Shown here: positions 1 to 64,000 of the stretch, one piece after another
Position numbering within the stretch: the stretch's first letter is position 1
How the letters are laid out: each line of letters begins with the position of its first letter
Assembly: GCF_000172155.1 (NCBI RefSeq)
Contig: NZ_ABIZ01000001.1
Span: 7,597,105-7,661,104, forward strand
DNA: 64,000 bases
Reading direction: 5' to 3'
DNA from: Verrucomicrobium spinosum DSM 4136 = JCM 18804
GTDB taxonomy: Bacteria > Verrucomicrobiota > Verrucomicrobiia > Verrucomicrobiales > Verrucomicrobiaceae
Program-made: the position numbers and the translations under genes
The notes under the pieces: model-generated
What the model was told of the DNA's origin: nothing
What the model saw: the letters and a program-made list of their open reading frames with translations, nothing else
Database searches by the model: none

Positions 1-382
1 TCCCACAATCCACTTTGAATCGCGCCACCCCTTCTGCGCCGCCAAAAGACTCATTGTAGCCAAAGAAACAAAGCAACGTGTCAGGCCCAAAGACCTTCAA
101 GGGATCTCCCAATGCGGTGTAGTTCGAGGGCCGCTGTTGAACCCCCACTTCATCCGCCGGGCGGCAGAAATTTCGCACCACAAGTTTTCCCTCAGAGTAG
201 CGCAAGTGCATGAGGGCCTCCAGCGTTCCCTCCTGGCCCAGAACCTCCCCAAACGCCCCTCCCACAAGTGCGATTCTTTCCCCCTGATCAGGCGTGAATA
301 GGGGCGGCCCAGGCTCCTGGGCAGAAACTTCCGTTGCCAAACCAACGGCGAATAGGAACGCGGCAAGATAGGACTTTTGCAT
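1..382 (-). CDS. GDSL/SGNH-type N-terminal domain of a large secreted protein (partial)
   Basis: Reading from an ATG at 382 towards position 1, the frame stays open to the window edge, so only the first 127 residues are present. A signal peptide (MQKSYLAAFLFAVGLATEVSA) is followed by a segment with VGGAFGEVLGQEG, then VVRNFCRPADEVG and LLCFFGYNESFGG. This pattern is what I know from the N-terminal SGNH/GDSL-like domain of very long secreted proteins in Planctomycetes and Verrucomicrobia, which often continue into a glucose/sorbosone dehydrogenase-like propeller and a heme-binding domain. The rest lies outside the window, so the full architecture is inferred. It follows the FAD oxidoreductase on the same strand with a 154-bp gap. 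Confidence 0.6.
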   Translation of the reverse strand, partial: MQKSYLAAFLFAVGLATEVSAQEPGPPLFTPDQGERIALVGGAFGEVLGQEGTLEALMHLRYSEGKLVVRNFCRPADEVGVQQRPSNYTALGDPLKVFGPDTLLCFFGYNESFGGAEGVARFKVDCG

Positions 383-536
383 AGAGAAGATAGTCAGCAT
401 CTGAAGGTTCGGAGCAGTCTGAGCCCCGGAGAGAACTTGAAAGGTGGAAACAATCTGGAGGGGAACGCAGTCCCCAGAACGGTTGCCCGCATACAACGAG
501 AGTTAAGTGAGCTGCGGCAGAACCAGCAGCGTTGCC

Positions 537-2507
537 CTACTTCACACCGGCACCGGTGGGAAGCTCCAGAGAGCCTTCCACATTTTTGCGGCGCATGCCC
601 CCTGGCTGCTGCATGAGTTTTTGCAGAAGGGCAAGGTGCTGGTCATACACACCTCGTGGGCTCACGTCATGGCGTACGCAGATCCAGGCGGCCTTGCCGA
701 CCACTTCACCCATCATTCCACAGGTTCGCATCACGCGAACCGGACCAATCGCCTCGCGATCCACGCTGATGTTTCGTCCCGCCATGAACAGGTTGTTGAT
801 GTTCCTGCTGTAGAGGGTGCGATAAGGAGCCCAGTAGGGTCCCTTGTACTGATATTCTTTGCCCGTGGTGGCTTCTGAGATGAACTCCTGACCCTTCAAG
901 TCCTTGCCAAAGGCCGGGTGGGGCACGTGGATGTCGATATGCCAGCTGTTGGGATAGGCGGGGTCTGGCCACTTGGTGCCTTTGCGGAAGTCTTCTGCCT
1001 TCAACACCACATCCCCCATGAGACGCCGGGACTCGCGTTTCCCGGCGATGAAAGCGCTCCACCCAAGCCTGTGGTTGGGGTACAGGCCGTCCACATTCTT
1101 GAGCGCATCCCAAGCACCATACATGGCCCGCATGTTCAGATCGCGAATCAGCTCAATTTCTTTGATCGAATCTTTGTCAAACCCACTCTCCCAGAACCAG
1201 CCCCCAAGATTGCTAATGGGAGTGTTGGCCCACTGGCCCTTTGCCCCTTTGCGCCCCGGGAAGGGTTTGTCCGTGAGATTCAACGCCCAGGGCACACGGG
1301 GGAAAGGGGCCGCGACCTGGCCAGCTTCTGCCAGCATGGAGAGTGCATCCTTGTCCTTGCACTCACACTTCAAAACTTGCTTCTGGTCCGCTTGATCCAG
1401 GACGTTCCACAAATTGCTGGCCCCCATGCTGCCCTCCTCGGACACCTCAAAGTCTGCTCCCGCCAGGAAGCCGACTGTCGCGTCCCCCGTGCAATCCGCA
1501 AAGAGCTTTCCGCTGATCTTTACACGACGAGCCGTTCGGACGTGCTGGGCGGTCACGCTCATGACGTGTGCTCCCTTTGTATCCACAGAGTTCACACGGT
1601 GCTCCATGAACAGTTTAAGTCCGGGCTCCTCTTTCACCACAGCCATCTTCCGCTGATCTTCATACACTTCGCCCCCTTTGCCATTGCCGCTCGCACTGCT
1701 CTTTTTCGGACAAATCTCTTCGACGATGTCTCCAATGTGCGGGAAGGGCTTTTGCCGTGTGTGCCCCTCAGGCCAGACCCGCACCTCGCTGCTGGCATTG
1801 CCTCCTAGAACTGGACGATCCTGCACCAGGGCCACACTCAAGCCCTGACGGGCTGCGGACACTGCGGCAGCCGTGCCTGCGACGCCCCCACCCACCACCA
1901 CCAGATCATAGCTGCCACCATCTGCTGGAGTGGGTGGCAGTCCCAGAGCAGAGCGACGCCAGGCTGTAAGTTCAGCAATGTCGTTGGGAGGGACGAAACC
2001 GGAGTCCTTTGCAAACAACACAGCATCACAGCGGCCCGCGAATCCGGTGAGATCGTGCAAGGCAAGCCTGGTGCTGCCGCCAGCCTCCACCACTCCCCCG
2101 TCCTGCCAGGCCCAGTCTGCCCCATGGGTGCCAAAAGTGGTCGCAAGCGGCTTCCCATTCACCAGAAGCTGGAAACGCCCGGGGGAGCCCGGCACCCTCC
2201 ATGGGGCCACCCAGTCCCTGGTGCGCACCCACACGCGATAAGCTCCTCGAACTGGTATCTGCACCTCGGTCACGGCATCCTTTACTGGCACGCCCAGACC
2301 ATGTGCCAGCAGATAGGGCGACCCCATGACATCCATGCTCTGCTGGTCCAAGTCCCAGCCGCCTGGATCGGAGAACATTTCAGCTTCTACGAGAACGTTC
2401 TGCGAGCTTGCGGAAGCCAGCATGAACACATAAGAGATGAGTGCGAGGAGAGTAAGTTTCACGATTTTTATAGCAAACAATATGCGGACGCGTTCAGGGC
2501 GCAGCAT
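537..2507 (-). CDS. FAD-dependent oxidoreductase, secreted
   Basis: The protein has about 656 residues. A hydrophobic signal segment (LTLLALISYVFMLASASS) precedes a carbohydrate-binding-like N-terminal region. Then comes a Rossmann FAD-binding site, YDLVVVGGGVAGTAAAVSAA, followed by GGNASSEVR and a later CTGDATVGFLAGA motif, as in the FAD_oxidored family common in Verrucomicrobia and Planctomycetes. The substrate is unknown, though relatives sit in polysaccharide or sugar loci. I chose the ATG at 2507 because it overlaps the stop of the upstream FecR gene by 14 bp, which suggests coupled translation. The frame itself is open further upstream to 2657, but that part would lie wholly inside the FecR gene. 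Confidence 0.85.
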   Translation of the reverse strand: MLRPERVRILFAIKIVKLTLLALISYVFMLASASSQNVLVEAEMFSDPGGWDLDQQSMDVMGSPYLLAHGLGVPVKDAVTEVQIPVRGAYRVWVRTRDWVAPWRVPGSPGRFQLLVNGKPLATTFGTHGADWAWQDGGVVEAGGSTRLALHDLTGFAGRCDAVLFAKDSGFVPPNDIAELTAWRRSALGLPPTPADGGSYDLVVVGGGVAGTAAAVSAARQGLSVALVQDRPVLGGNASSEVRVWPEGHTRQKPFPHIGDIVEEICPKKSSASGNGKGGEVYEDQRKMAVVKEEPGLKLFMEHRVNSVDTKGAHVMSVTAQHVRTARRVKISGKLFADCTGDATVGFLAGADFEVSEEGSMGASNLWNVLDQADQKQVLKCECKDKDALSMLAEAGQVAAPFPRVPWALNLTDKPFPGRKGAKGQWANTPISNLGGWFWESGFDKDSIKEIELIRDLNMRAMYGAWDALKNVDGLYPNHRLGWSAFIAGKRESRRLMGDVVLKAEDFRKGTKWPDPAYPNSWHIDIHVPHPAFGKDLKGQEFISEATTGKEYQYKGPYWAPYRTLYSRNINNLFMAGRNISVDREAIGPVRVMRTCGMMGEVVGKAAWICVRHDVSPRGVYDQHLALLQKLMQQPGGMRRKNVEGSLELPTGAGVK

Positions 2508-3828
2508 TCCGCGCCGGTGGCTCGCCCACCCGCAATACCGCGTCATCAAAGGCCACGGTGCCAGAGCGGTCCCGCTGGACACCGAGGAGCAGTTCAAAAC
2601 TAACACCCTTGGTGCCCGGAGGAGCAATCGCTGCCAGTTGGGCAGACTTGTCCGCATTTATGGTCTCACCACTAAAGAGGAAAGCCTTCGCTGCATAGGC
2701 AAATGCCTTGTTATACTTATCAATGAAATTCAACTTCAGTACGGCGTACTGACCCGCACGCAAGGGATCCTCTGTATGCTCCAGTGTGCGTACAGAGGCC
2801 ACAAACGTTCGTCCGGAAAGTCCTTCTCCGAAGATTTTCTGCCGGGCATGAGGCCAGGAGAATTGTTTTCTGGCTGAGACAAGCAGAACGCCATTTTCAA
2901 TCCGAACACCCTTGGACGAGAACAACCAGTCTTTGCTCCCAGGTGTGGGTGTGTCGAAGGTGCCATTTTTCAGCCAGTTGTCCTTGTCATCGGGCACTCC
3001 CACGCTCTGGTCAAAGCTGCTCAGCATTTGTTGCACCTCCTCCGGGTTCAGCATGGTAACCCCCAGGGTTCTTACCTCGGCCGCCTCTCCCTTCCGCAGG
3101 ACGGTGCCCCCCTTGCCACCACCAACCTTCACCTCCCCGCTTAGCACGGCAACTCGGGTGCTCTGATCCTCCCGCGCCTCAACGGTGAAATCGGTGCCAA
3201 GGTCCTCGACACTCGTTTGCGAGGTGTTCACCGTGAGCCGGGACGCAGGAGTTGGACAACGGCAGACCACTTTTCCAGACCTCACAAAAAGAGAGGTCGG
3301 CCCCTCGAAGCGTATGGACGCCGGCCCTTCCATCAGCACAGAAGCTCCATGGAGGGTTTGAAACTCCGCAGTGCCCTCAATCAGGCTGAGGTCTCGCCCA
3401 GCAGGGTCATTTCCCGCGGTCACACTCAAGGCCGGTGTATCATCGCTCCAGCGGGCATTGACCGTACTGACCAACAAGGCCGCCGACGGCTTCACCCCAG
3501 GATCGCCAAGATTGAGGCACAATACGAGGGCAACGAAGACAAATCCTGCCAGTCCAAATGACCAGGAAGTGAGCAGCGAACTGTTCAACATCCGGGACCG
3601 CTTTGTATCCGGTGCCACGCGACGGGGCGGCCTGCAGGGCATCTCTTTCCAGCTTCCAAGCTCCTCTCCCCACTCGCCGAGGATAGCATCCCAACTCGCC
3701 CACTCCCAGAACTTCTCCTGATTTTCAACAGAGCTGAGAAGACGCTGTTCCAGTTCATGCCGATCTTCTGGGGAGAGCGTCCCGTCGAAGTAGGCATTGA
3801 GCAGTGAGTCGAGTCTTGTGAGGGCCAT
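2494..3828 (-). CDS. FecR-type anti-sigma / signalling protein
   Basis: This 444-residue protein starts with a short helical cytoplasmic part (LNAYFDGTLSPEDRHELEQR) typical of anti-sigma partners. One membrane segment follows at about residues 85-107 (FGLAGFVFVALVLCLNL). Next is a FecR domain with VLMEGPASIRFEGPTSLFV, a VEDLGTDFTVEA element and VLSGEVKV, and finally a C-terminal region resembling a carbohydrate-binding jelly roll. It starts 2 bp after the stop of an ECF sigma gene, so it probably controls that sigma factor. Many verrucomicrobial FecR proteins have such C-terminal sugar-binding domains; a role in sensing glycans is inference. Confidence 0.85.
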   Translation of the reverse strand: MALTRLDSLLNAYFDGTLSPEDRHELEQRLLSSVENQEKFWEWASWDAILGEWGEELGSWKEMPCRPPRRVAPDTKRSRMLNSSLLTSWSFGLAGFVFVALVLCLNLGDPGVKPSAALLVSTVNARWSDDTPALSVTAGNDPAGRDLSLIEGTAEFQTLHGASVLMEGPASIRFEGPTSLFVRSGKVVCRCPTPASRLTVNTSQTSVEDLGTDFTVEAREDQSTRVAVLSGEVKVGGGKGGTVLRKGEAAEVRTLGVTMLNPEEVQQMLSSFDQSVGVPDDKDNWLKNGTFDTPTPGSKDWLFSSKGVRIENGVLLVSARKQFSWPHARQKIFGEGLSGRTFVASVRTLEHTEDPLRAGQYAVLKLNFIDKYNKAFAYAAKAFLFSGETINADKSAQLAAIAPPGTKGVSFELLLGVQRDRSGTVAFDDAVLRVGEPPARNAAP

Positions 3829-3830
3829 GA

Positions 3831-4367
3831 CTACAGGGGTTTGGAAACAATGCGCCGCTCTATACAGAGCCGCAACGTGTCACGTGCGCGCATGAGCGCG
3901 ACTTTTACCGCCCCTGTACTCAGTCGCATCGCACTTGCAATTTCTGGAGGACGGAGGCTTTGTTGATATCGCATTTCGATTGCGAGCTTTGCCTTGGGGG
4001 CCAGGCGCTCAATGCAAGCTGTCAGGTGATCAACTCGCTCATCAACCGCTCCAAAGTCCCGTTCCTTCTCAGTCAAGGCCTCGACAACCTCCAGGCGCAA
4101 CGCCTCCGGCGGCGCGCCTGACTTCCTGAATGACTCCAGCACCTTGAAGCGAGCAATGGTGAACAACCACGCACGGAAGTTGGTACCCTCCTGGTAGGAG
4201 GCAGCGCGGGATGTCACGGTCAAAAAAGTATCCTGAACCAGATCGTCCACCAAGGCCCGCTCGCGGACCAACGCACGCAGAAACCCGCGTAAAGCCACCA
4301 TCTCGCTGACGAACAGCTGATGCACATGCGCGAGATGGCTTGGGTCGCTGGTTCCAGATTCAGACAT
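3831..4367 (-). CDS. ECF-type RNA polymerase sigma factor
   Basis: The 178-residue protein shows sigma region 2 (VDDLVQDTFLTVTSRA and NFRAWLFTIARFKVLESFRK) and region 4 (LRPPEIASAMRLSTGAVKVA, the promoter -35 recognition helix-turn-helix). Length and layout match the verrucomicrobial/planctomycete ECF subgroup usually followed by a FecR gene, as here with a 2-bp gap. It should direct RNA polymerase to its own operon (sigma, FecR, FAD oxidoreductase and possibly the GDSL protein) and perhaps to other loci. The signal is unknown. Confidence 0.9.
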   Translation of the reverse strand: MSESGTSDPSHLAHVHQLFVSEMVALRGFLRALVRERALVDDLVQDTFLTVTSRAASYQEGTNFRAWLFTIARFKVLESFRKSGAPPEALRLEVVEALTEKERDFGAVDERVDHLTACIERLAPKAKLAIEMRYQQSLRPPEIASAMRLSTGAVKVALMRARDTLRLCIERRIVSKPL

Positions 4368-4574
4368 TCAGAAATTAGATGTGGGGAAAAACCGCTTGGT
4401 AACATTTATTTTCGGAAAATTGCTCACGGGGGCTGGATCAGTGGGCACAACGACCATCTGTTCTGTCCGATGCTTCGCCTTGGGTTATATGACCCGAGTA
4501 GGCTGCGGCACACGAGGAGTCCCGTACTCGCGGGAGTAGTTGGGTCTGGAGCCGGGTCAAGTCTCCCGTGGCTT

Positions 4575-6212
4575 TTAGCGGCGCAGCATGTCCAGAGGAC
4601 CTGATTTTTCACCCAGGACTTTCCAGACGGGTGCATTCTCTTCAAAGGGAGGTGGATTGTTCATCTTGGGCAACTTCCCGGCGGAGAGCCGAAAAAGCGG
4701 CAACCCATTTTTTTTCTCCTCTTCGATGCACAGGCAGGCAAAGAACTTCCCGCCCGGCTGCTCGCCAATCAGGATGTCTATGTCATACCACTGCCCCTGT
4801 ACCGCTTTGAAAGGGGTCCCCTTGACATAGCCTTTGCGCGGGAAGCCGACGTAGGCACCTTCAGGCTCAATCGATGCCTGGGACAATGATGAAACTGGCT
4901 TCCACGAGGCGTCGAGAACGTGCTTTTTGTCAAAGAACACCACCAGGGTGTCGTCGCCCGCACCCATGAATTGATAGGTTCCCGTCTTGGGCGGCGAAAC
5001 TTTACCCTTGTAGTGAGCCACCCATTGCGATGGCTTGACATGGTCCTCCACCCCGTAGGCTTTGGGTGCCTCCCCAGCGCCCATGTCCGGCATGACAAAT
5101 TGCGTGGCGTAAAGTTTGGTCGGCGCCCTGTAGTACTGGTCCATATCTGACTCCTTTAACCCGCCTTCAACCCAGGCGCGCACAGCGCTGTTATAGAGCT
5201 CAGGACTCATCGTGTGGGGGCGCCCCCCCTTTGTTTGCTTCAAGTCATAGAAAGTGCCCTCCAACCCGCCCCCCCCACGGGCACCAAACATGGTCAGGCC
5301 AAGGCCGCCCGTGCCCAAGCCGCCAACGCCCATGCCGTTGCCGTTGCCGAACCCCAGGCCGGTCCCGAAGCCCGCACCGCCCATGCCGCTCATGCGACCG
5401 GCCACGACCTGGGTGCTGCTCGTGGCCATGGTAGGCATCTCCGGCAGCGTGATGTTGGAGGCCAGGCCCTGCACGGAGATGCGTCTGGCTTGCGCGGGCG
5501 CCCCACCGGCGTTTTTGCGTTTTTGCAGAGAGACTTTGTGCTCCAGCGCCCGCTTGCTGGGGCTCGATGTGGGAGGACCGCTGGAGAACTGCAGCTTGCG
5601 TTTGGCGGCAATCTGCTGAACCACCCAATATCCCGCCCCCAAGCCCAGCACGAGGTGTAAACCAATGCTCACCACCAGAAAGCTTGCAGAGAAGAGCTTT
5701 CGTTTCACCTTCTTGGGCGGGGAGGCAGCCGTGGCAGGTGGGGGCGCATGCCTGGCTGAACTTGACACCACCTGGTCGTGGGACAGCACCGCGGCCGAGC
5801 GCGGCCCGGCTGCGGCCACCGATGGGGGGGGAAGCGATGGCAGGGACGGGGCAGGCAAGAAAACCGGAGGCGCGCTAGCGCCGGACTTCGGCTGTGAAAT
5901 TGACTCCTGAACCCGTATGACCGGGGGGGCAGGCGCATGTACTTTTTCTGCCGCAGGCACCCAGGCAGGCTCGGGGGGCGCTGACTGGAGGGCGGCAATG
6001 GCAGCCAGTGCCTTTTTGCGCAGCCCCAGGGAGGTGACGCCCATTTCACGCAACTCCTCACCAGAAAGGGTTGGCAGCAGGTCCACCGTGATGTCGTTCT
6101 CGATAAACGGGCTCAGCAGTTCATCCAAACCGTGGCTCTCAAGCCATGCCTGGATGTCTGTGGTGGGATCTGTCATGGGCATCGTGAGAAGCTGATCTGT
6201 GGCGTTCTGCAT
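4575..6212 (-). CDS. SAM-domain, single-pass membrane protein with periplasmic PA14-like domain
   Basis: Residues 17-76 form a sterile alpha motif (DIQAWLESHGLDELLSPFIE, then LLPTLSGEELREMGV). A Pro/Ala/Ser-rich cytoplasmic linker follows to about residue 165, then a basic stop and one membrane helix at 173-198. The periplasmic side holds a very Gly-rich stretch (GMGGAGFGTGLGFGNGNGMG) and a C-terminal beta domain with WVAHYKGKVSPPKTGTYQFM and GDDTLVVFFD, as in PA14-type carbohydrate-binding folds. The ATG overlaps the stop of exbD by one base (TAATG). The topology (N-in, one helix, extended linker, periplasmic domain) and position match a TonB or TolA partner of ExbBD, but no TonB C-terminal domain is visible. 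The energy-transducing role is inferred. Confidence 0.75.
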   Translation of the reverse strand: MQNATDQLLTMPMTDPTTDIQAWLESHGLDELLSPFIENDITVDLLPTLSGEELREMGVTSLGLRKKALAAIAALQSAPPEPAWVPAAEKVHAPAPPVIRVQESISQPKSGASAPPVFLPAPSLPSLPPPSVAAAGPRSAAVLSHDQVVSSSARHAPPPATAASPPKKVKRKLFSASFLVVSIGLHLVLGLGAGYWVVQQIAAKRKLQFSSGPPTSSPSKRALEHKVSLQKRKNAGGAPAQARRISVQGLASNITLPEMPTMATSSTQVVAGRMSGMGGAGFGTGLGFGNGNGMGVGGLGTGGLGLTMFGARGGGGLEGTFYDLKQTKGGRPHTMSPELYNSAVRAWVEGGLKESDMDQYYRAPTKLYATQFVMPDMGAGEAPKAYGVEDHVKPSQWVAHYKGKVSPPKTGTYQFMGAGDDTLVVFFDKKHVLDASWKPVSSLSQASIEPEGAYVGFPRKGYVKGTPFKAVQGQWYDIDILIGEQPGGKFFACLCIEEEKKNGLPLFRLSAGKLPKMNNPPPFEENAPVWKVLGEKSGPLDMLRR

Positions 6213-6664
6213 TATTCTTCCTCCTCGGCGACAGTGAAGGTAACGTTGGTTATTTCCGCTGCAGCCAGGGCATCCAGCACATCCACAGTGCGGGCGTACT
6301 TTGCCTCCGGCTCGCTCAACACCGTCACCAACGTGGGGGACTTGGCAGCGTCAGCGCTTTGCTTCAGCCTCATCAGGGCTCCGGTCAGGCGCGGCATCTG
6401 ATGCCCCCCCTTGGCGTCCATGGGTTCATCGTTGAGCAGCACTTCACCATTCTCGGCTATGTTGATGACCACTTCGTCCGTGAACTCCACGCTTTTGCTG
6501 GAGTCCACCGTGCCGGGCAGTCGCTGGTTGAGCTCACGCTCCACCTTGACCGCACCCGCCATCACCATGAAGAAAAGCATGATGACAAAGACCACGTCAA
6601 TCATGGGGGCAATCTGGAACCCGAGGTTGCCATCGCCGTGGGAGTTGGGATTGTATGCCTTCAT
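6212..6664 (-). CDS. exbD: ExbD/TolR-type biopolymer transport protein
   Basis: This 150-residue protein has the ExbD layout: a short cytoplasmic N-terminus, one membrane helix carrying the conserved Asp (FQIAPMIDVVFVIMLFFMVM) and a periplasmic C-terminal domain. The Asp of MIDVVF is the residue that takes part in proton-driven motion of the ExbB/ExbD motor. It overlaps the preceding exbD gene by 4 bp (ATGA) and the following SAM-domain gene by 1 bp. The two ExbD copies differ clearly in sequence, so they may form a heteromeric motor. Confidence 0.9.
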   Translation of the reverse strand: MKAYNPNSHGDGNLGFQIAPMIDVVFVIMLFFMVMAGAVKVERELNQRLPGTVDSSKSVEFTDEVVINIAENGEVLLNDEPMDAKGGHQMPRLTGALMRLKQSADAAKSPTLVTVLSEPEAKYARTVDVLDALAAAEITNVTFTVAEEEE

Positions 6665-7119
6665 TCCTTGTTGGTGGTGGAAAATGAGATGTCACTGATG
6701 CCAGCCTCTGCAGCGGCGTTCATCGCAAGCGAAACGCTCCGGGCATTGCCCTCCCGGTCCCCCCGAATGACCACGCGGTATTCGGGGTTCTTGCCTTTGG
6801 ACCCCGTCTGGTCAGCCGCCTTTTTTGCCACGGCCAGATCAGCGCTGAGCTTGGTGAGGTCGGTGTAGGGCTTTTCGTTGTAGGTATAGACCGCTTTCTT
6901 TTTGGCGGCCTCCCACCGTACATTGATGACCCCCTCCGAGCGGGCATTGTCTTTCTTGATGCCATGAGTGGCCACAGGCAGGGTGATGCCTTTGTCCACC
7001 TTCAACACCTGGGCGCTGGTGATGCTCATGAAAAAGATGAGCAATACCAGCAGCACGTCAATCATCGGGGCGATTTGAAATTCCGGCTCGCCCTCTCCGC
7101 CGCCACCTCCGCCTGCCAT
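6661..7119 (-). CDS. exbD: ExbD/TolR-type biopolymer transport protein (second copy)
   Basis: This 152-residue paralogue begins with a Gly-rich tail (AGGGGGGEGEPE), followed by the membrane helix FQIAPMIDVLLVLLIFFMSI with the conserved Asp. The periplasmic region is longer and lysine-rich, and ends in a segment like the other ExbD (VSLAMNAAAEAGISDISFS). It lies 54 bp after exbB and overlaps the next exbD by 4 bp. Tandem exbD genes after exbB are common in Gram-negative energy-transduction operons; the exact partner specificity cannot be read here. Confidence 0.9.
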   Translation of the reverse strand: MAGGGGGGEGEPEFQIAPMIDVLLVLLIFFMSITSAQVLKVDKGITLPVATHGIKKDNARSEGVINVRWEAAKKKAVYTYNEKPYTDLTKLSADLAVAKKAADQTGSKGKNPEYRVVIRGDREGNARSVSLAMNAAAEAGISDISFSTTNKE

Positions 7120-7173
7120 ATCGGTACTGGAGTAACTGGGTTGTGATTTCGATCAACTAGGTCGGACGCATCA

Positions 7174-7983
7174 TCAGGCCTCGACAGGCTCAGATTCAAC
7201 CCACCACTCAGGATCCGCGGCCACGATTTCCTCATCGCCAATGTGAGCCCCGGCCAGTTTGTCATAGGGCATTTTGCGCATCAACTGGGACACGGTGTCC
7301 TGGAGATCATGCAGCACTCTGGCCGCCCGGTTCCGCAGCCAGTAGTAGGCTGTGAACGCCGGAATGGCGACAAACAAGCCAGAGGCTGTGGCCACCAGCA
7401 CCTCACCGATGTGGGCCGAAAGCTGAGAAGGGTCGCCGATGCCGGAGGTGCCCAGCGTGGCAAAAGCCCCCATCATGCCCGTCACCGTACCCACCAGCCC
7501 GATCATAGGGGTGCAAACCCCGATCACAGACAGATAGCTGATGAAGGTCTGCATGCGGGAATTCTCCTTCATGATCTCTGCGATCACTCCCTCTTCTGTC
7601 GCAGATTTACCCTCCCCGAGCTGGCTTGTCGCAACACGGGTCACGTTGGCGAACGCCGAGGCACGTGACTTGCAGAACTGATAGGCATCATTGTATTTGC
7701 CCTGCCGATAGAGGCTTTTCACCGCCTCGATCTCTTCGGACGGCAGCAGCTTCTTGGGGTTGGTGACGCGCAGGAAACCGTCTCCCATAAGATAGAGTGT
7801 GAGCACAGAGCACACCCCGATGGGCACCATGACCCAGCCCCCTTCTTTGATCTGCTCCCAAAGGGTCTTGTTGTGAACGACTGGCGCTTCCGACTTGGCG
7901 TCGGGGCTTTTCGGGGCTTCAGCGGCGAATACTGACGTTCCCGCAACGAGGAAGACGGCCAGGAGGATGGAGTAGGATTTCAT
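7174..7983 (-). CDS. exbB: ExbB/TolQ/MotA-type proton channel protein
   Basis: The 269-residue protein has an N-terminal signal-like segment (SYSILLAVFLVAGTSVFAAE) before the first ExbB helix (GGWVMVPIGVCSVLTLYLMG). The two later helices include LSVIGVCTPMIGLVGTVTGM and VATASGLFVAIPAFTAYYWL, the hallmark of the MotA/TolQ/ExbB family. It forms the inner-membrane stator that couples proton flow to ExbD and a periplasm-spanning partner. An in-frame GTG lies three codons upstream of the ATG at 7983; I prefer the ATG. It follows the 8022-8882 gene by 38 bp and starts the exbB-exbD-exbD-SAM run. Confidence 0.92.
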   Translation of the reverse strand: MKSYSILLAVFLVAGTSVFAAEAPKSPDAKSEAPVVHNKTLWEQIKEGGWVMVPIGVCSVLTLYLMGDGFLRVTNPKKLLPSEEIEAVKSLYRQGKYNDAYQFCKSRASAFANVTRVATSQLGEGKSATEEGVIAEIMKENSRMQTFISYLSVIGVCTPMIGLVGTVTGMMGAFATLGTSGIGDPSQLSAHIGEVLVATASGLFVAIPAFTAYYWLRNRAARVLHDLQDTVSQLMRKMPYDKLAGAHIGDEEIVAADPEWWVESEPVEA

Positions 7984-8021
7984 AGAACGCACGGGTTAGG
8001 ATGGGTGAGGAATGGCGGGGT

Positions 8022-8882
8022 CTATTTTTTGGAGTGCTCGACGACTTGCTTGCGGTGCCGGTATTTCTCCAGCAGGGTTTGGGCGGCTTTGGCCTCTGGA
8101 CCGGAGGGCTGCGTCTTGAGCAACCCCTCCAGGGTGCCTATGGCACGGTCGAAATCCTCCATGCCAAAGTAGCACTCGGCCGCTCCCCGCTGAGCCATGG
8201 CCGACAATGCGGTGGCATCGGGAGCAAATACAGGCTGCTCCAGAAAGCACAGGAGAGACTCTTGATATTTCTTCTGGGCCAGAAGGGCAAGCCCCTGGGC
8301 GATTGAGGCGGTTGCCACCACTGCGGGATTTCCTCGCGGTGTGATCACCGGGGAGGCCAGGGCACCGACCTTCTCGTAGTCGCCCCTGCGAGCGGTTCGG
8401 AGCGCCTGCAGGGCACTGGCAGCCGCCTGGGTGTCGATGGGTTTGGACAGCTTGCCGATGACTACCGATGCCTGGGCATCGTTTCCCGCCGCGAGCAGGG
8501 ACTGGGCATACACCATCGCCAGCTCTGGCCACGGACTGCCTGGCAGATCCCCAAGGGGATCCACCGCCGACACAGCTGGCTCAAGGGTTGCCAGGGCCGC
8601 AGACGTGTTGCCCTGGGAGAGGAGGCCCGCAACACTTTTGAGCGCTGCAGGAGGCGTGCACTCCACGCGTGAGATCTCTTTCAGGGGCACCGTTTGATCG
8701 GCGTACATTGGCTTGCCCCCCGGCCCCGGAACCTCTGTCGAGACTACCAGACCATCGGCAGTGCGGCGAAAGGCGACTGCGTTTAAAGTCTGGCCGTTGT
8801 TCAATACGACGGAGTCGGCTCGCAGACTCTGCATCGTGCAGATCATCCATGCCCCGGCAATAAAAATGATTGTAGGTCTCAT
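8022..8882 (-). CDS. Secreted TPR-like protein of the exb operon
   Basis: This protein of about 286 residues has a signal peptide (MRPTIIFIAGAWMICTMQSLRA), then a beta segment (SVVLNNGQTLNAVAFRRTAD) and helical repeats typical of tetratricopeptide folds (ALLAQKKYQESLLCFLEQ, CYFGMEDFDRAIGTLEGLL). The start at 8882 overlaps the stop of the upstream gene by 4 bp (ATGA), which argues for it over an ATG five codons earlier. Function is unknown. Its place between a large TPR protein and exbB suggests a periplasmic scaffold for the same machine. Confidence 0.75.
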   Translation of the reverse strand: MRPTIIFIAGAWMICTMQSLRADSVVLNNGQTLNAVAFRRTADGLVVSTEVPGPGGKPMYADQTVPLKEISRVECTPPAALKSVAGLLSQGNTSAALATLEPAVSAVDPLGDLPGSPWPELAMVYAQSLLAAGNDAQASVVIGKLSKPIDTQAAASALQALRTARRGDYEKVGALASPVITPRGNPAVVATASIAQGLALLAQKKYQESLLCFLEQPVFAPDATALSAMAQRGAAECYFGMEDFDRAIGTLEGLLKTQPSGPEAKAAQTLLEKYRHRKQVVEHSKK

Positions 8883-11839
8883 GACGTGGCCCCCCACTGC
8901 TGGAGAAGTTTGCGCCCCTGCTCTGCCTCAGGCAGCGGGCCCAGTTTTTCATTGCGCATCATTTCCTGGAGGTGCCCGATGGCCTCTTTGCGTTTGCCCA
9001 GCTTGTCAAAGCAGTCCGCCGCTTTGAGATAGGACTTTGCCACCCAGGGCAGGTATTTTTGATAGGCGACAAAGACGCGCTGGTAGTGGGCCACCGCCTC
9101 AGGATAGCGGGACTGCCGCCGTTCAACTTCGCCAAGACAGAACATCGCCTGGGCGGTGGATTCACCCCGCCACTCTTTGGTGCCGGCAATCGTCTCAAAC
9201 AGCTTCTTTGCTTCAGGGTATTTGCCAAGCTCCATGAGGGCCATCGCCTTGCCCATCGTGCTGTCCTTCATCTTGCCTCCGGCATATTCATCGGCGGCCA
9301 GTGTGTAGAGTTCGAGTGCCTGTTTGGCATCCCCTTTTGCCAGCGCCAGATCGCCCAGCCCCGTGTAGGCGTAATCCAGCCACGCGCTCTTGAGATAGTT
9401 TTCTTTGAGATACTGGTAGAACACGGCAGCCTCAGTGAACATCTGCCTTTGCTGCAGGTACTCGCCTGCCAGGGCAATGAGCTGCGGACTGAGCTGCCCG
9501 GGTTTGAGCACCGCGATCTCTCTCATCAGTGTGTCGGCCTCTTCATTGCGCTTCAGAAGCTTGAGCAACTCAGCCCGTCCATAGCTGAGCCGGGCTCGTC
9601 CGCAGGCATTGGCCGCTACGTCAAGAGGCTCGATGACTTTCTCGAACTCGGCCACGGCATCCCACGGCGGGGGAGGGGGCGGCTCCGCAGGTGGCGCGGG
9701 CTGGTCACCTGCGGGGGGCTCTTTGCCGTCCTGCGCCACCGGGGTCGCGGCATCATGGTTGTTTGTCGTAACCTTGGGCCGGGGCCGTTTCCAGCAGAGC
9801 TGGGAGAGCTGTTGAAGCAGCATTTCCACGCTCTCATTTTTGGACTCGTTCAGGCTGCGCTTCAGCTGGGAGACAATGATCTGCTTGGCCTCATCAACTT
9901 TGCCATCCTTGCTCTTGGCCTTGCTGATCCAATAGATGCCGACGACGACATTTTGGTGATCAGGTTTCTGCTCGATGAAGTCTTCCCACATCTTTGAAAG
10001 CCGATCCGTCCTGCCTAGTTTTTGCAAGAGCTTGCTAGCCTCATTCTGTGCATAGTTGAGCACTTCGTCTGTCCAGGCAGTCTTGACGGCCTTTTCATAG
10101 GCCTCAGCAGCAGCCTCCGTTTGCAACTGGGCGGAAAGGCAGTCGCCTTTAAGGCAGAGCACCTCAGGCTCCATCATCCCACCCGGATGATCCTTCTCCC
10201 ATTTTGCCACGTCGGCCAGCACCTCATCAAAGAGGTTGGCGGCATACTTGCAAATCATGAGACGGTATTTCGCATCCTCCACATACTGGCTGCGCGGATG
10301 CGCCTTGATGAAGGCCTCGACAAGCTTCCAGCCCTCTTCAAACTTGCCCATAAACACCGGAATGATCGCCGCCCGGTACTGGGCCTCCTCGAAAGAGGCT
10401 CCTTTAGGAAACTTGGCAATATAGCGTTTGTACACCCGCAGGGCCTCCGCCAGCTCCCCCAAGCTGAAGTAGGCCGAACCCTGCATCATGTACATCTGCT
10501 CGGTAAATGTCCCATTGGGCTGATTTTCAACGAGGACGCCAAAGAGATTGGCCGCCTCCCGCAACTCCCCTGCCTGCATGGCCACCGCTCCCTGGATGTA
10601 GGCCACGGTTCCTGCATTGGCCCCCTTGGGAAAGGCTTGCAGGTACTCCTGGCACGCCTTTTGACAAGTCTTGACCTGGAGAAGATCAGCCAGCGCGACC
10701 ACGTTGCTGAACATCGCCGCCTCCACTTCCGTTTTCGCTTCCGGATACAGGGCCATGAGACGGTTGTTCACCAGCACTGACTCCCATTTCTTTTCCCGGC
10801 CGTACCAGCAACGGGCATTGCGCAACATCAAGGAGGGCATGTAGTCAGGGAGCTTCTCAAACTCGGCCAACAAGGCCTTGGCCTGGTCCAGCACCCATTG
10901 GAAATCTGCGTTCTGCCCTTGGTAAGTGAGAGCTTGGGCGGGATTCCTCTGGGCAGCACCAACGTTTGCAGCAATCCTCCGTTCCAAGAATTCAATACGG
11001 GCCTTTTGAAACGACTTCACCTGGTCCGGCGGCATCACATTCAGATACACCTTCGAAGCCTTTTCATATTGGTCTTTGTCAGCCAGGGAGTCACCCAGCT
11101 TCACAATCAGGGCGTTCAGGGCCACGACGTTCTCGACGAGATGCCTCTTGGCGATCAGCTGGTCGATCAACGTCGTGACCTGGTCTTCCTCACCGGCCTC
11201 AGCCTTCACTTCCGCCAGCTGCAAGGCACCGCTGGCCTGCACCGTGCTGTTGATACCGCCGGCTATGAGCTTTTGAAGCGCCGCCGTCATTTCGACCTTC
11301 TTCCCCGTCTCTTTGTAGCACTCGATCTGGATGGCGAGCGCTTGATCGCGAATGGACGGAAACCGCTCCAGTTCCGCGAAGAGGCCCAAAGCCTTTTCAT
11401 AGTCCTTGTTTCGAAAACAGGCCCTGGCCAGAGCAAGCCTCGCATCAAATGACTTTTCGTGGGTGGGCCAGTCCGTGAGGAACGTCTCAAAGGCTTTGAT
11501 GCTCTTTGGATAGTCAGGAAGATTGAAGGCGGCCGCCCCCAAGGTGAAGAAGACCGGGGCAAACCGTTTGCGAGGCTCCAAAATGGCCTTCTTGTCGGGA
11601 TAGGATTCAAGTGTGGAAATCGCCTGCTCGAGATGTTGAATGGCTCCACTCCAGTCCTGGCGAGAGAACGCCTGCATGCCATTGTTGAACGATAAGGTGA
11701 TCGCCTCGGCGGTGCCGGCGTCTATGCTGCCCTCCGGAGTATCTGCGGACCAGGCTATGCGGCCAAAAAAGCTCGCGTGTAAAAACACCAGGAAAGCGAC
11801 GCACAGAAACCCCTGGTTCTTTGGTTTGTACACTTGCAT
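8879..11839 (-). CDS. Large periplasmic tetratricopeptide-repeat protein
   Basis: The 986-residue protein begins with a signal peptide (GFLCVAFLVFLHASFFGRIA). It is built almost entirely of TPR-type helix pairs, for example AFNLPDYPKSIKAFETFLTD, AYFSLGELAEALRVYKRYIA and LGEVERRQSRYPEAVAHYQR. A Pro-rich linker (about residues 705-730, with a run of six prolines) separates a larger N-terminal from a smaller C-terminal repeat block. The repeats resemble the YbgF/BamD type. It is the first gene of a six-gene minus-strand run down to 4575, all overlapping or closely spaced. A docking role for the ExbBD complex or outer membrane is inference. Confidence 0.85.
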   Translation of the reverse strand: MQVYKPKNQGFLCVAFLVFLHASFFGRIAWSADTPEGSIDAGTAEAITLSFNNGMQAFSRQDWSGAIQHLEQAISTLESYPDKKAILEPRKRFAPVFFTLGAAAFNLPDYPKSIKAFETFLTDWPTHEKSFDARLALARACFRNKDYEKALGLFAELERFPSIRDQALAIQIECYKETGKKVEMTAALQKLIAGGINSTVQASGALQLAEVKAEAGEEDQVTTLIDQLIAKRHLVENVVALNALIVKLGDSLADKDQYEKASKVYLNVMPPDQVKSFQKARIEFLERRIAANVGAAQRNPAQALTYQGQNADFQWVLDQAKALLAEFEKLPDYMPSLMLRNARCWYGREKKWESVLVNNRLMALYPEAKTEVEAAMFSNVVALADLLQVKTCQKACQEYLQAFPKGANAGTVAYIQGAVAMQAGELREAANLFGVLVENQPNGTFTEQMYMMQGSAYFSLGELAEALRVYKRYIAKFPKGASFEEAQYRAAIIPVFMGKFEEGWKLVEAFIKAHPRSQYVEDAKYRLMICKYAANLFDEVLADVAKWEKDHPGGMMEPEVLCLKGDCLSAQLQTEAAAEAYEKAVKTAWTDEVLNYAQNEASKLLQKLGRTDRLSKMWEDFIEQKPDHQNVVVGIYWISKAKSKDGKVDEAKQIIVSQLKRSLNESKNESVEMLLQQLSQLCWKRPRPKVTTNNHDAATPVAQDGKEPPAGDQPAPPAEPPPPPPWDAVAEFEKVIEPLDVAANACGRARLSYGRAELLKLLKRNEEADTLMREIAVLKPGQLSPQLIALAGEYLQQRQMFTEAAVFYQYLKENYLKSAWLDYAYTGLGDLALAKGDAKQALELYTLAADEYAGGKMKDSTMGKAMALMELGKYPEAKKLFETIAGTKEWRGESTAQAMFCLGEVERRQSRYPEAVAHYQRVFVAYQKYLPWVAKSYLKAADCFDKLGKRKEAIGHLQEMMRNEKLGPLPEAEQGRKLLQQWGATS

Positions 11840-12504
11840 AATGCGGAAAGTTTTCGGATGGGAGACCGGACCGGAAAAATATGAAACGGCATCGGGTCTT
11901 ACAGAGCTCTTGTTGCTGAACAGCCGCGCTGGCAGGTCGCCTTGTAATGACGGTATGAATGCATGGAGCGCTCACTTTGGTAACAAGAAATCTGCTGTTC
12001 CGCATTTTTTGCCTATAGCTACGGGTTGCTAAAAGCGACCGGCAACTCATGCGAACAATCTCCTGCGTCCCGGGGTGCCGCCATTACTCCAGAGGTGGGA
12101 CACCCGCAACGCTCGCACCTTGCGAACCAAGTCAGCTTCGAAAGCAGGACGCTGGTAAAGAGAGGCCCGGCATTTCGTCCAAAATCCGCCGGGAGACGAC
12201 ACCCCTCGATCAACAATAGGTCGTATTGCGCCAAACCATTTGGCGTATTGCGTCTTTCTCAAAACAACATGGCTCAATCATCATCCAAGATCTCTCCTGC
12301 ATGATATCATTTTTAAAGACATTCACAGGGCAAGTTCTTGAACCATGCAGTGCGCCCTCATGCGCGGGCGTCGCAATCCTTCAATAAATGACGCAATCTG
12401 CCAAATCATATCATCTAAGTATAATCCTGTAACTTCGTTCGACTAGTGCCACCCCTTTCACGGCCACGCGCAGATCAAATTCCATTTTAACACCACCTCA
12501 AAGC
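11840..12504 (+). other. Divergent intergenic region
   Basis: This is 665 bp without a convincing gene, between the start of the minus-strand exb/TPR operon and the plus-strand DUF1549 gene, so it should hold both promoters. A 7-bp inverted repeat (CGCCAAA-CCA-TTTGGCG) at 12229-12245 could be an operator. A perfect TATAAT hexamer lies at 12420-12425, but I see no good -35 box at the usual distance. The last 200 bp are AT-richer than the flanks. Confidence 0.4.
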
Positions 12505-14685
12505 ATGAAATTATATTATATGGCGCTCAGCGTCATCTTGGCGGGAACCCTGTCCGGACATGCGAGCGACACTCGAGTCTGGACAGACACAAAGAATCGC
12601 AAACTGGAAGCCAGGTTTGTGAAGCTCGATGGAGAATCAGTGTACCTTCAGCGGGTGGACGGCATCGTGCACGCGATTCCGCTGGCCATGCTCTCCGCAT
12701 CCGACCAGCAGGAAGCCCGGACGCTGCCTCCCGCCAAGGATGCGGCAGCCCTGCTCTCTGTGCCCACCAACGCCTCCGTCTCCCAAGCAGCTGCGAAAAT
12801 CGACCAACTGGTCGCCGCTGGCATTCAGCGGGCGAATCTCAAACTGGCGGCTGAAGCCGGAAAAGACAACGGGCAGAATCAGCCGGGGAGCACTCGGACC
12901 CCATTGAAGGCGAATCCCATGACCACGGACGAACAGTTTGTCCGCCGTATCTACCTGGATGCCGCCGGTAGAATTCCAAGTTATGAGGAAACGGTGAATT
13001 TCCTCAGCAGCACTGCTCCAGACAAGCGGGCCAAACTCATTGACCAGTTGTTGGACAGCGAAGGTTACGCCAGCACGATGTTCAACTATTTTGCCGACAT
13101 GCTTCGCGTCAACGACTACTTTAACAGAGCCCTCCGGGGAACGCCGTACCGAGCGTGGTTGCGCGAGGAGATGAAAGCGAACACACCCTGGGACAAGTTG
13201 GTGTATGCAATGATGACGGCCGAAGGCAAGCTGTGGGACAATGGCGCAACGGGCTTCCTGATTCGCGATGCAGGCATGCCACTGGACAATCTTGCCAATA
13301 CCTTGTCAGCCTTTCTAGGCACGGACGTTTCCTGCGCCCAATGCCACGATCACCCTTTTGCCACATGGACCCAGCGCGAGTTCTACGAGATGGCCGCGTT
13401 CTTCGGGGCCACTACGACCATGTTGACCAAGCCGGACTATGTAAGCGGCAGTAATCCCAAAAAACGTCTCATGAAGCAGGCCGGGGAGGTCATAAAAACC
13501 CGCGGAGGTGATCCCGCGAAGTACGGCCAGCCCCTGAAAATCATCCTGGAGGCGAATCAATATGCGGTAAAAAATCGGGACTCGAACCGCATCAAACTAC
13601 CCTTTGACTACAAGTACAAGGATGGCGCCCCAGGGGAGGCCGTGTCCCCCAAATTCATCTCATGGGGCACGACTCAAAAAAACAGCATCTTGCAAAAGCC
13701 CCCGGTCAGCAGCGTCGAGACACCCCCATCGCAGCTACGCAACACTTTCGCGAACTGGATGACCGACCCTGCCAACCCACGTTTCGCCATGACCATAGCC
13801 AATCGCATGTGGAAGCGCGCGATGGGCAAGGCGCTCACGCCTTCAATCCACAATCTAGACCATCCTGAGGACTCCTACAATCCGGAACTCTTGCACCATA
13901 TCGCCAGCGAGATGGTTCGAGTTAAGTTCAACCTGAAAGACTTCCAGCGCATCATCTACAACTCGATGACCTATCAGCGTGAGGCAAGCACCACGGACGC
14001 ACCGATGGGTGAACCCTATTACTTCCAGGGCCCGGTCCTGCGTCGCATGGAAGCTGAGCAAGCCTGGGATTCTTTCATCACCTTGCTGACCGGCAATCCC
14101 GATGCGGCCCAGAACAAACTGCAAGACCTGTATGGGCGCACTATTGATATGAACTTGAACACCGTGGATGTGACGACGGTGCTTCTCAAAGTCAATGCCT
14201 ACCTCCACGCCACCCAGAAGGTGAATGCCATGACGATTGGCAAGGGCGGCCTACAAGAAGCTGGCGACAATGAAATGGCTGGCGAGGGGAAGGCCATCAG
14301 ATACAAAGGCCTGACCTTGATGCGGGCTTCCGAACTACCCCAACCAGCGCCAGCAGGGCATTTCCTCCGGGCTTTCGGCCAGTCTGACCGTCTGGTTCTG
14401 GACGACAATTCTCTGGAAGGGACTTTGCCGCAAGTGCTTCTGATGATGAATGGGGCACCCCAGGAAATGCTCACGAACAAGGATTCTCTCGTGCTGCGCG
14501 CCATCGCAAAAGCCGCCAGCCCTACGGACAAGGTGGAGACGCTCTTTCTGAGTGTACTCAACCGACGCCCAACCTTGCGGGAAAAAGAGATGGCAAAAAG
14601 ATTGTTGTCTGACGGTCCGGAGTCCGCATACGCCAACATGATCTGGGGCCTGGTCAACACCAGGGAGTTCTACTTCATCCAATAG
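12505..14685 (+). CDS. DUF1549/DUF1553 protein with N-terminal SHD1 domain
   Basis: The 726-residue protein has a signal peptide (MALSVILAGTLSGHA). An SHD1 (SLA1 homology 1)-like domain follows at about residues 25-70 (VWTDTKNRKLEARFVKLDGE). Then comes the DUF1549 region (TTDEQFVRRIYLDAAGRIPS, MFNYFADMLRVND), a heme-type CxxCH motif in CAQCHDHPFATWTQREFYEM, and a C-terminal DUF1553 region (FAMTIANRMWKRAMGKALTP). Unlike the second locus at 22.5 kb, it lacks the N-terminal cytochrome PSCyt1 domain and has SHD1 instead. It is followed 87 bp later by a DUF1501 gene, the usual partner. Such pairs are very numerous in Planctomycetes and Verrucomicrobia; the substrate is unknown. Confidence 0.88.
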   Translation: MKLYYMALSVILAGTLSGHASDTRVWTDTKNRKLEARFVKLDGESVYLQRVDGIVHAIPLAMLSASDQQEARTLPPAKDAAALLSVPTNASVSQAAAKIDQLVAAGIQRANLKLAAEAGKDNGQNQPGSTRTPLKANPMTTDEQFVRRIYLDAAGRIPSYEETVNFLSSTAPDKRAKLIDQLLDSEGYASTMFNYFADMLRVNDYFNRALRGTPYRAWLREEMKANTPWDKLVYAMMTAEGKLWDNGATGFLIRDAGMPLDNLANTLSAFLGTDVSCAQCHDHPFATWTQREFYEMAAFFGATTTMLTKPDYVSGSNPKKRLMKQAGEVIKTRGGDPAKYGQPLKIILEANQYAVKNRDSNRIKLPFDYKYKDGAPGEAVSPKFISWGTTQKNSILQKPPVSSVETPPSQLRNTFANWMTDPANPRFAMTIANRMWKRAMGKALTPSIHNLDHPEDSYNPELLHHIASEMVRVKFNLKDFQRIIYNSMTYQREASTTDAPMGEPYYFQGPVLRRMEAEQAWDSFITLLTGNPDAAQNKLQDLYGRTIDMNLNTVDVTTVLLKVNAYLHATQKVNAMTIGKGGLQEAGDNEMAGEGKAIRYKGLTLMRASELPQPAPAGHFLRAFGQSDRLVLDDNSLEGTLPQVLLMMNGAPQEMLTNKDSLVLRAIAKAASPTDKVETLFLSVLNRRPTLREKEMAKRLLSDGPESAYANMIWGLVNTREFYFIQ

Positions 14686-14772
14686 GTGCAGAACCCGACC
14701 GTTCGAGCAACCAACACCGGCTCGCCCGGTGCCCCTTCTCTCAAATAGAAACCTCCTCTTTTTTTCATTCCG

Positions 14773-16050
14773 ATGAGAAACCCATTCCTGAATCTCGACT
14801 CGCCCACACGACGCGCCTTCATTGAGCGGGCGGCCAAATCTGCGCTCGGCGTCAGCATGATTTCCGCTTTTGACACGCCTTCATTTGGAGCTGCTGCCCC
14901 GGCACCTGCAGGCAAAGGTGGCAAGGCCAAATCTGTGATTTGCCTCTTCCTAACGGGAGGCATGAGCCACATCGACACCTTTGACCCAAAAACTGGCGCC
15001 ACCAAAGGGTTCAAAGATCCCATCCGCACCAAGGCCTCAGGCATTCAGCTTGGTGGTTATATGACCGGCATCGCCGAACAAGCAGAAAAGATCACCATTA
15101 TCCGCTCCATGACGTCGAAGACGGGTGCGCATGTGCCTGGTCGATATCTCATGCACACCGGGTATGACCAGCGCGGCACCATCGTGCACCCCACCTTGGG
15201 TCCATGGGCTCAACACTTCAAAGGGAGATCTCATGAAAGTCTGCCTTCAAGCGTCGCCATTGGACTTGCCACCACCAATGCCGGCTTCTTCCCCCCAGCC
15301 TACGCTCCGCTTCCCATCCCCGACGTCAGCACGGGTCTCCAGAACTCCCGGGCAGCGGCTTCTGCTGACGTTGTCAAGAAGCGACTTGAGATCATGGACA
15401 CCTTTGACGCCGGTTTTCGCGAGAAATTCCGCACCACGGAGGTTCAAGCCTACACCCAGTTTTATGACGAGACCATGAAGCTGCTCTCCAGCAAGGATCT
15501 TGAGGCGTTCGATGTCTCAAAGGAGAGCGCGGCCACTCAGGAACTGTACGGAACAGGCGTTGGCAGGAGCTGTCTGCTGGCGCGCCGCCTGGTGCAAAAC
15601 GGGGTCAGGTTCGTGGAAGTCAACATTGGCGGTTGGGACCAGCACGCAGATGTGGACGAAGGCATGGAGGGGGTCGGGAAAGCCATGGACCGGGCCGTCG
15701 CGGCACTCTTGTCGGATCTTCACAAGACCGGGTTGCTTGAATCGACAATGGTGGTCATCACCACCGAGTTCGGCCGCACCCCAGACATCAATGAGAGCGA
15801 GGGGCGGGACCACTACCCAAAGGTGTTTTCCACCATGCTTGCCGGTGGAGGCGTCAAGGGAGGTTATGTCTATGGCTCATCCGACAAAGACGGTCGTGAA
15901 GTCGCCGAGAAAGCTGTCACACCGCAGGACTTCCTGGCTACCATTGGTGCCGGGATGGGACTTCCGGTCCATGAAAGGGCCTTCTCGCCAAGCGGACGTC
16001 CCTTCACCGTAGGTGACAAGGGCACCGTCGTAAGTGACGTCTTTGTCTGA
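14773..16050 (+). CDS. DUF1501 secreted protein (sulfatase-like fold)
   Basis: This 425-residue protein begins with a Tat-like leader (PTRRAFIERAAKSALGVSMI). The DUF1501 marks are visible: SVICLFLTGGMSHIDTFDPK, a metal-site-like VNIGGWDQHADV, and STMVVITTEFGRTPDINESE with GRDHYP. The family belongs to the alkaline-phosphatase/sulfatase superfamily and is nearly always paired with a DUF1549/DUF1553 gene, as here. Tat export of a folded metal enzyme is plausible from the twin arginine. Confidence 0.9.
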   Translation: MRNPFLNLDSPTRRAFIERAAKSALGVSMISAFDTPSFGAAAPAPAGKGGKAKSVICLFLTGGMSHIDTFDPKTGATKGFKDPIRTKASGIQLGGYMTGIAEQAEKITIIRSMTSKTGAHVPGRYLMHTGYDQRGTIVHPTLGPWAQHFKGRSHESLPSSVAIGLATTNAGFFPPAYAPLPIPDVSTGLQNSRAAASADVVKKRLEIMDTFDAGFREKFRTTEVQAYTQFYDETMKLLSSKDLEAFDVSKESAATQELYGTGVGRSCLLARRLVQNGVRFVEVNIGGWDQHADVDEGMEGVGKAMDRAVAALLSDLHKTGLLESTMVVITTEFGRTPDINESEGRDHYPKVFSTMLAGGGVKGGYVYGSSDKDGREVAEKAVTPQDFLATIGAGMGLPVHERAFSPSGRPFTVGDKGTVVSDVFV

Positions 16051-16228
16051 GAGTCATCACGTTGACTCACCTTGGGGCATCCAGTCGATGGGCCAGATGC
16101 TCCAAGACTCGCTCCATTGATGACGTTACCCGGCAACATACCCTTCCTCCTTCTGCCCCTGCCCTGCTTGAGGACGGAGTTTTATATGAGCGAGCACCCA
16201 ATGGGAACGCCATACGCACCCTTGTCCT

Positions 16229-16493
16229 TCAATACATCACCGCTGATCCAGTGTGGGGATTGAGGACAAGGGTGCGGAAGTTTGCGGGCAGAAACTTGTT
16301 GGTGCGTTCCTCATCTGCTGCCAGCGCCAGGGTTATACACCATTGGCCGGCGCTGGCTCGCGGCAAGGTTGTGCCGCCTTCAGGCTTGAAGGCGAACAAC
16401 GGTGGAGTTGGGTCCACAGCATCCACGGACGCAGTCGGATATCAAGGTGAAGGCATCCCGGCTGACAGGGCGATGCTGAAAATCAGCTTTCAT
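16229..16493 (-). pseudogene. Remnant of Verru_Chthon cassette protein D (pseudopilin)
   Basis: An ATG at 16493, overlapping the end of the protein C frame, gives MKADFQHRPVSRDAFTLI, the start of a type IV pilin-like leader. The reading then breaks. In another frame the DNA encodes a tail running from YPTASVDAVDPTPPLFAFKP through QWCITLALAADEERT to FLPANFRTLVLNPHTGSAVM. This fits the C-terminal end of the cassette protein D family as I remember it. The hydrophobic pilin helix and most of the middle are missing, so I read this as a pseudogene with a large internal deletion plus a frameshift. The match is from memory, not a search. Confidence 0.6.
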
Positions 16494-17599
16494 GTTTGGA
16501 CTCGAGTTTTGCTGCGGGAATTTGCACCGCGGTGGAGAAGATTCGGAAGCCCAGCTTTCGCTCAACAAGCGCTCCCACAAGCTTTTTCACATCCTCTTCA
16601 TAGTCGGCAGCATTGGCAAAGAGTGTCTTGTTCACCAGATCTTGCAGTTTCCCGGCCAACGCATCCCACGCTGGTTCGTTGAGATTTGACCAGTCCTTCT
16701 CATCCAGAGCAATCAAAGTCAGCCTCAGAACCGGGGGCAGTTGATGCCTGCTTTTCTCGACAAGGACTGTAGTGTCGGGCCACTGGTGCCGGCGAGTATC
16801 ATAGATGTACTTTGGCGCAGGGCTGGAGTCCGCTCCTGTGTCTGCGGATTGCAGTGGCCACACCGGCTGGACAATGACTGCCAGAATGTTCTCGGCCAGC
16901 GGTTGAGAACTCTCCGCGAGGTCGGCCCGAAACCACTGGTAAAGCTCAGTCTGGCTGGTCTGCGCCTCGATCCAAGGCAGCTTGGCTGACTGAGGTGTGC
17001 CTCCCTTAGGGGTGACCATCTGGTAGAGGGAGAGTTTTTCTGTCGGCTCACGAAACTCCTTGAGACGAAACCGCTTGCGCTCGGGATGCGCCACTGTCTC
17101 CGAGAAATGGCGGACGCTGCGGCAAGTCGCTCTCATAGCTCACGTACCACCCCCACGCGTTGAGCAGGTTCTTCAGGCCATCAGGATTCCCAAGGGAAGA
17201 CGGAAGACCTCCGGCCTCAAGGTTCTCTCCTAGTGGAGCCTGGAAGAATACTGCATGCCCGCAGGCGGGCACGTCGGCCCCCAGTAAAACAGGCGCAGGC
17301 CCGCTCACAAAGTGCAACTCAGACTGACGCAGGTAGCGCGTGGGGCTGTTCTTTGCGTCGAGTTTATAACCCCAGTAGGAATTGAGCGTGGCCTGTGAGA
17401 GTCTCGCGGAGATGGCTTCGAACACTGCCCTCGCTTCCCTGAACTCCTCCGTGCGCGCATGAGCGCGGGCCCATGTTGTCTGTGTGTCTGACAACACTCG
17501 GGTCAGCAGGAGCAGGAGCACCGTAAGCACGGCGACAGAAACCAGCAGTTCAATGAGGGTAAACGCCTCGAACTTTCGACGGGAATGGGAAGCAGTCAC
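16483..17599 (-). pseudogene. Verru_Chthon cassette protein C (pseudopilin), frameshifted
   Basis: The first frame starts at 17599 with a prepilin leader, FEAFTLIELLVSVAVLTVLL, and continues through SQATLNSYWGYKL, LHFVSGPAPVLLGAD and NAWGWYVSYESDLPQRPPFL. The family continues with a segment like ETVAHPERKRFRLKEFREPT, which here lies in a second frame that runs to 16483. The break is near 17105, at the bases for PPF. Dropping one base there gives one protein of about 372 residues, near the family length. Either this is a real mutation or a sequencing error. It sits 28 bp after protein B. Confidence 0.8.
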
Positions 17600-17627
17600 G
17601 GCAGATGATGTTCACTCTCCATTTCAG

Positions 17628-18137
17628 TTATTTGGACGCGACAACGGCGGCCGTGGGAGTCCTGTCGGTCTGGGCAACCAACGTTTGGGTGCGGACGTGC
17701 CTCGCGGGATTCGCGAAGGCGCTTTCCTTATCCGCACTCGTCGTCAGCTTGATCTCCACTGACTTCAGGCTCTTGCATTCAGGCGCACCAGGTAGGGGGG
17801 GGGCATTTTCCACCTTTACCCGGGCAGTGAAAATCGCCGAGGAGTCACCACTTTTCACCCGGGTGCCCTGCCCATCAAAGTAGAAATCAGTGCCCGACTT
17901 GTCCGCCTGCTGTTTCACCACTTCCTCCCAGTTCCGCATACGATAGTCCGCAGAGATAGACTGAACGATGCGTGCGGATGCCGTGGTGTTGGCAGCATCC
18001 CGCAGCGTATCCAGCGACACGGGGATCAGGGCTACGAGTGTCATGAGGACCGTGGCAGCGATCCCCACGGCAATGGATGTCTCCACAAGAGAGAATCCAC
18101 CAGAGCGTGCGTTTGAGTTGCGGAGAAGTGGGTTCAT
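17628..18137 (-). CDS. Verru_Chthon cassette protein B (pseudopilin)
   Basis: The 169-residue protein has a type IV prepilin-like leader and helix (SGGFSLVETSIAVGIAATVL). The Glu at position +5 is the residue normally needed for pilin assembly and peptidase processing. The globular part (SADYRMRNWEEVVKQQADKS, FYFDGQGTRVKSGD) matches the small B protein of the Verru_Chthon cassette as I know it. It is the only intact pseudopilin of the B-C-D run. A prepilin peptidase and secretion ATPase are not in the window. Confidence 0.8.
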   Translation of the reverse strand: MNPLLRNSNARSGGFSLVETSIAVGIAATVLMTLVALIPVSLDTLRDAANTTASARIVQSISADYRMRNWEEVVKQQADKSGTDFYFDGQGTRVKSGDSSAIFTARVKVENAPPLPGAPECKSLKSVEIKLTTSADKESAFANPARHVRTQTLVAQTDRTPTAAVVASK

Positions 18138-18413
18138 AGTGGACAGGATTGGGGGCGGGTTAAGGCAGGTGGCAGGCAGTTCCTGCCGTCTTGGTCACAT
18201 CGCGCCTTCTCAAACTGGAAGCTCGCCACGGCACCTTCATATCGATCTCTTGTTGATTTGACTGTGACGGGCGAAGACGTCTTTGGATGGGTGAGGCAAC
18301 TCGTGTCGACCGCAACATTCACCGAAGACCTTTTTGAGCTGTACATGGGAGAGCGCACCTGTGGGGACCACCGGCGAACTGCATCCATAAGCATGCAATT
18401 TTCCGTCACACGG
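18138..18413. other. Intergenic gap, no gene seen
   Basis: The 276 bp between the pseudopilin B start and the end of the kinase gene contain only a short reading frame (18134-18409, minus) without recognisable motifs. The 3' end of the adjacent kinase appears shortened, so this stretch may contain its eroded tail, but I could not recognise it. Confidence 0.3.
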
Positions 18414-19328
18414 TTACATGCTTATCGCGATGGCAGACAATTCCTTGGGGAGGGGGCGCATGGCAGACTGCTCGAACAGCTCCATAGGAACTTTTGCACA
18501 AACCTCTGGAAGCATTGCGTCAGCCTTATGGCAGACGCTGTGGGCGACATGATCAAAGAAAGAAGCTGAATAGTATAAAGCGGCCCCGGTGGAATAGATG
18601 TCAGCCAGGTGGTCGAGCTTTTGCCCACGCAGCCGTTCAGGCGGGGAGAACGCCGGCGTGCCCATGATCATGCCACTGCGAGTGAGATCCCCTTCACCTT
18701 CCGCCAGAAGCGCTTTGGAAATGGAGAGGCCATAGTCGCCCACCATCACTTTTCCCGCCTGGGTGACGAAGCAGTTCGACGGCTCCATGTCCCTGTGAAG
18801 CACACCCTTCTCCAATGCTGCCACCAGGCCGCCTATGACCTCAAGAATGGCATCCACCGCCTCCATCACCGGGAAAGTCCCCCGTCTCTTCAGTTCGTCA
18901 TGCAGTGTTCCGCCACCGGCTGCTTCCATGACGATGACGGGAACGTCATCCATTTCCTCGTACCCGTACCCATACCCATACACATACACATACACACTGT
19001 TGGGATGGTCAATGGTGGCTGCCAGCCTCCCCTCCCGCAAGAAGCGCTCACGCTCCTTGTCGCTCCCGATGCTCTGGCTCAGCACCTTTAGAGCCACCCT
19101 CCGCCCCGTTGCCACCTGGTCAGCCAGGTAAATCACCCCCATACCACCAGCCCCCAGTTTTTTGACCAGATGATAGCCTCCCATCTCGCAGGGCAACTGC
19201 AGGAGCCCCGCCTGAACCGGCCGCAAGACCTGCGTCACCGCCCCCAGGCTGAACAAACATGCGGGGCACAGGGTGGAGCCAGCCTTGTTGAAAGCCGCAC
19301 CACATTCAGGACAAGTCGTAAAGTTCAT
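18414..19328 (-). CDS. Ser/Thr protein kinase, truncated and with altered catalytic loop
   Basis: The protein (about 304 residues from the ATG at 19328) starts with a zinc-ribbon-like CPECG...CPAC pair. The kinase domain follows, with LGAGGMGVIYLADQVATGRR, VALKVL (the ATP-binding Lys) and a DYG in place of DFG. The catalytic loop reads HRDMEPSN where active kinases have HRDxKPxN, so the conserved Lys is Glu. Helix F (DIYSTGAALYY) is followed by an unrelated-looking 50-residue tail, so the C-lobe is probably lost. An in-frame hexanucleotide repeat adds alternating VY/GY residues in the N-lobe. It is likely a pseudokinase or a decaying gene, next to a decayed sigma gene. Confidence 0.75.
   Translation of the reverse strand: MNFTTCPECGAAFNKAGSTLCPACLFSLGAVTQVLRPVQAGLLQLPCEMGGYHLVKKLGAGGMGVIYLADQVATGRRVALKVLSQSIGSDKERERFLREGRLAATIDHPNSVYVYVYGYGYGYEEMDDVPVIVMEAAGGGTLHDELKRRGTFPVMEAVDAILEVIGGLVAALEKGVLHRDMEPSNCFVTQAGKVMVGDYGLSISKALLAEGEGDLTRSGMIMGTPAFSPPERLRGQKLDHLADIYSTGAALYYSASFFDHVAHSVCHKADAMLPEVCAKVPMELFEQSAMRPLPKELSAIAISM
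18961..18996. repeat. Hexanucleotide microsatellite inside the kinase gene
   Basis: Six perfect-length 6-bp units (tacccg, taccca x2, tacaca x3) lie in tandem. On the coding strand they read as six dipeptides, three Val-Tyr followed by three Gly-Tyr. Because the unit is 6 bp, gain or loss keeps the frame. It sits just after the DHPNS motif in the kinase N-lobe, where relatives have no such run. Confidence 0.85.
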
Positions 19329-19389
19329 GGATGTTTTGAGTTTCTCCCACCGTCCTTGTGGAATCCCCACTGATGGTTACTCAAAAAAT

Positions 19390-19835
19390 TCACATCCTCA
19401 GGCAATTCACCAAATGCTTGAGCTCCGCATCCACTTCCCGTCCATCATCGACTGTGTCTCTGCAACAAGGGATCGGAGACGTTCGCGAAAACGATGGATC
19501 GCCACCTTCAAACTCCCCTCACTCAGACCGGTGGCGATCATCAGCGCTTCCCAGTCCCCCACCCCGGTCAACGTCTGCGCCATGAGGTCGAACCGGGCCG
19601 GATCATTCTCCTCCGCCCGCAGCTCGCTCATTGCCTGCTCCAAGATCTCGAGAGCCCACGTAGGGTCAAACACCCCTTCCCCAGTTGCACCCGATGCCTC
19701 AACTTCGACCTGATACCGACTCTCGGCGACCATTCCGTCGAGCTCCGCGCCTGGCGACAGGGCTGTGCAATGCAGCGGGGAAGCCGTGCGCTTCAGCATC
19801 TGACCCACGCGGGAGGTTTCGAGACTATGGCCCAA
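19390..19835 (-). pseudogene. Sigma-factor remnant (region 4 only, frameshifted end)
   Basis: The frame from 19835 to 19407 encodes the C-terminal half of a sigma-like protein of the type that precedes Ser/Thr kinases in Verrucomicrobia. It contains DPTWALEILEQAMSELRAEE and LSEGSLKVAIHRFRERLRSL, a region 4 helix-turn-helix. Region 2 is absent; the frame starts close to the end of the upstream sulfatase and overlaps it by 11 bp. At about 19436 the frame shifts: the expected tail EVDAELKHLVNCLRM is encoded in another frame and ends at 19390. Both ends are thus damaged. The neighbouring kinase is also degenerate, so the pair appears to be decaying together. Confidence 0.65.
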
Positions 19836-21333
19836 GATCGACAGTCCTGCCGTTCAGAAACGCTGCACCGTTCCTGTACTCAAGATAACCGCCGGCCGTC
19901 TTCTCAGAGCCAGGCACCGGATCGGCAGGATGCTTGGGGATCCAGCTCCCAAGTTCAGTTTTCACGGAGGTCCATCTCTGGTCGGCAGCAAGATTGAGGA
20001 ACTCTTGCGGGTCCTCACGGTGATCATACAGTTCTTCCGAACCATCGGCATAGCGAATGTAACGCCAGTCCTCCGTTCGCACAGCAAAGCTCCCCTGCAT
20101 CTGTCCGGTGATCGCAGGTCGCGTGCGGGCTGCAGAAGGATCTCTAAGCAGTGCGCCCAGAGACTCTCCCTCCAACCCAGGCGGCGTCGGCAGGCCGCAT
20201 ATCTCCGTCAGAGTCGGATAGATATCCAGAAGTTCAACTGGGCGCTTAGACGTACCTCGGCCTACTCCCGGCCCTGCGAATATGAGAGGCACATGTGTCG
20301 CACGCTCCCAGAGAGTCCTCTTGGCAAAGAGCTCTTTCTCCCCCAGATGAAAACCGTGATCACTCGCGAGGACAATGACAGTTCTATGTGCTTCCCCTGA
20401 CTGCTCCAAGGCGTCCAGAATACGTCCGATCTGATTGTCAACGAAACTCACGCACGCGAGATAAGCGTGATTGTGAGAACGCCACAGGCCTGCATTGACT
20501 ATCGGCCCCAGAGTGGGCTCGGTATTGCCAAGCCTCAGCGCTCTGGCGAAACGGGGCAGGTCGTCACGGTCCGTCGCCGGCACCTCCGGAAGCCAGACAT
20601 TCTGAGGATCATAGAGCGAGAACCACTGCTGCGGCGCGTAGAGCGGGTAATGGGGGCGGCGCAGACCTACCGCGATGAAAAAGGGCTTGGTGTGAGGCCT
20701 GCCAAGACACTCAATCGCGGAACTGGCAACTTTGAAATCGTCAGTTTGATCGTCCCGATCAGGAAACTGTCCAAAATCCTGACGCATACCAGGAGTATTG
20801 ACGAAAGGCTTCGAGGGCTGCGGTTTCCGCCAATTGCCTTGATAACCCATGACGCTAAATTCCGGCGTTGGCTGATTGGCAGGCGGGCACCCTTCATGAT
20901 ACACCTTGCCTATCCCAAAAGTTTCGTAACCGTGCGCCGCAAAATGCTGTGGCAGCGTGACGAGCTCGCGAAGCGCAGGCACATTCCGAAACCAAGGGGT
21001 GAGAGCGTAGATACCGGTGGTCGATGGACGTTTGCCCGTGAGAAAGCTCGTCCGCGAGGGCGAACACCACGGTGCCTGAGCGTGGGCATTTGCGAACAGC
21101 GTACCACGTTGGGCAAGCCGGTCCATGTTCGGGGTGATGCCCGCGCCGCCGAGCCAACCGATCTGGTCGTTGAGGTCGTCAACCAAGATGAAGAGCACGT
21201 TGAGACGATCCGCCGGAGTGTCAGCAGCCACCACGTCGCTGGCCGCAAAAGCAAAAGCACAGAAGAAGCCCGGACATGTCATCCTGACAGTCTGTTGAGT
21301 AAACGCCTTGAGCAACGACCCGATTTGGCGCAT
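19825..21333 (-). CDS. Sulfatase (iduronate-2-sulfatase-like)
   Basis: The protein of about 502 residues is a type I sulfatase. It has the metal-binding start NVLFILVDDLNDQIGWLGGA, the CxPSR signature in APWCSPSRTSFLTGKRPSTT (Cys to be converted to formylglycine), and later ASDHGFHLGEKELFAKRTLW. This fits the iduronate-2-sulfatase-like branch common in PVC bacteria. I chose the ATG at 21333 because it gives a signal peptide-like leader (FFCAFAFAASDVVAA) with GGAA upstream; the frame is open to 21411. It would cut sulfate esters from algal or mucin-type glycans in the periplasm. The anaerobic maturase or FGE is not in the window. Confidence 0.88.
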   Translation of the reverse strand: MRQIGSLLKAFTQQTVRMTCPGFFCAFAFAASDVVAADTPADRLNVLFILVDDLNDQIGWLGGAGITPNMDRLAQRGTLFANAHAQAPWCSPSRTSFLTGKRPSTTGIYALTPWFRNVPALRELVTLPQHFAAHGYETFGIGKVYHEGCPPANQPTPEFSVMGYQGNWRKPQPSKPFVNTPGMRQDFGQFPDRDDQTDDFKVASSAIECLGRPHTKPFFIAVGLRRPHYPLYAPQQWFSLYDPQNVWLPEVPATDRDDLPRFARALRLGNTEPTLGPIVNAGLWRSHNHAYLACVSFVDNQIGRILDALEQSGEAHRTVIVLASDHGFHLGEKELFAKRTLWERATHVPLIFAGPGVGRGTSKRPVELLDIYPTLTEICGLPTPPGLEGESLGALLRDPSAARTRPAITGQMQGSFAVRTEDWRYIRYADGSEELYDHREDPQEFLNLAADQRWTSVKTELGSWIPKHPADPVPGSEKTAGGYLEYRNGAAFLNGRTVDLGP

Positions 21334-22527
21334 TTTCCAATGAACCAACGCTACCCGCGGTGGGAAATGGCTGCGTTTCATCCCGGCTAGCAACGGCAGG
21401 TGCTCGATCATGAAGTAATAAATGTGCGGTACCAGGTCATTCTTGCCTCAGCGCTTCGCTCGCTGCGCGAGAAATCACATCGTCATATTAGAGACACGGC
21501 AATTGACCTCAATAAGCCCGCACACATATTTTTGGCACAAACAGGCCGGATTGACACGGATCGGTCAGCATAGTCACAGCACTCCCTGCACTTCACAGCT
21601 TCGGCAGGCACTCAGTTAAGCGCGGCCCACCTGATCTTGGGGAATTGGAGGGCAAGCAGTCCCGGCTGAAGGCTTCATCATCCAGCCCCTGTGGCGCCTG
21701 CTGCATGAGTCTCATGGAAAGAGGAAGGGGGGAATTCGCAAACTTAGAAAAGACAACTCTGCATGCAGGCATCCTCTTATAGATGGGGCCCCAAGCAGTC
21801 AACCAACCCCTTCTCAAGTCCAGTTCCACGGGTTACACCATCGTTCCGGCTGGCCTCAATACCTGCCCCCTCCATTGGAGGCCGCTCATTGCACTCAAAC
21901 TTCAATCCTCAACGAGGTACATGGACCCCTTTAAGATCGCAATCCAAAGCCAGCCCATTGCAATCACAAAACCAATGATCCAGACGAGTCGCGCATCAAC
22001 CCCAGTTCGTGCGCCAGAGGCAGGGTGAATGAAGACATCGATTTGCCCCTCGCCGAAGGTTTCCAGGGGCAGCACCATGTCGCGCAAGCGGCAGCGATGA
22101 ACGGCGAAGCCGCATGCCGCACGGCCTGCTATGGGTTGTCACGTTTAAAACAGAAACACCACTTGGACCGCATCAGCATGAATCACTGCGTGAGATTGTA
22201 GATCGATAACGTCTTCATGCAGGCCCGAGGCAGACAACGAAACGAGGAATGAGACGTGAATACTGGCGGCGATCTTGGACAGCCTCTGGTGAGGTCAAGC
22301 GCAGGGCAACGGGCAACCGCCACATTGCGCGGCTCTCCTTTCCAGTTTCCATGACAAGCAGGCCGCCACGCGGTGTGTCATTCTCCGTCTTAAAGTGGAG
22401 ATTTTCCGTAACAGGCGGGCAGCCTGAGACATTTGTCATTAAGAACGCCCACGCGCACGCCGCGCACTTTGCCTCCTCGGCGGCGTGGCTGGCCAGGACC
22501 TTAAAACCCACCGTGCTGCCTCTATAA
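21334..22527. other. Long gene-poor region
   Basis: About 1.2 kb between the sulfatase and the next cytochrome gene carries no gene I can recognise. The most protein-like frame is 21902-22087 on the minus strand (61 residues) with one hydrophobic helix, RLVWIIGFVIAMGWLWIAIL, which could be a small membrane protein or the tail of a lost gene. Promoters for the two divergent flanking genes must lie here. Confidence 0.35.
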
Positions 22528-24975
22528 ATGAACATCAAATTGTCAGCCTCCGTTGCGATCAGTCTCCTAGGCGCCTTCGGAACACTCCAGGCCTCCACCG
22601 GGAAGCTCAGCTTCAACCGGGACATTCAACCGCTCCTCACGGAGTACTGCTATGCCTGCCATGGACCAGACTCCAACCATCGCAAAGCAGACTTACGGCT
22701 CGATGATCGCGAGGCTGCCATCAAGTTTGGAGCCCTTGTCCCGGGAAAACCGGAGGCCAGCAGCATCATTGAGCGAATCCTCACAGGTGATGCGGATGAT
22801 TTGATGCCCCCGCCTGACTCACACAAGAAGCTGTCCAGTTCCCAGAAGGAACTCCTGCGCCGCTGGGTGGCAGAAGGGGCGGAATACGAAGGACATTGGG
22901 CCTTCCTCCCCCCCCAGTCCCCCGCCGTGCCGCCGCTGAAGCTCCCTAACGGAGTGGAGGGCAATGCGATTGATGCCTTTGTACAGACCCGATTGAACAA
23001 AGAGGGAGCCTCCCTGCAACCTCAGGCAGATCCACGTACGTTGCTCCGGAGGCTGTCTCTGGACCTGACCGGCCTCCCGCCCAAGAGCGCCGAGGTGGAG
23101 GCCTTTGCCGAGGCCATGCAGGCCGGCCGGGGCAACGCCGTTTACGAAGCTGCGGTGGACCACTATCTGGCCTCTCCGGCGTACGGGGAGAACATGGCGC
23201 GGATGTGGCTGGACTATGCCCGCTACGGTGACAGTCATGGATTTGAAAAAGACAGCTCCCGCACCATGTGGCCCTGGCGGGACTGGGTGATCCGTGCATT
23301 CAACGACAACAAGCCGTTTGACCAGTTCACCGTTGAGCAACTGGCCGGGGACCTGCTGCCAGACCCCACCCGTGACCAACTCATCGCCACAGGGTTCAAT
23401 CGCAACCATCGTATCAATGCGGAAGGGGGGGCCATTGCCGAAGAGTGGCGCATTGAGAACGTCATTGACCGGGTGGACACCACCTCCGCGACATGGCTGG
23501 GTCTGACCATGGGCTGCGCCCGCTGCCATGACCACAAGTTCGATCCCATCACACAGAAGGAATTCTTCGAGATGTTCGCATTCTTCAGCAGTGTGGACGA
23601 GGTGGGCATCGTGAGCGGCCCTCCTGGCAACCAGAAGCCGTTGCTGGACCTTTCAAGCGATACGCAAAAGCAGGAACGCAACCGGCTGGAAGCAACGTTG
23701 AAGGAGATGGCAGAGAAGAAGAAGGCGCTCGCGGCAGCTCAGAAGGCCGCAGCCGCCAGCGGCAAACCCACCGCAGAGACAGCCTCCGCCACCAAAGAAG
23801 ATGCGAATGCCCTCAAGGCTCTGGATGCAGAGATCAAAAAAGCCACCCAGGCCAGGGACAAGTACATCGCCAGCCTCCCCACCGTGATGATCATGCAGGA
23901 GGCAGAAAAGCCCAAGCCTGCGCATCTGTTGCTTCGTGGGCAATACAGCACCCCGGGTGAAGTGGTGACTCCGGGGACACCCGCCGTTCTCCCCCCGCTG
24001 CCTGAGGGCGCACCCCGCAACCGTCTGGCATTCGCCCGCTGGCTCACCTCCCCCGGGCATCCACTTACCGCGCGAGTCTGGGTGAACCGGCAATGGGAGC
24101 GCTTCTTCGGCCTGGGCCTGGTGATGTCCAGTGATAACTTGGGCGTGCAATGCGACCCTCCGAGCCATCCCGAGCTTCTGGACTGGCTGTCCACAGAGTT
24201 CATCCGCAGAGGCTGGGACATGAAGGCCATGCAGAAGCTCATGGTCATGAGCGCCACCTATCGCCAGACCTCCCGGCCCAACGAAGTGCCGGCAGCCTTG
24301 CTGGCGCAAGACCCGCAAAACCGTCTCCTCGGCCGGGCCCCGCGACTGCGCCTGGCTGGAGAGGCCCTGCGTGACCAGGCCCTGGTCCTGAGCGGCCTCC
24401 TCAACCCGATGGTGGGAGGCCCTAGCGTGCGTCCCTACATGCCCGCCAACGTCTGGGACGAAACCAGCGTTTATGGAGACCTGCGGAACTACAAGGCGGA
24501 TCTGAAACAGGGGCTCTACCGCCGTACGGTTTACACCATCTGGAAGCGCACCGCCGCACCGCCCACGCTGCTGCTTTTCGATGCCCCTTCCCGTGAGGTC
24601 TGCACCGTGCGTCGCAGCTCCACGAACACCCCGCTCCAGGCGCTCGCGCTGCTCAATGAGGTAACCTTCGTGGAGGCGGCGCGCGTGCTCGCCCAACGCA
24701 TGATGCAGGAAGGCGGAAACACGCCAGAAGCCCGCCTTTCTTGGGCATTCCGCCATGTGACACAACGCCCCCCACAGCCGCAGGAGCTCAAAATGCTGGT
24801 CGCAGCGTGGAAGGCGGACCTGGCCAGCTTCCAGAGTGAGCCTGAGGAGGCGAAAAAGCTCCTGAGCCATGGGCAGGCGCCACTCCCCCCGGCGCTCAAC
24901 CCATCCGAACTGGCCGCCTGCACCCTCGCGGCCAACGTCCTGCTCAACCTCGATGAAATAATCACCCGTGAGTAA
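22528..24975 (+). CDS. Planctomycete-type cytochrome c / DUF1549 / DUF1553 protein
   Basis: The 815-residue protein has a signal peptide (SASVAISLLGAFGTLQA). The PSCyt1 heme domain follows with CYACHGPD (a CxxCH site) and LMPPPDSHKKLSSSQKELL. DUF1549 comes next (NAIDAFVQTRLNKEGASLQP, LDYARYGDSHGFEKD), then a second CxxCH in CARCHDHKFDPITQKEFFEM. A coiled-coil-like Lys/Ala-rich insert lies at about residues 390-450, and the C-terminal DUF1553 contains RVWVNRQWERFFGLGLV and RRSSTNTPLQALALLNE. It is followed directly by its DUF1501 partner. The redox role is inferred from the heme motifs; the substrate is unknown. Confidence 0.9.
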   Translation: MNIKLSASVAISLLGAFGTLQASTGKLSFNRDIQPLLTEYCYACHGPDSNHRKADLRLDDREAAIKFGALVPGKPEASSIIERILTGDADDLMPPPDSHKKLSSSQKELLRRWVAEGAEYEGHWAFLPPQSPAVPPLKLPNGVEGNAIDAFVQTRLNKEGASLQPQADPRTLLRRLSLDLTGLPPKSAEVEAFAEAMQAGRGNAVYEAAVDHYLASPAYGENMARMWLDYARYGDSHGFEKDSSRTMWPWRDWVIRAFNDNKPFDQFTVEQLAGDLLPDPTRDQLIATGFNRNHRINAEGGAIAEEWRIENVIDRVDTTSATWLGLTMGCARCHDHKFDPITQKEFFEMFAFFSSVDEVGIVSGPPGNQKPLLDLSSDTQKQERNRLEATLKEMAEKKKALAAAQKAAAASGKPTAETASATKEDANALKALDAEIKKATQARDKYIASLPTVMIMQEAEKPKPAHLLLRGQYSTPGEVVTPGTPAVLPPLPEGAPRNRLAFARWLTSPGHPLTARVWVNRQWERFFGLGLVMSSDNLGVQCDPPSHPELLDWLSTEFIRRGWDMKAMQKLMVMSATYRQTSRPNEVPAALLAQDPQNRLLGRAPRLRLAGEALRDQALVLSGLLNPMVGGPSVRPYMPANVWDETSVYGDLRNYKADLKQGLYRRTVYTIWKRTAAPPTLLLFDAPSREVCTVRRSSTNTPLQALALLNEVTFVEAARVLAQRMMQEGGNTPEARLSWAFRHVTQRPPQPQELKMLVAAWKADLASFQSEPEEAKKLLSHGQAPLPPALNPSELAACTLAANVLLNLDEIITRE

Positions 24976-25012
24976 TGGGCCCCGGCCCCAACCATCATTT
25001 TTTTTGCGCGCC

Positions 25013-26470
25013 ATGATTTCACCGTCCCTGTCCTATGTTGATGCCTTGAACCGCCGCACGTTCCTGGGCGGCAGCGCCCGCACACTCGGTTTCGCGGCTC
25101 TGGGCAGTCTAATCACCCCAGATGCCTTTGCGGCTGGCGGCACCGCCACCGGACTGTCGGGCTGGCCCCACCTGCCAGTGAAGGCGCGACGTGTGATCTA
25201 TTTGTTCCAGTCTGGCGCCCCGTCCCAGATGGATCTCTTCGATCACAAGCCATCCATGGCTGCCTACTTCGGAAAGGATCTGCCCGACAGCGTCCGCAAG
25301 GGGCAGCGTCTCACCGGCATGACCTCGGGACAGAAGTCTCTGCCAGTGGCACCCAGCGTCTTCAAATTTGCAGAGCATGGGGAAAGCCGGGCCACCATCA
25401 GCGAACTGATGCCGCACGTCTCCCAGATCGCGGATGATTTGTGCTTCATCAAGTCCATGCATACGGAGGCCATCAATCACGACCCGGCCATCACCTTCTT
25501 CCAGACCGGCCGCCAGATTGCGGGCTATCCCAGCATGGGTTCATGGCTCAGCTATGGTCTGGGCAGTGAGAACAAGGACCTCCCCGCTTTTGTCGTGCTC
25601 ACCTCCTTCGGCAGCGGGCGCAAAGACTGCCAGCCTCTGGCCAGCCGCCTCTGGGGGAGCGGATTCCTCCCTTCCGAGCACCAGGGCGTGCGTTTCCGCA
25701 ACAGCGGTGACCCCGTTCTCTATCTGTCCAACCCGGGCGGCATGTCCCCCTCAATGAGACGACGTTCCCTGGATGTGTTGAACGCGCTCAACGAGGACAG
25801 ACTGCGGTTGGTGGGTGACCCGGAGATCCAGACTCGCATCGCCCAATACGAGATGGCCTTCCGCATGCAGACGAGCGTGCCGGACCTCACCGACATGAAG
25901 GATGAACCGCAGCATATCCTGGACATGTACGGCCCGGATGTGAAGCGCCCAGGCAGCTATGCTGCAAACTGCCTGCTCGCGAGGCGCCTGGCGGAAAGAG
26001 ACGTGCGATTCGTGCAGCTCTTCCATATGGGCTGGGATCAACATTTTAACCTGCCCAAAGCCATCCAAGGGCAGTGTCACGACACGGACCAGCCCACGGC
26101 GGCGTTGATCAAAGACCTCAAACAGCGGGGCCTGCTGGAAGATACCCTCATCGTCTGGGGCGGTGAATTCGGGCGCACCATCTATTCTCAGGGGACACTT
26201 ACCGAGAGCAACTATGGCCGCGACCATCACCCCAGATGCTTCACGGTTTTTCTCGCCGGCGGCGGCATCAAGCCCGGCATGACCATGGGCGAGACAGACG
26301 AATTCTGTTACAACATCACCAAGGATCCTGTCAGCATCTATGACCTTCATGCCACCATGCTGGATCGTCTGGGAATCGACCATAATCGTTTGAGTCACAA
26401 GTTCCAGGGTCTGGATGCCCGTCTTACCGGTGTGGAAGGTGCGAAAGTAGTGAAGCCCATCCTCGCTTGA
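25013..26470 (+). CDS. DUF1501 secreted protein
   Basis: The protein of about 485 residues starts with a Tat-like leader, NRRTFLGGSARTLGFAALGS. DUF1501 features are ARRVIYLFQSGAPSQMDLFD, FVQLFHMGWDQHFN and IVWGGEFGRTIYSQG followed by NYGRDHHPRCF. The ATG at 25013 gives a leader very like other family members. A GTG at 24968, overlapping the previous gene's stop, is an alternative start. It forms a two-gene unit with the upstream cytochrome. It shares only moderate similarity with the other DUF1501 protein at 14.8 kb, so the two pairs are not recent duplicates. Confidence 0.9.
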   Translation: MISPSLSYVDALNRRTFLGGSARTLGFAALGSLITPDAFAAGGTATGLSGWPHLPVKARRVIYLFQSGAPSQMDLFDHKPSMAAYFGKDLPDSVRKGQRLTGMTSGQKSLPVAPSVFKFAEHGESRATISELMPHVSQIADDLCFIKSMHTEAINHDPAITFFQTGRQIAGYPSMGSWLSYGLGSENKDLPAFVVLTSFGSGRKDCQPLASRLWGSGFLPSEHQGVRFRNSGDPVLYLSNPGGMSPSMRRRSLDVLNALNEDRLRLVGDPEIQTRIAQYEMAFRMQTSVPDLTDMKDEPQHILDMYGPDVKRPGSYAANCLLARRLAERDVRFVQLFHMGWDQHFNLPKAIQGQCHDTDQPTAALIKDLKQRGLLEDTLIVWGGEFGRTIYSQGTLTESNYGRDHHPRCFTVFLAGGGIKPGMTMGETDEFCYNITKDPVSIYDLHATMLDRLGIDHNRLSHKFQGLDARLTGVEGAKVVKPILA

Positions 26471-26535
26471 TGGAGATCGATACGTCCCCGAGACCGGGGC
26501 CTCATCGAGATTCGTTGCCCTTCCCCATTCAGGTT

Positions 26536-26563
26536 AAAAAAAGGGGGCGCTGCCTGCGCCCCC
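26536..26563 (-). terminator. Intrinsic terminator of the cassette A gene
   Basis: A perfect 8-bp GC-only stem (GGGGGCGC/GCGCCCCC) with a 5-base loop is followed, on the minus strand, by seven T. It lies 60 bp after the stop of the 26624-30688 gene, and its orientation fits that gene. Confidence 0.85.
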
Positions 26564-26623
26564 GGCACCCTTCACCGTGCGAGTGAGCGGAATCAACAGG
26601 TGATCCGGCAACCAAGTGGCCGC

Positions 26624-29600
26624 TCAGGGAGCGAAGGTCTTCTTTGAAATAACACGGAAGCCGTAATAATCATCCAGCGCTTGTTCAGGAAGCTCATCCT
26701 TGATGAAGTCTGGCAGTTTCTCGTTATTAGGATCAAGATACCGCTCCAGAAGCACAGAGCCTCGCTGTTCCGCGGAAACAAAATCCACCGCCTCATCCCA
26801 GGTGGCCGCAGCGCTGGAACGGGCTTTCTTCAATGTCTGCACCCGGTAGTGCACCGTGTAGGTGTTCGACTTGGTGGTCAGCCGCGGGTAAAGCTGGTTG
26901 TAGGGCGACTCGCGCATATTGTCTCCCGTCAGCTCGAAACCGTCCATCTGGGTGTTAAGGTTACCGTTCCACCAGGCCACCATGGACTCGTAGTTGGGAG
27001 ATGAGCTGGGCGGACCTCCGGGGCGCGTGTAGTAGGTGCGGTCCGCGAATGGCTGGGGCACAAGGAAGATGTCACAGATCTCCGACGCACTCCTGAAAAT
27101 GTCCCCCTTCGCAAAGCGGCTTCGGATCCCTTTCATCGTCTCCCTGGCGTTGACCTCATACACGGTTTCGAACTTCAACCAGTTGTCGGATGATTTGTAA
27201 CACTCCCTCTTCTGTGTCCCATTGGCACCAGATGCCGTGGCATCTTTTGCCCAAGCGATCTCGGCAGGAAGCGCCGAGATTCGTGAACTGCGCAACACGG
27301 CATGGAGGCCAGTGTTTCTCTCAATATAAGAGAATGGCATGATCTGACTATTCAGATTGATCTTGCCCGCCGTGGATCCCGGCTCGCTGATGGCATAAGG
27401 CTCCACCACAGGCATCCAGAAGAAGTCGAGAAGAAGGTGGTCATGGGGGGGGCGGAATCCAAAGTGGTCCCCTGGCTTCGGCTCCTCAAGAGAGGGAGTC
27501 TCGCGAGAAGGCGGATTGGGGCAGAAAAGCAGCGTCTGCCAGGGTGCGGGGGCAGGGATGCCCCCCGGAGGATCGGCATGGATCACAGAAGGGAGCGAGC
27601 CGAAGGCTACCGCCGAGCAGATCTGGCGGTTGGGAGAGTAAAACCGACCCGTTGTTTCCTCCGTAAAGCCATTCCTTGAGAAATAACCATTTTGAACCTT
27701 TGTAGTATTCCCCGTGACCCCAGCGTCATCGATCTTGTTGATGTACGGGCCATCCTCGGTCCTTCCAGTGCCCGTGTCCCAATCCCCTGGCTTTCCATCC
27801 ACATTGTACGCGCCGTCCAGCTTTCCAGGAGTCGCAGGTTGGCAGTCCTGCCAGTACTTGACATCCCGGAGCAGACCATAGGACTTCAACACCTGTCTGC
27901 GGGGTCCTATCTCATACCCTGCTATCTTCCACGCATGCTGCCTCCCATGAGTGTAGTAATTCACGTCGTGGCTGCGACCGTAGTGGCCATCGAAGGTTGT
28001 CCCGGCGTGCCTCAGGGACTGCGCCTCTTCCACCGCAGAATCGGCGTAGTCTTCGTGGGGAGAGAAGTACTCCTTCGGCACCTCTTTGAGGGCGCAGAGC
28101 AGGCGGTAGTCTCCTTTAATCGGGCTGGACGAGCCTGAGATGACCGAACGCACCGTGTCCCCGTAGCAGATGATGTTGTTGAGGATGTCTCTAGTATGCA
28201 ACCGATTCTGCAGGCTCATCCTCTGGGTGGCCGTGGCCCAGTCGGCGTTGGAGGTCATGCTGGCCTTCATTCGCACCGTCGGCATGGGCCACGGTCCGGC
28301 GGAGGGAAAGTCCAGTCTGACAGTCTGCACCAGGGTGGCTGCACTGAACGACCCCGCAGGGCCCGCACCTGTGTGAATCTCAATGGAGAGGGGTCCTCCC
28401 TCAAATTGGAGGGCATCGTCAGTGGAGACGTCCACCTCCCTGCTGGCGAACGGGAAAGAGTTGGTCTCGTCGGCCCCCACTCCGCCCGGGACAACGTTCT
28501 TCATGACGTCTTCGGGTTTACTTCCCTTACGAGCCTTGAAGAATTGCGAGTTGAGCGAAGTGTAAGCTGTGGCATGTCCGCCGTCGCCAGTATCACCTGC
28601 CGGCACCCAGACCCGGTTTACAGGACTGGCGTGAAAGCCAAGATCCTTGCCATTCACCTTCCATCTCTCCAATCCCAGCACCCGATAGCGCACATTGGGG
28701 CTACGCGGAGGCATGCCCACCGTAGGGATGAAAGGCTGCAGGACAAGAAACGCCATCACGCTTGTGGTTTTGTCAGACACGTCCAAGGGAGCCGCCACAT
28801 CCTTGGGTATTTTGCCGCCAGTCCCCGTCCCGTCATCGACCATCTCCGCTTGCGTAGCCATGAAAACCACGGCCGCCTCTACAATTGAAGGATACTGACC
28901 GAATGCCTTGAGCGTTTGTGGATAGGCTTCCGTAGGAGTACCACTCGCGGTCACCGGCACCGCTGTCGATTCAGCCAGAAACTCAGGATTGAGCTTCGTG
29001 TAGGCCCGGGGCGGCAGGTAGTGGTATTTGGGTGTTTCGTAAGGGTTGTACGCATTCACCCCCCACCGGATGAAGTCGAACATGTTCAACAAGATCTGGT
29101 TGCGGTTCAGGCTGCCATACTTGTCGTCAAACGTGGCACTGCCAAATCCCGGCGCAGCTTTCTTGGTCAGTCGTTGCAGATAACTGAGCTGTTCCTGGTT
29201 CCGGGCAATTTGAAAGTCTGCTGTCTGACTTTGGGACGATCCTTGTTTGTCTGTATGGTTCTCCCACGTGGACGCTCTCTGGAAGCCACCTTCTTTGCCA
29301 GCCATGCTGGCACAAAAGTTGAGCAAATTGTCTTTGGCCGTGCGCTTGGCCTTGTCCGCCTGCACGGGCCACAGGGAGATGCGCGGGCGGTTGTAGAGAT
29401 TGACCTCCGGGGCACGGCTGTGGGCTGTGAGGAAGAAACGACTGGCCTCCAGCTCACCACTGTCAATAACGCCCCCGGCTGCATTGGGTTGCCTCACCCC
29501 CTGACTGTCGAGCGTTGATCCGTAGAAGAATTCATCCACCGTGCTGAAGAGTCTCTCGCGCTTAAACGGAATGCCTGTCGCAGATTTAGGCTCCTCCGTG

Positions 29601-30688
29601 CCCCCGCGGGAGCCCTCGCCGGGGGCGCCAAGCTGAAGTCTGGGAGTCAAAGCGTAGAGCTTCCCCAGCCATGCTGTGTAGCTCTCCTTGTTGGCCACCA
29701 TCCCGGAAGCGATGACCTGGGGATACTGATACTCATAAGACTCGTCAAACGCCTGGAAAACCACCCCCAGACTCGTCATGGCTGGATGGCCGGGATATCT
29801 CTGAAACTCATTTTGCGCAGGAGGGAAGTAGGCAAAATTCCGATCCGACCAGCTTGAGGATCGAGGCACGTCCCAACCCGTCCCTTCGCCCGCCGTGTTG
29901 ATGTTGACCTTGCAGCTTTCATCATCAGTCCAAAACGCAATCCGGCTGACTATGGGATTGCTGGCCGTAACTTCCGCGGCATTGAAGACCGCCTTGCCCC
30001 CCTCTCCTTCAGCGGGCACCACGATGCGCCCGTCCTGCAGCACATAGAGCCAGCGCACGGGCATGGGAAGAGGCTGCTGCGGAGTCACCCCCGGCACTGA
30101 CGCAGACGCGGAAAGGCTAAAGCCATCCATCTTGCTGACGGCCGGATCCCCCACCCCGCCCAGCAAGCTGTGATCGACGATGGGGTAGCGGTATTCCACC
30201 GTCCCGCTCCCGCTGAGTTTAGCCACCGGCTCATTGAGATCAACGAACTGGGCAGGCAGTTCCCTCCACTGAGCCAGACTCTCGACCTCTTTAAGAGCAT
30301 CGAAGGTGTCACCCGCTTGAACCATTTTCTCTGCCGAGTACAACCGCCACACAGATTGCAGATCGGACCGTCCAGGGATGGAGCCCGCCTGGTTCCCGAA
30401 GACACGGATCATTCCCGGCTGGGACGCCCAGGTCTTGGCCATGCCCAACTCCGTCGTGGCCTGCCTGATCTGGCCCATGACGATACTGACCGGCATGTCT
30501 GTGAGCTGACGCACCTGGACAATCTGGCTGAAGCCAGCCGACGCCCTGGATTCTGACGAGCCCATGGACAACATCGCCAGCACAAGCCCCATCAGCAGCG
30601 TGACAATGACCAGCACCAACACCAACGCCATGCCGGCCTGGCGGCGGATCCATCTGGACGACCGCTTGTTTCTGGGATAGTTGCTCAT
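26624..30688 (-). CDS. Verru_Chthon cassette protein A
   Basis: This protein of about 1354 residues has an N-terminal PilX-like membrane anchor (GMALVLVLVIVTLLMGLVLA) followed by a very long secreted part. It contains features I know from Verru_Chthon cassette protein A: PVRWLYVLQDGRIVVP, IAFWTDDESCKVNINTAGEG and FAYFPPAQNEFQRYPGHPAM. The ATG at 30688 is preferred because AGGTG precedes it; the frame extends seven codons further. The other cassette genes (B, C, D) lie 8-14 kb away, at 16.2-18.1 kb, so the cassette is split. It diverges from the PEP-CTERM autotransporter-repeat gene. The biochemical function is not known. Confidence 0.88.
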   Translation of the reverse strand: MSNYPRNKRSSRWIRRQAGMALVLVLVIVTLLMGLVLAMLSMGSSESRASAGFSQIVQVRQLTDMPVSIVMGQIRQATTELGMAKTWASQPGMIRVFGNQAGSIPGRSDLQSVWRLYSAEKMVQAGDTFDALKEVESLAQWRELPAQFVDLNEPVAKLSGSGTVEYRYPIVDHSLLGGVGDPAVSKMDGFSLSASASVPGVTPQQPLPMPVRWLYVLQDGRIVVPAEGEGGKAVFNAAEVTASNPIVSRIAFWTDDESCKVNINTAGEGTGWDVPRSSSWSDRNFAYFPPAQNEFQRYPGHPAMTSLGVVFQAFDESYEYQYPQVIASGMVANKESYTAWLGKLYALTPRLQLGAPGEGSRGGTEEPKSATGIPFKRERLFSTVDEFFYGSTLDSQGVRQPNAAGGVIDSGELEASRFFLTAHSRAPEVNLYNRPRISLWPVQADKAKRTAKDNLLNFCASMAGKEGGFQRASTWENHTDKQGSSQSQTADFQIARNQEQLSYLQRLTKKAAPGFGSATFDDKYGSLNRNQILLNMFDFIRWGVNAYNPYETPKYHYLPPRAYTKLNPEFLAESTAVPVTASGTPTEAYPQTLKAFGQYPSIVEAAVVFMATQAEMVDDGTGTGGKIPKDVAAPLDVSDKTTSVMAFLVLQPFIPTVGMPPRSPNVRYRVLGLERWKVNGKDLGFHASPVNRVWVPAGDTGDGGHATAYTSLNSQFFKARKGSKPEDVMKNVVPGGVGADETNSFPFASREVDVSTDDALQFEGGPLSIEIHTGAGPAGSFSAATLVQTVRLDFPSAGPWPMPTVRMKASMTSNADWATATQRMSLQNRLHTRDILNNIICYGDTVRSVISGSSSPIKGDYRLLCALKEVPKEYFSPHEDYADSAVEEAQSLRHAGTTFDGHYGRSHDVNYYTHGRQHAWKIAGYEIGPRRQVLKSYGLLRDVKYWQDCQPATPGKLDGAYNVDGKPGDWDTGTGRTEDGPYINKIDDAGVTGNTTKVQNGYFSRNGFTEETTGRFYSPNRQICSAVAFGSLPSVIHADPPGGIPAPAPWQTLLFCPNPPSRETPSLEEPKPGDHFGFRPPHDHLLLDFFWMPVVEPYAISEPGSTAGKINLNSQIMPFSYIERNTGLHAVLRSSRISALPAEIAWAKDATASGANGTQKRECYKSSDNWLKFETVYEVNARETMKGIRSRFAKGDIFRSASEICDIFLVPQPFADRTYYTRPGGPPSSSPNYESMVAWWNGNLNTQMDGFELTGDNMRESPYNQLYPRLTTKSNTYTVHYRVQTLKKARSSAAATWDEAVDFVSAEQRGSVLLERYLDPNNEKLPDFIKDELPEQALDDYYGFRVISKKTFAP

Positions 30689-31320
30689 AGCACCTGTAAG
30701 TTGGGGCATAAGTACACACGGTCGCGGGCCACTATCTCTGCTGATCAGGAGTGAAAAGGATGCGGATCTGCAGAAAGAGCGGGCCCATCACCCTCCCTTC
30801 ATAGTGCAAATCACAGCCTAAGGTCCAACGATCCGCAGGAGATATCATTGGCTGCAGCCCCAAGGCCCTGGAGAGGCACCCCAGTTCTTTGCTGACTGCA
30901 TCCGTCGTCAGAGTGCCTGCCCCAGGGCAGAAGTGGATGACGAATTGCGGTTAAGTCATGAATTATTGCGCCTACATTGTATTGCCTCAGCCATCACTTT
31001 GGCAAGATGTGTCCGGGGTGCGTTTGGGCAACTGTAACCACCGGACCCAGTGGCGCTGCCAACTTGAGAACAACCATCCGAGGTGGTTGGCACGACGGCG
31101 CTCTAACGACCTGCGCTTGTTTCTTGCTTTCCACGGATCCAACAACTTCGCTAATGCAAGCTTCCGACAGCCCTGGTCGGATCCAGTTATAAGCCATTGT
31201 ACTTTTCTGCTTCAGTGCAGCGCAATACCACCAGGCAAATGGCGCGGAACATCATGGCCACCGCTTCATCGCCCGTGACATTCGGAGTCGTTTTATCCGT
31301 CAACGAACCCGACTCCCGTC
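30689..31320. other. Divergent intergenic region
   Basis: These 632 bp separate cassette protein A (minus) from the autotransporter-repeat gene (plus). I see no convincing gene or repeat. Both promoters and any shared operator should be here. Confidence 0.4.
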
Positions 31321-34300
31321 ATGATCCGCGATTTCAACTGGTACAAACATCTCTCTCGGGGCTGCGGTGTGATCGCAGCCTTCTGCATGGCATTGCCTTC
31401 GGCCCATGGTGATACGATCATAAAGGCCGACAATGCCGACGCGTTAAATCTTGGAACAAGCTGGAGCGGGGGGCTTGTACCGGGGACCAATGATGTCGCC
31501 CAGTGGGACAGCAGCGTCACGGGCGTCAATACCGTGAACCTTGGGGCAGACGCAGGCTGGCGGGGGCTGTCCGTGCTCAATCCTGGAGGAGCCGTTGAAA
31601 TAAGCGGTGCCAACACCCTGACGCTGGGAGCTTCCGGCATCGACATGAGCAGTGCCGCCGTTGATCTCACCCTCAGTTCGGGGCTCTCGCTGTTGGGCAA
31701 CACCCAGCAATCTTGGAAAGTGGCGGCGGGCAGGACCCTTAACCTGCATACCGGCGTCTTCACTCGCAACACGGGCGCGGTCTTGAATGTACAGGGTGAC
31801 GGTACCGTCTCGACAACCAACATTCTGAATGGTGCCACGGGCATCATCGGGGCATGGGCCACCATCGGCACAGGCGCATCCACCCGCTATGCGACCGTCA
31901 ACAGCGGAAACATCATCGCATACACAGGAACGGCGGCAGCAACGGCCGCCAACGTCACCAGCACTGCCGGCACGGAAAACTACGAACTGGCCGCAGCGGG
32001 AGCATTCGGGGCGGGGGCCTCCTTCAACACCCTGCGCTACACTGGCGCTACGGGCACCGTCACGAACCCAACTACGACCAATGGGATTATGAACGTGGGC
32101 GGCGGCACCCTGACGATGGCGAACACCGTCAACGTCGGCTCCACCAATGAACTGGTGGTCAATACGGCCAACGGCAATGTCACGGTGACCTACAACATCA
32201 GCAACAAGGCTGGAGACACTTCGCGCCTGATCAAAACCGGAGCGGGCACGCTTACCATGTCCATCCCCACGGGGGGCGGTCCCGCCACCTCCGCCATTTA
32301 CAGCGGCGGCACTCACCTTTTGGAAGGGACGATTGAGGTCACCACGTCACGAGGCCTGGGCGACGCCACCACCGCCACTGTATTCGTGGCAGAGGGGACC
32401 ACGCTGAAGCTCATTGGCGGCCTCAATCTCACCGTGGGGGACATTAGCGGCTCAGGGACGATCAACGTCATGCTAGGGGCCGGCGGTGCCACCACCACCT
32501 TTACCAGAAGCAATCTGAGCGGATTCACCGGCATTCTGAACATTGGTGATGGCACCGCAGGGGGCAAATTTCAGCTTAGTGCGACTACCGGCGGCACCTC
32601 AGCTTCAGCGATCAACGTCGCCCAGAATGGGACCCTCTACGTAAGCGGCGGCATCACGGTGAACAGGGCGCTCACGCTCGGCGGTGGTGATACCGGAGAG
32701 TCGCTTGGGCAACTGCGCCTGGAAAACAACAGCATCTACGCCGGAAACATCACGCTGGCCGGAGACATCTCCGGAGCAGGCGACGGGTTCTTCAACGGCG
32801 GCTTCATCACGGGGAACATTGGCGAGTCCGGCGGGGTGCGCACGCTTTCGAAGATAACAAGCGGAACGCTAACCCTCAGTGGTGCCAACACGTACAGCGG
32901 TGCCACATCGGTCCTCGGCGGCACCCTGGCCCTCACCGCCAACCTGGGCAATGCGGGTGGAGCCAGCGATGTGCTGGGCATCTCCTCCAACGCAGCCTCT
33001 AACCTTCTGCTTGCCAATGGTACGACTCTGAGCTGGACCGGCACATCCGCGGCCAGCACAGACCGCTTGTTCACCATCAACGGCAGCGCTGTCGGACACG
33101 GGGCCACAATCTCGGCCAACGGCACCACCACCGCAGCAATCCTCACGTTCACCAACACGGGCTCTCTTGCCTATGGAGCGGCCGACCAAACCCGCACGCT
33201 GACACTGCGGGGCACCAACACCGGCAACAATACGCTGGCCGTGGCGATCCTGGACAACGGCACTGGGCTGGTAGGCGTGACCAAGCTGGACTCTGGCACC
33301 TGGGTGCTGACCGGCAACAGCAGCTACAAAGGCATCACCCTTCTCACCGCAGGAACGCTCAGCGTTTCTACAAGTGCCAACCTGGGGGATGCCAGCAACA
33401 CTTTCACGTTTGATGGAGGCACACTGCGGGTCACGGGAACCGGGCTGGCGGATCTCGCCAGCCGCACGGTCAGCTACGGCACAAACAAGCTGGTCGCGAT
33501 AGAGGTCGTCGATAGCTCCCACACCTTCACCTTCAGCCAGGCACTGACACAGGGCTCCGGTGGCTTTACCAAATCAGGAGCCGGACGCGTGGATCTCACG
33601 AACTCAGGAAATAACTACACCGGGGTCACGGACATTGCGGACGGCACGCTCCGCCTCAGAGGTGCCGGGCTCCTCAGCGCGAGCAGTGCCCTGCGGCTGA
33701 GCGGAGCGAATGCCATCCTCGACCTGAATGGGACGAACCAGACAGTAAAAGGCTTTTCCGGCACAAGCAGCAGCACGGCGAAGATTGTGAACAATTCCGG
33801 CAGCGGCACCTCCACCATCACCATCGGCACCGGGGCGGCGAACGGAACTTATGCGGGGCAGATATTGGATAACGACGGAGTCAGCACTGGCGGCAAGGTC
33901 GCCGTCATTCACGATGCGGCGGGCATCACCACCCAACTCACCCCTACCGTCTCCAACACTTACAGCGGCGGCACCACCGTGAAGCAAGGCACGCTCCAGG
34001 GCAATGACGTGACCGCCTACAGCGGCGCTACGACGACCGCAGCGATCAACCCCTTTGGCTCTGGCAAAATCACTCTGGCAGGAGGGACGCTGAACCTTCG
34101 CATGGGCGCGGGTGCGGATACCACGGCTCAAATCCTCACCTTGGGAAATGACATGGACGTCACAGCCGCCTCCACGCTGAATTACACCAGGCAAGGTGGC
34201 ACCACTGCGAACAAAACGCTCGCTTTTGGGCATCTCAACCTGGGGGCGTTCACACTTACCACCGTAGGAGGAAACGGTTACGTCGTGAGTTTTTCCTCGG

Positions 34301-36066
34301 CCACGCTCACGGGCAATGGGACCATCGGCGGAAACTCGCAAGCGCCCATGATCCTTGGAGCCATTGGCGAGTCCGGCGGCTCGTACTCCCTCACTCTTAA
34401 CAAGACGGGTGGAGGTGCAGGCACCCCCATCACCTTGACATCCGCCAGTACCTACACGGGCGGCACCAATTTAACGGGTGTGGCGGTGACCTTGCAGGAC
34501 AAGGCAGCCTTTGGCACGGGCACCGTCAACGCTGGGGGCGGCACGGCTACTCTTCTGGCTTCCAAGGCCCTGACGGGGTCGGACAAAATTGCCAACAACT
34601 TCACCAATACCGCAGGAACCTTCGCCATTGGCGGCAGCAATGACATGGAATTTAGCGGGACATGGAACACGGCATCCAATCGCACCACTAACGTCACCAA
34701 CACCGCAAAGACGATCTTCTCTGGCGCGGGTTCATCGGTGGGGATTCTCGGAGTGAGCACCGGCACCGGTTCTATCGAACTGGCCACCGATGTGAGCGCC
34801 GTCCAAATCAACGGGACCGGTGGCACGATCAATGCAACAGGGGGTGCCAAGCTCAAGATGAACGCCAATGCCGGCGACATAGGAACCAGCGGTGTTCTTA
34901 CCATCAATGCAGAGATCGCCAATGGCACGTCCAACAGCATTGACTTCTGGAATAGCGGCGGAGGGACCGTCATTCTTCGCGGAGCAAACACTTGGACCGG
35001 TGTCACAAACATTCAAGGTGCCATCGTCGATGTCGTCTCGCTTAACAGCGTGGTTGGAGGCACGGCAAGCAGCAGCCTTGGGGCTCCCGTTTCAGTATCC
35101 GCAGGCACCATCAGCATCGGCTCGGCAACCCTCAATACCACCCTCAAGTACAGTGGTACTGGTGAGACAACGGACCGGGTGGTCAATCTGCTCTTAGGCA
35201 ACGCCACCATTGAACATGCGGGCACAGGGCTCCTTAAGTTTACCAGCGGCTTTACTGCCACCGGCGGCGGAGAAAAGACCTTCACGCTGTCAGGCTCTTC
35301 CACGGGCGTCGGCGAGATTGCAGGTGCGATTGTTGACAACAGCACCATCAACAAAACCAATGTGAACGTGACGGGGCTCGCGACCTGGGTGCTCTCAGGA
35401 AACAACAGCTACACGGGGACAACCACGGTATCCGGGCGCATGCTGCAAGTAGGCCGACTGGGCTTCGGGGGGAGGACGGGCAGCGGTGCCGTGACCATCC
35501 AGTCCGGCGGCGCAATCTCAGGCACGGGTCTTGTCAATGGCGCGACCTTCACTGCGGAGAGCGGCTCCACCATTTACGCAGGTGACGGCACCGCCCAAAG
35601 CGATTATGGCACCCTGTCCTTCGAGGCCAAGACAGGCCCTGGTTACTTCGACTTCAAATCAGGCAGCAAGGTGATCCTTGGCATCAACCCCGGAGGCTTG
35701 GGAGACATGCTTGACTTCTCCAGCGTCTCCGATGGAACACTCATTTTCGATGGCGATCTCACCGTCACGGCAGAATCCTACTTGCCCGCCGCGGAGACCA
35801 CCTTTGATCTCCTGGATTGGACCGGCATGAGCACGACCACCTTCAACTCCCGGTACTACGCCGCCTCTTACAGCGGCTTCCTGTTTGGAAATGGAGATGA
35901 CAACCTTGGCTTTGACCTGCCAGACATCGCAGGCAGTGGCTATGCCTGGGACATCAGCCAGTTCGCCATCGATGGCACGATCTCGGCAGTAGCCATCCCA
36001 GAGCCCTCGCGGGCACTCTTGCTGCTCCTCGGGATGCTGGCATTCGCCGTGAAGCGCCGCAGGTAA
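31321..36066 (+). CDS. Autotransporter-repeat protein with PEP-CTERM anchor
   Basis: The 1581-residue protein has a signal peptide (GCGVIAAFCMALPSAHG). A long Gly/Thr/Ser/Asn-rich beta region follows, with at least seven autotransporter-associated beta-strand repeats of the form LSGANTYSGATSVLGGTL, LTGNSSYKGITLLTAGTLSV, NTYSGGTTVKQGTL and LSGNNSYTGTTTVSG. The C-terminus is a PEP-CTERM sorting signal: PEPSRALLLLLGMLAFAVKR, that is the PEP motif, one helix and a basic tail. There is no outer-membrane beta-barrel domain. The signal implies processing by an exosortase (not in the window) and surface or matrix display. Codon use is typical of the window apart from the amino-acid bias. Confidence 0.92.
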   Translation: MIRDFNWYKHLSRGCGVIAAFCMALPSAHGDTIIKADNADALNLGTSWSGGLVPGTNDVAQWDSSVTGVNTVNLGADAGWRGLSVLNPGGAVEISGANTLTLGASGIDMSSAAVDLTLSSGLSLLGNTQQSWKVAAGRTLNLHTGVFTRNTGAVLNVQGDGTVSTTNILNGATGIIGAWATIGTGASTRYATVNSGNIIAYTGTAAATAANVTSTAGTENYELAAAGAFGAGASFNTLRYTGATGTVTNPTTTNGIMNVGGGTLTMANTVNVGSTNELVVNTANGNVTVTYNISNKAGDTSRLIKTGAGTLTMSIPTGGGPATSAIYSGGTHLLEGTIEVTTSRGLGDATTATVFVAEGTTLKLIGGLNLTVGDISGSGTINVMLGAGGATTTFTRSNLSGFTGILNIGDGTAGGKFQLSATTGGTSASAINVAQNGTLYVSGGITVNRALTLGGGDTGESLGQLRLENNSIYAGNITLAGDISGAGDGFFNGGFITGNIGESGGVRTLSKITSGTLTLSGANTYSGATSVLGGTLALTANLGNAGGASDVLGISSNAASNLLLANGTTLSWTGTSAASTDRLFTINGSAVGHGATISANGTTTAAILTFTNTGSLAYGAADQTRTLTLRGTNTGNNTLAVAILDNGTGLVGVTKLDSGTWVLTGNSSYKGITLLTAGTLSVSTSANLGDASNTFTFDGGTLRVTGTGLADLASRTVSYGTNKLVAIEVVDSSHTFTFSQALTQGSGGFTKSGAGRVDLTNSGNNYTGVTDIADGTLRLRGAGLLSASSALRLSGANAILDLNGTNQTVKGFSGTSSSTAKIVNNSGSGTSTITIGTGAANGTYAGQILDNDGVSTGGKVAVIHDAAGITTQLTPTVSNTYSGGTTVKQGTLQGNDVTAYSGATTTAAINPFGSGKITLAGGTLNLRMGAGADTTAQILTLGNDMDVTAASTLNYTRQGGTTANKTLAFGHLNLGAFTLTTVGGNGYVVSFSSATLTGNGTIGGNSQAPMILGAIGESGGSYSLTLNKTGGGAGTPITLTSASTYTGGTNLTGVAVTLQDKAAFGTGTVNAGGGTATLLASKALTGSDKIANNFTNTAGTFAIGGSNDMEFSGTWNTASNRTTNVTNTAKTIFSGAGSSVGILGVSTGTGSIELATDVSAVQINGTGGTINATGGAKLKMNANAGDIGTSGVLTINAEIANGTSNSIDFWNSGGGTVILRGANTWTGVTNIQGAIVDVVSLNSVVGGTASSSLGAPVSVSAGTISIGSATLNTTLKYSGTGETTDRVVNLLLGNATIEHAGTGLLKFTSGFTATGGGEKTFTLSGSSTGVGEIAGAIVDNSTINKTNVNVTGLATWVLSGNNSYTGTTTVSGRMLQVGRLGFGGRTGSGAVTIQSGGAISGTGLVNGATFTAESGSTIYAGDGTAQSDYGTLSFEAKTGPGYFDFKSGSKVILGINPGGLGDMLDFSSVSDGTLIFDGDLTVTAESYLPAAETTFDLLDWTGMSTTTFNSRYYAASYSGFLFGNGDDNLGFDLPDIAGSGYAWDISQFAIDGTISAVAIPEPSRALLLLLGMLAFAVKRRR

Positions 36067-36115
36067 GTCGGCACTCCTGGCTCACGAGGGACAAACACGA
36101 CCTTCACTTCAAACG

Positions 36116-36158
36116 ACGGGGAAGCTTGCCATGAGGCAACTTCCCCGTTTTCTCTTTT
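36116..36158 (+). terminator. Intrinsic terminator after the PEP-CTERM gene
   Basis: A long stem (ACGGGGAAG plus TTGCC on one side, GGCAA plus CTTCCCCGT on the other, one bulged C, 4-base loop) is followed by TTTTCTCTTTTT. It lies 50 bp after the stop of the autotransporter-repeat gene. Confidence 0.9.
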
Positions 36159-36767
36159 TGTGGATTACTACCGTATGGCCCGGACGCCCGGACTCAGGCC
36201 CTTCCCCAAGCCGCAGTGACGGCGGCAAAAGGAGAATCAGCAAACGCCCAAGAAACCGCTCCAGCAGCCGCCTATGCCCACACCTCACCTGTGAAAAAAT
36301 ACGCTCACCATCACCTTGGGCGGAGCAACCGGGAATTGCATCTTGACCTCACAGGTGAAGGATCGTGAACAGAGGGCATGAAAGCTCTCATTCCAGACAA
36401 GCCCAAGACCGGGTGCAGCAGGAATCTGATATCGGCCTTCAGTGCAAATAAACGGCTCCGCCAGATACTGATGGGCAGTTGCGAGCACGCTGGGGTGAGT
36501 CAGGCATCTGGGCTTTGCGCTTGATGACAAAGCCGGATCTGGGAATTTCACCCTTTCGGGGTCAGGTTTGCTCGCGTCTGCGGCCATTCGGGTTTGGGAA
36601 GCGCCTCCCAGATTCTGAGGCGGCGCTCGCTCAATGACTCCATCCCGCCATGCTCACAGGACCCGCGCAGCATCGCCCGCCCTTGCACCTTGCTCGTGTG
36701 CTTGACTTGCGGGGCGCTGCTGCCCGTCGGTCGAGAAGTGGGCATTCATGTGTGTGGGGCGGAGCTC
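36159..36767. other. Intergenic region, no gene seen
   Basis: About 600 bp downstream of two convergent genes show no recognisable coding sequence. A 10-bp inverted repeat (TCACCTGTGA at 36285-36294 and TCACAGGTGA at 36349-36358) is separated by 54 bp. I see no T-run that would make it a terminator. Confidence 0.35.
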
Positions 36768-38072
36768 CTACGCCAGAAGTTGTTTGATGATGCCGGTGCT
36801 GTCACCGTGACGTTGCACGGGCACCCCGGAACCCTGCATCAGCGTGAGCCACGCATTGCACAAAGGCGTGTCTTTTGACACGACGATGTTGGAGCCCAGC
36901 TTGATGCCCGCGCCCCGGCCAGCGAGCAGCGTGGGGCAGTTGTCAAGATTGTGACCCGTCCGGATATTGCTCCCATACGCCACCGTGGTGTGGTCAAGCA
37001 GGCAACTGCCATCGGGTTCGCGAATGGACTTCAGTTGATCCAAGAACCCGGCGAGCAGCGTGCTCTGAGCGAGGTCTCTCTTTTTCGACACTTCAAGATA
37101 TTCCGGTCCCTTCCCAGGGTAGTGACTCATCGTATGAGCATCGATTCGAACATCCAGACTGGTCAGCAACGTGCTGACGGGCTGCCGGTAGGTGAGCACC
37201 CGGGTGCTGTCAGTCTGCAGTGCCGCCGCCATGATCGAATACATGAGCTTTATCTCGTCATAGCCTGCGAGATTCGCCTCAGGCTCATCCAGAGTTGGCT
37301 TGGGATGGGGCACACCGAGCCAGCGCTCGTCACGGCTCAACTGGCTTTCGATGTCGCGAATGCCCTGGAAGTACTCATCCAGTTTGGCATTGTCTGTTCT
37401 GGAGAGGTTTCGTTGCAGTTCCCGGGCGCTTTCCAGCGCATTGTCAAGAATGCTCCGGCGTTGCGCCAGCAGGGCCTTCTGCTGGGCCAGAGGGGTCGTG
37501 TCCTTGGCAAACAGACGGTGAAACGCTTCCACTGGATTCTTGGGACCTCCAATGGGCTTTCCTCGAACGTCCCAGGACAGAGAGAGACCCTGCCCATGCC
37601 CGGATCCGCTCGCCGCCGCCCCGCAGTCCAGGACAAAGGACTCAAAGCGACAGTCTTTCCCCAGATACTCTCCCGCCACTTGATCCACCGAAACGGTGTT
37701 GTGAAAACTCTGCCCTGGAACTCCAAATTCGTTCGCCCCCGTGAGCCAGAAAGTGCTGCCGTAGTGACCGTTCGAATTGTATTTGTTCAACAACCCCTGC
37801 ACCACGCTGAAGTCAGCCTTGTGCCGCGCAAGCGGTTCGAGAGCTTCAGGGAGAGTGTAATGGCTCCCTGGTTGATCCATCTTGGGATACCATGAGTGCT
37901 CTGTGACCCCCCAGCCAAACCCGAGAAAAACGAGCCGCTTGGGACGGGGGGCACTGGCTGGACTCTGCGCTGCCGATGCAAAGCGTCGGAAGCCCAGTGA
38001 ATCGAGCGTTGGCAGGGCAATGAGGGCCGTGCTCGTGCGCAGGAAGTGACGACGATTGAGCGGGGTGTTCAT
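36768..38072 (-). CDS. DUF1552 secreted protein
   Basis: The 434-residue protein starts with a Tat leader (NRRHFLRTSTALIALPTLDS). The DUF1552 marks are RPKRLVFLGFGWGVTEHSWY, VDQVAGEYLG, AKLDEYFQGIRDIESQLSRD, and YSIMAAALQTDSTRVLTYRQ with THNYPG-like HTMSHYPGKG. This family pairs with DUF1592-type cytochromes in the same way that DUF1501 pairs with DUF1549. Here it follows such a gene by 21 bp. Export through Tat is likely; enzymatic function is not established. Confidence 0.9.
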   Translation of the reverse strand: MNTPLNRRHFLRTSTALIALPTLDSLGFRRFASAAQSPASAPRPKRLVFLGFGWGVTEHSWYPKMDQPGSHYTLPEALEPLARHKADFSVVQGLLNKYNSNGHYGSTFWLTGANEFGVPGQSFHNTVSVDQVAGEYLGKDCRFESFVLDCGAAASGSGHGQGLSLSWDVRGKPIGGPKNPVEAFHRLFAKDTTPLAQQKALLAQRRSILDNALESARELQRNLSRTDNAKLDEYFQGIRDIESQLSRDERWLGVPHPKPTLDEPEANLAGYDEIKLMYSIMAAALQTDSTRVLTYRQPVSTLLTSLDVRIDAHTMSHYPGKGPEYLEVSKKRDLAQSTLLAGFLDQLKSIREPDGSCLLDHTTVAYGSNIRTGHNLDNCPTLLAGRGAGIKLGSNIVVSKDTPLCNAWLTLMQGSGVPVQRHGDSTGIIKQLLA

Positions 38073-38093
38073 GATCCTCTTTGGGCGGGGGGG

Positions 38094-40817
38094 TTATTTG
38101 GAGCGAAACTCTTTGCTCTGGACGACAGCGTGAATGAACTCGCGCGTGGCAAAGTTCTTCGCCTCGCATTGCTTGATGATGGCTTCGACAAGAAGCTCAT
38201 CACTAAATCCACAGGGCCTGCCCAAGGCGTATTCAATCAGCGCGGAGGAGAACCCTTTGGCAAAGTTGCGCCGCTTGGTCGCGATCACGTTGCGCATCTC
38301 GAAATAATTGCGGAATGCGGCCCCCTTGTAAAAGAGGGATGAGGAATCAACAGTCCAGGTCTTCTTTAGTGCGGGATCACGTTTGCCCTCCGCGTTCACG
38401 GGGACATACGAGTCCGTCGTGCGCCACATTCCGGTGGCGTCAAAATTCTCAAGACCAATGCCTATGGGATCAATCTTCCGGTGGCAGCTGGCGCACTGGG
38501 GATTTTCCTGGTGTGCCTGAAGGCGCTCGCGGGTGGTCAGGGGCATTCCGGCAAGACGGGTGATCTCGGGCACGTTGGCAGGAGCCGGAGGGGGCGGTTC
38601 GTTAAGCAGCTTCCGCAGGACCCATGCACCCCGTTCTACGGGATTGGTCTGCTCCCCGTTGCTTCCCATCGCCATGATCGCGGCCATCCCGAGCAGCCCC
38701 CCTCGTGGGGAGTTTGCAGGGATTGCCACCTTTTGAAACCGGTCTCCGGACACACCTGGCATTCCGTAATAGTTGGCCAGCAACCCGTTCACGACCACAT
38801 AGTCGGCGCGCAACAGATCGCTCAGCGGCGCGTTGGTTCTCAACAGATGCGTGAAGGTCTCGTAAACTTCATCCCTGGCGGTTGCCTTCATGGAGACATC
38901 AAACCGGGGAAAGAGCTTCTGGTTGAATTGAAAGAGGTCAAGGCGCTCCAGGTGGAGCCATTGCGTGAGAAATGGCCGCACGAACTGCCCCGATCTAGGA
39001 TGGTGCAACAGGCGGTTTGTCTGCGCGTACAGCACCTCAGAACGCAACAGGTCGCCTCTCACCGCGAGCTCCCGGAGGGTGGAATCCGGGGGCTCACCCA
39101 AAAGAAAATAGGAGAGCCGCGTCGCCAGTTCGAGACCGCTCAAACTGCGCGACGAGGCCGAATCTCCCGGCTCCGCACGATACAGAAACCGGGGTGAGGA
39201 AAGAACTGCGGAGAGTGCCTGCACCACGGCCGCCCGATGAGTCTTTCCAGCGCTGATCCGTGAGTCATAGATACGGATCAAGCGCTCCACAGTCCCCGCG
39301 GGAGCAGGCACGCCGCGGTAGGCCTCACGGACAAACGCCTCAAACGCACCCTGGAGCTTTTCCTTGGGGACATTCGTAACTTTGGCATCCAACGGAATAT
39401 CGAGAACTCGAACGCCCGGGGGCACCCCGCCATCCTGTGCTGGTCGGCTCTCGATCTCAATCCAGTCAATCCATAGCGCGACTTCCGGGCCAAACCCGTT
39501 CCGCTTGAAAGCGTCCTTCACCCTCTCATCATTCTTGCCATCGGTGAAGCCTCGCTCCCTGACAAAAAGGTTTCGAAAGCGGGAATCGATATTGTCCTGA
39601 CTGAAAGTGAAGGGGATTTCGATCACCTGGGGCATTGCCACGGTGCCCGTAACGTGATGGGTGCTCAGGGCGGGAGTGTATATTCCCTTGGATCCTTTGA
39701 GCCCAAATTCAATAAACCTGCGATCAGCAGGAGCATTGGCCGTCGCACCTGCACGAATCCGGACCACATAGTCACCGGGGGGGAAGTTGCCGGGGATGGT
39801 CAACCCCGGGGCAGCAGTGACGTTGTTGCCGCCCCCTTCCCGCGTTGCCACCGTCAGATAGGCGCCTTTGTCCAGATTCGGAAGGCCGAGATAGTAACGG
39901 TCGTACTGGACAAATTCCGCGTGATCACGCGCCACGTAAACGCCCGCTGGATTCACTTCTGAAGTTTTATCGAAGCCGAACTGCATCGGGCTCGGAGCGC
40001 CTGAGATCTTCTTCCAATGGTATCGCAATGCATCAGCGTTGGCCGCGATCTTGCGGAGGCCTGCCACGGTTGCCGCATTTTCAGGACGTTTCACTGCGCC
40101 ATCCACCGCCTGGATCCACTTCATGGCCCTCTCCAGCCTGCCGAGCCCCTCTTTGTTTTTCTTTGCGAACAGTTGATGAAGCGTCTCGACTTCGACCCGG
40201 AATTTTCTCGGCTGGGTGCCCGCCAGCCTGGCGTTGAATGCCTGGTCCAAAGCCTGCTGGGCCATGGACTCATACAGTTCGAACTGGTTGCCCGTAACAA
40301 AGAGTCCAGCCCCTACGGTGTCAAAGTGGGGCCCGCCTGAATCAGCAGGCAACTGGCTCACATCCAGATTCACCCCCAGGAGGACGCGCATTGTGTTTTG
40401 ATACTCCCTCCGGTTTAACCGCCGCAAGGCTATCACTCCGCGCTGGTCACTCAGGGCACGCCGTGCTGTCACCAGCACATTCGCAAGGTCATCCAAGAAA
40501 TCGGTCTTTGCCTGGGAGGATGGCTGCTTTTCATCTTCCGGAGGCATCTCTCCGGAATTCATGGCACTCAAGACCTTCTGCCAACGTTCAGCCGTCTGCG
40601 GATCAGAGAGGGTCAGGGGCAGATCGTCCACTCTGAACTTCCCTTTTTGTTTCTCCGGACCATGACAGCCCAGACAAACTTCACTCAAGAGGGCTTGATG
40701 CCGCTCGGGCATGACTGCTCTGACGGATTCCGCTGCATTAAGCGTGAGGCCCAGGCCTGGCCACAGGGCAAGGGACATCCAGACACAATGAACGACACTG
40801 GTGCGCGGGGGCCACAT
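38094..40817 (-). CDS. DUF1592-type multidomain cytochrome
   Basis: The 907-residue protein has a signal peptide and a heme-binding N-terminus with VCLGCHGPEKQKGKFRVDDL (CxxCH). In order follow DUF1587 (LRRLNRREYQNTMRVLLGVN), a carbohydrate-binding-like middle region (about residues 290-470), DUF1595 (AFEAFVREAYRGVPAPAGTV), DUF1592 (LELATRLSYFLLGEPPDSTL), DUF1588 with a second heme motif (CASCHRKIDPIGIGLENFDA) and DUF1585 (FAKGFSSALIEYALGRPCGF). The family is restricted largely to PVC bacteria and Acidobacteria. It follows the lectin-like gene by 29 bp and precedes DUF1552, giving a three-gene operon. Confidence 0.92.
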   Translation of the reverse strand: MWPPRTSVVHCVWMSLALWPGLGLTLNAAESVRAVMPERHQALLSEVCLGCHGPEKQKGKFRVDDLPLTLSDPQTAERWQKVLSAMNSGEMPPEDEKQPSSQAKTDFLDDLANVLVTARRALSDQRGVIALRRLNRREYQNTMRVLLGVNLDVSQLPADSGGPHFDTVGAGLFVTGNQFELYESMAQQALDQAFNARLAGTQPRKFRVEVETLHQLFAKKNKEGLGRLERAMKWIQAVDGAVKRPENAATVAGLRKIAANADALRYHWKKISGAPSPMQFGFDKTSEVNPAGVYVARDHAEFVQYDRYYLGLPNLDKGAYLTVATREGGGNNVTAAPGLTIPGNFPPGDYVVRIRAGATANAPADRRFIEFGLKGSKGIYTPALSTHHVTGTVAMPQVIEIPFTFSQDNIDSRFRNLFVRERGFTDGKNDERVKDAFKRNGFGPEVALWIDWIEIESRPAQDGGVPPGVRVLDIPLDAKVTNVPKEKLQGAFEAFVREAYRGVPAPAGTVERLIRIYDSRISAGKTHRAAVVQALSAVLSSPRFLYRAEPGDSASSRSLSGLELATRLSYFLLGEPPDSTLRELAVRGDLLRSEVLYAQTNRLLHHPRSGQFVRPFLTQWLHLERLDLFQFNQKLFPRFDVSMKATARDEVYETFTHLLRTNAPLSDLLRADYVVVNGLLANYYGMPGVSGDRFQKVAIPANSPRGGLLGMAAIMAMGSNGEQTNPVERGAWVLRKLLNEPPPPAPANVPEITRLAGMPLTTRERLQAHQENPQCASCHRKIDPIGIGLENFDATGMWRTTDSYVPVNAEGKRDPALKKTWTVDSSSLFYKGAAFRNYFEMRNVIATKRRNFAKGFSSALIEYALGRPCGFSDELLVEAIIKQCEAKNFATREFIHAVVQSKEFRSK

Positions 40818-40846
40818 GGGTGAAGTCGGGTGGCAGTTTTCACGCT

Positions 40847-41656
40847 CTATTTCACCTTCCAGACCTTCACATCATCTATCCACAGGGTGCTGGTTGCTCC
40901 AAAGCTCAGCCACCGTTTCATGGGATGGGCGAAGCCCTCAGAGCGGTGTGTGACGAGGACTTTGCCATCCACGCTGAGACGCATTTCGTCGCCCTCAAAC
41001 ACGAGCGTCAGCTCATGCCATTCATTGTCTGCCTTCCATGACACCACCTTCTGTTTGGTCTGCAGAAAAGCATCGAGATCCGGCGGCAGCTTCTCCTTCC
41101 GTTTAAGGAACTCTGCACGACGCGCTTGAACCTTGAGATCGTGAATGCCGGTCTTGCTGTCCCTCAACATGATGTTGGTGGGATTGAGATAGGCGTAGCA
41201 GAGATGCCCGGCATGCACGCTCTTCAGCTCGCGGTCAACGTGCCCCACGATGCATGACTCTCCTTTGTTCAAACCGGGGAGCCGGAAGCGCAAGGTCGTG
41301 CCGCCATCTGTGAAGCCCGCATCGTGATGGATGTGGATGCCGTGCCCCGCGGCCTTCTCGTTGCTATAGATCTTGAGAATGCCCTGATCGAGATCCGCCT
41401 GTTTGATGTGGGGAGCCCGGTCCGCAGTCGCGCTCTCCCAACCTTTGCCGATATCCTTGAGACCGTTCCCCGTTTCCTCACGCTCGAAGTCGTCTTCAAA
41501 CAGAAGCGTCCCTTTCGATTCCAACCAGGCACGGTCTTTATCTTGGGGGGCGACCTGTTGTGCTTGAACGGCACCCGAGAGCGCCCATGCAGCCAGCAGC
41601 GGAAGCAGGTGTTTCCTGTGAGACAGTATCATGGAGGCGGACAGGCGGAGCTTCAT
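40847..41656 (-). CDS. Secreted lectin/glucanase-like protein
   Basis: The protein of about 269 residues has a signal peptide (LLPLLAAWALSGAVQA) and a jelly-roll-like body: LLFEDDFEREETGNGLKDIG near the start, GIHIHHDAGFTDGGTTLRFR, and the closing WHELTLVFEGDEMRLSVDGK followed by LWIDDVKVWKVK. This is the pattern of concanavalin A-like/DUF1080-type sugar-binding proteins. I chose the ATG at 41656, just before the leader. It is the first gene of the operon with the DUF1592 and DUF1552 genes and may bind the polysaccharide or cell-wall glycan they act on; that role is inferred. Confidence 0.75.
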   Translation of the reverse strand: MKLRLSASMILSHRKHLLPLLAAWALSGAVQAQQVAPQDKDRAWLESKGTLLFEDDFEREETGNGLKDIGKGWESATADRAPHIKQADLDQGILKIYSNEKAAGHGIHIHHDAGFTDGGTTLRFRLPGLNKGESCIVGHVDRELKSVHAGHLCYAYLNPTNIMLRDSKTGIHDLKVQARRAEFLKRKEKLPPDLDAFLQTKQKVVSWKADNEWHELTLVFEGDEMRLSVDGKVLVTHRSEGFAHPMKRWLSFGATSTLWIDDVKVWKVK

Positions 41657-42068
41657 TGACTCGGTATGGGATGGACGTGTTTTTTTCTGCGGCACATGGA
41701 GACAACAAGCTGAATGGCACCGGCTTCACGCCAGGGGGCATGGATCCCAAGCCAAACGACATATCAGACGCACAGACATGGCTAATGCTACAACTGGGAT
41801 GCGCGGTAACAGCAAAAGTCACAAACCTTGCCCCGCGCACCCCGTGAGCCAATCCAGGCGTTGGACAAGACAGCATTCGAAATGCAGGATGGGGACAGTC
41901 ATGCCAGACAACCCTCCCGTCCTGCCAAGTCAGCCTCGTCTCTTTCAGCAAGCCCTTCTGTCAGCATGCCCATCATGACCGGTCTCCCCTCCGATCACCC
42001 CTGCCGATGACCAATCGGCGGCACAGCAGAGTGCCAATCTGTGCTCCGCTCCGCCACAGAGCAGCATC
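41657..42068. other. Intergenic region at the left side of the accessory island
   Basis: These 412 bp lie between the lectin-like gene and the DUF3987 gene. I see no gene, no copy of the tRNA-Cys 3' end and no integrase. The composition changes here from chromosomal genes to the repeat-rich island, so an island boundary is plausible in or near this stretch. Confidence 0.35.
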
Positions 42069-43658
42069 TCAACTCCCCCTCCTTCTCAGCCGCACCCACC
42101 GCGTCGGGTCCTCCCGGGTGCCGCCGCCGTACACCTCCACCAGCGGTGCCAGCTCGACCAGGAGCAGATGCAGGGCCTGCTTGCTCAGGTTGCGATGAAA
42201 CAACGCATTCAGCCCGCTCATGCTCAGCGGCCCGTCTTTGAGCGCCGCAAGCACGCGGGCGGCGCGGGGATTGAGCTCCTCTGCGGTGAAGATGAACATC
42301 GCGCTGGCCTCGCAGTAGTCCCACAGCGCCAGTGCCGCCGTGAGGTGATCGTACGCGATCGTTGAGGCCCCGTCCATGAGCGCATAGAGCAGCGCCAGAC
42401 GCATGACCTGTGCCTCGGAACGGGAAAGCACCTCGCCCGCGCGACCTGCGGGCGGCTCGCTGAGTCGCCCGTAGATCTCCCGCCAGAGCCGACGCGCATT
42501 CTCATCCCGCCGCAGCTCGTTGCGCACCCGCGCGGTCCGGATGGCCCGGCGCAGCTCCTGCAAGTGAGCGGTCGTGTCGGGCACCGAGCCGCCCTCCGGC
42601 AGGAGCTTGGACCGGTCCGCATGCACCCAGAGGCAGCGGTTGGCGAGCCCGTTGCTCACCTCCACCCCCGCCAGCAGGCGATGCAGCTCTGCCAGCGTGA
42701 TGTGGCCGATCATGGAGATGTGCGCGTCATCCACCTCCACGCTGTCCTTCCGCCGCAGCACGGCGATGCGCTGCCCGTCCCAGGCCTGCCGCAAGAGGGC
42801 GGAGACGGTGCTGCCCTCCCGCCGTATCACCTGCAGCACCTGGGCAAACTCCCCCTCCAGCAGCAGCAGACGCCGGTCCCCTCCCGGCTCGAACACCTGG
42901 GCGATGCCCTCCCCGGAGACCACGCCGGATTTCACCCGCTTCGCCAGCCAGTCCGCATCCAGATCCTGCAAGACATGCCGCACCTGCTGCCAGGACGTGC
43001 CCTTGCGCGCCTTCGCCGTGCGACCGGTGACAATCGCAAACAGATTCCCCCGATGCCGGGCGCTGTCTGCCACGAAATACGGTGAGGGACCGATGAGATT
43101 ACCCACCCCCGCGAGCAGTTGCACCAGCAACGCCGCCGGGTCCGCCTCTGTACACGGCAGGATGGTGCGCACCAGATCCCCCAAGGGACCATGCAGGGCC
43201 GTCTCCGGGAATTCCGGGCCGGAACGTGCCGTGGGCTGGGCCCCATCAGAAGCGGCTCCCTCTGCGGTGGCACCACAGGCCTCTGCCCCTGCCGGGACCG
43301 CTGCCTCCGCCCCCTGGGGCGAGCCCTCGCGCTTCCCCTTCATGACTGGCCAGGAGGCCGGAGTTCCCGCAAACAACACCTCCTTCTCCAACCCCGGGAC
43401 CGTTCCCGGCCCCGCCCCTGCCCCTGCCCCACGCGATGCGTCGATTTCGTTCTTTTCGTGCATTTCGTACTTCGTTCGCACTCCTCCAGCCGCCAAGCCC
43501 CGCTCCGGCCCCGCCTCCGCCCCATGCGATGCGTCGATTTCGTGCATTTCGTGCATTTCGTACTTCGTTCGCACTCCTCCAGCCGCCAGGCCCCGCTCCT
43601 CCGCCACCTGCCCCTGCTCCAGTTCTTCCTGCCCTGTTGTCTCGTGTTGTTGTTTCAT
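42069..43658 (-). CDS. DUF3987 helicase-like protein
   Basis: The protein of about 529 residues is recognisable as DUF3987, a family found with primases in plasmids, phages and integrated elements. The body has PLGDLVRTILPCTEADPAAL, FAIVTGRTAKARKGTSWQQV (a P-loop-like TAKARKGT), LLLLEGEFAQVLQVIRREGS and MIGHITLAELHRLLAGVEVS. The first about 130 residues are low-complexity and contain a tandem peptide repeat (RGLAAGGVRTKYEMHE twice). The ATG at 43658 is preferred, because the frame beyond it translates a repeat-rich spacer. It follows the primase-like gene on the same strand. I infer a replication or maintenance module for the island. Confidence 0.75.
   Translation of the reverse strand: MKQQHETTGQEELEQGQVAEERGLAAGGVRTKYEMHEMHEIDASHGAEAGPERGLAAGGVRTKYEMHEKNEIDASRGAGAGAGPGTVPGLEKEVLFAGTPASWPVMKGKREGSPQGAEAAVPAGAEACGATAEGAASDGAQPTARSGPEFPETALHGPLGDLVRTILPCTEADPAALLVQLLAGVGNLIGPSPYFVADSARHRGNLFAIVTGRTAKARKGTSWQQVRHVLQDLDADWLAKRVKSGVVSGEGIAQVFEPGGDRRLLLLEGEFAQVLQVIRREGSTVSALLRQAWDGQRIAVLRRKDSVEVDDAHISMIGHITLAELHRLLAGVEVSNGLANRCLWVHADRSKLLPEGGSVPDTTAHLQELRRAIRTARVRNELRRDENARRLWREIYGRLSEPPAGRAGEVLSRSEAQVMRLALLYALMDGASTIAYDHLTAALALWDYCEASAMFIFTAEELNPRAARVLAALKDGPLSMSGLNALFHRNLSKQALHLLLVELAPLVEVYGGGTREDPTRWVRLRRRGS
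43431..43599. repeat. Two 77-bp direct repeats inside the DUF3987 gene
   Basis: Copies at 43431-43506 and 43523-43599 are almost identical and keep the reading frame (spacing 92-93 bp). They encode two KYEMHE...IDAS segments. Each contains the ACGAAATGCACGAAATCGAC-type short repeat that also occurs in non-coding DNA at 48.5, 48.9 and 50.6 kb, so coding and intergenic copies of one repeat family exist. Confidence 0.85.
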
Positions 43659-43692
43659 GTGTTTGTGTCGATTGATCTGTCCCTCGCTCCCA

Positions 43693-43773
43693 ACGGGTTG
43701 TTTCAACCAACCCGTCCCAAATGCCGCCTTCCGCCTTCCCAATTTCTAATTTCTAATTTTCAATTTCTAATTT
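43693..43773. repeat. Hairpin and AATTTCT repeats between primase and DUF3987
   Basis: An 8-bp perfect hairpin (ACGGGTTG, 7-base loop, CAACCCGT) at 43693-43715 is followed by a run of AATTTCT-type units at 43739-43773. The last codons of the primase gene (QIRN and its stop) are made from this run. The hairpin has no T-tract, so I do not call it a terminator. Confidence 0.7.
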
Positions 43774-44971
43774 GTTCGAAGAACACTTGGTTCCTCCCCG
43801 CGTCCCCCACCACCTGCCCCAGGTCCTTGCACTGGGGTGGCGGCATCAGCACGTCCACCTTGGCTCCGGCGGCCTGGAGCTCGCCCCACCACACGCCACA
43901 GGCATGCAGCCCGGCAGGATCGCGATCGGGGATGATGCGCACCAGCCGCCCCTTCAGGCAGGCCAGCAGTTCGGGATCCCGGGCAAAGCGGGAGCTGGCG
44001 CTGGTTGCCGCCAGGGGGCTCCAGCCCAGACCTGACACCGCAATCTCCAGGGCGGCCACCGCCTCCAGCAGCCCCGCCGCGCCCTCCACCAGCAGCACGT
44101 GGGTGTCGCTCCCCATCACCCACCGGTGCCCCAGGAAGGCACCCTGGCAGCCGGGGAGGTTGTAGCTTTTGCACCGGGAGCCGTCGATCCGCTGGATCGG
44201 TTGACCATCGAACCGCCGCAACTGCACAAAGCTGCCATCCCCGATGGCAAAGCAGTCCGCCCCGCCATAGCGCACCCCTTTGAGGAACCCGCCCCGGGCG
44301 CAATCCGCCACCGCCCGCTCCGGCAGCCCGCGCAGACGCGCCACCGTGCGGATGCCCGCCGGACGCAGGGGCTGAAAGGCCGGCCAGGTGGCACGCAGCC
44401 GGGCCCTCCTCACCTCCGGCTCCTCCTCACTCCGCCGGGGTTCGTTGTTATATTTCCTCGAACCCCGCCATAGGGCTTCACCCACACCTTCTCCCGTCCC
44501 TCTCTCCTTCTCCTCCTCTCTGCTCTCTCTTCTCTCTCCAGCAGAGACGAAAGGCTGGCCTTTCCCCTGGCCAGCGCGGCGGGGCCGATCACGATGAGGC
44601 TCGCGCTCGCGCTCCTGGTAGAGCAAGTGCCCCCGCTCCCGACTCGGGTGCGGCGTGGACTTGGCACTGCGCAGCTTGTGGCGCAGATCGCGCTCCGTCC
44701 ACGGCGGCTGGCAGCCCTGGTTCCACTGCTGTAGCAGGGGCAGGGCCTCCTCCGGCTCCAGATCAAAACCCCACACCAGCGCCGAGGCCGCCCTGAAGGT
44801 GGTGGCATGCCCGCTCTGCCCTGCCACCGCCACCGGCATCTTGCTCAAGTACAACGCCGCGCGCTCCAACGCCGTCGCCCGTCTGTCCAACGCCCTGTCA
44901 GCGGCCCATTCCCCTTCACCGTCACGTCTGTGCATGCGCAGGACAGTGCGCCAAGCTCCCCATCCCGTCAT
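43760..44971 (-). CDS. TOPRIM primase-like protein
   Basis: The 403-residue protein has an N-terminal PriCT-like region (AALYLSKMPVAVAGQSGHAT, FRAASALVWGFDLEPEEALP, WTERDLRHKLRSA). A charged Arg/Glu-rich linker spans about residues 118-195. A C-terminal TOPRIM-type domain follows, with HVLLVEGAAGLLEAVAALEI (catalytic Glu) and VRIIPDRDPAGLHACGVWWG (DxD-like acidic pair). Such proteins prime replication or transfer of mobile DNA and often sit with DUF3987 proteins, as here. The linker lies in a polypyrimidine-rich part of the plus strand near 44.5 kb. No origin or relaxase was seen. Confidence 0.75.
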   Translation of the reverse strand: MTGWGAWRTVLRMHRRDGEGEWAADRALDRRATALERAALYLSKMPVAVAGQSGHATTFRAASALVWGFDLEPEEALPLLQQWNQGCQPPWTERDLRHKLRSAKSTPHPSRERGHLLYQEREREPHRDRPRRAGQGKGQPFVSAGERRESREEEKERGTGEGVGEALWRGSRKYNNEPRRSEEEPEVRRARLRATWPAFQPLRPAGIRTVARLRGLPERAVADCARGGFLKGVRYGGADCFAIGDGSFVQLRRFDGQPIQRIDGSRCKSYNLPGCQGAFLGHRWVMGSDTHVLLVEGAAGLLEAVAALEIAVSGLGWSPLAATSASSRFARDPELLACLKGRLVRIIPDRDPAGLHACGVWWGELQAAGAKVDVLMPPPQCKDLGQVVGDAGRNQVFFEQIRN

Positions 44972-45019
44972 CCTCCGCCCTTTGTGCGGTTGCCGGGGTA
45001 ACTGGATTGAAGAAACCAG

Positions 45020-45575
45020 TTGAATCGTTTGTTGGAAATCGGACGCGTTGATACGCGAGTTACCAGTGCGTCAGTGCGTCAGTGCGTCAGTGCGTCAGTG
45101 CGTCAGTGGGCAGTGGGCAGTGGGCAGTGGGCAGTGCGTCAAGGCTTTGGGGCCGAAGCTGTACGGAGTACAGGCTTCAGCCTGCGCGGATCACAGAAGA
45201 CGCCCAAGCCAAGCGGTGCCTGTAGCGCAGATTGGCAATCGGCATCAGTCGCCGGAGAGGGCCCAGGCTTGTGGGTTCTAAGACATCAGCAGGGCGTTGT
45301 GAGGACCTTGAGACCGCAAAAGGTCCGCGCCGGGGTTGGAGTACCGCTTTTAAGCGGAATCACTCCGCGGGCGTCCCATGACGTCGCGATCCGCCCCAAC
45401 ACTCAACCACCCCGGGCTGTAGGGCAACCCCGACTACCCCAGACCCCCAACCCCTCCCGGGCCTCCCGCCCAAGCGCCAGCTCAGGTCTGATGTCTGATG
45501 TCTGATGTCTGGCAGTCTGGCAGTCTGGCGTCTCCTGCGAAGCAGGCGCAGCTCAGGTCTTGAGTCTTGTGTCTT
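45020..45575. repeat. Repeat-only region between primase and the 317-residue gene
   Basis: No gene is seen in these 556 bp. Five copies of CAGTGCGT (45064-45103) run into four copies of CAGTGGG (45104-45131). Then a 64-bp block (45132-45195), also found at 50701-50765, follows with small hairpins such as CAGGCTTCAGCCTG. At 45345-45360 there is another hairpin (ACCGCTTTTAAGCGG). From 45474 two stem-loop arms made of GTCTGAT/GTCTGGC units run to about 45622, into the end of the next gene. Confidence 0.85.
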
Positions 45576-46529
45576 CTAGTCTTGTGCCTGCCCGCGCAGC
45601 GGGCTGGCAGTCTGGTGTCTTGTTCGAGCGTTCCTCCACGCCGTCAGAAACGCGGGGAACCCCACGGGTGCCTGCCCCATGAGGTGGGCAGCCTGGGTGA
45701 GGCGATGGTACGCCGTCTCACCATTGGCCGGGCATTCCCAGAGCCGCAGGGGCAGCCAGAGGCGGAGCAGCCAATCTGACGTGCTGCGCTGGTAGCGCTC
45801 TGGCTTGCGCAGGGCCTGCTCCAGCTCCCGCCCCAGATCGATCGCGAACTGCACCCGCCCGGCCTCATGCCGCGCCTGGATGTCGCTGGCGTAGTAGGCC
45901 AGCACGTTCTCTGGCGGGAACCCATCGCGCAACCGCTCCCGCACCCGGTGCAGCAGCCGCTTGTCCATCGCCTTCTCCGCATTCCCCTCCCGCGCCGCCG
46001 CCCGGGCAGAGCGCCCCACCTGTGAGACCACCTGGCACTCACGGAGGGTCAGCCGGTGCACATGCTGCACCAGCCCCGCCAGCGACGTTGCAGAAGAAGC
46101 AGCGGCACCCGCATCATCCTCAGCCGGGCACCAGCAATACCCCGCCACATACCGGGGCCAGGGCTCCCGTCCTCCTCCACCCTCTCCGCGTGCCAGCCGC
46201 TCCAGCACCAGCCCATCCAGCATCTCGCAATCCGCCAGCCCCTGCTGCAGCCGCGCCCGCGCCACGGCCAGCACCCACGGGGCTGCGAGCCCAAGCTCCC
46301 TGCTCCGCCCTTTCTCTTCCTCCCGGCAGAGCCGCCGCAACCGCCACACGATCTGCGCCATCCGCCCCCGCACCTCCCGCATCTCTCGCTGGCTCTCCCT
46401 CTCGCTTTCGGCGACTCCCGTCCGCTGGCCATCCCCCACGACCCAAGGCCACGGCAAGATCCACGCCCCGCTCTCCGACCGGATCCGGGTCGTAGCAGGG
46501 GCCGTAGCAGAGAGAGACGCAGTGGCCAT
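45576..46529 (-). CDS. Hypothetical protein, C-terminus formed by repeat DNA
   Basis: The 317-residue protein is not recognised. It is helical and charged: residues about 40-110 are Arg/Glu-rich (ESQREMREVRGRMAQIVWRL), the middle has LQQGLADCEMLDGLVLERLA, and the C-terminal half has RLTLRECQVVSQVGRSARAA and WLLRLWLPLRLWECPANGET. The last residues, RTRHQTASPLRGQAQD, and the TAG stop come from a copy of the dispersed repeat arm. It lies upstream of the primase on the same strand, across 0.6 kb of repeats, and may belong to the same replication module. Confidence 0.6.
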   Translation of the reverse strand: MATASLSATAPATTRIRSESGAWILPWPWVVGDGQRTGVAESERESQREMREVRGRMAQIVWRLRRLCREEEKGRSRELGLAAPWVLAVARARLQQGLADCEMLDGLVLERLARGEGGGGREPWPRYVAGYCWCPAEDDAGAAASSATSLAGLVQHVHRLTLRECQVVSQVGRSARAAAREGNAEKAMDKRLLHRVRERLRDGFPPENVLAYYASDIQARHEAGRVQFAIDLGRELEQALRKPERYQRSTSDWLLRLWLPLRLWECPANGETAYHRLTQAAHLMGQAPVGFPAFLTAWRNARTRHQTASPLRGQAQD

Positions 46530-47350
46530 GAGAGGAAAAAAGGCAGTCCCCTCACCAGACCCAGCCCGCTCCTAAAGCCAAGTAAAACCGCCCTTTCCAT
46601 GCCATGAACCTGGCCCCCCCCTGCCCCTGATTCCGTTGGGAAACAAGCTTGCAGCGCTTTTCGCCACGCCTCTGCCCATGGGCGATAGTCGTCCAGGTCA
46701 GCCAGCCTGGCAATGGCGAGCACCCGCCCTAGATCCTTGTTGCTGCGTTTGATCTCCCGGCCGACGATGGCTGCGCTCATGCTTTCCGGCTTGATCCTGG
46801 GATGCTCCAAAAGATTGGCGAGCGCCATCATCTCAGGACGAGCATAACGAATTCCCAAACGCCCAGCTTTAAGCGGCCGAAATGTTGTGACGGAAAGAAA
46901 GCGAAACGTAGGCAGACCGAAGTGGCCCTCGGTCAGCGGCAGCCGGGTCCACACTCTGCCAGAGACATCAGCAGATGCTGGCACCGTCAACAGTTCGATG
47001 AACCAAGCTTCCTCTGAATCAGGTTTAACATTCGGAGGATATAGCCGTACGGCGGGCAACTCTTCCACAGGCGTCTTGTCGCTACCAGGTTTTTGGTGGT
47101 TGCCTGTCACCCTTCGCTGCCAGCCCGCGTCCAGCAGTTGACGGGCAATACTCTGCCCCGCTCCGACTGCGGCATGAAACGGTTCAAGGACACAATCCAC
47201 ATCTTTGGTGCGGACAGCCTTGGAGGGGTCTTTCCTGAAGTAGTGATAGCCGGCAGCAAGGCTGCCGATCACCACAATGTTGTTGCGGCATGCCTCCGGA
47301 ACGGCGCGGGCCACTTCTGCAAGAACACGGGAGGGGGAGACCTGACTCAT
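46049..47350 (-). CDS. Nucleotidyltransferase-like protein (AbiEii-like), read-through at 3' end
   Basis: Residues 1 to about 238 form a nucleotidyltransferase-like domain: NNIVVIGSLAAGYHYF holds the GS motif, and TKDVDCVLEPFHAA the DxD metal site. The later part (ALANLLEHPRIKPESMSAAI, LDDYRPWAEAWRKAL) looks like the helical half of AbiEii-type proteins. Beyond about 46640 the frame reads into repeat DNA (46562-46630) and then out of frame through the next gene, giving a 195-residue Arg/Gly-rich tail unlikely to be native. The original stop seems to have been lost. It overlaps the upstream HTH gene by 4 bp (ATGA), as in two-gene toxin-antitoxin systems. Confidence 0.65.
   Translation of the reverse strand: MSQVSPSRVLAEVARAVPEACRNNIVVIGSLAAGYHYFRKDPSKAVRTKDVDCVLEPFHAAVGAGQSIARQLLDAGWQRRVTGNHQKPGSDKTPVEELPAVRLYPPNVKPDSEEAWFIELLTVPASADVSGRVWTRLPLTEGHFGLPTFRFLSVTTFRPLKAGRLGIRYARPEMMALANLLEHPRIKPESMSAAIVGREIKRSNKDLGRVLAIARLADLDDYRPWAEAWRKALQACFPTESGAGGGQVHGMERAVLLGFRSGLGLVRGLPFFLSWPLRLSLLRPLLRPGSGRRAGRGSCRGLGSWGMASGRESPKARGRASERCGRCGGGWRRSCGGCGGSAGRKRKGGAGSLGSQPRGCWPWRGRGCSRGWRIARCWMGWCWSGWHAERVEEDGSPGPGMWRGIAGARLRMMRVPLLLLQRRWRGWCSMCTG
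46562..46630. repeat. Dispersed repeat, copy 1 (copy 2 at 50371-50440)
   Basis: About 69 bp, with AAAGCCAAG..AA.CCGCCC, then CTTTCCATGCCATGAACC and a C-run, are shared with 50371-50440 with few differences. This copy lies exactly where the nucleotidyltransferase domain ends, so it probably replaced the gene's 3' end. Confidence 0.8.
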
Positions 47351-48435
47351 GACGATGATTGAGGTGACAACCGGGCGAGGAACTCCAGGGCCTGGGGCTC
47401 CAGACGGGCTTCATGAAGATCTAGAAGGCATTCGACCTCATCCGCACAACAGAGGCCATTTTCGGATTCGGTGAAGAACGAGGCCGGGCGGGACAAGGTA
47501 TGAAGGACGACCCGACAGGGCTCACCCCGTTCCGCTGGCACCAGGGCAGGATCCAGGCGACGCAAAAACTCGGGCACCTCTCCCTCTCGACCCGCGTGGA
47601 CCACGAGGTCCAACCGGGGCGTGCCGACCAGATCCAGTCCAGGTACATACCGTCTCGCTCCAAGCACTCCGCCGACGGCGATGTCATGACGATTAAGTTC
47701 GCGGAGGCGGCTCAGGAGCACCTCAGGAGGGCGCGGTCTGCCGGAGCGGTCAGCGAATCCTTGGGTTGCGCGGGCCTTCTCGGATTGGGCAACCAACCTG
47801 AACCATTCATCGCGAGGAAATGTGTCCAACTCCACCCTCCGGTCGGAGCGTCTGCGCAACGAGGAGTCCAAACGCTCCAATGCACTCGCGACAGTAGGAT
47901 AGGAGAATCCAGTCTGCTGACAAAGCTCCTTCAACGTTAGAGGACCACTCCTGCGGAACCAATGGATGAGGAGCACTTGAAGCACTTCGTAAAAAGACTC
48001 CTTGTGTCGTCTTCTAGCCTGGGATTTATCCTGTCTGAGAAGGGCTCTTTCAACCACTTGATCAATGATCTTCACGTCTTCATCGCTCGGAGGGTTCCCC
48101 GTGACCTCTATTCGATGCTCGGATCTCCTCACCACCAAACTAAGCTTGGATGCCAAATCTGACTTCAAAAGGCTGCAAATCGCCTGCCACTCCCGTATGA
48201 GTCGCGCCTCCCCGACCAAGGGGGCCTCCAGGATCAGGAAGCACCGTTCGATCTTATCCTGATTCCGGGCCGTCAAATGCGCCGCCTCCACCACCGCCAG
48301 CGCAACACTCCGCAAATCTCGCAGTCCTATCTTCACTTCGAAAAGGGACTTCCCATCGGCTGAGACAGCATCCACCAAGATTTGGCTACTGTCGTCATAC
48401 GGCAACCCGACATAGAATTGCGGAGCACCTTTCAT
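47347..48435 (-). CDS. HTH protein paired with the nucleotidyltransferase (AbiEi-like)
   Basis: The 362-residue protein has an N-terminal domain of unknown type (MKGAPQFYVGLPYDDSSQIL, DKIERCFLILEAPLVGEARL). A winged HTH lies at about residues 165-215 (PLTLKELCQQTGFSYPTVAS). The C-terminal region (HDIAVGGVLGARRYVPGLDL, LDLVVHAGREGEVPEFLRRL) could be the regulatory half of an AbiEi-type antitoxin. It starts the two-gene unit with the nucleotidyltransferase (ATGA overlap). Three 19-bp direct repeats sit 18 bp upstream of its start, which suggests autoregulation. The AbiEi assignment is inferred from order, HTH and partner, not from a clear sequence match. Confidence 0.6.
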   Translation of the reverse strand: MKGAPQFYVGLPYDDSSQILVDAVSADGKSLFEVKIGLRDLRSVALAVVEAAHLTARNQDKIERCFLILEAPLVGEARLIREWQAICSLLKSDLASKLSLVVRRSEHRIEVTGNPPSDEDVKIIDQVVERALLRQDKSQARRRHKESFYEVLQVLLIHWFRRSGPLTLKELCQQTGFSYPTVASALERLDSSLRRRSDRRVELDTFPRDEWFRLVAQSEKARATQGFADRSGRPRPPEVLLSRLRELNRHDIAVGGVLGARRYVPGLDLVGTPRLDLVVHAGREGEVPEFLRRLDPALVPAERGEPCRVVLHTLSRPASFFTESENGLCCADEVECLLDLHEARLEPQALEFLARLSPQSSS

Positions 48436-48452
48436 CTGCGTGAAAATGCTCT

Positions 48453-48509
48453 TTTAAATCAAAGTCGCAAGTTTAAATTAAACTCGCACTTTCATTTAAA
48501 ACTCGCACC
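48453..48509 (-). promoter_or_regulatory. Three 19-bp direct repeats, probable operator
   Basis: Units at 48453-48471, 48472-48490 and 48491-48509 follow each other without gaps: TTTAAATCAAAGTCGCAAG, TTTAAATTAAACTCGCACT and TTCATTTAAAACTCGCACC. They share an AT-rich half and a CTCGCA-like half. Their 3' edge is 18 bp from the start codon of the HTH gene at 48435. The array is AT-rich inside GC-rich DNA and probably overlaps the promoter, so binding would repress transcription. Confidence 0.75.
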
Positions 48510-48587
48510 TAGATAATTGACAGGGCTGAATCGCGAGGCGCAAAAATCCAAGAGCACAAAAAGTACGAAAAGAGCGAAATCGAGGCC

Positions 48588-48824
48588 AGGCGGGAGACAG
48601 AAGACTGCCAGACACCAGACGCCAGACTTGAGTTCTCGCAAAGGAGCCCCGGCCCGCCGGAGCGCTCATTGGGGAGCGCATGCATCCTGCGTGCTGTTCG
48701 CGGCATCTTGCCGCGAACGTCGTTCGCTTGTTCCTGATACCCAATTCCCCCTGGGTCTCGCCCCAAGCGCCAGCTCAAGTCTGATGTCTGGTGTCTTCTA
48801 GTCTGGCGTCTCCCGCGCAGCGGG
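48588..48824. repeat. Stem-loop repeat unit 1
   Basis: The left arm (48588-48650, from GGCGGGAGACAGAAGACTGCC to CTTGAGTTCTCGC) is the imperfect reverse complement of the right arm (48768-48824, GCGCCAGCTCAAGTCTGATG to TCTCCCGC). The loop of about 118 bp contains a perfect 10-bp hairpin, GTTCGCGGCA-TCT-TGCCGCGAAC, and a GCATGCATCCTGCGTGC element. Similar loop sequence recurs at 50775-50850. Confidence 0.8.
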
Positions 48825-48917
48825 TTCTGCCAAGCAAAACCGCCCTTTTACCCCCCTCCAAAACCCCGAAAGTCATAACACCCTCATCCTCAACACTGAT
48901 AAATACTCCGTACGAAG
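48734..48917. repeat. 184-bp direct repeat, copy 1 (copy 2 at 50436-50620)
   Basis: The segment from CTGATACCCAATTCCCCC to ACTCCGTACGAAG recurs about 1.7 kb away, mostly identical; differences cluster in the GTCTGAT/GTCTGGT unit array. It starts in the loop of stem-loop unit 1, includes its right arm and ends in the ACGAA short repeat. The pair flanks the DUF1016 gene. Confidence 0.85.
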
Positions 48918-48959
48918 TACGAAAAGAACGAAATGCACGAAATCGACGAACCGAGGCCT

Positions 48960-49224
48960 GGCGGGAGACAACAGACTGACCGCTGTGCGGGAGACAGAAG
49001 ACTGCCAAATCAGATACCAGACACCAGACTTGAGCTCCCGCATTCGGTTCCACGATCAACGGAGGGCTCAGTAGAAAGGAGGCGGGGGTTCCTAGCCCCG
49101 CTCAGTCGAACGACCCCTGACGCTGCGATCTGCCTCAACACCCAATCGCCCCAAGGCCTCCTGCCCAGGCGCAGCTCAAGTCTGATGCCTTGTGTCGTCT
49201 AGTCTGGCGTCTCCTGCGCAGCGG
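48960..49224. repeat. Stem-loop repeat unit 2
   Basis: The left arm (48960-49040) contains GCGGGAGAC twice and AGACACCAGACTTGAGCTCC. The right arm (49169-49224) reads GCGCAGCTCAAGTCTGATGC to GTCTGGCGTCTCCTGCG. The intervening about 128 bp differ from unit 1 but include GGAGGCGGGGGTTCCTAGCCC. The right arm supplies the stop codon TAG of the DUF1016 gene at 49199. Confidence 0.8.
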
Positions 49225-50240
49225 ACAGGCTTTCGTCAATCACCGCCCGCTCCCGGTCCAGTTCCCGGCGCAGATCCTCCTCCGAGGGCAGCACCAGGCG
49301 GTATTTGCTGGCAAACAACTGCTCGCTTTCGTGCAGCACGGAATACCGCACCACCGACTGATCCTTGCTCCCGCAGAGCAGGATGCCTACCGTGGGATTG
49401 TCGCCCTCACCCCGGCGCAGATCATCATAGAGCCGGACATACATGTCCATCTGGCCGATGTCCTGATGGGGCCAGGTGCCCGGTCTTCAGGTCGATCAGC
49501 ACGAAGCACTTGAGCAGGTAGTTGTAGAACACCAGATCGATGTAAAAATCCTGCGTCTCCGTACTGACCCGCTGCTGGCGGGCCACAAAGGCAAAGCCCC
49601 TGCCCAGTTCCAGCAGGAATTGTTGCAGCTTGTCCATGAGCGCGCTCTCCAGATCCGCCTCCAGTAGCCGCCCCGCCTCTGGCAGGCCCAGGAATTCCAG
49701 CATCACCGGGTCGCGCACGAAATCCCGGGCCGTTGGCACGGCAGGCGACGTGACTTCCACCGGCAGCGCCTTGTTCTGGCTGGAAAGCAGACGTTCGTAG
49801 GACAAGCTGCCGATCTGCCGTTCCAGCAGCCGGTAGTGGGTCCAACTCAATTCAGGACGCAGTGCGTCTAAAATTGGAAAGGAAAGGTAGAACTGCTTCA
49901 TCTTGTGAAGATTGGACGCATCAAAGCCACGCCCAAACTCCTCCGTCAGCTTCTCAGCCAGCCGTGGCAGCAATCTAGCCCCATACTCCGCCCGCGCTTC
50001 TCCCCCCTGCTCATACTCCACGATGTGCCTGCCGATCTCCCAATAGGTCCGCACCTGGGCAGCGTGGGCCGTGCTCAGCACCTTCTGACGCGCCTGTAGG
50101 ATCAGTTCTCGCAAAGCAGCCAGCAACGGAGGAACCGCTGGCGGGAGACAGAAGACTGCCAGACACCAGACGCCAGACCTGAGTTCCCGCAAAGGTAGCC
50201 CCCGCCCGCCGGATCGGTCAGTAAAAGGAGCGAGGGACAT
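49199..50240 (-). pseudogene. DUF1016 (YhcG-type) PDDEXK nuclease, frameshifted, ends in repeats
   Basis: The body from about 50129 on matches DUF1016 proteins: LLAALRELILQARQKVLSTA, GARLLPRLAEKLTEEFGRGF, HYRLLERQIG, and the nuclease part FYIDLVFYNYLLKCFVLIDL with the KTG motif. At 49468-49471 a run of four G (CCCC in the gene) shifts the frame. The expected continuation QDIGQMDMYVRLYDDLRRGE is in another frame that runs to 49199. One base less would restore one protein. The N-terminal extension translates stem-loop repeat DNA (RSGVWCLAVFCLPP), and the stop and last four residues (ETPD) also come from a repeat arm. The start at 50240 is uncertain. Confidence 0.75.
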
Positions 50241-50361
50241 TCCTGTCCCGGTTCGTGCCAAACGTCCCATGACAAAGCAATACCCCCGGCCCTTCCGCCC
50301 CACGCGCCAGCTCAGGTCTTGCGTCTTGTGTCTTCTAGTCTGGCGTCTCCCGCGCAGCGGG
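50139..50361. repeat. Stem-loop repeat unit 3
   Basis: The left arm (50139-50190) is nearly identical to that of unit 1 (GGCGGGAGACAGAAGACTGC...). The right arm is at 50304-50361 (CGCGCCAGCTCAGGTCTTGC to CTCCCGCGCAGCGGG). The about 115-bp loop differs from the other units but shares GCCCGCCGGA with unit 1. The left arm lies at the 5' end of the DUF1016 gene and is translated if the upstream start is used. A further right arm without a partner lies at 50469-50526. Confidence 0.8.
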
Positions 50362-50435
50362 CCCTGACCCAGCCCATCCCCAAAGCCAAGCAAAGCCGCC
50401 CTTTCCATGCCATGAACCAGGCCCCCCCCCTGCCC

Positions 50436-50620
50436 CTGATACCCAATTCCCCCTGGGTCTCGCCCCAAGCGCCAGCTCAAGTCTGATGTCTTGTGTCTGG
50501 CAGTCTGGCGTCTCCCGCGCAGCGGGCTCTGCCAAGCAAAACCGCCCTTTTGCCCCCCCTCCAAAACCCCGAAAGTCATAACACCCTCATCCTCAACACT
50601 GATAAATACTCCGTACGAAG
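50436..50620. repeat. 185-bp direct repeat, copy 2
   Basis: This is the second copy of the 48734-48917 segment. It is followed by ACGAAATGCACG and then a run of GAATTGAAC-type 9-bp units (50633-50663) where copy 1 has ACGAAATGCACGAAATCGACG. The downstream short repeat therefore differs in unit while the adjoining 185 bp is conserved. Confidence 0.85.
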
Positions 50621-50700
50621 AACGAAATGCACGAATTGAACGAATTGAACGAATTGAACGAATTGGGGCCCGGAGGCCAGTGCGTCAGTACGTCAGTGGC

Positions 50701-50765
50701 CAGTGCGTCAAGGCGTTGGCCCCGAAGCGGTACGGAGTCCAGGCACCAGCCTGCGCGAGTCACAT
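50701..50765. repeat. Dispersed 64-bp block, copy 2 (copy 1 at 45132-45195)
   Basis: CAGTGCGTCAAGGC, then a TTGG..CCGAAGC core, TACGGAGT and CAGCCTGCGCG match the 45-kb copy with few substitutions, and both are preceded by CAGTGCGT/CAGTACGT units. The region 50775-50850 downstream repeats the loop of stem-loop unit 1 (GGAGCGCTCATTGGGGA, GCATCCTGCGTGCTGTTCGC). No gene is visible between 50620 and the hsdM start. Confidence 0.8.
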
Positions 50766-50963
50766 CACCCCCCAACGGAGCGCTCATTGGGGATCGCACG
50801 CATCCTGCGTGCTGTTCGCGGCATCCTGCCGCGAATGCCGTTCTCTCTACCCCGGACGCCCATTTCTCCCTGGGCAACCTTGATTTGAACACCCATCCTA
50901 TCGTACTAAGTTCATGAAACAGAGGGCTTGAGAATAACCTGCTGCTGCGGCTTGGTGGGGCTG

Positions 50964-52727
50964 ATGCCTGATCACCACGACCTCGCCAATCTCGTCTGGC
51001 AAATCGCCGACCTGCTGCGTGGCCCCTACACGCCTCCTCAGTACGAACGCGTTATGCTGCCCATGACGGTGCTGCGCCGGTTCGACTGCGTCCTTGCCCG
51101 CACCAAAGCAAAGGTTTTGGCTGAGCACTCCCGCCGCAAGGACGGCAAGGTGCAGGGGGACGGCTTGGACCAACTGCTGAACAAGGCCGCCGGACAGCGC
51201 TTCCACAACCGTTCCCCGCTCGACTTCGACAAGCTCAAGGGTGACTCTGACAATATCGAGAAACATCTTGTGAGCTATATCAAGGGCTTCTCCGCCAACG
51301 TTCGCACCATCTTCGACTACTTCGAGTTTGAGAAGGAGATCGAGAAGATGCGGGAGTCCAATCTTCTCTACCTCATTGTCTCCAAGTTCAGCGAAGTGGA
51401 CCTCGACCCCGTAAGGGTGCGCAGTGAGGAGATGGGGCTCATCTTTGAGAACCTCATCCGCCGCTTCTACGAGCAAGCCAACGAGACGGCTGGAGACCAC
51501 TTCACCCCGCGGGAGGTCATCCGGCTCATGGCCGGGCTGCTCTTCATCAATGACGATGACCTGCTCAGCACCCCAGGTGCCGTGCGAAAGCTGCTGGACC
51601 CTGCCTGCGGCACCGGCGGCATGCTGGCAGAGGCGCAGAACTACATGCGCGAGCACCACGCCGCCGCCCAGCTCTACACCTACGGGCAGGACTACAACAA
51701 GCGCGCCTTCGCCACCGCCGCCTCAGAGATGCTCATCAAGGAGGTGGCTCACAATGGCAGCGGGGACAACGTACGCTTTGGCGACATCTTCACCGACGAC
51801 CGCTTCAAAGACGAGACCTTCGACTACGTCATCGCCAACCCGCCCTTCGGCGTGGACTGGAAGAAACAACAGCGGGAGGTCGTACGCGAACACGACAGCG
51901 GCAAGGGCCGCTTCAACGCCGGGCTGCCACGGGTGAATGACGGCAGCCTGCTCTTCGTGCAGCACATGATCAGCAAGTTCGAGCCCGTCCTGCCCCATCT
52001 GGAGAAGCACGGCTCCCGCATGGCCGTCGTCCTCAGCGGCTCTCCGCTTTTCACCGGCGGCGCGGGCAGCGGCGAGAGCGAGATCCGCAAATGGATCATT
52101 GAGAGTGACTGGCTGGAGGCCATCATCGCCCTCCCGGAGCAGATGTTTTACAACACCGGCATCGGCACCTACATCTGGCTCCTCACCAACCGGAAGGAGA
52201 AGCGCCGCAAAGGCAAGATCCGGCTCGTGGACGCACGTAGTTTCTGGAAACCCGGCGGTTCCGAGGAGAACCGCCGCAGCCTGGGCGACAAACGGCGGCA
52301 TATCAGCGCCGCGCAAATCGAACAAATCCTGAAACTCTACGACCACCGTCAGGACGGTGAACACAGCAAGACCTTTGACAACGCGGACTTCGGCTACACG
52401 CGCGTCACCGTGGAGCGCCCCTTGCAAGACGAGGCTGGCGTCATTCAGAAAGACAAGCACGGCAAACCCAAGCCCGACGCCAAGCTCCGCGACTTTGAGA
52501 ACATCCCGCTCAAGGAAGACATCAACGCCTACTTCAAGCGCGAAGTGCTGCCTCACGTCCCAGACGCCTGGATGGACCGCAGCAAAGACAAGGTGGGATA
52601 CGAGATCAACTTCAACCGCCACTTCTACAAGTTCACCCCACCGCGTGACCTCGCGGAGATCGATGCGGAGATTGAGATCGCGGAGAAGGAGTTCATGAGG
52701 TTGTTCAAGGAGGTGACCCTACAATGA
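50964..52727 (+). CDS. hsdM: Type I restriction-modification DNA methyltransferase subunit HsdM
   Basis: The 587-residue protein has the N-terminal HsdM helical domain (IADLLRGPYTPPQYERVMLP, MTVLRRFDCVLA). The methyltransferase core shows motif I-like LDPACGTGGMLAEAQNYMRE and the N6-adenine motif IV NPPF (DYVIANPPFGVDWKKQQREV). The C-terminal half has the usual FYNTGIGTYIWLLTNRKEKR. I chose the ATG at 50964 over a TTG at 50928. It overlaps hsdS by 4 bp (ATGA). With HsdS it modifies adenine in the recognition site and protects host DNA. Confidence 0.95.
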   Translation: MPDHHDLANLVWQIADLLRGPYTPPQYERVMLPMTVLRRFDCVLARTKAKVLAEHSRRKDGKVQGDGLDQLLNKAAGQRFHNRSPLDFDKLKGDSDNIEKHLVSYIKGFSANVRTIFDYFEFEKEIEKMRESNLLYLIVSKFSEVDLDPVRVRSEEMGLIFENLIRRFYEQANETAGDHFTPREVIRLMAGLLFINDDDLLSTPGAVRKLLDPACGTGGMLAEAQNYMREHHAAAQLYTYGQDYNKRAFATAASEMLIKEVAHNGSGDNVRFGDIFTDDRFKDETFDYVIANPPFGVDWKKQQREVVREHDSGKGRFNAGLPRVNDGSLLFVQHMISKFEPVLPHLEKHGSRMAVVLSGSPLFTGGAGSGESEIRKWIIESDWLEAIIALPEQMFYNTGIGTYIWLLTNRKEKRRKGKIRLVDARSFWKPGGSEENRRSLGDKRRHISAAQIEQILKLYDHRQDGEHSKTFDNADFGYTRVTVERPLQDEAGVIQKDKHGKPKPDAKLRDFENIPLKEDINAYFKREVLPHVPDAWMDRSKDKVGYEINFNRHFYKFTPPRDLAEIDAEIEIAEKEFMRLFKEVTLQ

Positions 52728-54031
52728 ACAAGAAGCCAACTAGTTCGAAAGTGCTCAATGGGTCTTATTCACCAGCGAATACATGGAATGCAGCTCCACT
52801 TAAACGTTGGACGACATCCATCCAAACTGGGCCTTTTGGAAGCCAACTACACCACGAGGACTATCTGCGCGGTGGCCACCCCGTCATCAATCCATCGCAT
52901 TTGATCAACGGCTACATCAATCCGGATGATGAATGCGCCGTGTCCAAAGAGAAATTCGAAGAACTTATCCGACATGAACTGCTCGAAGGCGATATGGTGT
53001 TTGCAAGGCGAGGCGAACTCGGGCGCTGTGGATTGGTGACACATTCACAACACGGCTTTCTCTGCGGCACTGGCAGTATAAGAGTACGCCCTGATCGCGG
53101 GAGTTTGCAGCCAACATATTTGCGCTGGTTCATGCAGACCAAGGCCGTCGCGGAATGGCTTTCGCTTGAGTCGGTTGGAACCACCATGGATAACCTTGGT
53201 GCCGAAACTGTCGCAGAACTGCCAATTCAAGCCCCTTCACCACCACGTCAGCACTCCATCGCCACCTACCTAGACCGTGAGACGAAGCGGATAGATGAGT
53301 TGGTCAGCGTCAAAGAAAGACTTCTGGAGCTGGTCGCAGAGAAACGACGGGCCCTCATCACCCGAGCCGTCACTCGCGGACTTAACCCCAAGGCCGCACT
53401 GCGCGACTCCGGCATCCCGTGGCTTGGGGCCATCCCGGAACATTGGCAAGTGGAACGTTCCAAATGGCTCTTCACAGAGCGCGACGAACGATCCTCAACA
53501 GGCGAGGAGGAAATGCTCACGGTTTCCCATCTCACTGGGGTCACCCCAAGGGCAGAGAAGGATGTGAATATGTTTGAGGCAGAAACCACCGAAGGCTACA
53601 AACTCTGTCAACCCAATGACCTGGTCATCAACACGCTCTGGGCTTGGATGGGTGCCATGGGAACTGCACGAGCACCTGGCATGGTCAGCCCAGCCTACCA
53701 TGTCTACACTCCAGGCGATCGACTAGACTCTGACTATGTGGATGCTCTGGTCCGTATACCCATTTTTGCACAAGAGGCGATCCGATTCTCCAAAGGCGTA
53801 TGGTCCTCACGGCTTCGGCTGTATCCGGAAGGTCTCTATGAAATCTGGTTCCCGGTTCCCCCACTAGAAGAACAACGCGCCATCGTCACCCACATCGCCA
53901 GGGAAACTGCCAAACTCGATGCCCTGCGCGCCAGTGCGGAGCGAACCATCGCCCTGCTGAAGGAGCGCCGCGCCGCCCTCATCTCCGCCGCGGTGACGGG
54001 GAAGATTGCCATTCCTGACTCCATCGACTAA
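52724..54031 (+). CDS. hsdS: Type I restriction-modification specificity subunit HsdS
   Basis: The 435-residue protein has two target-recognition domains, each followed by a long helix. The first TRD spans about residues 20-180, ending in APSPPRQHSIATYLDRETKR. The second spans about 225-395 and ends with PPLEEQRAIVTHIARETAKL. The central helix is KERLLELVAEKRRALITRAV, and WLGAIPEHWQVERSKWLF opens the second TRD. A bipartite recognition sequence is expected; which bases are read cannot be told from the sequence. It is followed 12 bp later by the AAA ATPase gene. Confidence 0.93.
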   Translation: MNKKPTSSKVLNGSYSPANTWNAAPLKRWTTSIQTGPFGSQLHHEDYLRGGHPVINPSHLINGYINPDDECAVSKEKFEELIRHELLEGDMVFARRGELGRCGLVTHSQHGFLCGTGSIRVRPDRGSLQPTYLRWFMQTKAVAEWLSLESVGTTMDNLGAETVAELPIQAPSPPRQHSIATYLDRETKRIDELVSVKERLLELVAEKRRALITRAVTRGLNPKAALRDSGIPWLGAIPEHWQVERSKWLFTERDERSSTGEEEMLTVSHLTGVTPRAEKDVNMFEAETTEGYKLCQPNDLVINTLWAWMGAMGTARAPGMVSPAYHVYTPGDRLDSDYVDALVRIPIFAQEAIRFSKGVWSSRLRLYPEGLYEIWFPVPPLEEQRAIVTHIARETAKLDALRASAERTIALLKERRAALISAAVTGKIAIPDSID

Positions 54032-54043
54032 ACTCCCTTCGTT

Positions 54044-55351
54044 ATGAGAATCGTCTCTATTCAGATCGACAACTTTCGAGGCATCAAGCATCTCGGTTTG
54101 GAGTTCGATCCCCGGTTCACGCTCCTGGTAGGCGACAACGGATCTGGCAAGACCAGCATTCTCAGTGCGCTTTCCGTCGCCCTCGGCATCTGGCATGTCA
54201 GCAAAATCGTCAGCGGGGCCAAGCAGTGGCGGAACATCATGGACCATGAGGTGCATGAGGTGCTGGGACGAGATGAGAACGGACAGCGGCAATTTCAGCC
54301 AGCCGGACCCGTCCAGATCACCGCCACAGGCAGCATCGGTGACCGGTCTGCACACGCATGGACGCGAAGAAAACGGGCGAGGAAGTCGCGAACGGTGGAC
54401 CAGTGGGCGACACAAACCGTCACAGACATTCAAGCAGCTCTCGCCGCCAGAGAACAGAGGCAGGAGGCCCTGCCCCTGCTGGCCTACTATGGCGCTGGAA
54501 GAGCCTGGCTGCCGTCCAATGAACGGGAGCTGGCCGACCTCTCGGGTGACCTGAAGAGCAGGCCCGAGGACGGCTACTATGATTGCCTCAGCGAGAGGAT
54601 CCGTGTCAAGGATGTGATCAAGTGGTTCGTGCTTCAGGCGGCGAAGCGGGATGAGTCCGGCCAGTTCAAACCCGCCTTTGAAGCCGTAAGGCTGGCCTTG
54701 AAGCGAGGCATCCCTGGGATTGACGAAATTTACTGGGACCACCTCAAAGGAGAGGTGGTGGTCAGCATTCACGGGAAGCCACAGCCCTTCACCAACCTGA
54801 GCCACGGCCAGATGACGATGGCCGCCACCCTCGCAGACATGGCCATTCGCGCTGTTTCCCTGAACTCCCACCTTCTGGGAAATGGCGGCGGCAGCGCCCA
54901 CCCGGAACAACTCCTGGATCAGACTCCCGGGGTAGTGCTCATCGACGAAGTGGACGTGCATTTGCATCCGGAATGGCAGCGCAGTGTCATCAAAGACTTC
55001 ACTGGCACATTTCCAAAAGTCCAATTCATCTGTTCTTCCCACTCGCCCCAGGTTTTCGGAGAGTTGCCAAAGGATCAAATCCTGGTGCACTCCGCCACGA
55101 CGGGTGACTGGCACCATCCGTCACGCAGTTTTGGCGTGGATTCCAGCAGGATACTTGACGAGGAAATGGACGCATCTTCAGCGAATCCCGAACTCCTCCT
55201 GAAAAAAAGTGAGCTTGCTCAAATCATCGACAAAGAGGACTTCACTCAAGCGGAGAAGATGATTACTGAGCTCTCCCAAACAGTGGGAGAGAACGATCCA
55301 GACCTCACACGCGCCCGCACCCTAATCAGCTTCCTTCAAGACACCAAATGA
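54044..55351 (+). CDS. AAA ATPase nested in the type I operon (PtuA-like)
   Basis: The 435-residue protein is an SMC-like AAA ATPase. Walker A is LLVGDNGSGKTSILSALSVA at residues 28-47. There is an ABC-like signature region FTNLSHGQMTMAATLADM, Walker B GVVLIDEVDVHLHPEWQRSV, and FICSSHSPQVFGELPKDQIL after it. Such ATPases paired with an HNH protein form Septu (PtuA/PtuB) and related defence pairs. The next gene is an HNH protein overlapping by 4 bp. The pair sits between hsdS and hsdR, so it is expressed with the restriction system. Confidence 0.8.
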   Translation: MRIVSIQIDNFRGIKHLGLEFDPRFTLLVGDNGSGKTSILSALSVALGIWHVSKIVSGAKQWRNIMDHEVHEVLGRDENGQRQFQPAGPVQITATGSIGDRSAHAWTRRKRARKSRTVDQWATQTVTDIQAALAAREQRQEALPLLAYYGAGRAWLPSNERELADLSGDLKSRPEDGYYDCLSERIRVKDVIKWFVLQAAKRDESGQFKPAFEAVRLALKRGIPGIDEIYWDHLKGEVVVSIHGKPQPFTNLSHGQMTMAATLADMAIRAVSLNSHLLGNGGGSAHPEQLLDQTPGVVLIDEVDVHLHPEWQRSVIKDFTGTFPKVQFICSSHSPQVFGELPKDQILVHSATTGDWHHPSRSFGVDSSRILDEEMDASSANPELLLKKSELAQIIDKEDFTQAEKMITELSQTVGENDPDLTRARTLISFLQDTK

Positions 55352-56073
55352 GGGCAATCACGAAACTACCTGAGCCAGCTTCATTGACGCACTATCGGGC
55401 CAGTGCCAACGCCTCTTACGAGAGTGCATACGATGAATTTCCACACAAGGATGAACTGCGGGGCCAATTAGTGACGGAGCAACGGGGATTGTGCGCCTTC
55501 TGCGGAGGACGTATTGTTCGCGGCCCGAGCGCCATGAAGATCGCCCACTGGAACCCGCGAAAATTAAAGAGAATTGCCGCAGACGGGACTGTCACCTATC
55601 CCAATATTGGGGATCAGCTGTCCTATTGGAACATTCTGGGCTGTTGCAATGGGAACTATGAGATTAACGGGCATTACCCGCCAGAGAAGCAGCATTGCGA
55701 CACCCATCAGGGCAATAAGTCTCTATCGAGAAACCCATCCAACCCAGATCACCGAATAGAGGAGATCATATCATACCTTGCTGACGGATCGATTGTCTCC
55801 TCAGACTCGCAATTCAACCAAGAACTGGGTGCCAAAAATGCCAACGGTACGTTTGACGAGGGTGTATTGAACTTGAACCTTTCCTTCCTGCGGACAAATC
55901 GAAAACAAGCGCTCAATGGATTTAAGGATGGGTTAGCTAAAAGAGGGCGCCTGACAAAAGCGCAAATTACCCGGTTGCTAACCAAGTACCGGGGCGACGC
56001 GCCCGGCGAACTCGATCCATATTCTCCGGTCATTGCGTACTGGCTCAAGAAGCGGTTGGAGAGAGAGGCCTGA
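55348..56073 (+). CDS. HNH endonuclease-like protein (PtuB/TIGR02646 type)
   Basis: The 241-residue protein has a CxxC zinc pair in EQRGLCAFCGGRIVRGPSAM. IAHWNPRKL follows with the His of the HNH core, then WNILGCCNGNYEINGHYPPE and HCDTHQGNKSLSRNPSNPDH. This matches the family described as a putative HNH endonuclease of retron and Septu-type systems. The ATG overlaps the ATPase stop (ATGA), so the two are co-translated. Its stop precedes hsdR by 4 bp. The likely role is nuclease effector controlled by the ATPase. Confidence 0.8.
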   Translation: MRAITKLPEPASLTHYRASANASYESAYDEFPHKDELRGQLVTEQRGLCAFCGGRIVRGPSAMKIAHWNPRKLKRIAADGTVTYPNIGDQLSYWNILGCCNGNYEINGHYPPEKQHCDTHQGNKSLSRNPSNPDHRIEEIISYLADGSIVSSDSQFNQELGAKNANGTFDEGVLNLNLSFLRTNRKQALNGFKDGLAKRGRLTKAQITRLLTKYRGDAPGELDPYSPVIAYWLKKRLEREA

Positions 56074-56077
56074 AAAC

Positions 56078-59000
56078 ATGAAGCCCAAATCCACCTCCGA
56101 GCTCGCCTTCGAGTCCGTGATCGAGGCCCACCTGCTACGCCACGGCTACCAGTCGCTAGGTGGAGCCAGCTTTGACCGTGATCTGGCGTTGTTTCCTGAA
56201 GAAGTGCTCGCCTTCATCCGGGAGACACAGCCCAAGGTCTGGGAGAAGCTGGAGCAACTGCACGGGAAGAAGACCGGGGAGCAGATCATCCGGGATCTGG
56301 CAAAGTGGATGGACTCCCACGGCTGCCTGGCGACGCTGCGGCATGGCTTCAAATGCTACGGGCGCACCTTGCGCGTGGCTTATTTCAAAGCAGCACACGG
56401 GCTCAATCCGGAACTGGAACAACAGTATGCGCAAAACCGCCTGTGCATCACCCGCCAGCTTCACTACAGCGCCCGAAGCGAAAACTCCCTGGATGTGGTG
56501 CTGAGCCTCAACGGGATTCCATTGGTGACGATGGAACTCAAGAACGCCCTGACGGGCCAGACGGTGGAAGAGGCGAAACGCCAGTACTGCAAGGACCGGG
56601 ACCCGCGCGAGCCCATCTTTGAATTCAAGCGGCGGACGCTGGTCCACTTCGCCGCGGACACGGACACCGTCTTCATGACGACGCGTCTGGCCAAGGAGGC
56701 GACGCACTTTCTCCCCTTCAACCAAGGCTGCGAGGGTGGCCAGGGCAACCCGCCTGATCCGGACGGACGAAACTACCGCACCGCTTACCTTTGGGAAGAG
56801 GTGCTGGAGCGGGAAAGTCTGTTGGAGTTGCTGGCGGTCTTCCTCCACCTGCAAATCGAAGACAAGCGTACGGAAGATGGGCGAATGGTGCAGAAGGAGA
56901 CGATGATCTTTCCCCGCTATCACCAGCGGCAGTGCGTGAAATCGCTGGTGAACGCCGCACGAGCCGAGGGCCCGGGGCACAACTACCTCATCGAGAACTC
57001 GGCTGGCAGCGGCAAAAGCAACACCATAGGGTGGCTGGCCCATCGTCTGGCCTCTCTGCACAACTCGAGCGACGAACGCGTGTTTCAATCCGTCATCGTC
57101 ATCACGGACCGGCTGGTGCTCGATCAGCAGCTTCAGGACACGATTTATCAGTTCGAGCATCGCCAGGGCGTGGTGCAGAAGATCGACGAAAGCTCCCGCC
57201 AGCTTGCCGAGGCACTGGAAAATGAGGTGCCCATCATCATCACGACGATGCAGAAGTTTCCTTTCGTTTCCCGACAGCTGCTCAAGCTGGCGGAGAAACG
57301 GGGGGAATCGGGCAACGGAGTGCTGACCACGCGCAACTGCGCTGTGATCATTGACGAAGCTCACAGCTCGCAATCCGGCGAGACCGCCACAGAGGTGAAA
57401 GAGGTGCTGGGAGGTGACGAACTGCGCAGGCAGGCCGTCGAACGCGCCGCTGAGGAAGGACTGACCAACCTGGAAGAACTCTGCCGCAGCATGGCAAAAC
57501 GCGGGCGGCAGAAGAGCCTGAGCTTCTTCGCCTTCACCGCAACACCCAAGTTCAAAACGCTGGCCGTCTTTGGGCGGGAAGGGCAACCCTTTCACCGCTA
57601 CACCATGCGGCAGGCCATTGAGGAGCAGTTCATCATGGACGTGCTCAAGAGCTACACGACGTACAAAGCCTACTTCAAGCTCGTGCGTGCGTCTGAGGCC
57701 GACCCGAACGTGGAACGCAAGAAGGCTGCAAAGGCACTGGCACGGTTCCTCCGGCTGCATCCGGTGAATGTCAGCCAGAAGACCGAGATCATGGTGGAGC
57801 ACTTTCAGGCCGTGACACGCCACAAGATCGGCGGGAAGGCCAAGGCCATGGTGGTGACCGGCTCCCGGCTGGAGGCGGTGCGGTACAAGGAAAGTTTTGA
57901 CCGTTACATCAAGGCCAAAGGCTACGCCATCAAATCACTCGTAGCCTTCTCCGGCGTGGTGGAGGACGACAAATTCCCCGGCAAAACCTACACCGAGGAA
58001 GGGATGAACGAGGGCGTAAAGGAAAAGGAACTGCCGGAGAAGTTCGCCGGCCACGACTATCAGGTGCTCCTGGTGGCAGAGAAGTACCAGACTGGGTTCG
58101 ACCAGCCGCTGCTCCACACCATGTTCGTGGACAAACGACTCTCTGGCATTCAGGCGGTGCAGACCCTCTCACGTCTCAACCGAATTCATCCCCAGAAGGA
58201 AGACACCTTCGTTCTGGACTTCGTCAATGATCGCCAGGAGATCTTCGAAGCCTTCAAGCAATTCTATGATGGGGCAGAGATGGGCGAGCCGGTGGAACCG
58301 TCCCGCCTCTATGAACTCAAAGCGGAACTGGATGCTTCCGGCATCTATCTGGCTGCCGAGGTGGAGCGCTTTTGCGCAGTGTTCTTCCTGCCAAAAGCAC
58401 GCCAGAGCGCAAATGATCATCAAGCCATGAACGCCGCTCTCGACCCGGCGGTGCAGCGCTTCACCACCCTCCGCAAAGCCGATGAGGACGAGGCGGAAAA
58501 CTGGCGCAGCAAGCTGGCTGCCCTCCGGAATCTGTATTCCTTCCTCAGCCAGATCATCCCTTATCAAGATTCCGATCTGGAAAAGCTCTACACTTACCTG
58601 CGGCATCTCTCCCCCAAACTGCCCAAGCGGGGTACAGGCCCGGCATACGTGTTCGATGACGACGTCCGCCTCGAATACTACCGGCTGCAGAAGATCAGTG
58701 AAGGGTCCATTTCTCTGGCCACTGGCAGGGCCAAACCGCTCGACGGCCCTGGCGAGGTCGGCACGGGGGTAGTGCGGGAAGAGCCGGTGAAACTCTCCAA
58801 GCTGATCGACCTGCTCAATGATCGCTTCGGCACTGATTTCACCGAGGCGGACCAGCTCTTCTTCGACCAGATCATGGAATCCGCCATGACCGATGAAACG
58901 CTGCATCAAGCGGCAAAGGTCAACTCTGAGGACAAGTTCAAGATCGTCTTCAACACCGCCTTGGAAAACCTCTTTGTCGAACGTCTCGACCAGAACGAGG

Positions 59001-59155
59001 AAATAGTTGCACGAGTGATGAACGAGCAGTCGTTCCGCAAGCAAATCGCTCAATGGATGGCGGAAGAAGTCTATCGGAAGATTCGACCCCAAAAATCAGT
59101 GAGGTACGAGAATCCTGCTCCGAGAAAGAAAACCAAGACAGCTCTCAAAAGCTGA
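56078..59155 (+). CDS. hsdR: Type I restriction enzyme endonuclease subunit HsdR
   Basis: The 1025-residue protein has the N-terminal nuclease domain with PD-(D/E)xK elements (SLDVVLSLNGIPLVTMELKN). It then has two RecA-like motor domains: Walker A YLIENSAGSGKSNTIGWLAH, the DEAH box VIIDEAHSSQSGETATE, motif III FAFTATPKFKTLAVFG, and motif VI-like QTLSRLNRIHPQKEDTFVLD. The C-terminal helical region binds the methylase core. The ATG at 56078 is used because it follows the HNH stop closely; the frame is open 15 codons upstream. It translocates DNA and cleaves unmodified targets. Length is normal for the family. Confidence 0.95.
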   Translation: MKPKSTSELAFESVIEAHLLRHGYQSLGGASFDRDLALFPEEVLAFIRETQPKVWEKLEQLHGKKTGEQIIRDLAKWMDSHGCLATLRHGFKCYGRTLRVAYFKAAHGLNPELEQQYAQNRLCITRQLHYSARSENSLDVVLSLNGIPLVTMELKNALTGQTVEEAKRQYCKDRDPREPIFEFKRRTLVHFAADTDTVFMTTRLAKEATHFLPFNQGCEGGQGNPPDPDGRNYRTAYLWEEVLERESLLELLAVFLHLQIEDKRTEDGRMVQKETMIFPRYHQRQCVKSLVNAARAEGPGHNYLIENSAGSGKSNTIGWLAHRLASLHNSSDERVFQSVIVITDRLVLDQQLQDTIYQFEHRQGVVQKIDESSRQLAEALENEVPIIITTMQKFPFVSRQLLKLAEKRGESGNGVLTTRNCAVIIDEAHSSQSGETATEVKEVLGGDELRRQAVERAAEEGLTNLEELCRSMAKRGRQKSLSFFAFTATPKFKTLAVFGREGQPFHRYTMRQAIEEQFIMDVLKSYTTYKAYFKLVRASEADPNVERKKAAKALARFLRLHPVNVSQKTEIMVEHFQAVTRHKIGGKAKAMVVTGSRLEAVRYKESFDRYIKAKGYAIKSLVAFSGVVEDDKFPGKTYTEEGMNEGVKEKELPEKFAGHDYQVLLVAEKYQTGFDQPLLHTMFVDKRLSGIQAVQTLSRLNRIHPQKEDTFVLDFVNDRQEIFEAFKQFYDGAEMGEPVEPSRLYELKAELDASGIYLAAEVERFCAVFFLPKARQSANDHQAMNAALDPAVQRFTTLRKADEDEAENWRSKLAALRNLYSFLSQIIPYQDSDLEKLYTYLRHLSPKLPKRGTGPAYVFDDDVRLEYYRLQKISEGSISLATGRAKPLDGPGEVGTGVVREEPVKLSKLIDLLNDRFGTDFTEADQLFFDQIMESAMTDETLHQAAKVNSEDKFKIVFNTALENLFVERLDQNEEIVARVMNEQSFRKQIAQWMAEEVYRKIRPQKSVRYENPAPRKKTKTALKS

Positions 59156-59160
59156 ACAAT

Positions 59161-59235
59161 TGGAGGCGAGGGCGGGAATTGAACCCGCGCATACCGGTTT
59201 TGCAGACCAGTGCATTACCACTTTGCTACCTCGCC
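59161..59235 (-). tRNA. tRNA-Cys (GCA)
   Basis: The minus strand folds as a tRNA: acceptor GGCGAGG/CCTCGCC, an anticodon loop with CTGCAAA (anticodon GCA, Cys), T-arm GCGGGTTCAATTCCCGC and an encoded CCA. Its 3' end is 6 bp from the hsdR stop, so the accessory island abuts the 3' side of the tRNA, a classic integration site. Confidence 0.95.
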
Positions 59236-59353
59236 ATGCGCGACTCCCAAGGGGAGAGCGGCCGGGAAAGTAGCGTAGGGGGCGGGAAAGGAAAGGGAAA
59301 AGTTGTCAAAAGACACCAGACGGCGGCCCATCCCCCCCCCAGCCTGGCGGGCT

Positions 59354-59956
59354 CTAGCGGATCACCTTCACCGGCATGCCCACGTAGGCGTTCTCATAGA
59401 ACTTGGGCACCACGTTGCGGTCCATGCGGATGCAACCGTGAGAGGCGGGATAGCCGGGGAGGTACCCCTGGTGCATGCCCACCCCGTCCCACGTCAGACG
59501 CATGAAAAAATTCATGGGCGCGGGCACATACTTGCAGCCAGGGGGTACGGGAGAGCGGGGCGTGGCGTCATTGTTCACGGCGTTGCCAGCGGAGTCCTCC
59601 ACATGGCCGTAGGAGGAGGACACGTGGTCGATGTCTTTCTCCAGAATCTTGTAGTCCCCAGACGGGGTCGCCCGCATTTCCGTACCTGAGGAGATGGCGG
59701 CCACCCCGATCACATGACCCGCCCGGTAGAACTCGGCCACCTGGCGGCGCAGATCCACCACGATGTAGCTCTCCCCCTGGGAGCCATCGTCATCCCAGTA
59801 CGACACGGGCTCTGCCACGCCGAGCTGCTGAGGCGCGGTCGGCACGGGGCCGCCCAGGCCAGCCAGATAGTTGGCCCCCAGGTTTTCCGCAGGGGGTGTG
59901 GTGCAGGAGGCGAGCAGGAAAAGGCCGGCAAGTGCAGAGAGGACGGTGGATTTCAT
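59354..59956 (-). CDS. L,D-transpeptidase family lipoprotein
   Basis: The 200-residue protein starts with a lipobox (SALAGLFLLASC). The YkuD-type catalytic domain contains SYIVVDLRRQVAEFYRAG, TEMRATPSGDYKILEKD and the active-site motif PASHGCIRM, with the catalytic Cys and the preceding His (HQGYLPGYPASHGC). It would cross-link peptidoglycan or attach proteins to it at the periplasmic face. The ATG at 59956 is used because it precedes the leader directly. It stands alone between the tRNA and the glycosyltransferase gene, which is on the same strand. Confidence 0.9.
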   Translation of the reverse strand: MKSTVLSALAGLFLLASCTTPPAENLGANYLAGLGGPVPTAPQQLGVAEPVSYWDDDGSQGESYIVVDLRRQVAEFYRAGHVIGVAAISSGTEMRATPSGDYKILEKDIDHVSSSYGHVEDSAGNAVNNDATPRSPVPPGCKYVPAPMNFFMRLTWDGVGMHQGYLPGYPASHGCIRMDRNVVPKFYENAYVGMPVKVIR

Positions 59957-60158
59957 GCGGGTCATCAAAATTTTGGGGGCCTCTGTGTGGCCCCAAATGC
60001 GCCCCGATTCAAATGAAATGACCTAACGGGCTCTCGACCATGAGAAAGGCGGCCCCTCCACCTCGGCCAGCAAGGGTGCTGCGGTGGGATGAATGCTCTC
60101 CAGAAAGGCCTGGCTCAGAGGCATGAAGTTTTCGCCAAGTGCCATAGCCCCGCCCGCC

Positions 60159-61514
60159 CTACCAGCGAATGCCCACCCTCATGAGCAGCGTGGAGATCAG
60201 GGCTTTGAACTGCGCCCGGTTCACCCGGCGCGCCAGTCCACCGCGGTTGAACTCACGCCCCAGCTCACGTTCGCGGAGGAGCTGCATTTCCTTGTACCCG
60301 TCCGTGTTGATGGTGACGGCGTTTTTCTGCTCGCTGTGCATGCGGAAGGCACCGGTGAAGTACGGCAGCCGCACCATCCGGGCACCGGCCTTTTGCAGCC
60401 GCAGGAGGAGGTCCCAGTCCAGCGCAAACTGGAAGCTCGGATCCATGCCGCCGATCTTCTCATAGATGCTGCGCCGCCAGAAGCAGGTCTCCTGGGGAAT
60501 GAAGTCTGCCCACAGGAGGAGCTCTGCATCGTGCACCGGCAGCACCCAGCGGGCGACCTCATAGCTGCGCTCATTGATGACGAGGCGGTGCCCATAGACC
60601 ACATCCACCTCAGGATGCCGGGCAAAATAGTCTGCCACATAGGCCAGGGTGCCGGGCAGGATGAGGTCGTCGGAATTCAGCCAGGCCATGATGTCCCCCG
60701 TGGCCTTCAGCAGGCCCTGACGCACCGCGTCTGCCTGCCCGCCATCCCGCGCGCTCTGCCAGTGGGCCAGGCGGGACTCGTACTTCATGATGACCTCCAC
60801 CGAGGCATCCGTGGAGCCGCCATCCATGATGATGTACTCCAGGTGCGGATAGTTCTGCTCCAGCAGGCTCCGCATCGTCTCATCCAGGTACACCGCCTGA
60901 TTGTACGACGGGGTGACGATGCTGATCTTGGGCAGTTGCTCGACGGGGAGCTTGGGCTTCGGGATGGTGTCGAACTGCATGGGCCGGGCCTCGAACTGCT
61001 TCAGCACGCCCAGGCGCATCCAATGCGTCCAGATGAGGCTCTCCAATGAGGGCACCCACGCCAATGCCCGCCGGATGAGCGAGTCGGAAATGCCGCCTGG
61101 CAGCGGGGCCGTGGCATCATACGAGGGCATGAGGTGCGGCGAGGTGTAGAAGTTCACCAGCACGTTCTCCGTGCTGCGCAGCCGCTGCGCCAGCTCACGA
61201 ATCGCATGGCGACGCCTGCGGAGGAGCTTGCGAAAGACGTTGTTCCGCCGGTGCACCTTCTGGGCCTCTTTCTTCTTCAGCGCCCACTTCTCCCGCATCT
61301 GTGACCACAGTTGCTCCCGCTTTTGATCCGTTTCCTCCAGCCGGGTAATGAGCTGGTTCCTCTCTTCCAGCAGGCCCAGCAACCTTGCGACCTCTTTCTC
61401 CAGGTCCTCCTTGCTCGATTCCCCGTCCACGGTTGCCCCTGCGGAGGCACCACCAGCGCGGCGGGCCACGAGGTCCATGTAACGTTTGAGCAAGACTTCT
61501 TTAAATTTCGGCAT
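60159..61514 (-). CDS. Family 2 glycosyltransferase with N-terminal coiled coil
   Basis: The protein of about 451 residues has a long charged helical N-terminus (residues 35-110, LEKEVARLLGLLEERNQLIT, KEAQKVHRRNNVFRKLLRRR), probably a coiled coil. The GT-A catalytic domain follows from about 195: KISIVTPSYNQAVYLDETMR, YIIMDGGSTDASVEVIMKYE, the DxD-type MAWLNSDDLILPGTLAYV, and the acceptor region FQFALDWDLLLRLQKAGARM. The acceptor and sugar are unknown, though such enzymes build surface polysaccharide. A TTG five codons upstream of the ATG at 61514 is less likely. Confidence 0.88.
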   Translation of the reverse strand: MPKFKEVLLKRYMDLVARRAGGASAGATVDGESSKEDLEKEVARLLGLLEERNQLITRLEETDQKREQLWSQMREKWALKKKEAQKVHRRNNVFRKLLRRRRHAIRELAQRLRSTENVLVNFYTSPHLMPSYDATAPLPGGISDSLIRRALAWVPSLESLIWTHWMRLGVLKQFEARPMQFDTIPKPKLPVEQLPKISIVTPSYNQAVYLDETMRSLLEQNYPHLEYIIMDGGSTDASVEVIMKYESRLAHWQSARDGGQADAVRQGLLKATGDIMAWLNSDDLILPGTLAYVADYFARHPEVDVVYGHRLVINERSYEVARWVLPVHDAELLLWADFIPQETCFWRRSIYEKIGGMDPSFQFALDWDLLLRLQKAGARMVRLPYFTGAFRMHSEQKNAVTINTDGYKEMQLLRERELGREFNRGGLARRVNRAQFKALISTLLMRVGIRW

Positions 61515-61632
61515 GCAGTAGAGGGGCAAGGGGGCGCCAGCGACAGTTAGTCAGCTTTGACCTTCCCTCAATGACCAATACTTGGGGAAAAAACAATTCC
61601 CCACCCCGGGATGGGTCGCGGAAGCGGCACCA

Positions 61633-63069
61633 TCAGCGCACGGGCAGACTGAAAATCGCCCGGGCCCCTCTCGTCCCATCCCGGTTTTCCAGTTCGACCT
61701 TTCCACGATGCAGAAGCGCCGCCTCCTTCACGAAGCAGAGGCCCAAGCCGCTGCTCTTCCGGCCGGTGTGGGGCCGGGGCAGGGAGTAGAAGCGCTCAAA
61801 CACCCGTTTCTTCGCGTAGTCAGGGAGCCCCGGCCCGTCATCCTCCACAATGAAGCAGGCCCGGTCGTCCACCACCTTCAGGCCAATGGAGATGAGCCCT
61901 CCCTCCGGCGAAAAATCCACGGCGTTCTGCACCAGATTGATCAGCGCGGTGTGGAGCAGGAAGGTATCGCCCCTCACCTCCACATCGTCCTGGATCCAGT
62001 GGTCGAGCCGCAGCCGGTTTTGCACCAGCATGGGCTCAAAGTGTTCGCAGACCTCACGACAAATCACGCTGAGATCCACTATGGAGGTCTCGTCCAGCGC
62101 CTTCTTCTTCTCCAAGCCCGCCAGAGCCAGCAGGCGGTCAAGCAGGTCCTGGAGACGCAGGGATTCGCCGTGGATGTTGCGCAGGAACTTGCGCCTCTGC
62201 TCCTCGGGCATGGTGCCCTCCTGCAACAGCTCGGCCGCCCCGCGGATGGCCGCCACGGGGCTCTTCAGCTCGTGCGTCATGGTCTGCACGTAGTGCTCCA
62301 CGTATTCACGGTTCTCCAGCACATCCCGCATGGTCTCAAAGGCCCCTCCCAGCGTCTTCATCTCGCTGCCGTGGAGGGCGGGCACGGCGGGGCGCTCGCC
62401 CGCGGTGACGGCCTGCGCGTAGTCGGTCAGCCGGCGGATCGGTCGGGTCGTCCATCGGGCCAGAAGGAAGGAGCCCATCACCATGCACAGGATGAGGGAC
62501 CCGATCGTGCGCTTCAGCCAGGCCCGGGTCTCATCGCGGAACTTGAACACACTGCGCTGCGGCTTCGCGACACTGACGACGCCCACCACCCTGTCGTCCA
62601 CCCTGATGGGTGCGGCGGAGTACATCACCGAGGAGTTGACGTCATTCTCATCCTCCCGGGAGGAACGGGCCCCGTAAAAGCCGTTGAGCGTGAGCACCAC
62701 ATCCCGCTTGGCCCGCTTCTCCCCCACCGTCTCCGGGTGCAGGGAGTCAAACAGCACCACCCCTTTCGCATCCGTCACATACACATCCATGTCCACCCGC
62801 GTTTTGAGGAAGGAATAGATGCGCGCCTCAAACTGGCGGTTCTTCGCCCCTTCCATCGCCGCCTTCATCGGCGTCGAGTCCAGAGTGCCGTCTGCCCTCA
62901 TGTCCCGGGACAGCATCTCCGCCAGCACATGCGCGATATCCACCATGGGCTCCTCCGCCGCCTCCAGGTACTGGCGCTCCACCCGTTCCAGCACCTGATC
63001 CATCATCAGCCAGAAACCAATGGCCGAGATGAGGGCGAAGCCGAACAACAGCTTCGACGTGAGGGACAT
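61633..63069 (-). CDS. creC: Sensor histidine kinase, CreC-like
   Basis: The 478-residue protein has two membrane helices (KLLFGFALISAIGFWLMMDQ and SLILCMVMGSFLLARWTT) flanking a periplasmic sensor region with VDMDVYVTDAKGVVLFDSLH. A HAMP segment, the dimerisation domain with the phospho-accepting His (MTHELKSPVAAIRGAAELLQ) and the ATPase N/G boxes (LINLVQNAVDFSPEGGLISI, SSGLGLCFVKEAALLHRGKV) follow. The architecture and sensor match CreC. It ends close to its partner regulator, on the same strand. The ligand is unknown. Confidence 0.88.
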   Translation of the reverse strand: MSLTSKLLFGFALISAIGFWLMMDQVLERVERQYLEAAEEPMVDIAHVLAEMLSRDMRADGTLDSTPMKAAMEGAKNRQFEARIYSFLKTRVDMDVYVTDAKGVVLFDSLHPETVGEKRAKRDVVLTLNGFYGARSSREDENDVNSSVMYSAAPIRVDDRVVGVVSVAKPQRSVFKFRDETRAWLKRTIGSLILCMVMGSFLLARWTTRPIRRLTDYAQAVTAGERPAVPALHGSEMKTLGGAFETMRDVLENREYVEHYVQTMTHELKSPVAAIRGAAELLQEGTMPEEQRRKFLRNIHGESLRLQDLLDRLLALAGLEKKKALDETSIVDLSVICREVCEHFEPMLVQNRLRLDHWIQDDVEVRGDTFLLHTALINLVQNAVDFSPEGGLISIGLKVVDDRACFIVEDDGPGLPDYAKKRVFERFYSLPRPHTGRKSSGLGLCFVKEAALLHRGKVELENRDGTRGARAIFSLPVR

Positions 63070-63134
63070 GGAGAAGGAGAACTTCAAAGCTCAATAAAAA
63101 AAGATCGATAAACAGCCCCGGCCCAACGGCTCTC

Positions 63135-63878
63135 TCAGCTCCAAGCTTCCGTGAGTGAGTAGCCCATGCCGCGATGGGTCACAATGGCCTCCACCTCCTC
63201 CCGGATAAGCTTCATCTTGGCCCGGAGAGACTTCACGTGCGCGTCCACAGTGCGCTCCATCGCCGCATCTGGCTCGTCTGAGGCGTGCTCCATGAGCTGG
63301 CTGCGGCTGAAAACCCGGCCCGGGTGGCGGGCCAGCGTTTGCAGCAGACGGTACTCGTAGCGGGAGAGCGGCAACACCTCACCGAAGTACCGGATCTGGC
63401 AGCGCGTCTCATCCACCACCACCGGGGTGGTCGCTCCGAGCGGTCCCGCCTGGGGCTGAGGCGTGACTTGGGCTTGGATCGGGCCCGTGGCAGCAGGAGC
63501 GGCCTGGGGCTGGGTCCGCCGTAGTACCGCCCGCACCCGGGCCGTGAGCTCCCGGGGGCTGAAGGGCTTGCACAGGTAGTCATCCCCCCCAATCTCCAGA
63601 CCCACCACGCGGTCCACCTCAGAAGAACGGGCCGTCAGGAAGATCACGGGCACGTTCTTGGACGTGCGCACCTGTCGGCAAACCTCAAACCCGGTCATGT
63701 CCGGCAGGCCGATGTCCAGCACCACCAGCGCAAACTCCTCCTGGCCCAGGATCTCCAGCGCCGAGGCCCCCGTGCCGGAGATCTGCACGGCGAATCCTTC
63801 AGACTCCAGCGAGTACTGCAGGGTGTCGGCAATCGACGGCTCATCTTCAACGACAAGGATGCGGGGACGGATGACCAT
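63135..63878 (-). CDS. creB: Response regulator, CreB-like (OmpR family)
   Basis: The 247-residue protein has a receiver domain (RILVVEDEPSIADTLQYSLE) with the phospho-Asp in FALVVLDIGLPDMTGFEVCR and the later Lys in YLCKPFSPRELTARVRAVL. A Pro/Gln-rich linker leads to a winged-helix output domain (LSRYEYRLLQTLARHPGRVF, ERTVDAHVKSLRAKMKLIRE). It is encoded 65 bp before the sensor kinase start on the same strand. The ATG at 63878 gives the normal receiver start; the frame is open to 63941 but adds nothing recognisable. Confidence 0.9.
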   Translation of the reverse strand: MVIRPRILVVEDEPSIADTLQYSLESEGFAVQISGTGASALEILGQEEFALVVLDIGLPDMTGFEVCRQVRTSKNVPVIFLTARSSEVDRVVGLEIGGDDYLCKPFSPRELTARVRAVLRRTQPQAAPAATGPIQAQVTPQPQAGPLGATTPVVVDETRCQIRYFGEVLPLSRYEYRLLQTLARHPGRVFSRSQLMEHASDEPDAAMERTVDAHVKSLRAKMKLIREEVEAIVTHRGMGYSLTEAWS

Positions 63879-64000
63879 GGCGGGAAGGGCGGGGCAGAGA
63901 GATTCTGGGGCAGACCAAGGCACAATGTGGGCGGAGAGCATCTGATTTTATCGGGTGGGGCTGCATTCGTCATCCACGCAGCTCCCTCAAGGCGAGCCAG

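Follow-up and report, generated by a model that had tools for sequence, protein, structure and literature searches.

A stretch of 64,000 nt from the genome of Verrucomicrobium spinosum (here called the window; positions 7597105-7661104 of a single contig of 8,220,857 bases) carries repeats that an earlier note, made from the sequence alone, described as three long stem-loops with arms built from 7-bp units, together with extra right arms standing by themselves. The question is to what kind of unit these arms belong. All three inverted pairs, and the additional right arms, are present where they had been described, and the arms of the first and the third pair (48590-48639/48767-48816 and 50141-50190/50304-50353) show a complementarity of 78% over 50 nt in each case. 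A covariance model found nine copies of one element in the window, here called the AGAC element, with E values from 1.5e-9 to 6.7e-19, five of the nine being rows in the model's own building alignment ("model row" below). The features are given in window coordinates.

45496..45548, minus strand: AGAC element copy in tandem with the next one (covariance model R1, 46.6 bits, E 6.4e-11).
45553..45605, minus strand: AGAC element copy in tandem with the previous one (covariance model R1, 64.2 bits, E 1.2e-15).
48584..48631, plus strand: AGAC element copy, the left arm of the first "stem-loop", with the 5' arm of its hairpin decayed (GAGGCCAGGCGGG) (51.2 bits; model row).
48696..48718, no strand assigned: small perfect hairpin in the first loop, a member of a separate dispersed family (sequence comparison).
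48775..48826, minus strand: AGAC element copy, the right arm of the first "stem-loop", hairpin intact (CCCGCTGCGCGGG) (72.2 bits; model row; its block is duplicated at 50435-50569).
48977..49033, plus strand: AGAC element copy, the left arm of the second "stem-loop", with a partial extra copy ahead of it at 48949-48978 (41.6 bits).
49176..49227, minus strand: AGAC element copy, the right arm of the second "stem-loop" (48.7 bits).
50132..50182, plus strand: AGAC element copy, the left arm of the third "stem-loop" (54.9 bits; model row).
50312..50363, minus strand: AGAC element copy, the right arm of the third "stem-loop", hairpin intact (76.2 bits; model row).
50477..50528, minus strand: AGAC element copy, solitary, hairpin intact (70.4 bits; model row).

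What had been taken for one extra right arm at 45474-45622 is present, but as two tandem copies. The right arms at 48775-48826 and 50477-50528 are not independent because both lie inside a duplicated block (48733-48867 / 50435-50569, 93% identical). An open reading frame on the minus strand (49199-49450) reads into the copy at 49176-49227(-), and its stop is the TAG of unit 2 (...SAAQETPD-stop). Small perfect hairpins had been attributed to the loops in general; the hairpin GTTCGCGGCA-TCT-TGCCGCGAAC was confirmed at 48696-48718 in the first loop, but the other two loops lack it. A near copy lies outside the loops at 50814, and all 17 of the other loci examined for this dispersed family lack a strict AGAC match within 1.5 kb, which ruled the hairpin out as a part of the AGAC element.

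The strict pattern GGGAGACNNNAGACN{3,4}AGAC matched the 8.2-Mb genome 95 times (43 forward, 52 reverse), against no match for the reversed control. These matches correspond to 92 arrays, since in three cases a second match starts inside one array, and to 66 loci if those separated by under 2 kb are counted as one. Neighbouring strict matches no more than 700 bp apart form 19 tandem pairs, five inverted pairs with the hairpins outward (+-) and one pair with the opposite arrangement (-+).

The long stem-loop, which had been proposed as a structured RNA or a recombination hairpin, did not survive as a unit. The arm complementarity of about 78% over 50 nt speaks for it, but five partner pairs (+-) are no better matched, with a mean of 0.786, than the 20 non-partner comparisons, with a mean of 0.791. 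Nothing therefore keeps the arms of a pair complementary, and the long stem fails the search for compensatory changes between arms that the earlier note had itself suggested. The loops of the three pairs each differ from the other two, and the inverted arrangements are few among the neighbouring matches. We consider this reading highly improbable and reject it on the comparison of arm complementarity. Each pair of arms consists of one directional element present twice in opposite orientation, the paired and covarying part is a short hairpin located outermost in each arm, and the "stem-loops" of the window are inverted pairs of the AGAC element, as in BIMEs.

The AGAC element is about 52 nt long and begins with a GC hairpin, mostly CCCGC-NNN-GCGGG, followed by about five AGAC cores 7-8 nt apart and a terminal AGAC[CT]TGA. 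Strict matches laid side by side give the consensus order CCCGCTKCGCGGG (5-bp stem, 3-nt loop), AGACNNN, AGACTNNA, AGACNNN, AGACNNN, AGAC[CT]TGA. The description of the arms as 7-bp units holds for the AGAC-containing heptads but not for the second unit, which is 8 nt long in 82/95 strict matches, with a spacer beginning with T in 76 of these 82. Five cores are present in 63/95 strict matches (range 3 to 8), and runs of one and the same spacer also occur (e.g. at 7001561). A perfect 5-bp stem stands at the foot in 70/95, and by a simple rule the other 25/95 have no such perfect stem. Variants in which pairing is retained include CCCGCC/GGCGGG (with a TTCG loop), CCCGGC/GCCGGG, CCCCGC/GCGGGG and CCGCC/GGCGG. 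Covariation was assessed in an alignment of 84 rows (A1), which comprises 84 of the 94 copies collected with an AGAC pattern that also requires the 8-nt second unit. In these copies 91% of the stem cells are paired, and the hairpin has 11 double-change cells against 1.9 (sd 1.3) in shuffles (0/500 shuffles); a sliding control at -2 scores as well (21 cells, 70% paired) because the stem registers vary between copies. The tail consists of 46% A, 26% C, 23% G and 5% T, and in single-sequence folds of the 94 pattern-picked copies it is predicted to be about 75% unpaired, with the expected hairpin forming in 62/94.

Further copies in this genome and in relatives, which the earlier note had made the touchstone of a repeat family, were found with both the strict pattern and the covariance model. 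Strict matches are present in 6 of 96 genomes, the own genome included (own 95, G001 88, G003 75, G008 2, G065 2, G009 1), and the two in G065, which overlap, look like a simple array. Among 38 genomes searched with the covariance model, the own genome (at least 150 copies) and two congeners (G001, at least 151; G003, at least 146) have similar copy numbers; with about 150 candidates scored per genome, the model's numbers are lower bounds. Six of the 35 other relatives contain 1-27 copies (G009 27, G008 9, G006 6, G013 5, G012 4, and a single one in G002, which belongs to the same genus and is 76% complete), and 29 of the 38 genomes have no copy found by the model. In a scan of 84,980 species genomes, 37 of the 80 loci listed belong to BvORR034 or BvORR106, and among the matches listed two from Verrucomicrobiota groups (L199 and L225) read like the AGAC element. 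The other 41 non-congener loci among those listed were set aside as mostly simple, (GGGAGAC)n-like heptad arrays. More varied heptad arrays were seen, among the matches listed, at L214, L215, L223, L233 and L264. Outside the genus 13 arrays at nine loci were read, most of them without an evident hairpin by eye; L199 has one, and the plus-strand array of L146 may have one.

Copies of the AGAC element are found at the 3' ends of genes more often than random points are. In 22 of the 95 own matches the hairpin lies 0-6 nt behind the stop of a same-strand open reading frame of 100 codons or more, against 99 of 5000 random points (23/95 with a slightly different stop rule); the remaining 73 are not located 0-6 nt behind the stop of such a long frame. 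In 11 of the 22 stop-adjacent matches the distance is exactly 2 nt, and the stop codons are TGA (13) and TAG (9). In the congeners 17 of 58 sites lie 0-6 nt behind a stop. At the far end of the element, a convergent stop occurs within 20 nt in 4/95 (a raw count, with no random comparison at that distance). A T-run just before the hairpin shows a small excess (10/95 against 230/5000 random points), and a T-run together with a stem in the 60 nt upstream was found in 4/95 against 15/5000; the stem directly precedes the T-run in three of these four (154490, 1403641 and 6214786). One copy follows an RNA gene: at locus L132, the match to RNase P RNA (RF00010) spans 5041-5470(-), and an AGAC element at 4988-5039(-) starts 1 nt behind its end, the aligned place being likewise occupied in both congeners. 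Outside the genus, 4 of the 13 arrays start -1 to 7 nt behind the stop of an open reading frame of at least 60 codons (a raw count, with no random comparison), as read at L146 (minus strand), L147 (plus strand), L151 and L225 (plus strand). The plus-strand array of L343 follows a T-run, and the remaining arrays have neither a stop nor a T-run within that distance.

Comparison with the congeners shows sites that are partly shared and partly empty between species, as is expected of a mobile or recombining element, which the earlier note had considered. For 24 of 59 congener sites the own genome carries a strict match where the sequences align; 22 of these rest on flank alignments of at least 355 nt and fall on 18 own copies, and two (L227 and L237) rest on short flanks of 118 and 104 nt in repeats. 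The rest comprise one site with a loose copy, one with a copy seen on reading (L213/8113915), nine with none, several of which map to repeats, and 24 without a flank in the own sequence compared. Conversely, at three own stop-adjacent sites both congeners have the gene flank, which reaches to the stop or slightly past it, and the element was not seen in the roughly 160 nt behind the stop in 6/6 cases (three sites in two congeners), the sites having been chosen from those not already seen occupied in the congeners, a choice that leaned towards empty. At 5833123 the same stop is immediately followed, in both congeners, by another array, of the CAGTG type. At 1571241 the own genome also differs in its downstream neighbourhood, and gains can therefore accompany rearrangement. 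The flank alignments by which two sites of the window (genome positions 7647455 and 7647620) are empty in BvORR106 are weaker (79% over 292 nt and 76% over 345 nt).

Copies at shared sites retain their stem, whereas loop and spacers vary. Differences between orthologs amount to 3/120 positions in the 5' arm of the stem, 4/120 in the 3' arm and 11/72 in the loop (24 pairs each), and to 18/149 in the spacers (11 pairs with equal layout). These figures come from 25 ortholog pairs parsed of 33, eight having no element read at the mapped place, with one hairpin unread. The layout differs by script in 14 of the 25 pairs, which include three artefacts of AGACCTGAGAC and two changed cores, and the number of units truly differs in nine. 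The AGAC cores are probably kept too, a result that is partly built in since the copies were collected and parsed with AGAC patterns; few changed cores were seen by eye (AGAA in L152, AAAC in 2616825 and 5890417, AGAT in L217).

The suggestion of a non-autonomous mobile element is plausible in view of the presence and absence of sites, but no mobilising enzyme was found. In the own genome 39 stretches match Y1 transposases. One Y1 gene of 148 aa (PF01797, 86.1 bits) is bracketed by inverted AGAC composites in the own genome and in BvORR034, and strict matches bracket only this 1 of the 39 stretches in the own genome. BvORR106 has this gene, 97% identical, at the syntenic locus, but no AGAC copies flank it there. 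Relatives of the 148-aa gene occur in 47 of 57 genomes, own included, and 23 of the 32 Y1-bearing genomes covered by both searches lack the AGAC element; the presence of Y1 therefore does not predict the element. The bare locus in BvORR106 and these 23 genomes led us to reject the RAYT as a dedicated partner, and the comparison of Y1 relatives across genomes yielded no dedicated transposase. On the right flank of the RAYT gene in the own genome, the starts of two copies of a 16-nt sequence are 214 bp apart; BvORR106 has the sequence once, within a palindrome. BvORR106 thus has an empty site of a composite, and the 214-bp stretch may have arisen by insertion with target duplication or by recombination between repeats. 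Among features of MITEs, no terminal inverted repeats were seen by eye, and the 16-nt direct repeats at this one composite belong to a palindrome, recombination being an equally possible origin.

We favour, with moderate confidence, reading the AGAC element as a non-coding dispersed repeat of REP-like type, which lands at the 3' ends of genes and may act there as a transcribed 3' element, a function suggested by its position and by the different rates of change in stem and spacers. Copies would arise by insertion or duplication at gene 3' ends, through a putative enzyme acting in trans, and arrays would lengthen or shorten by slippage of heptads. In many cases the transcript behind the stop codon would begin with a copy, whose hairpin and U-poor tail, read as RNA, could protect or process the 3' end of the mRNA. 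Such a role as RNA behind the stop would account for a conserved stem, and probably conserved AGAC cores, next to a drifting loop and drifting spacers. The same distribution could be that of a purely selfish, REP-like mobile repeat, for which gene 3' ends are a tolerated or preferred landing place and conservation reflects fresh copies from few sources. This is a possible but clearly less probable account: the congeners differ by gains or losses of copies, some copies are part of tandem and segmental duplications (1382018-1383461; 48733/50435), the 214-bp insertion at the RAYT flank lies between 16-nt direct repeats that are single in BvORR106, and REPs of other bacteria are also close to gene 3' ends (excerpt of PMC3733652), but the 22 congener sites shared at 18 own copies, the retention of the stem in shared copies while loop and spacers drift, and a mobilising gene that was not found argue against it. 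A further proposal, rather doubtful, is that the element is a mark of gene 3' ends specific to this lineage, in which a putative RNA- or ssDNA-binding protein of Verrucomicrobium recognises the AGAC cores, spaced 7-8 nt apart, behind the hairpin, guides new copies to 3' ends and sets or protects the 3' ends of transcripts, for example behind RNase P RNA.

A transcription terminator of its own kind behind genes, acting by Rho loading or as a hairpin pause, appears unlikely. It would suit the position directly behind stops and RNase P RNA, the lack of a terminator-like site on the strand of the RNase P RNA gene in the scanned 1.2 kb, and a tail with few T that is largely unpaired in the predictions. 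Against it, AGAC rather than a T-run comes after the hairpin, C does not clearly exceed G in the tail (26% and 23%, with A at 46%), and at least three copies follow an intrinsic terminator. The published descriptors of rut sites are YC dimers 9-13 nt apart (excerpt of PMC9160355), whereas the AGAC cores are 7-8 nt apart and several spacers lack YC, and a Rho rut site is disfavoured by this spacing. Slippage alone has even less to recommend it as the process that made and maintains the AGACNNN arrays, as in other bacterial heptameric repeats and with an incidental hairpin. The differing unit numbers in 9/25 ortholog pairs, the one-spacer runs (7001561) and the (GGGAGAC)n-like arrays in bacteria of other phyla are what it predicts, but exactly five cores in 63/95 strict matches and an 8-nt second unit in 82/95, T-initial in its spacer in 76/82, are not, and slippage alone cannot produce an orientation and a perfect foot stem (70/95) that recur at unrelated places.

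No description of the AGAC element in Verrucomicrobium was found in the open-licence literature, and Rfam at gathering score (window, L132, L124 and L093) returned one RNase P RNA and two tRNAs, none over the element. The GC stem is followed by AGAC, by virtue of the collecting pattern, and by a tail with 5% T, and not by the T-run of an intrinsic terminator. The closest kinds are tagged REPs/BIMEs and post-stop heptameric repeats. The excerpt of PMC3733652 describes REPs tagged with GTAG and CGTC. In two species examined there, where the flanking ORFs are convergent, most of these REPs lie within 20 bp of an ORF's 3' end, and a high enrichment of GTAG repeats is stated for O. terrae (Verrucomicrobia). 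The excerpt of PMC6006769 gives classes of TnpA-REP whose feet are different. Compared with the REPs and BIMEs of PMC3733652, the AGAC element likewise has a short GC hairpin, a high copy number (at least 150), a place near ORF 3' ends, inverted pairs and, in one case, a neighbouring RAYT gene, and CGTC REPs are also said in that excerpt to lack a dedicated transposase. Unlike the tagged REPs of the excerpt, it has a foot of about five GTCT (other strand) 7-8 nt apart rather than one tetranucleotide, a stem of only 5-6 bp and no constant RAYT partner. By eye, the 95 matches show no GTAG or CGTC tag at the foot of the hairpin, CGTC appearing only where the first spacer supplies the C, and no GTAG consensus before the hairpin; AGAC/GTCT stands at the foot of all 95 because the collecting pattern demands it. 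The earlier note's failure to recognise a named REP therein agrees with the REP tags tested, which do not match. The constant association with a RAYT lineage that marks RAYT-mobilised REPs is absent: one Y1 gene here is bracketed by inverted AGAC composites, as at RAYT / TnpA-REP loci (PF01797), but its 97% identical counterpart in BvORR106 has no flanking AGAC copies.

Heptameric repeats occur near stop codons on the sense strand (excerpt of PMC4692102), namely GGGAATC in Xanthomonas and GGGGA(C/T)T in Nostoc, and share with the AGAC element tandem 7-nt units near stops. They are G-rich and studied there as quadruplex formers, whereas the AGAC units have no such G-tracts, degenerate spacers, mostly one 8-nt unit and a covarying hairpin in front. 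The TAACTGA repeats of Beggiatoaceae, which were proposed as the binding site of a post-transcriptional regulator (excerpt of PMC4679880), are likewise dispersed short sets of two to six heptamers at gene borders; unlike AGAC arrays they consist of a fixed heptamer, lie upstream of start codons and come with no hairpin mentioned in that excerpt. The AGAC element joins hairpin REPs and post-stop heptameric repeats, two kinds that are usually kept apart. Its kept part (the stem and probably AGAC) and its free part (loop and spacers) can be compared in three related genomes, and single copies behind genes such as rnpB make the old question of a possible role of gene-end repeats in transcripts directly testable.

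A tandem duplication carrying AGAC elements (the directional repeats of about 52 nt) was recognised from a reading of strict AGAC matches in the genome of V. spinosum DSM 4136:

1382419-1383461 of the genome, strand not given: tandem block (L086)

The block of 484-491 bp is present as three tandem repeats, each of which holds two AGAC elements with differing hairpins. At genome position 5833123, V. spinosum DSM 4136 has an AGAC element, and both congeners (BvORR034 and BvORR106) have a CAGTG-type array behind the same stop codon. The latter array family, a further one and a dispersed repeat were found in the window together with the genes at the repeat cluster:

45064-45141 and 50678-50764, strand not given: second (CAGTG-type) array family
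43537-43561, 48907-48946 and 50619-50667, strand not given: third array family
48653-48728 and 50771-50846, strand not given: dispersed repeat with perfect small hairpins
49199-50579, (-): YhcG/DUF1016 PDDEXK nuclease gene
50928-54031, (+): genes for Type I restriction-modification, with the Pfam domains HsdM and HsdS

Arrays of the second family consist of CAGTGCGT/CAGTGGG units followed by a palindrome (GTACGGAGT...CAGCCTGCGCG), and those of the third of 9-nt units centred on ACGAA (GAACGAATT, ATTTCGTGC). The dispersed repeat, whose small perfect hairpins comprise GTTCGCGGCATCTTGCCGCGAAC and its neighbours, recurs at many places in the genome with 92-98% identity over 51-53 nt. The nuclease gene appears to be broken by a frame change near 49425-49450, its parts being distributed over two overlapping ORFs; the restriction-modification genes adjoin the repeat cluster.

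Among the matches listed for the genome-wide heptad pattern, AGAC-core heptad arrays with varied spacers were found at L215 (Dialister), L264 (Balneolaceae), L223, L214 and L233, whose hosts are unrelated bacteria. Four more small Y1 transposase genes (L087, L088, L089 and L090) were each seen by eye to have different palindromes of their own on both sides of the gene, as expected from the layout of REP-RAYT loci.
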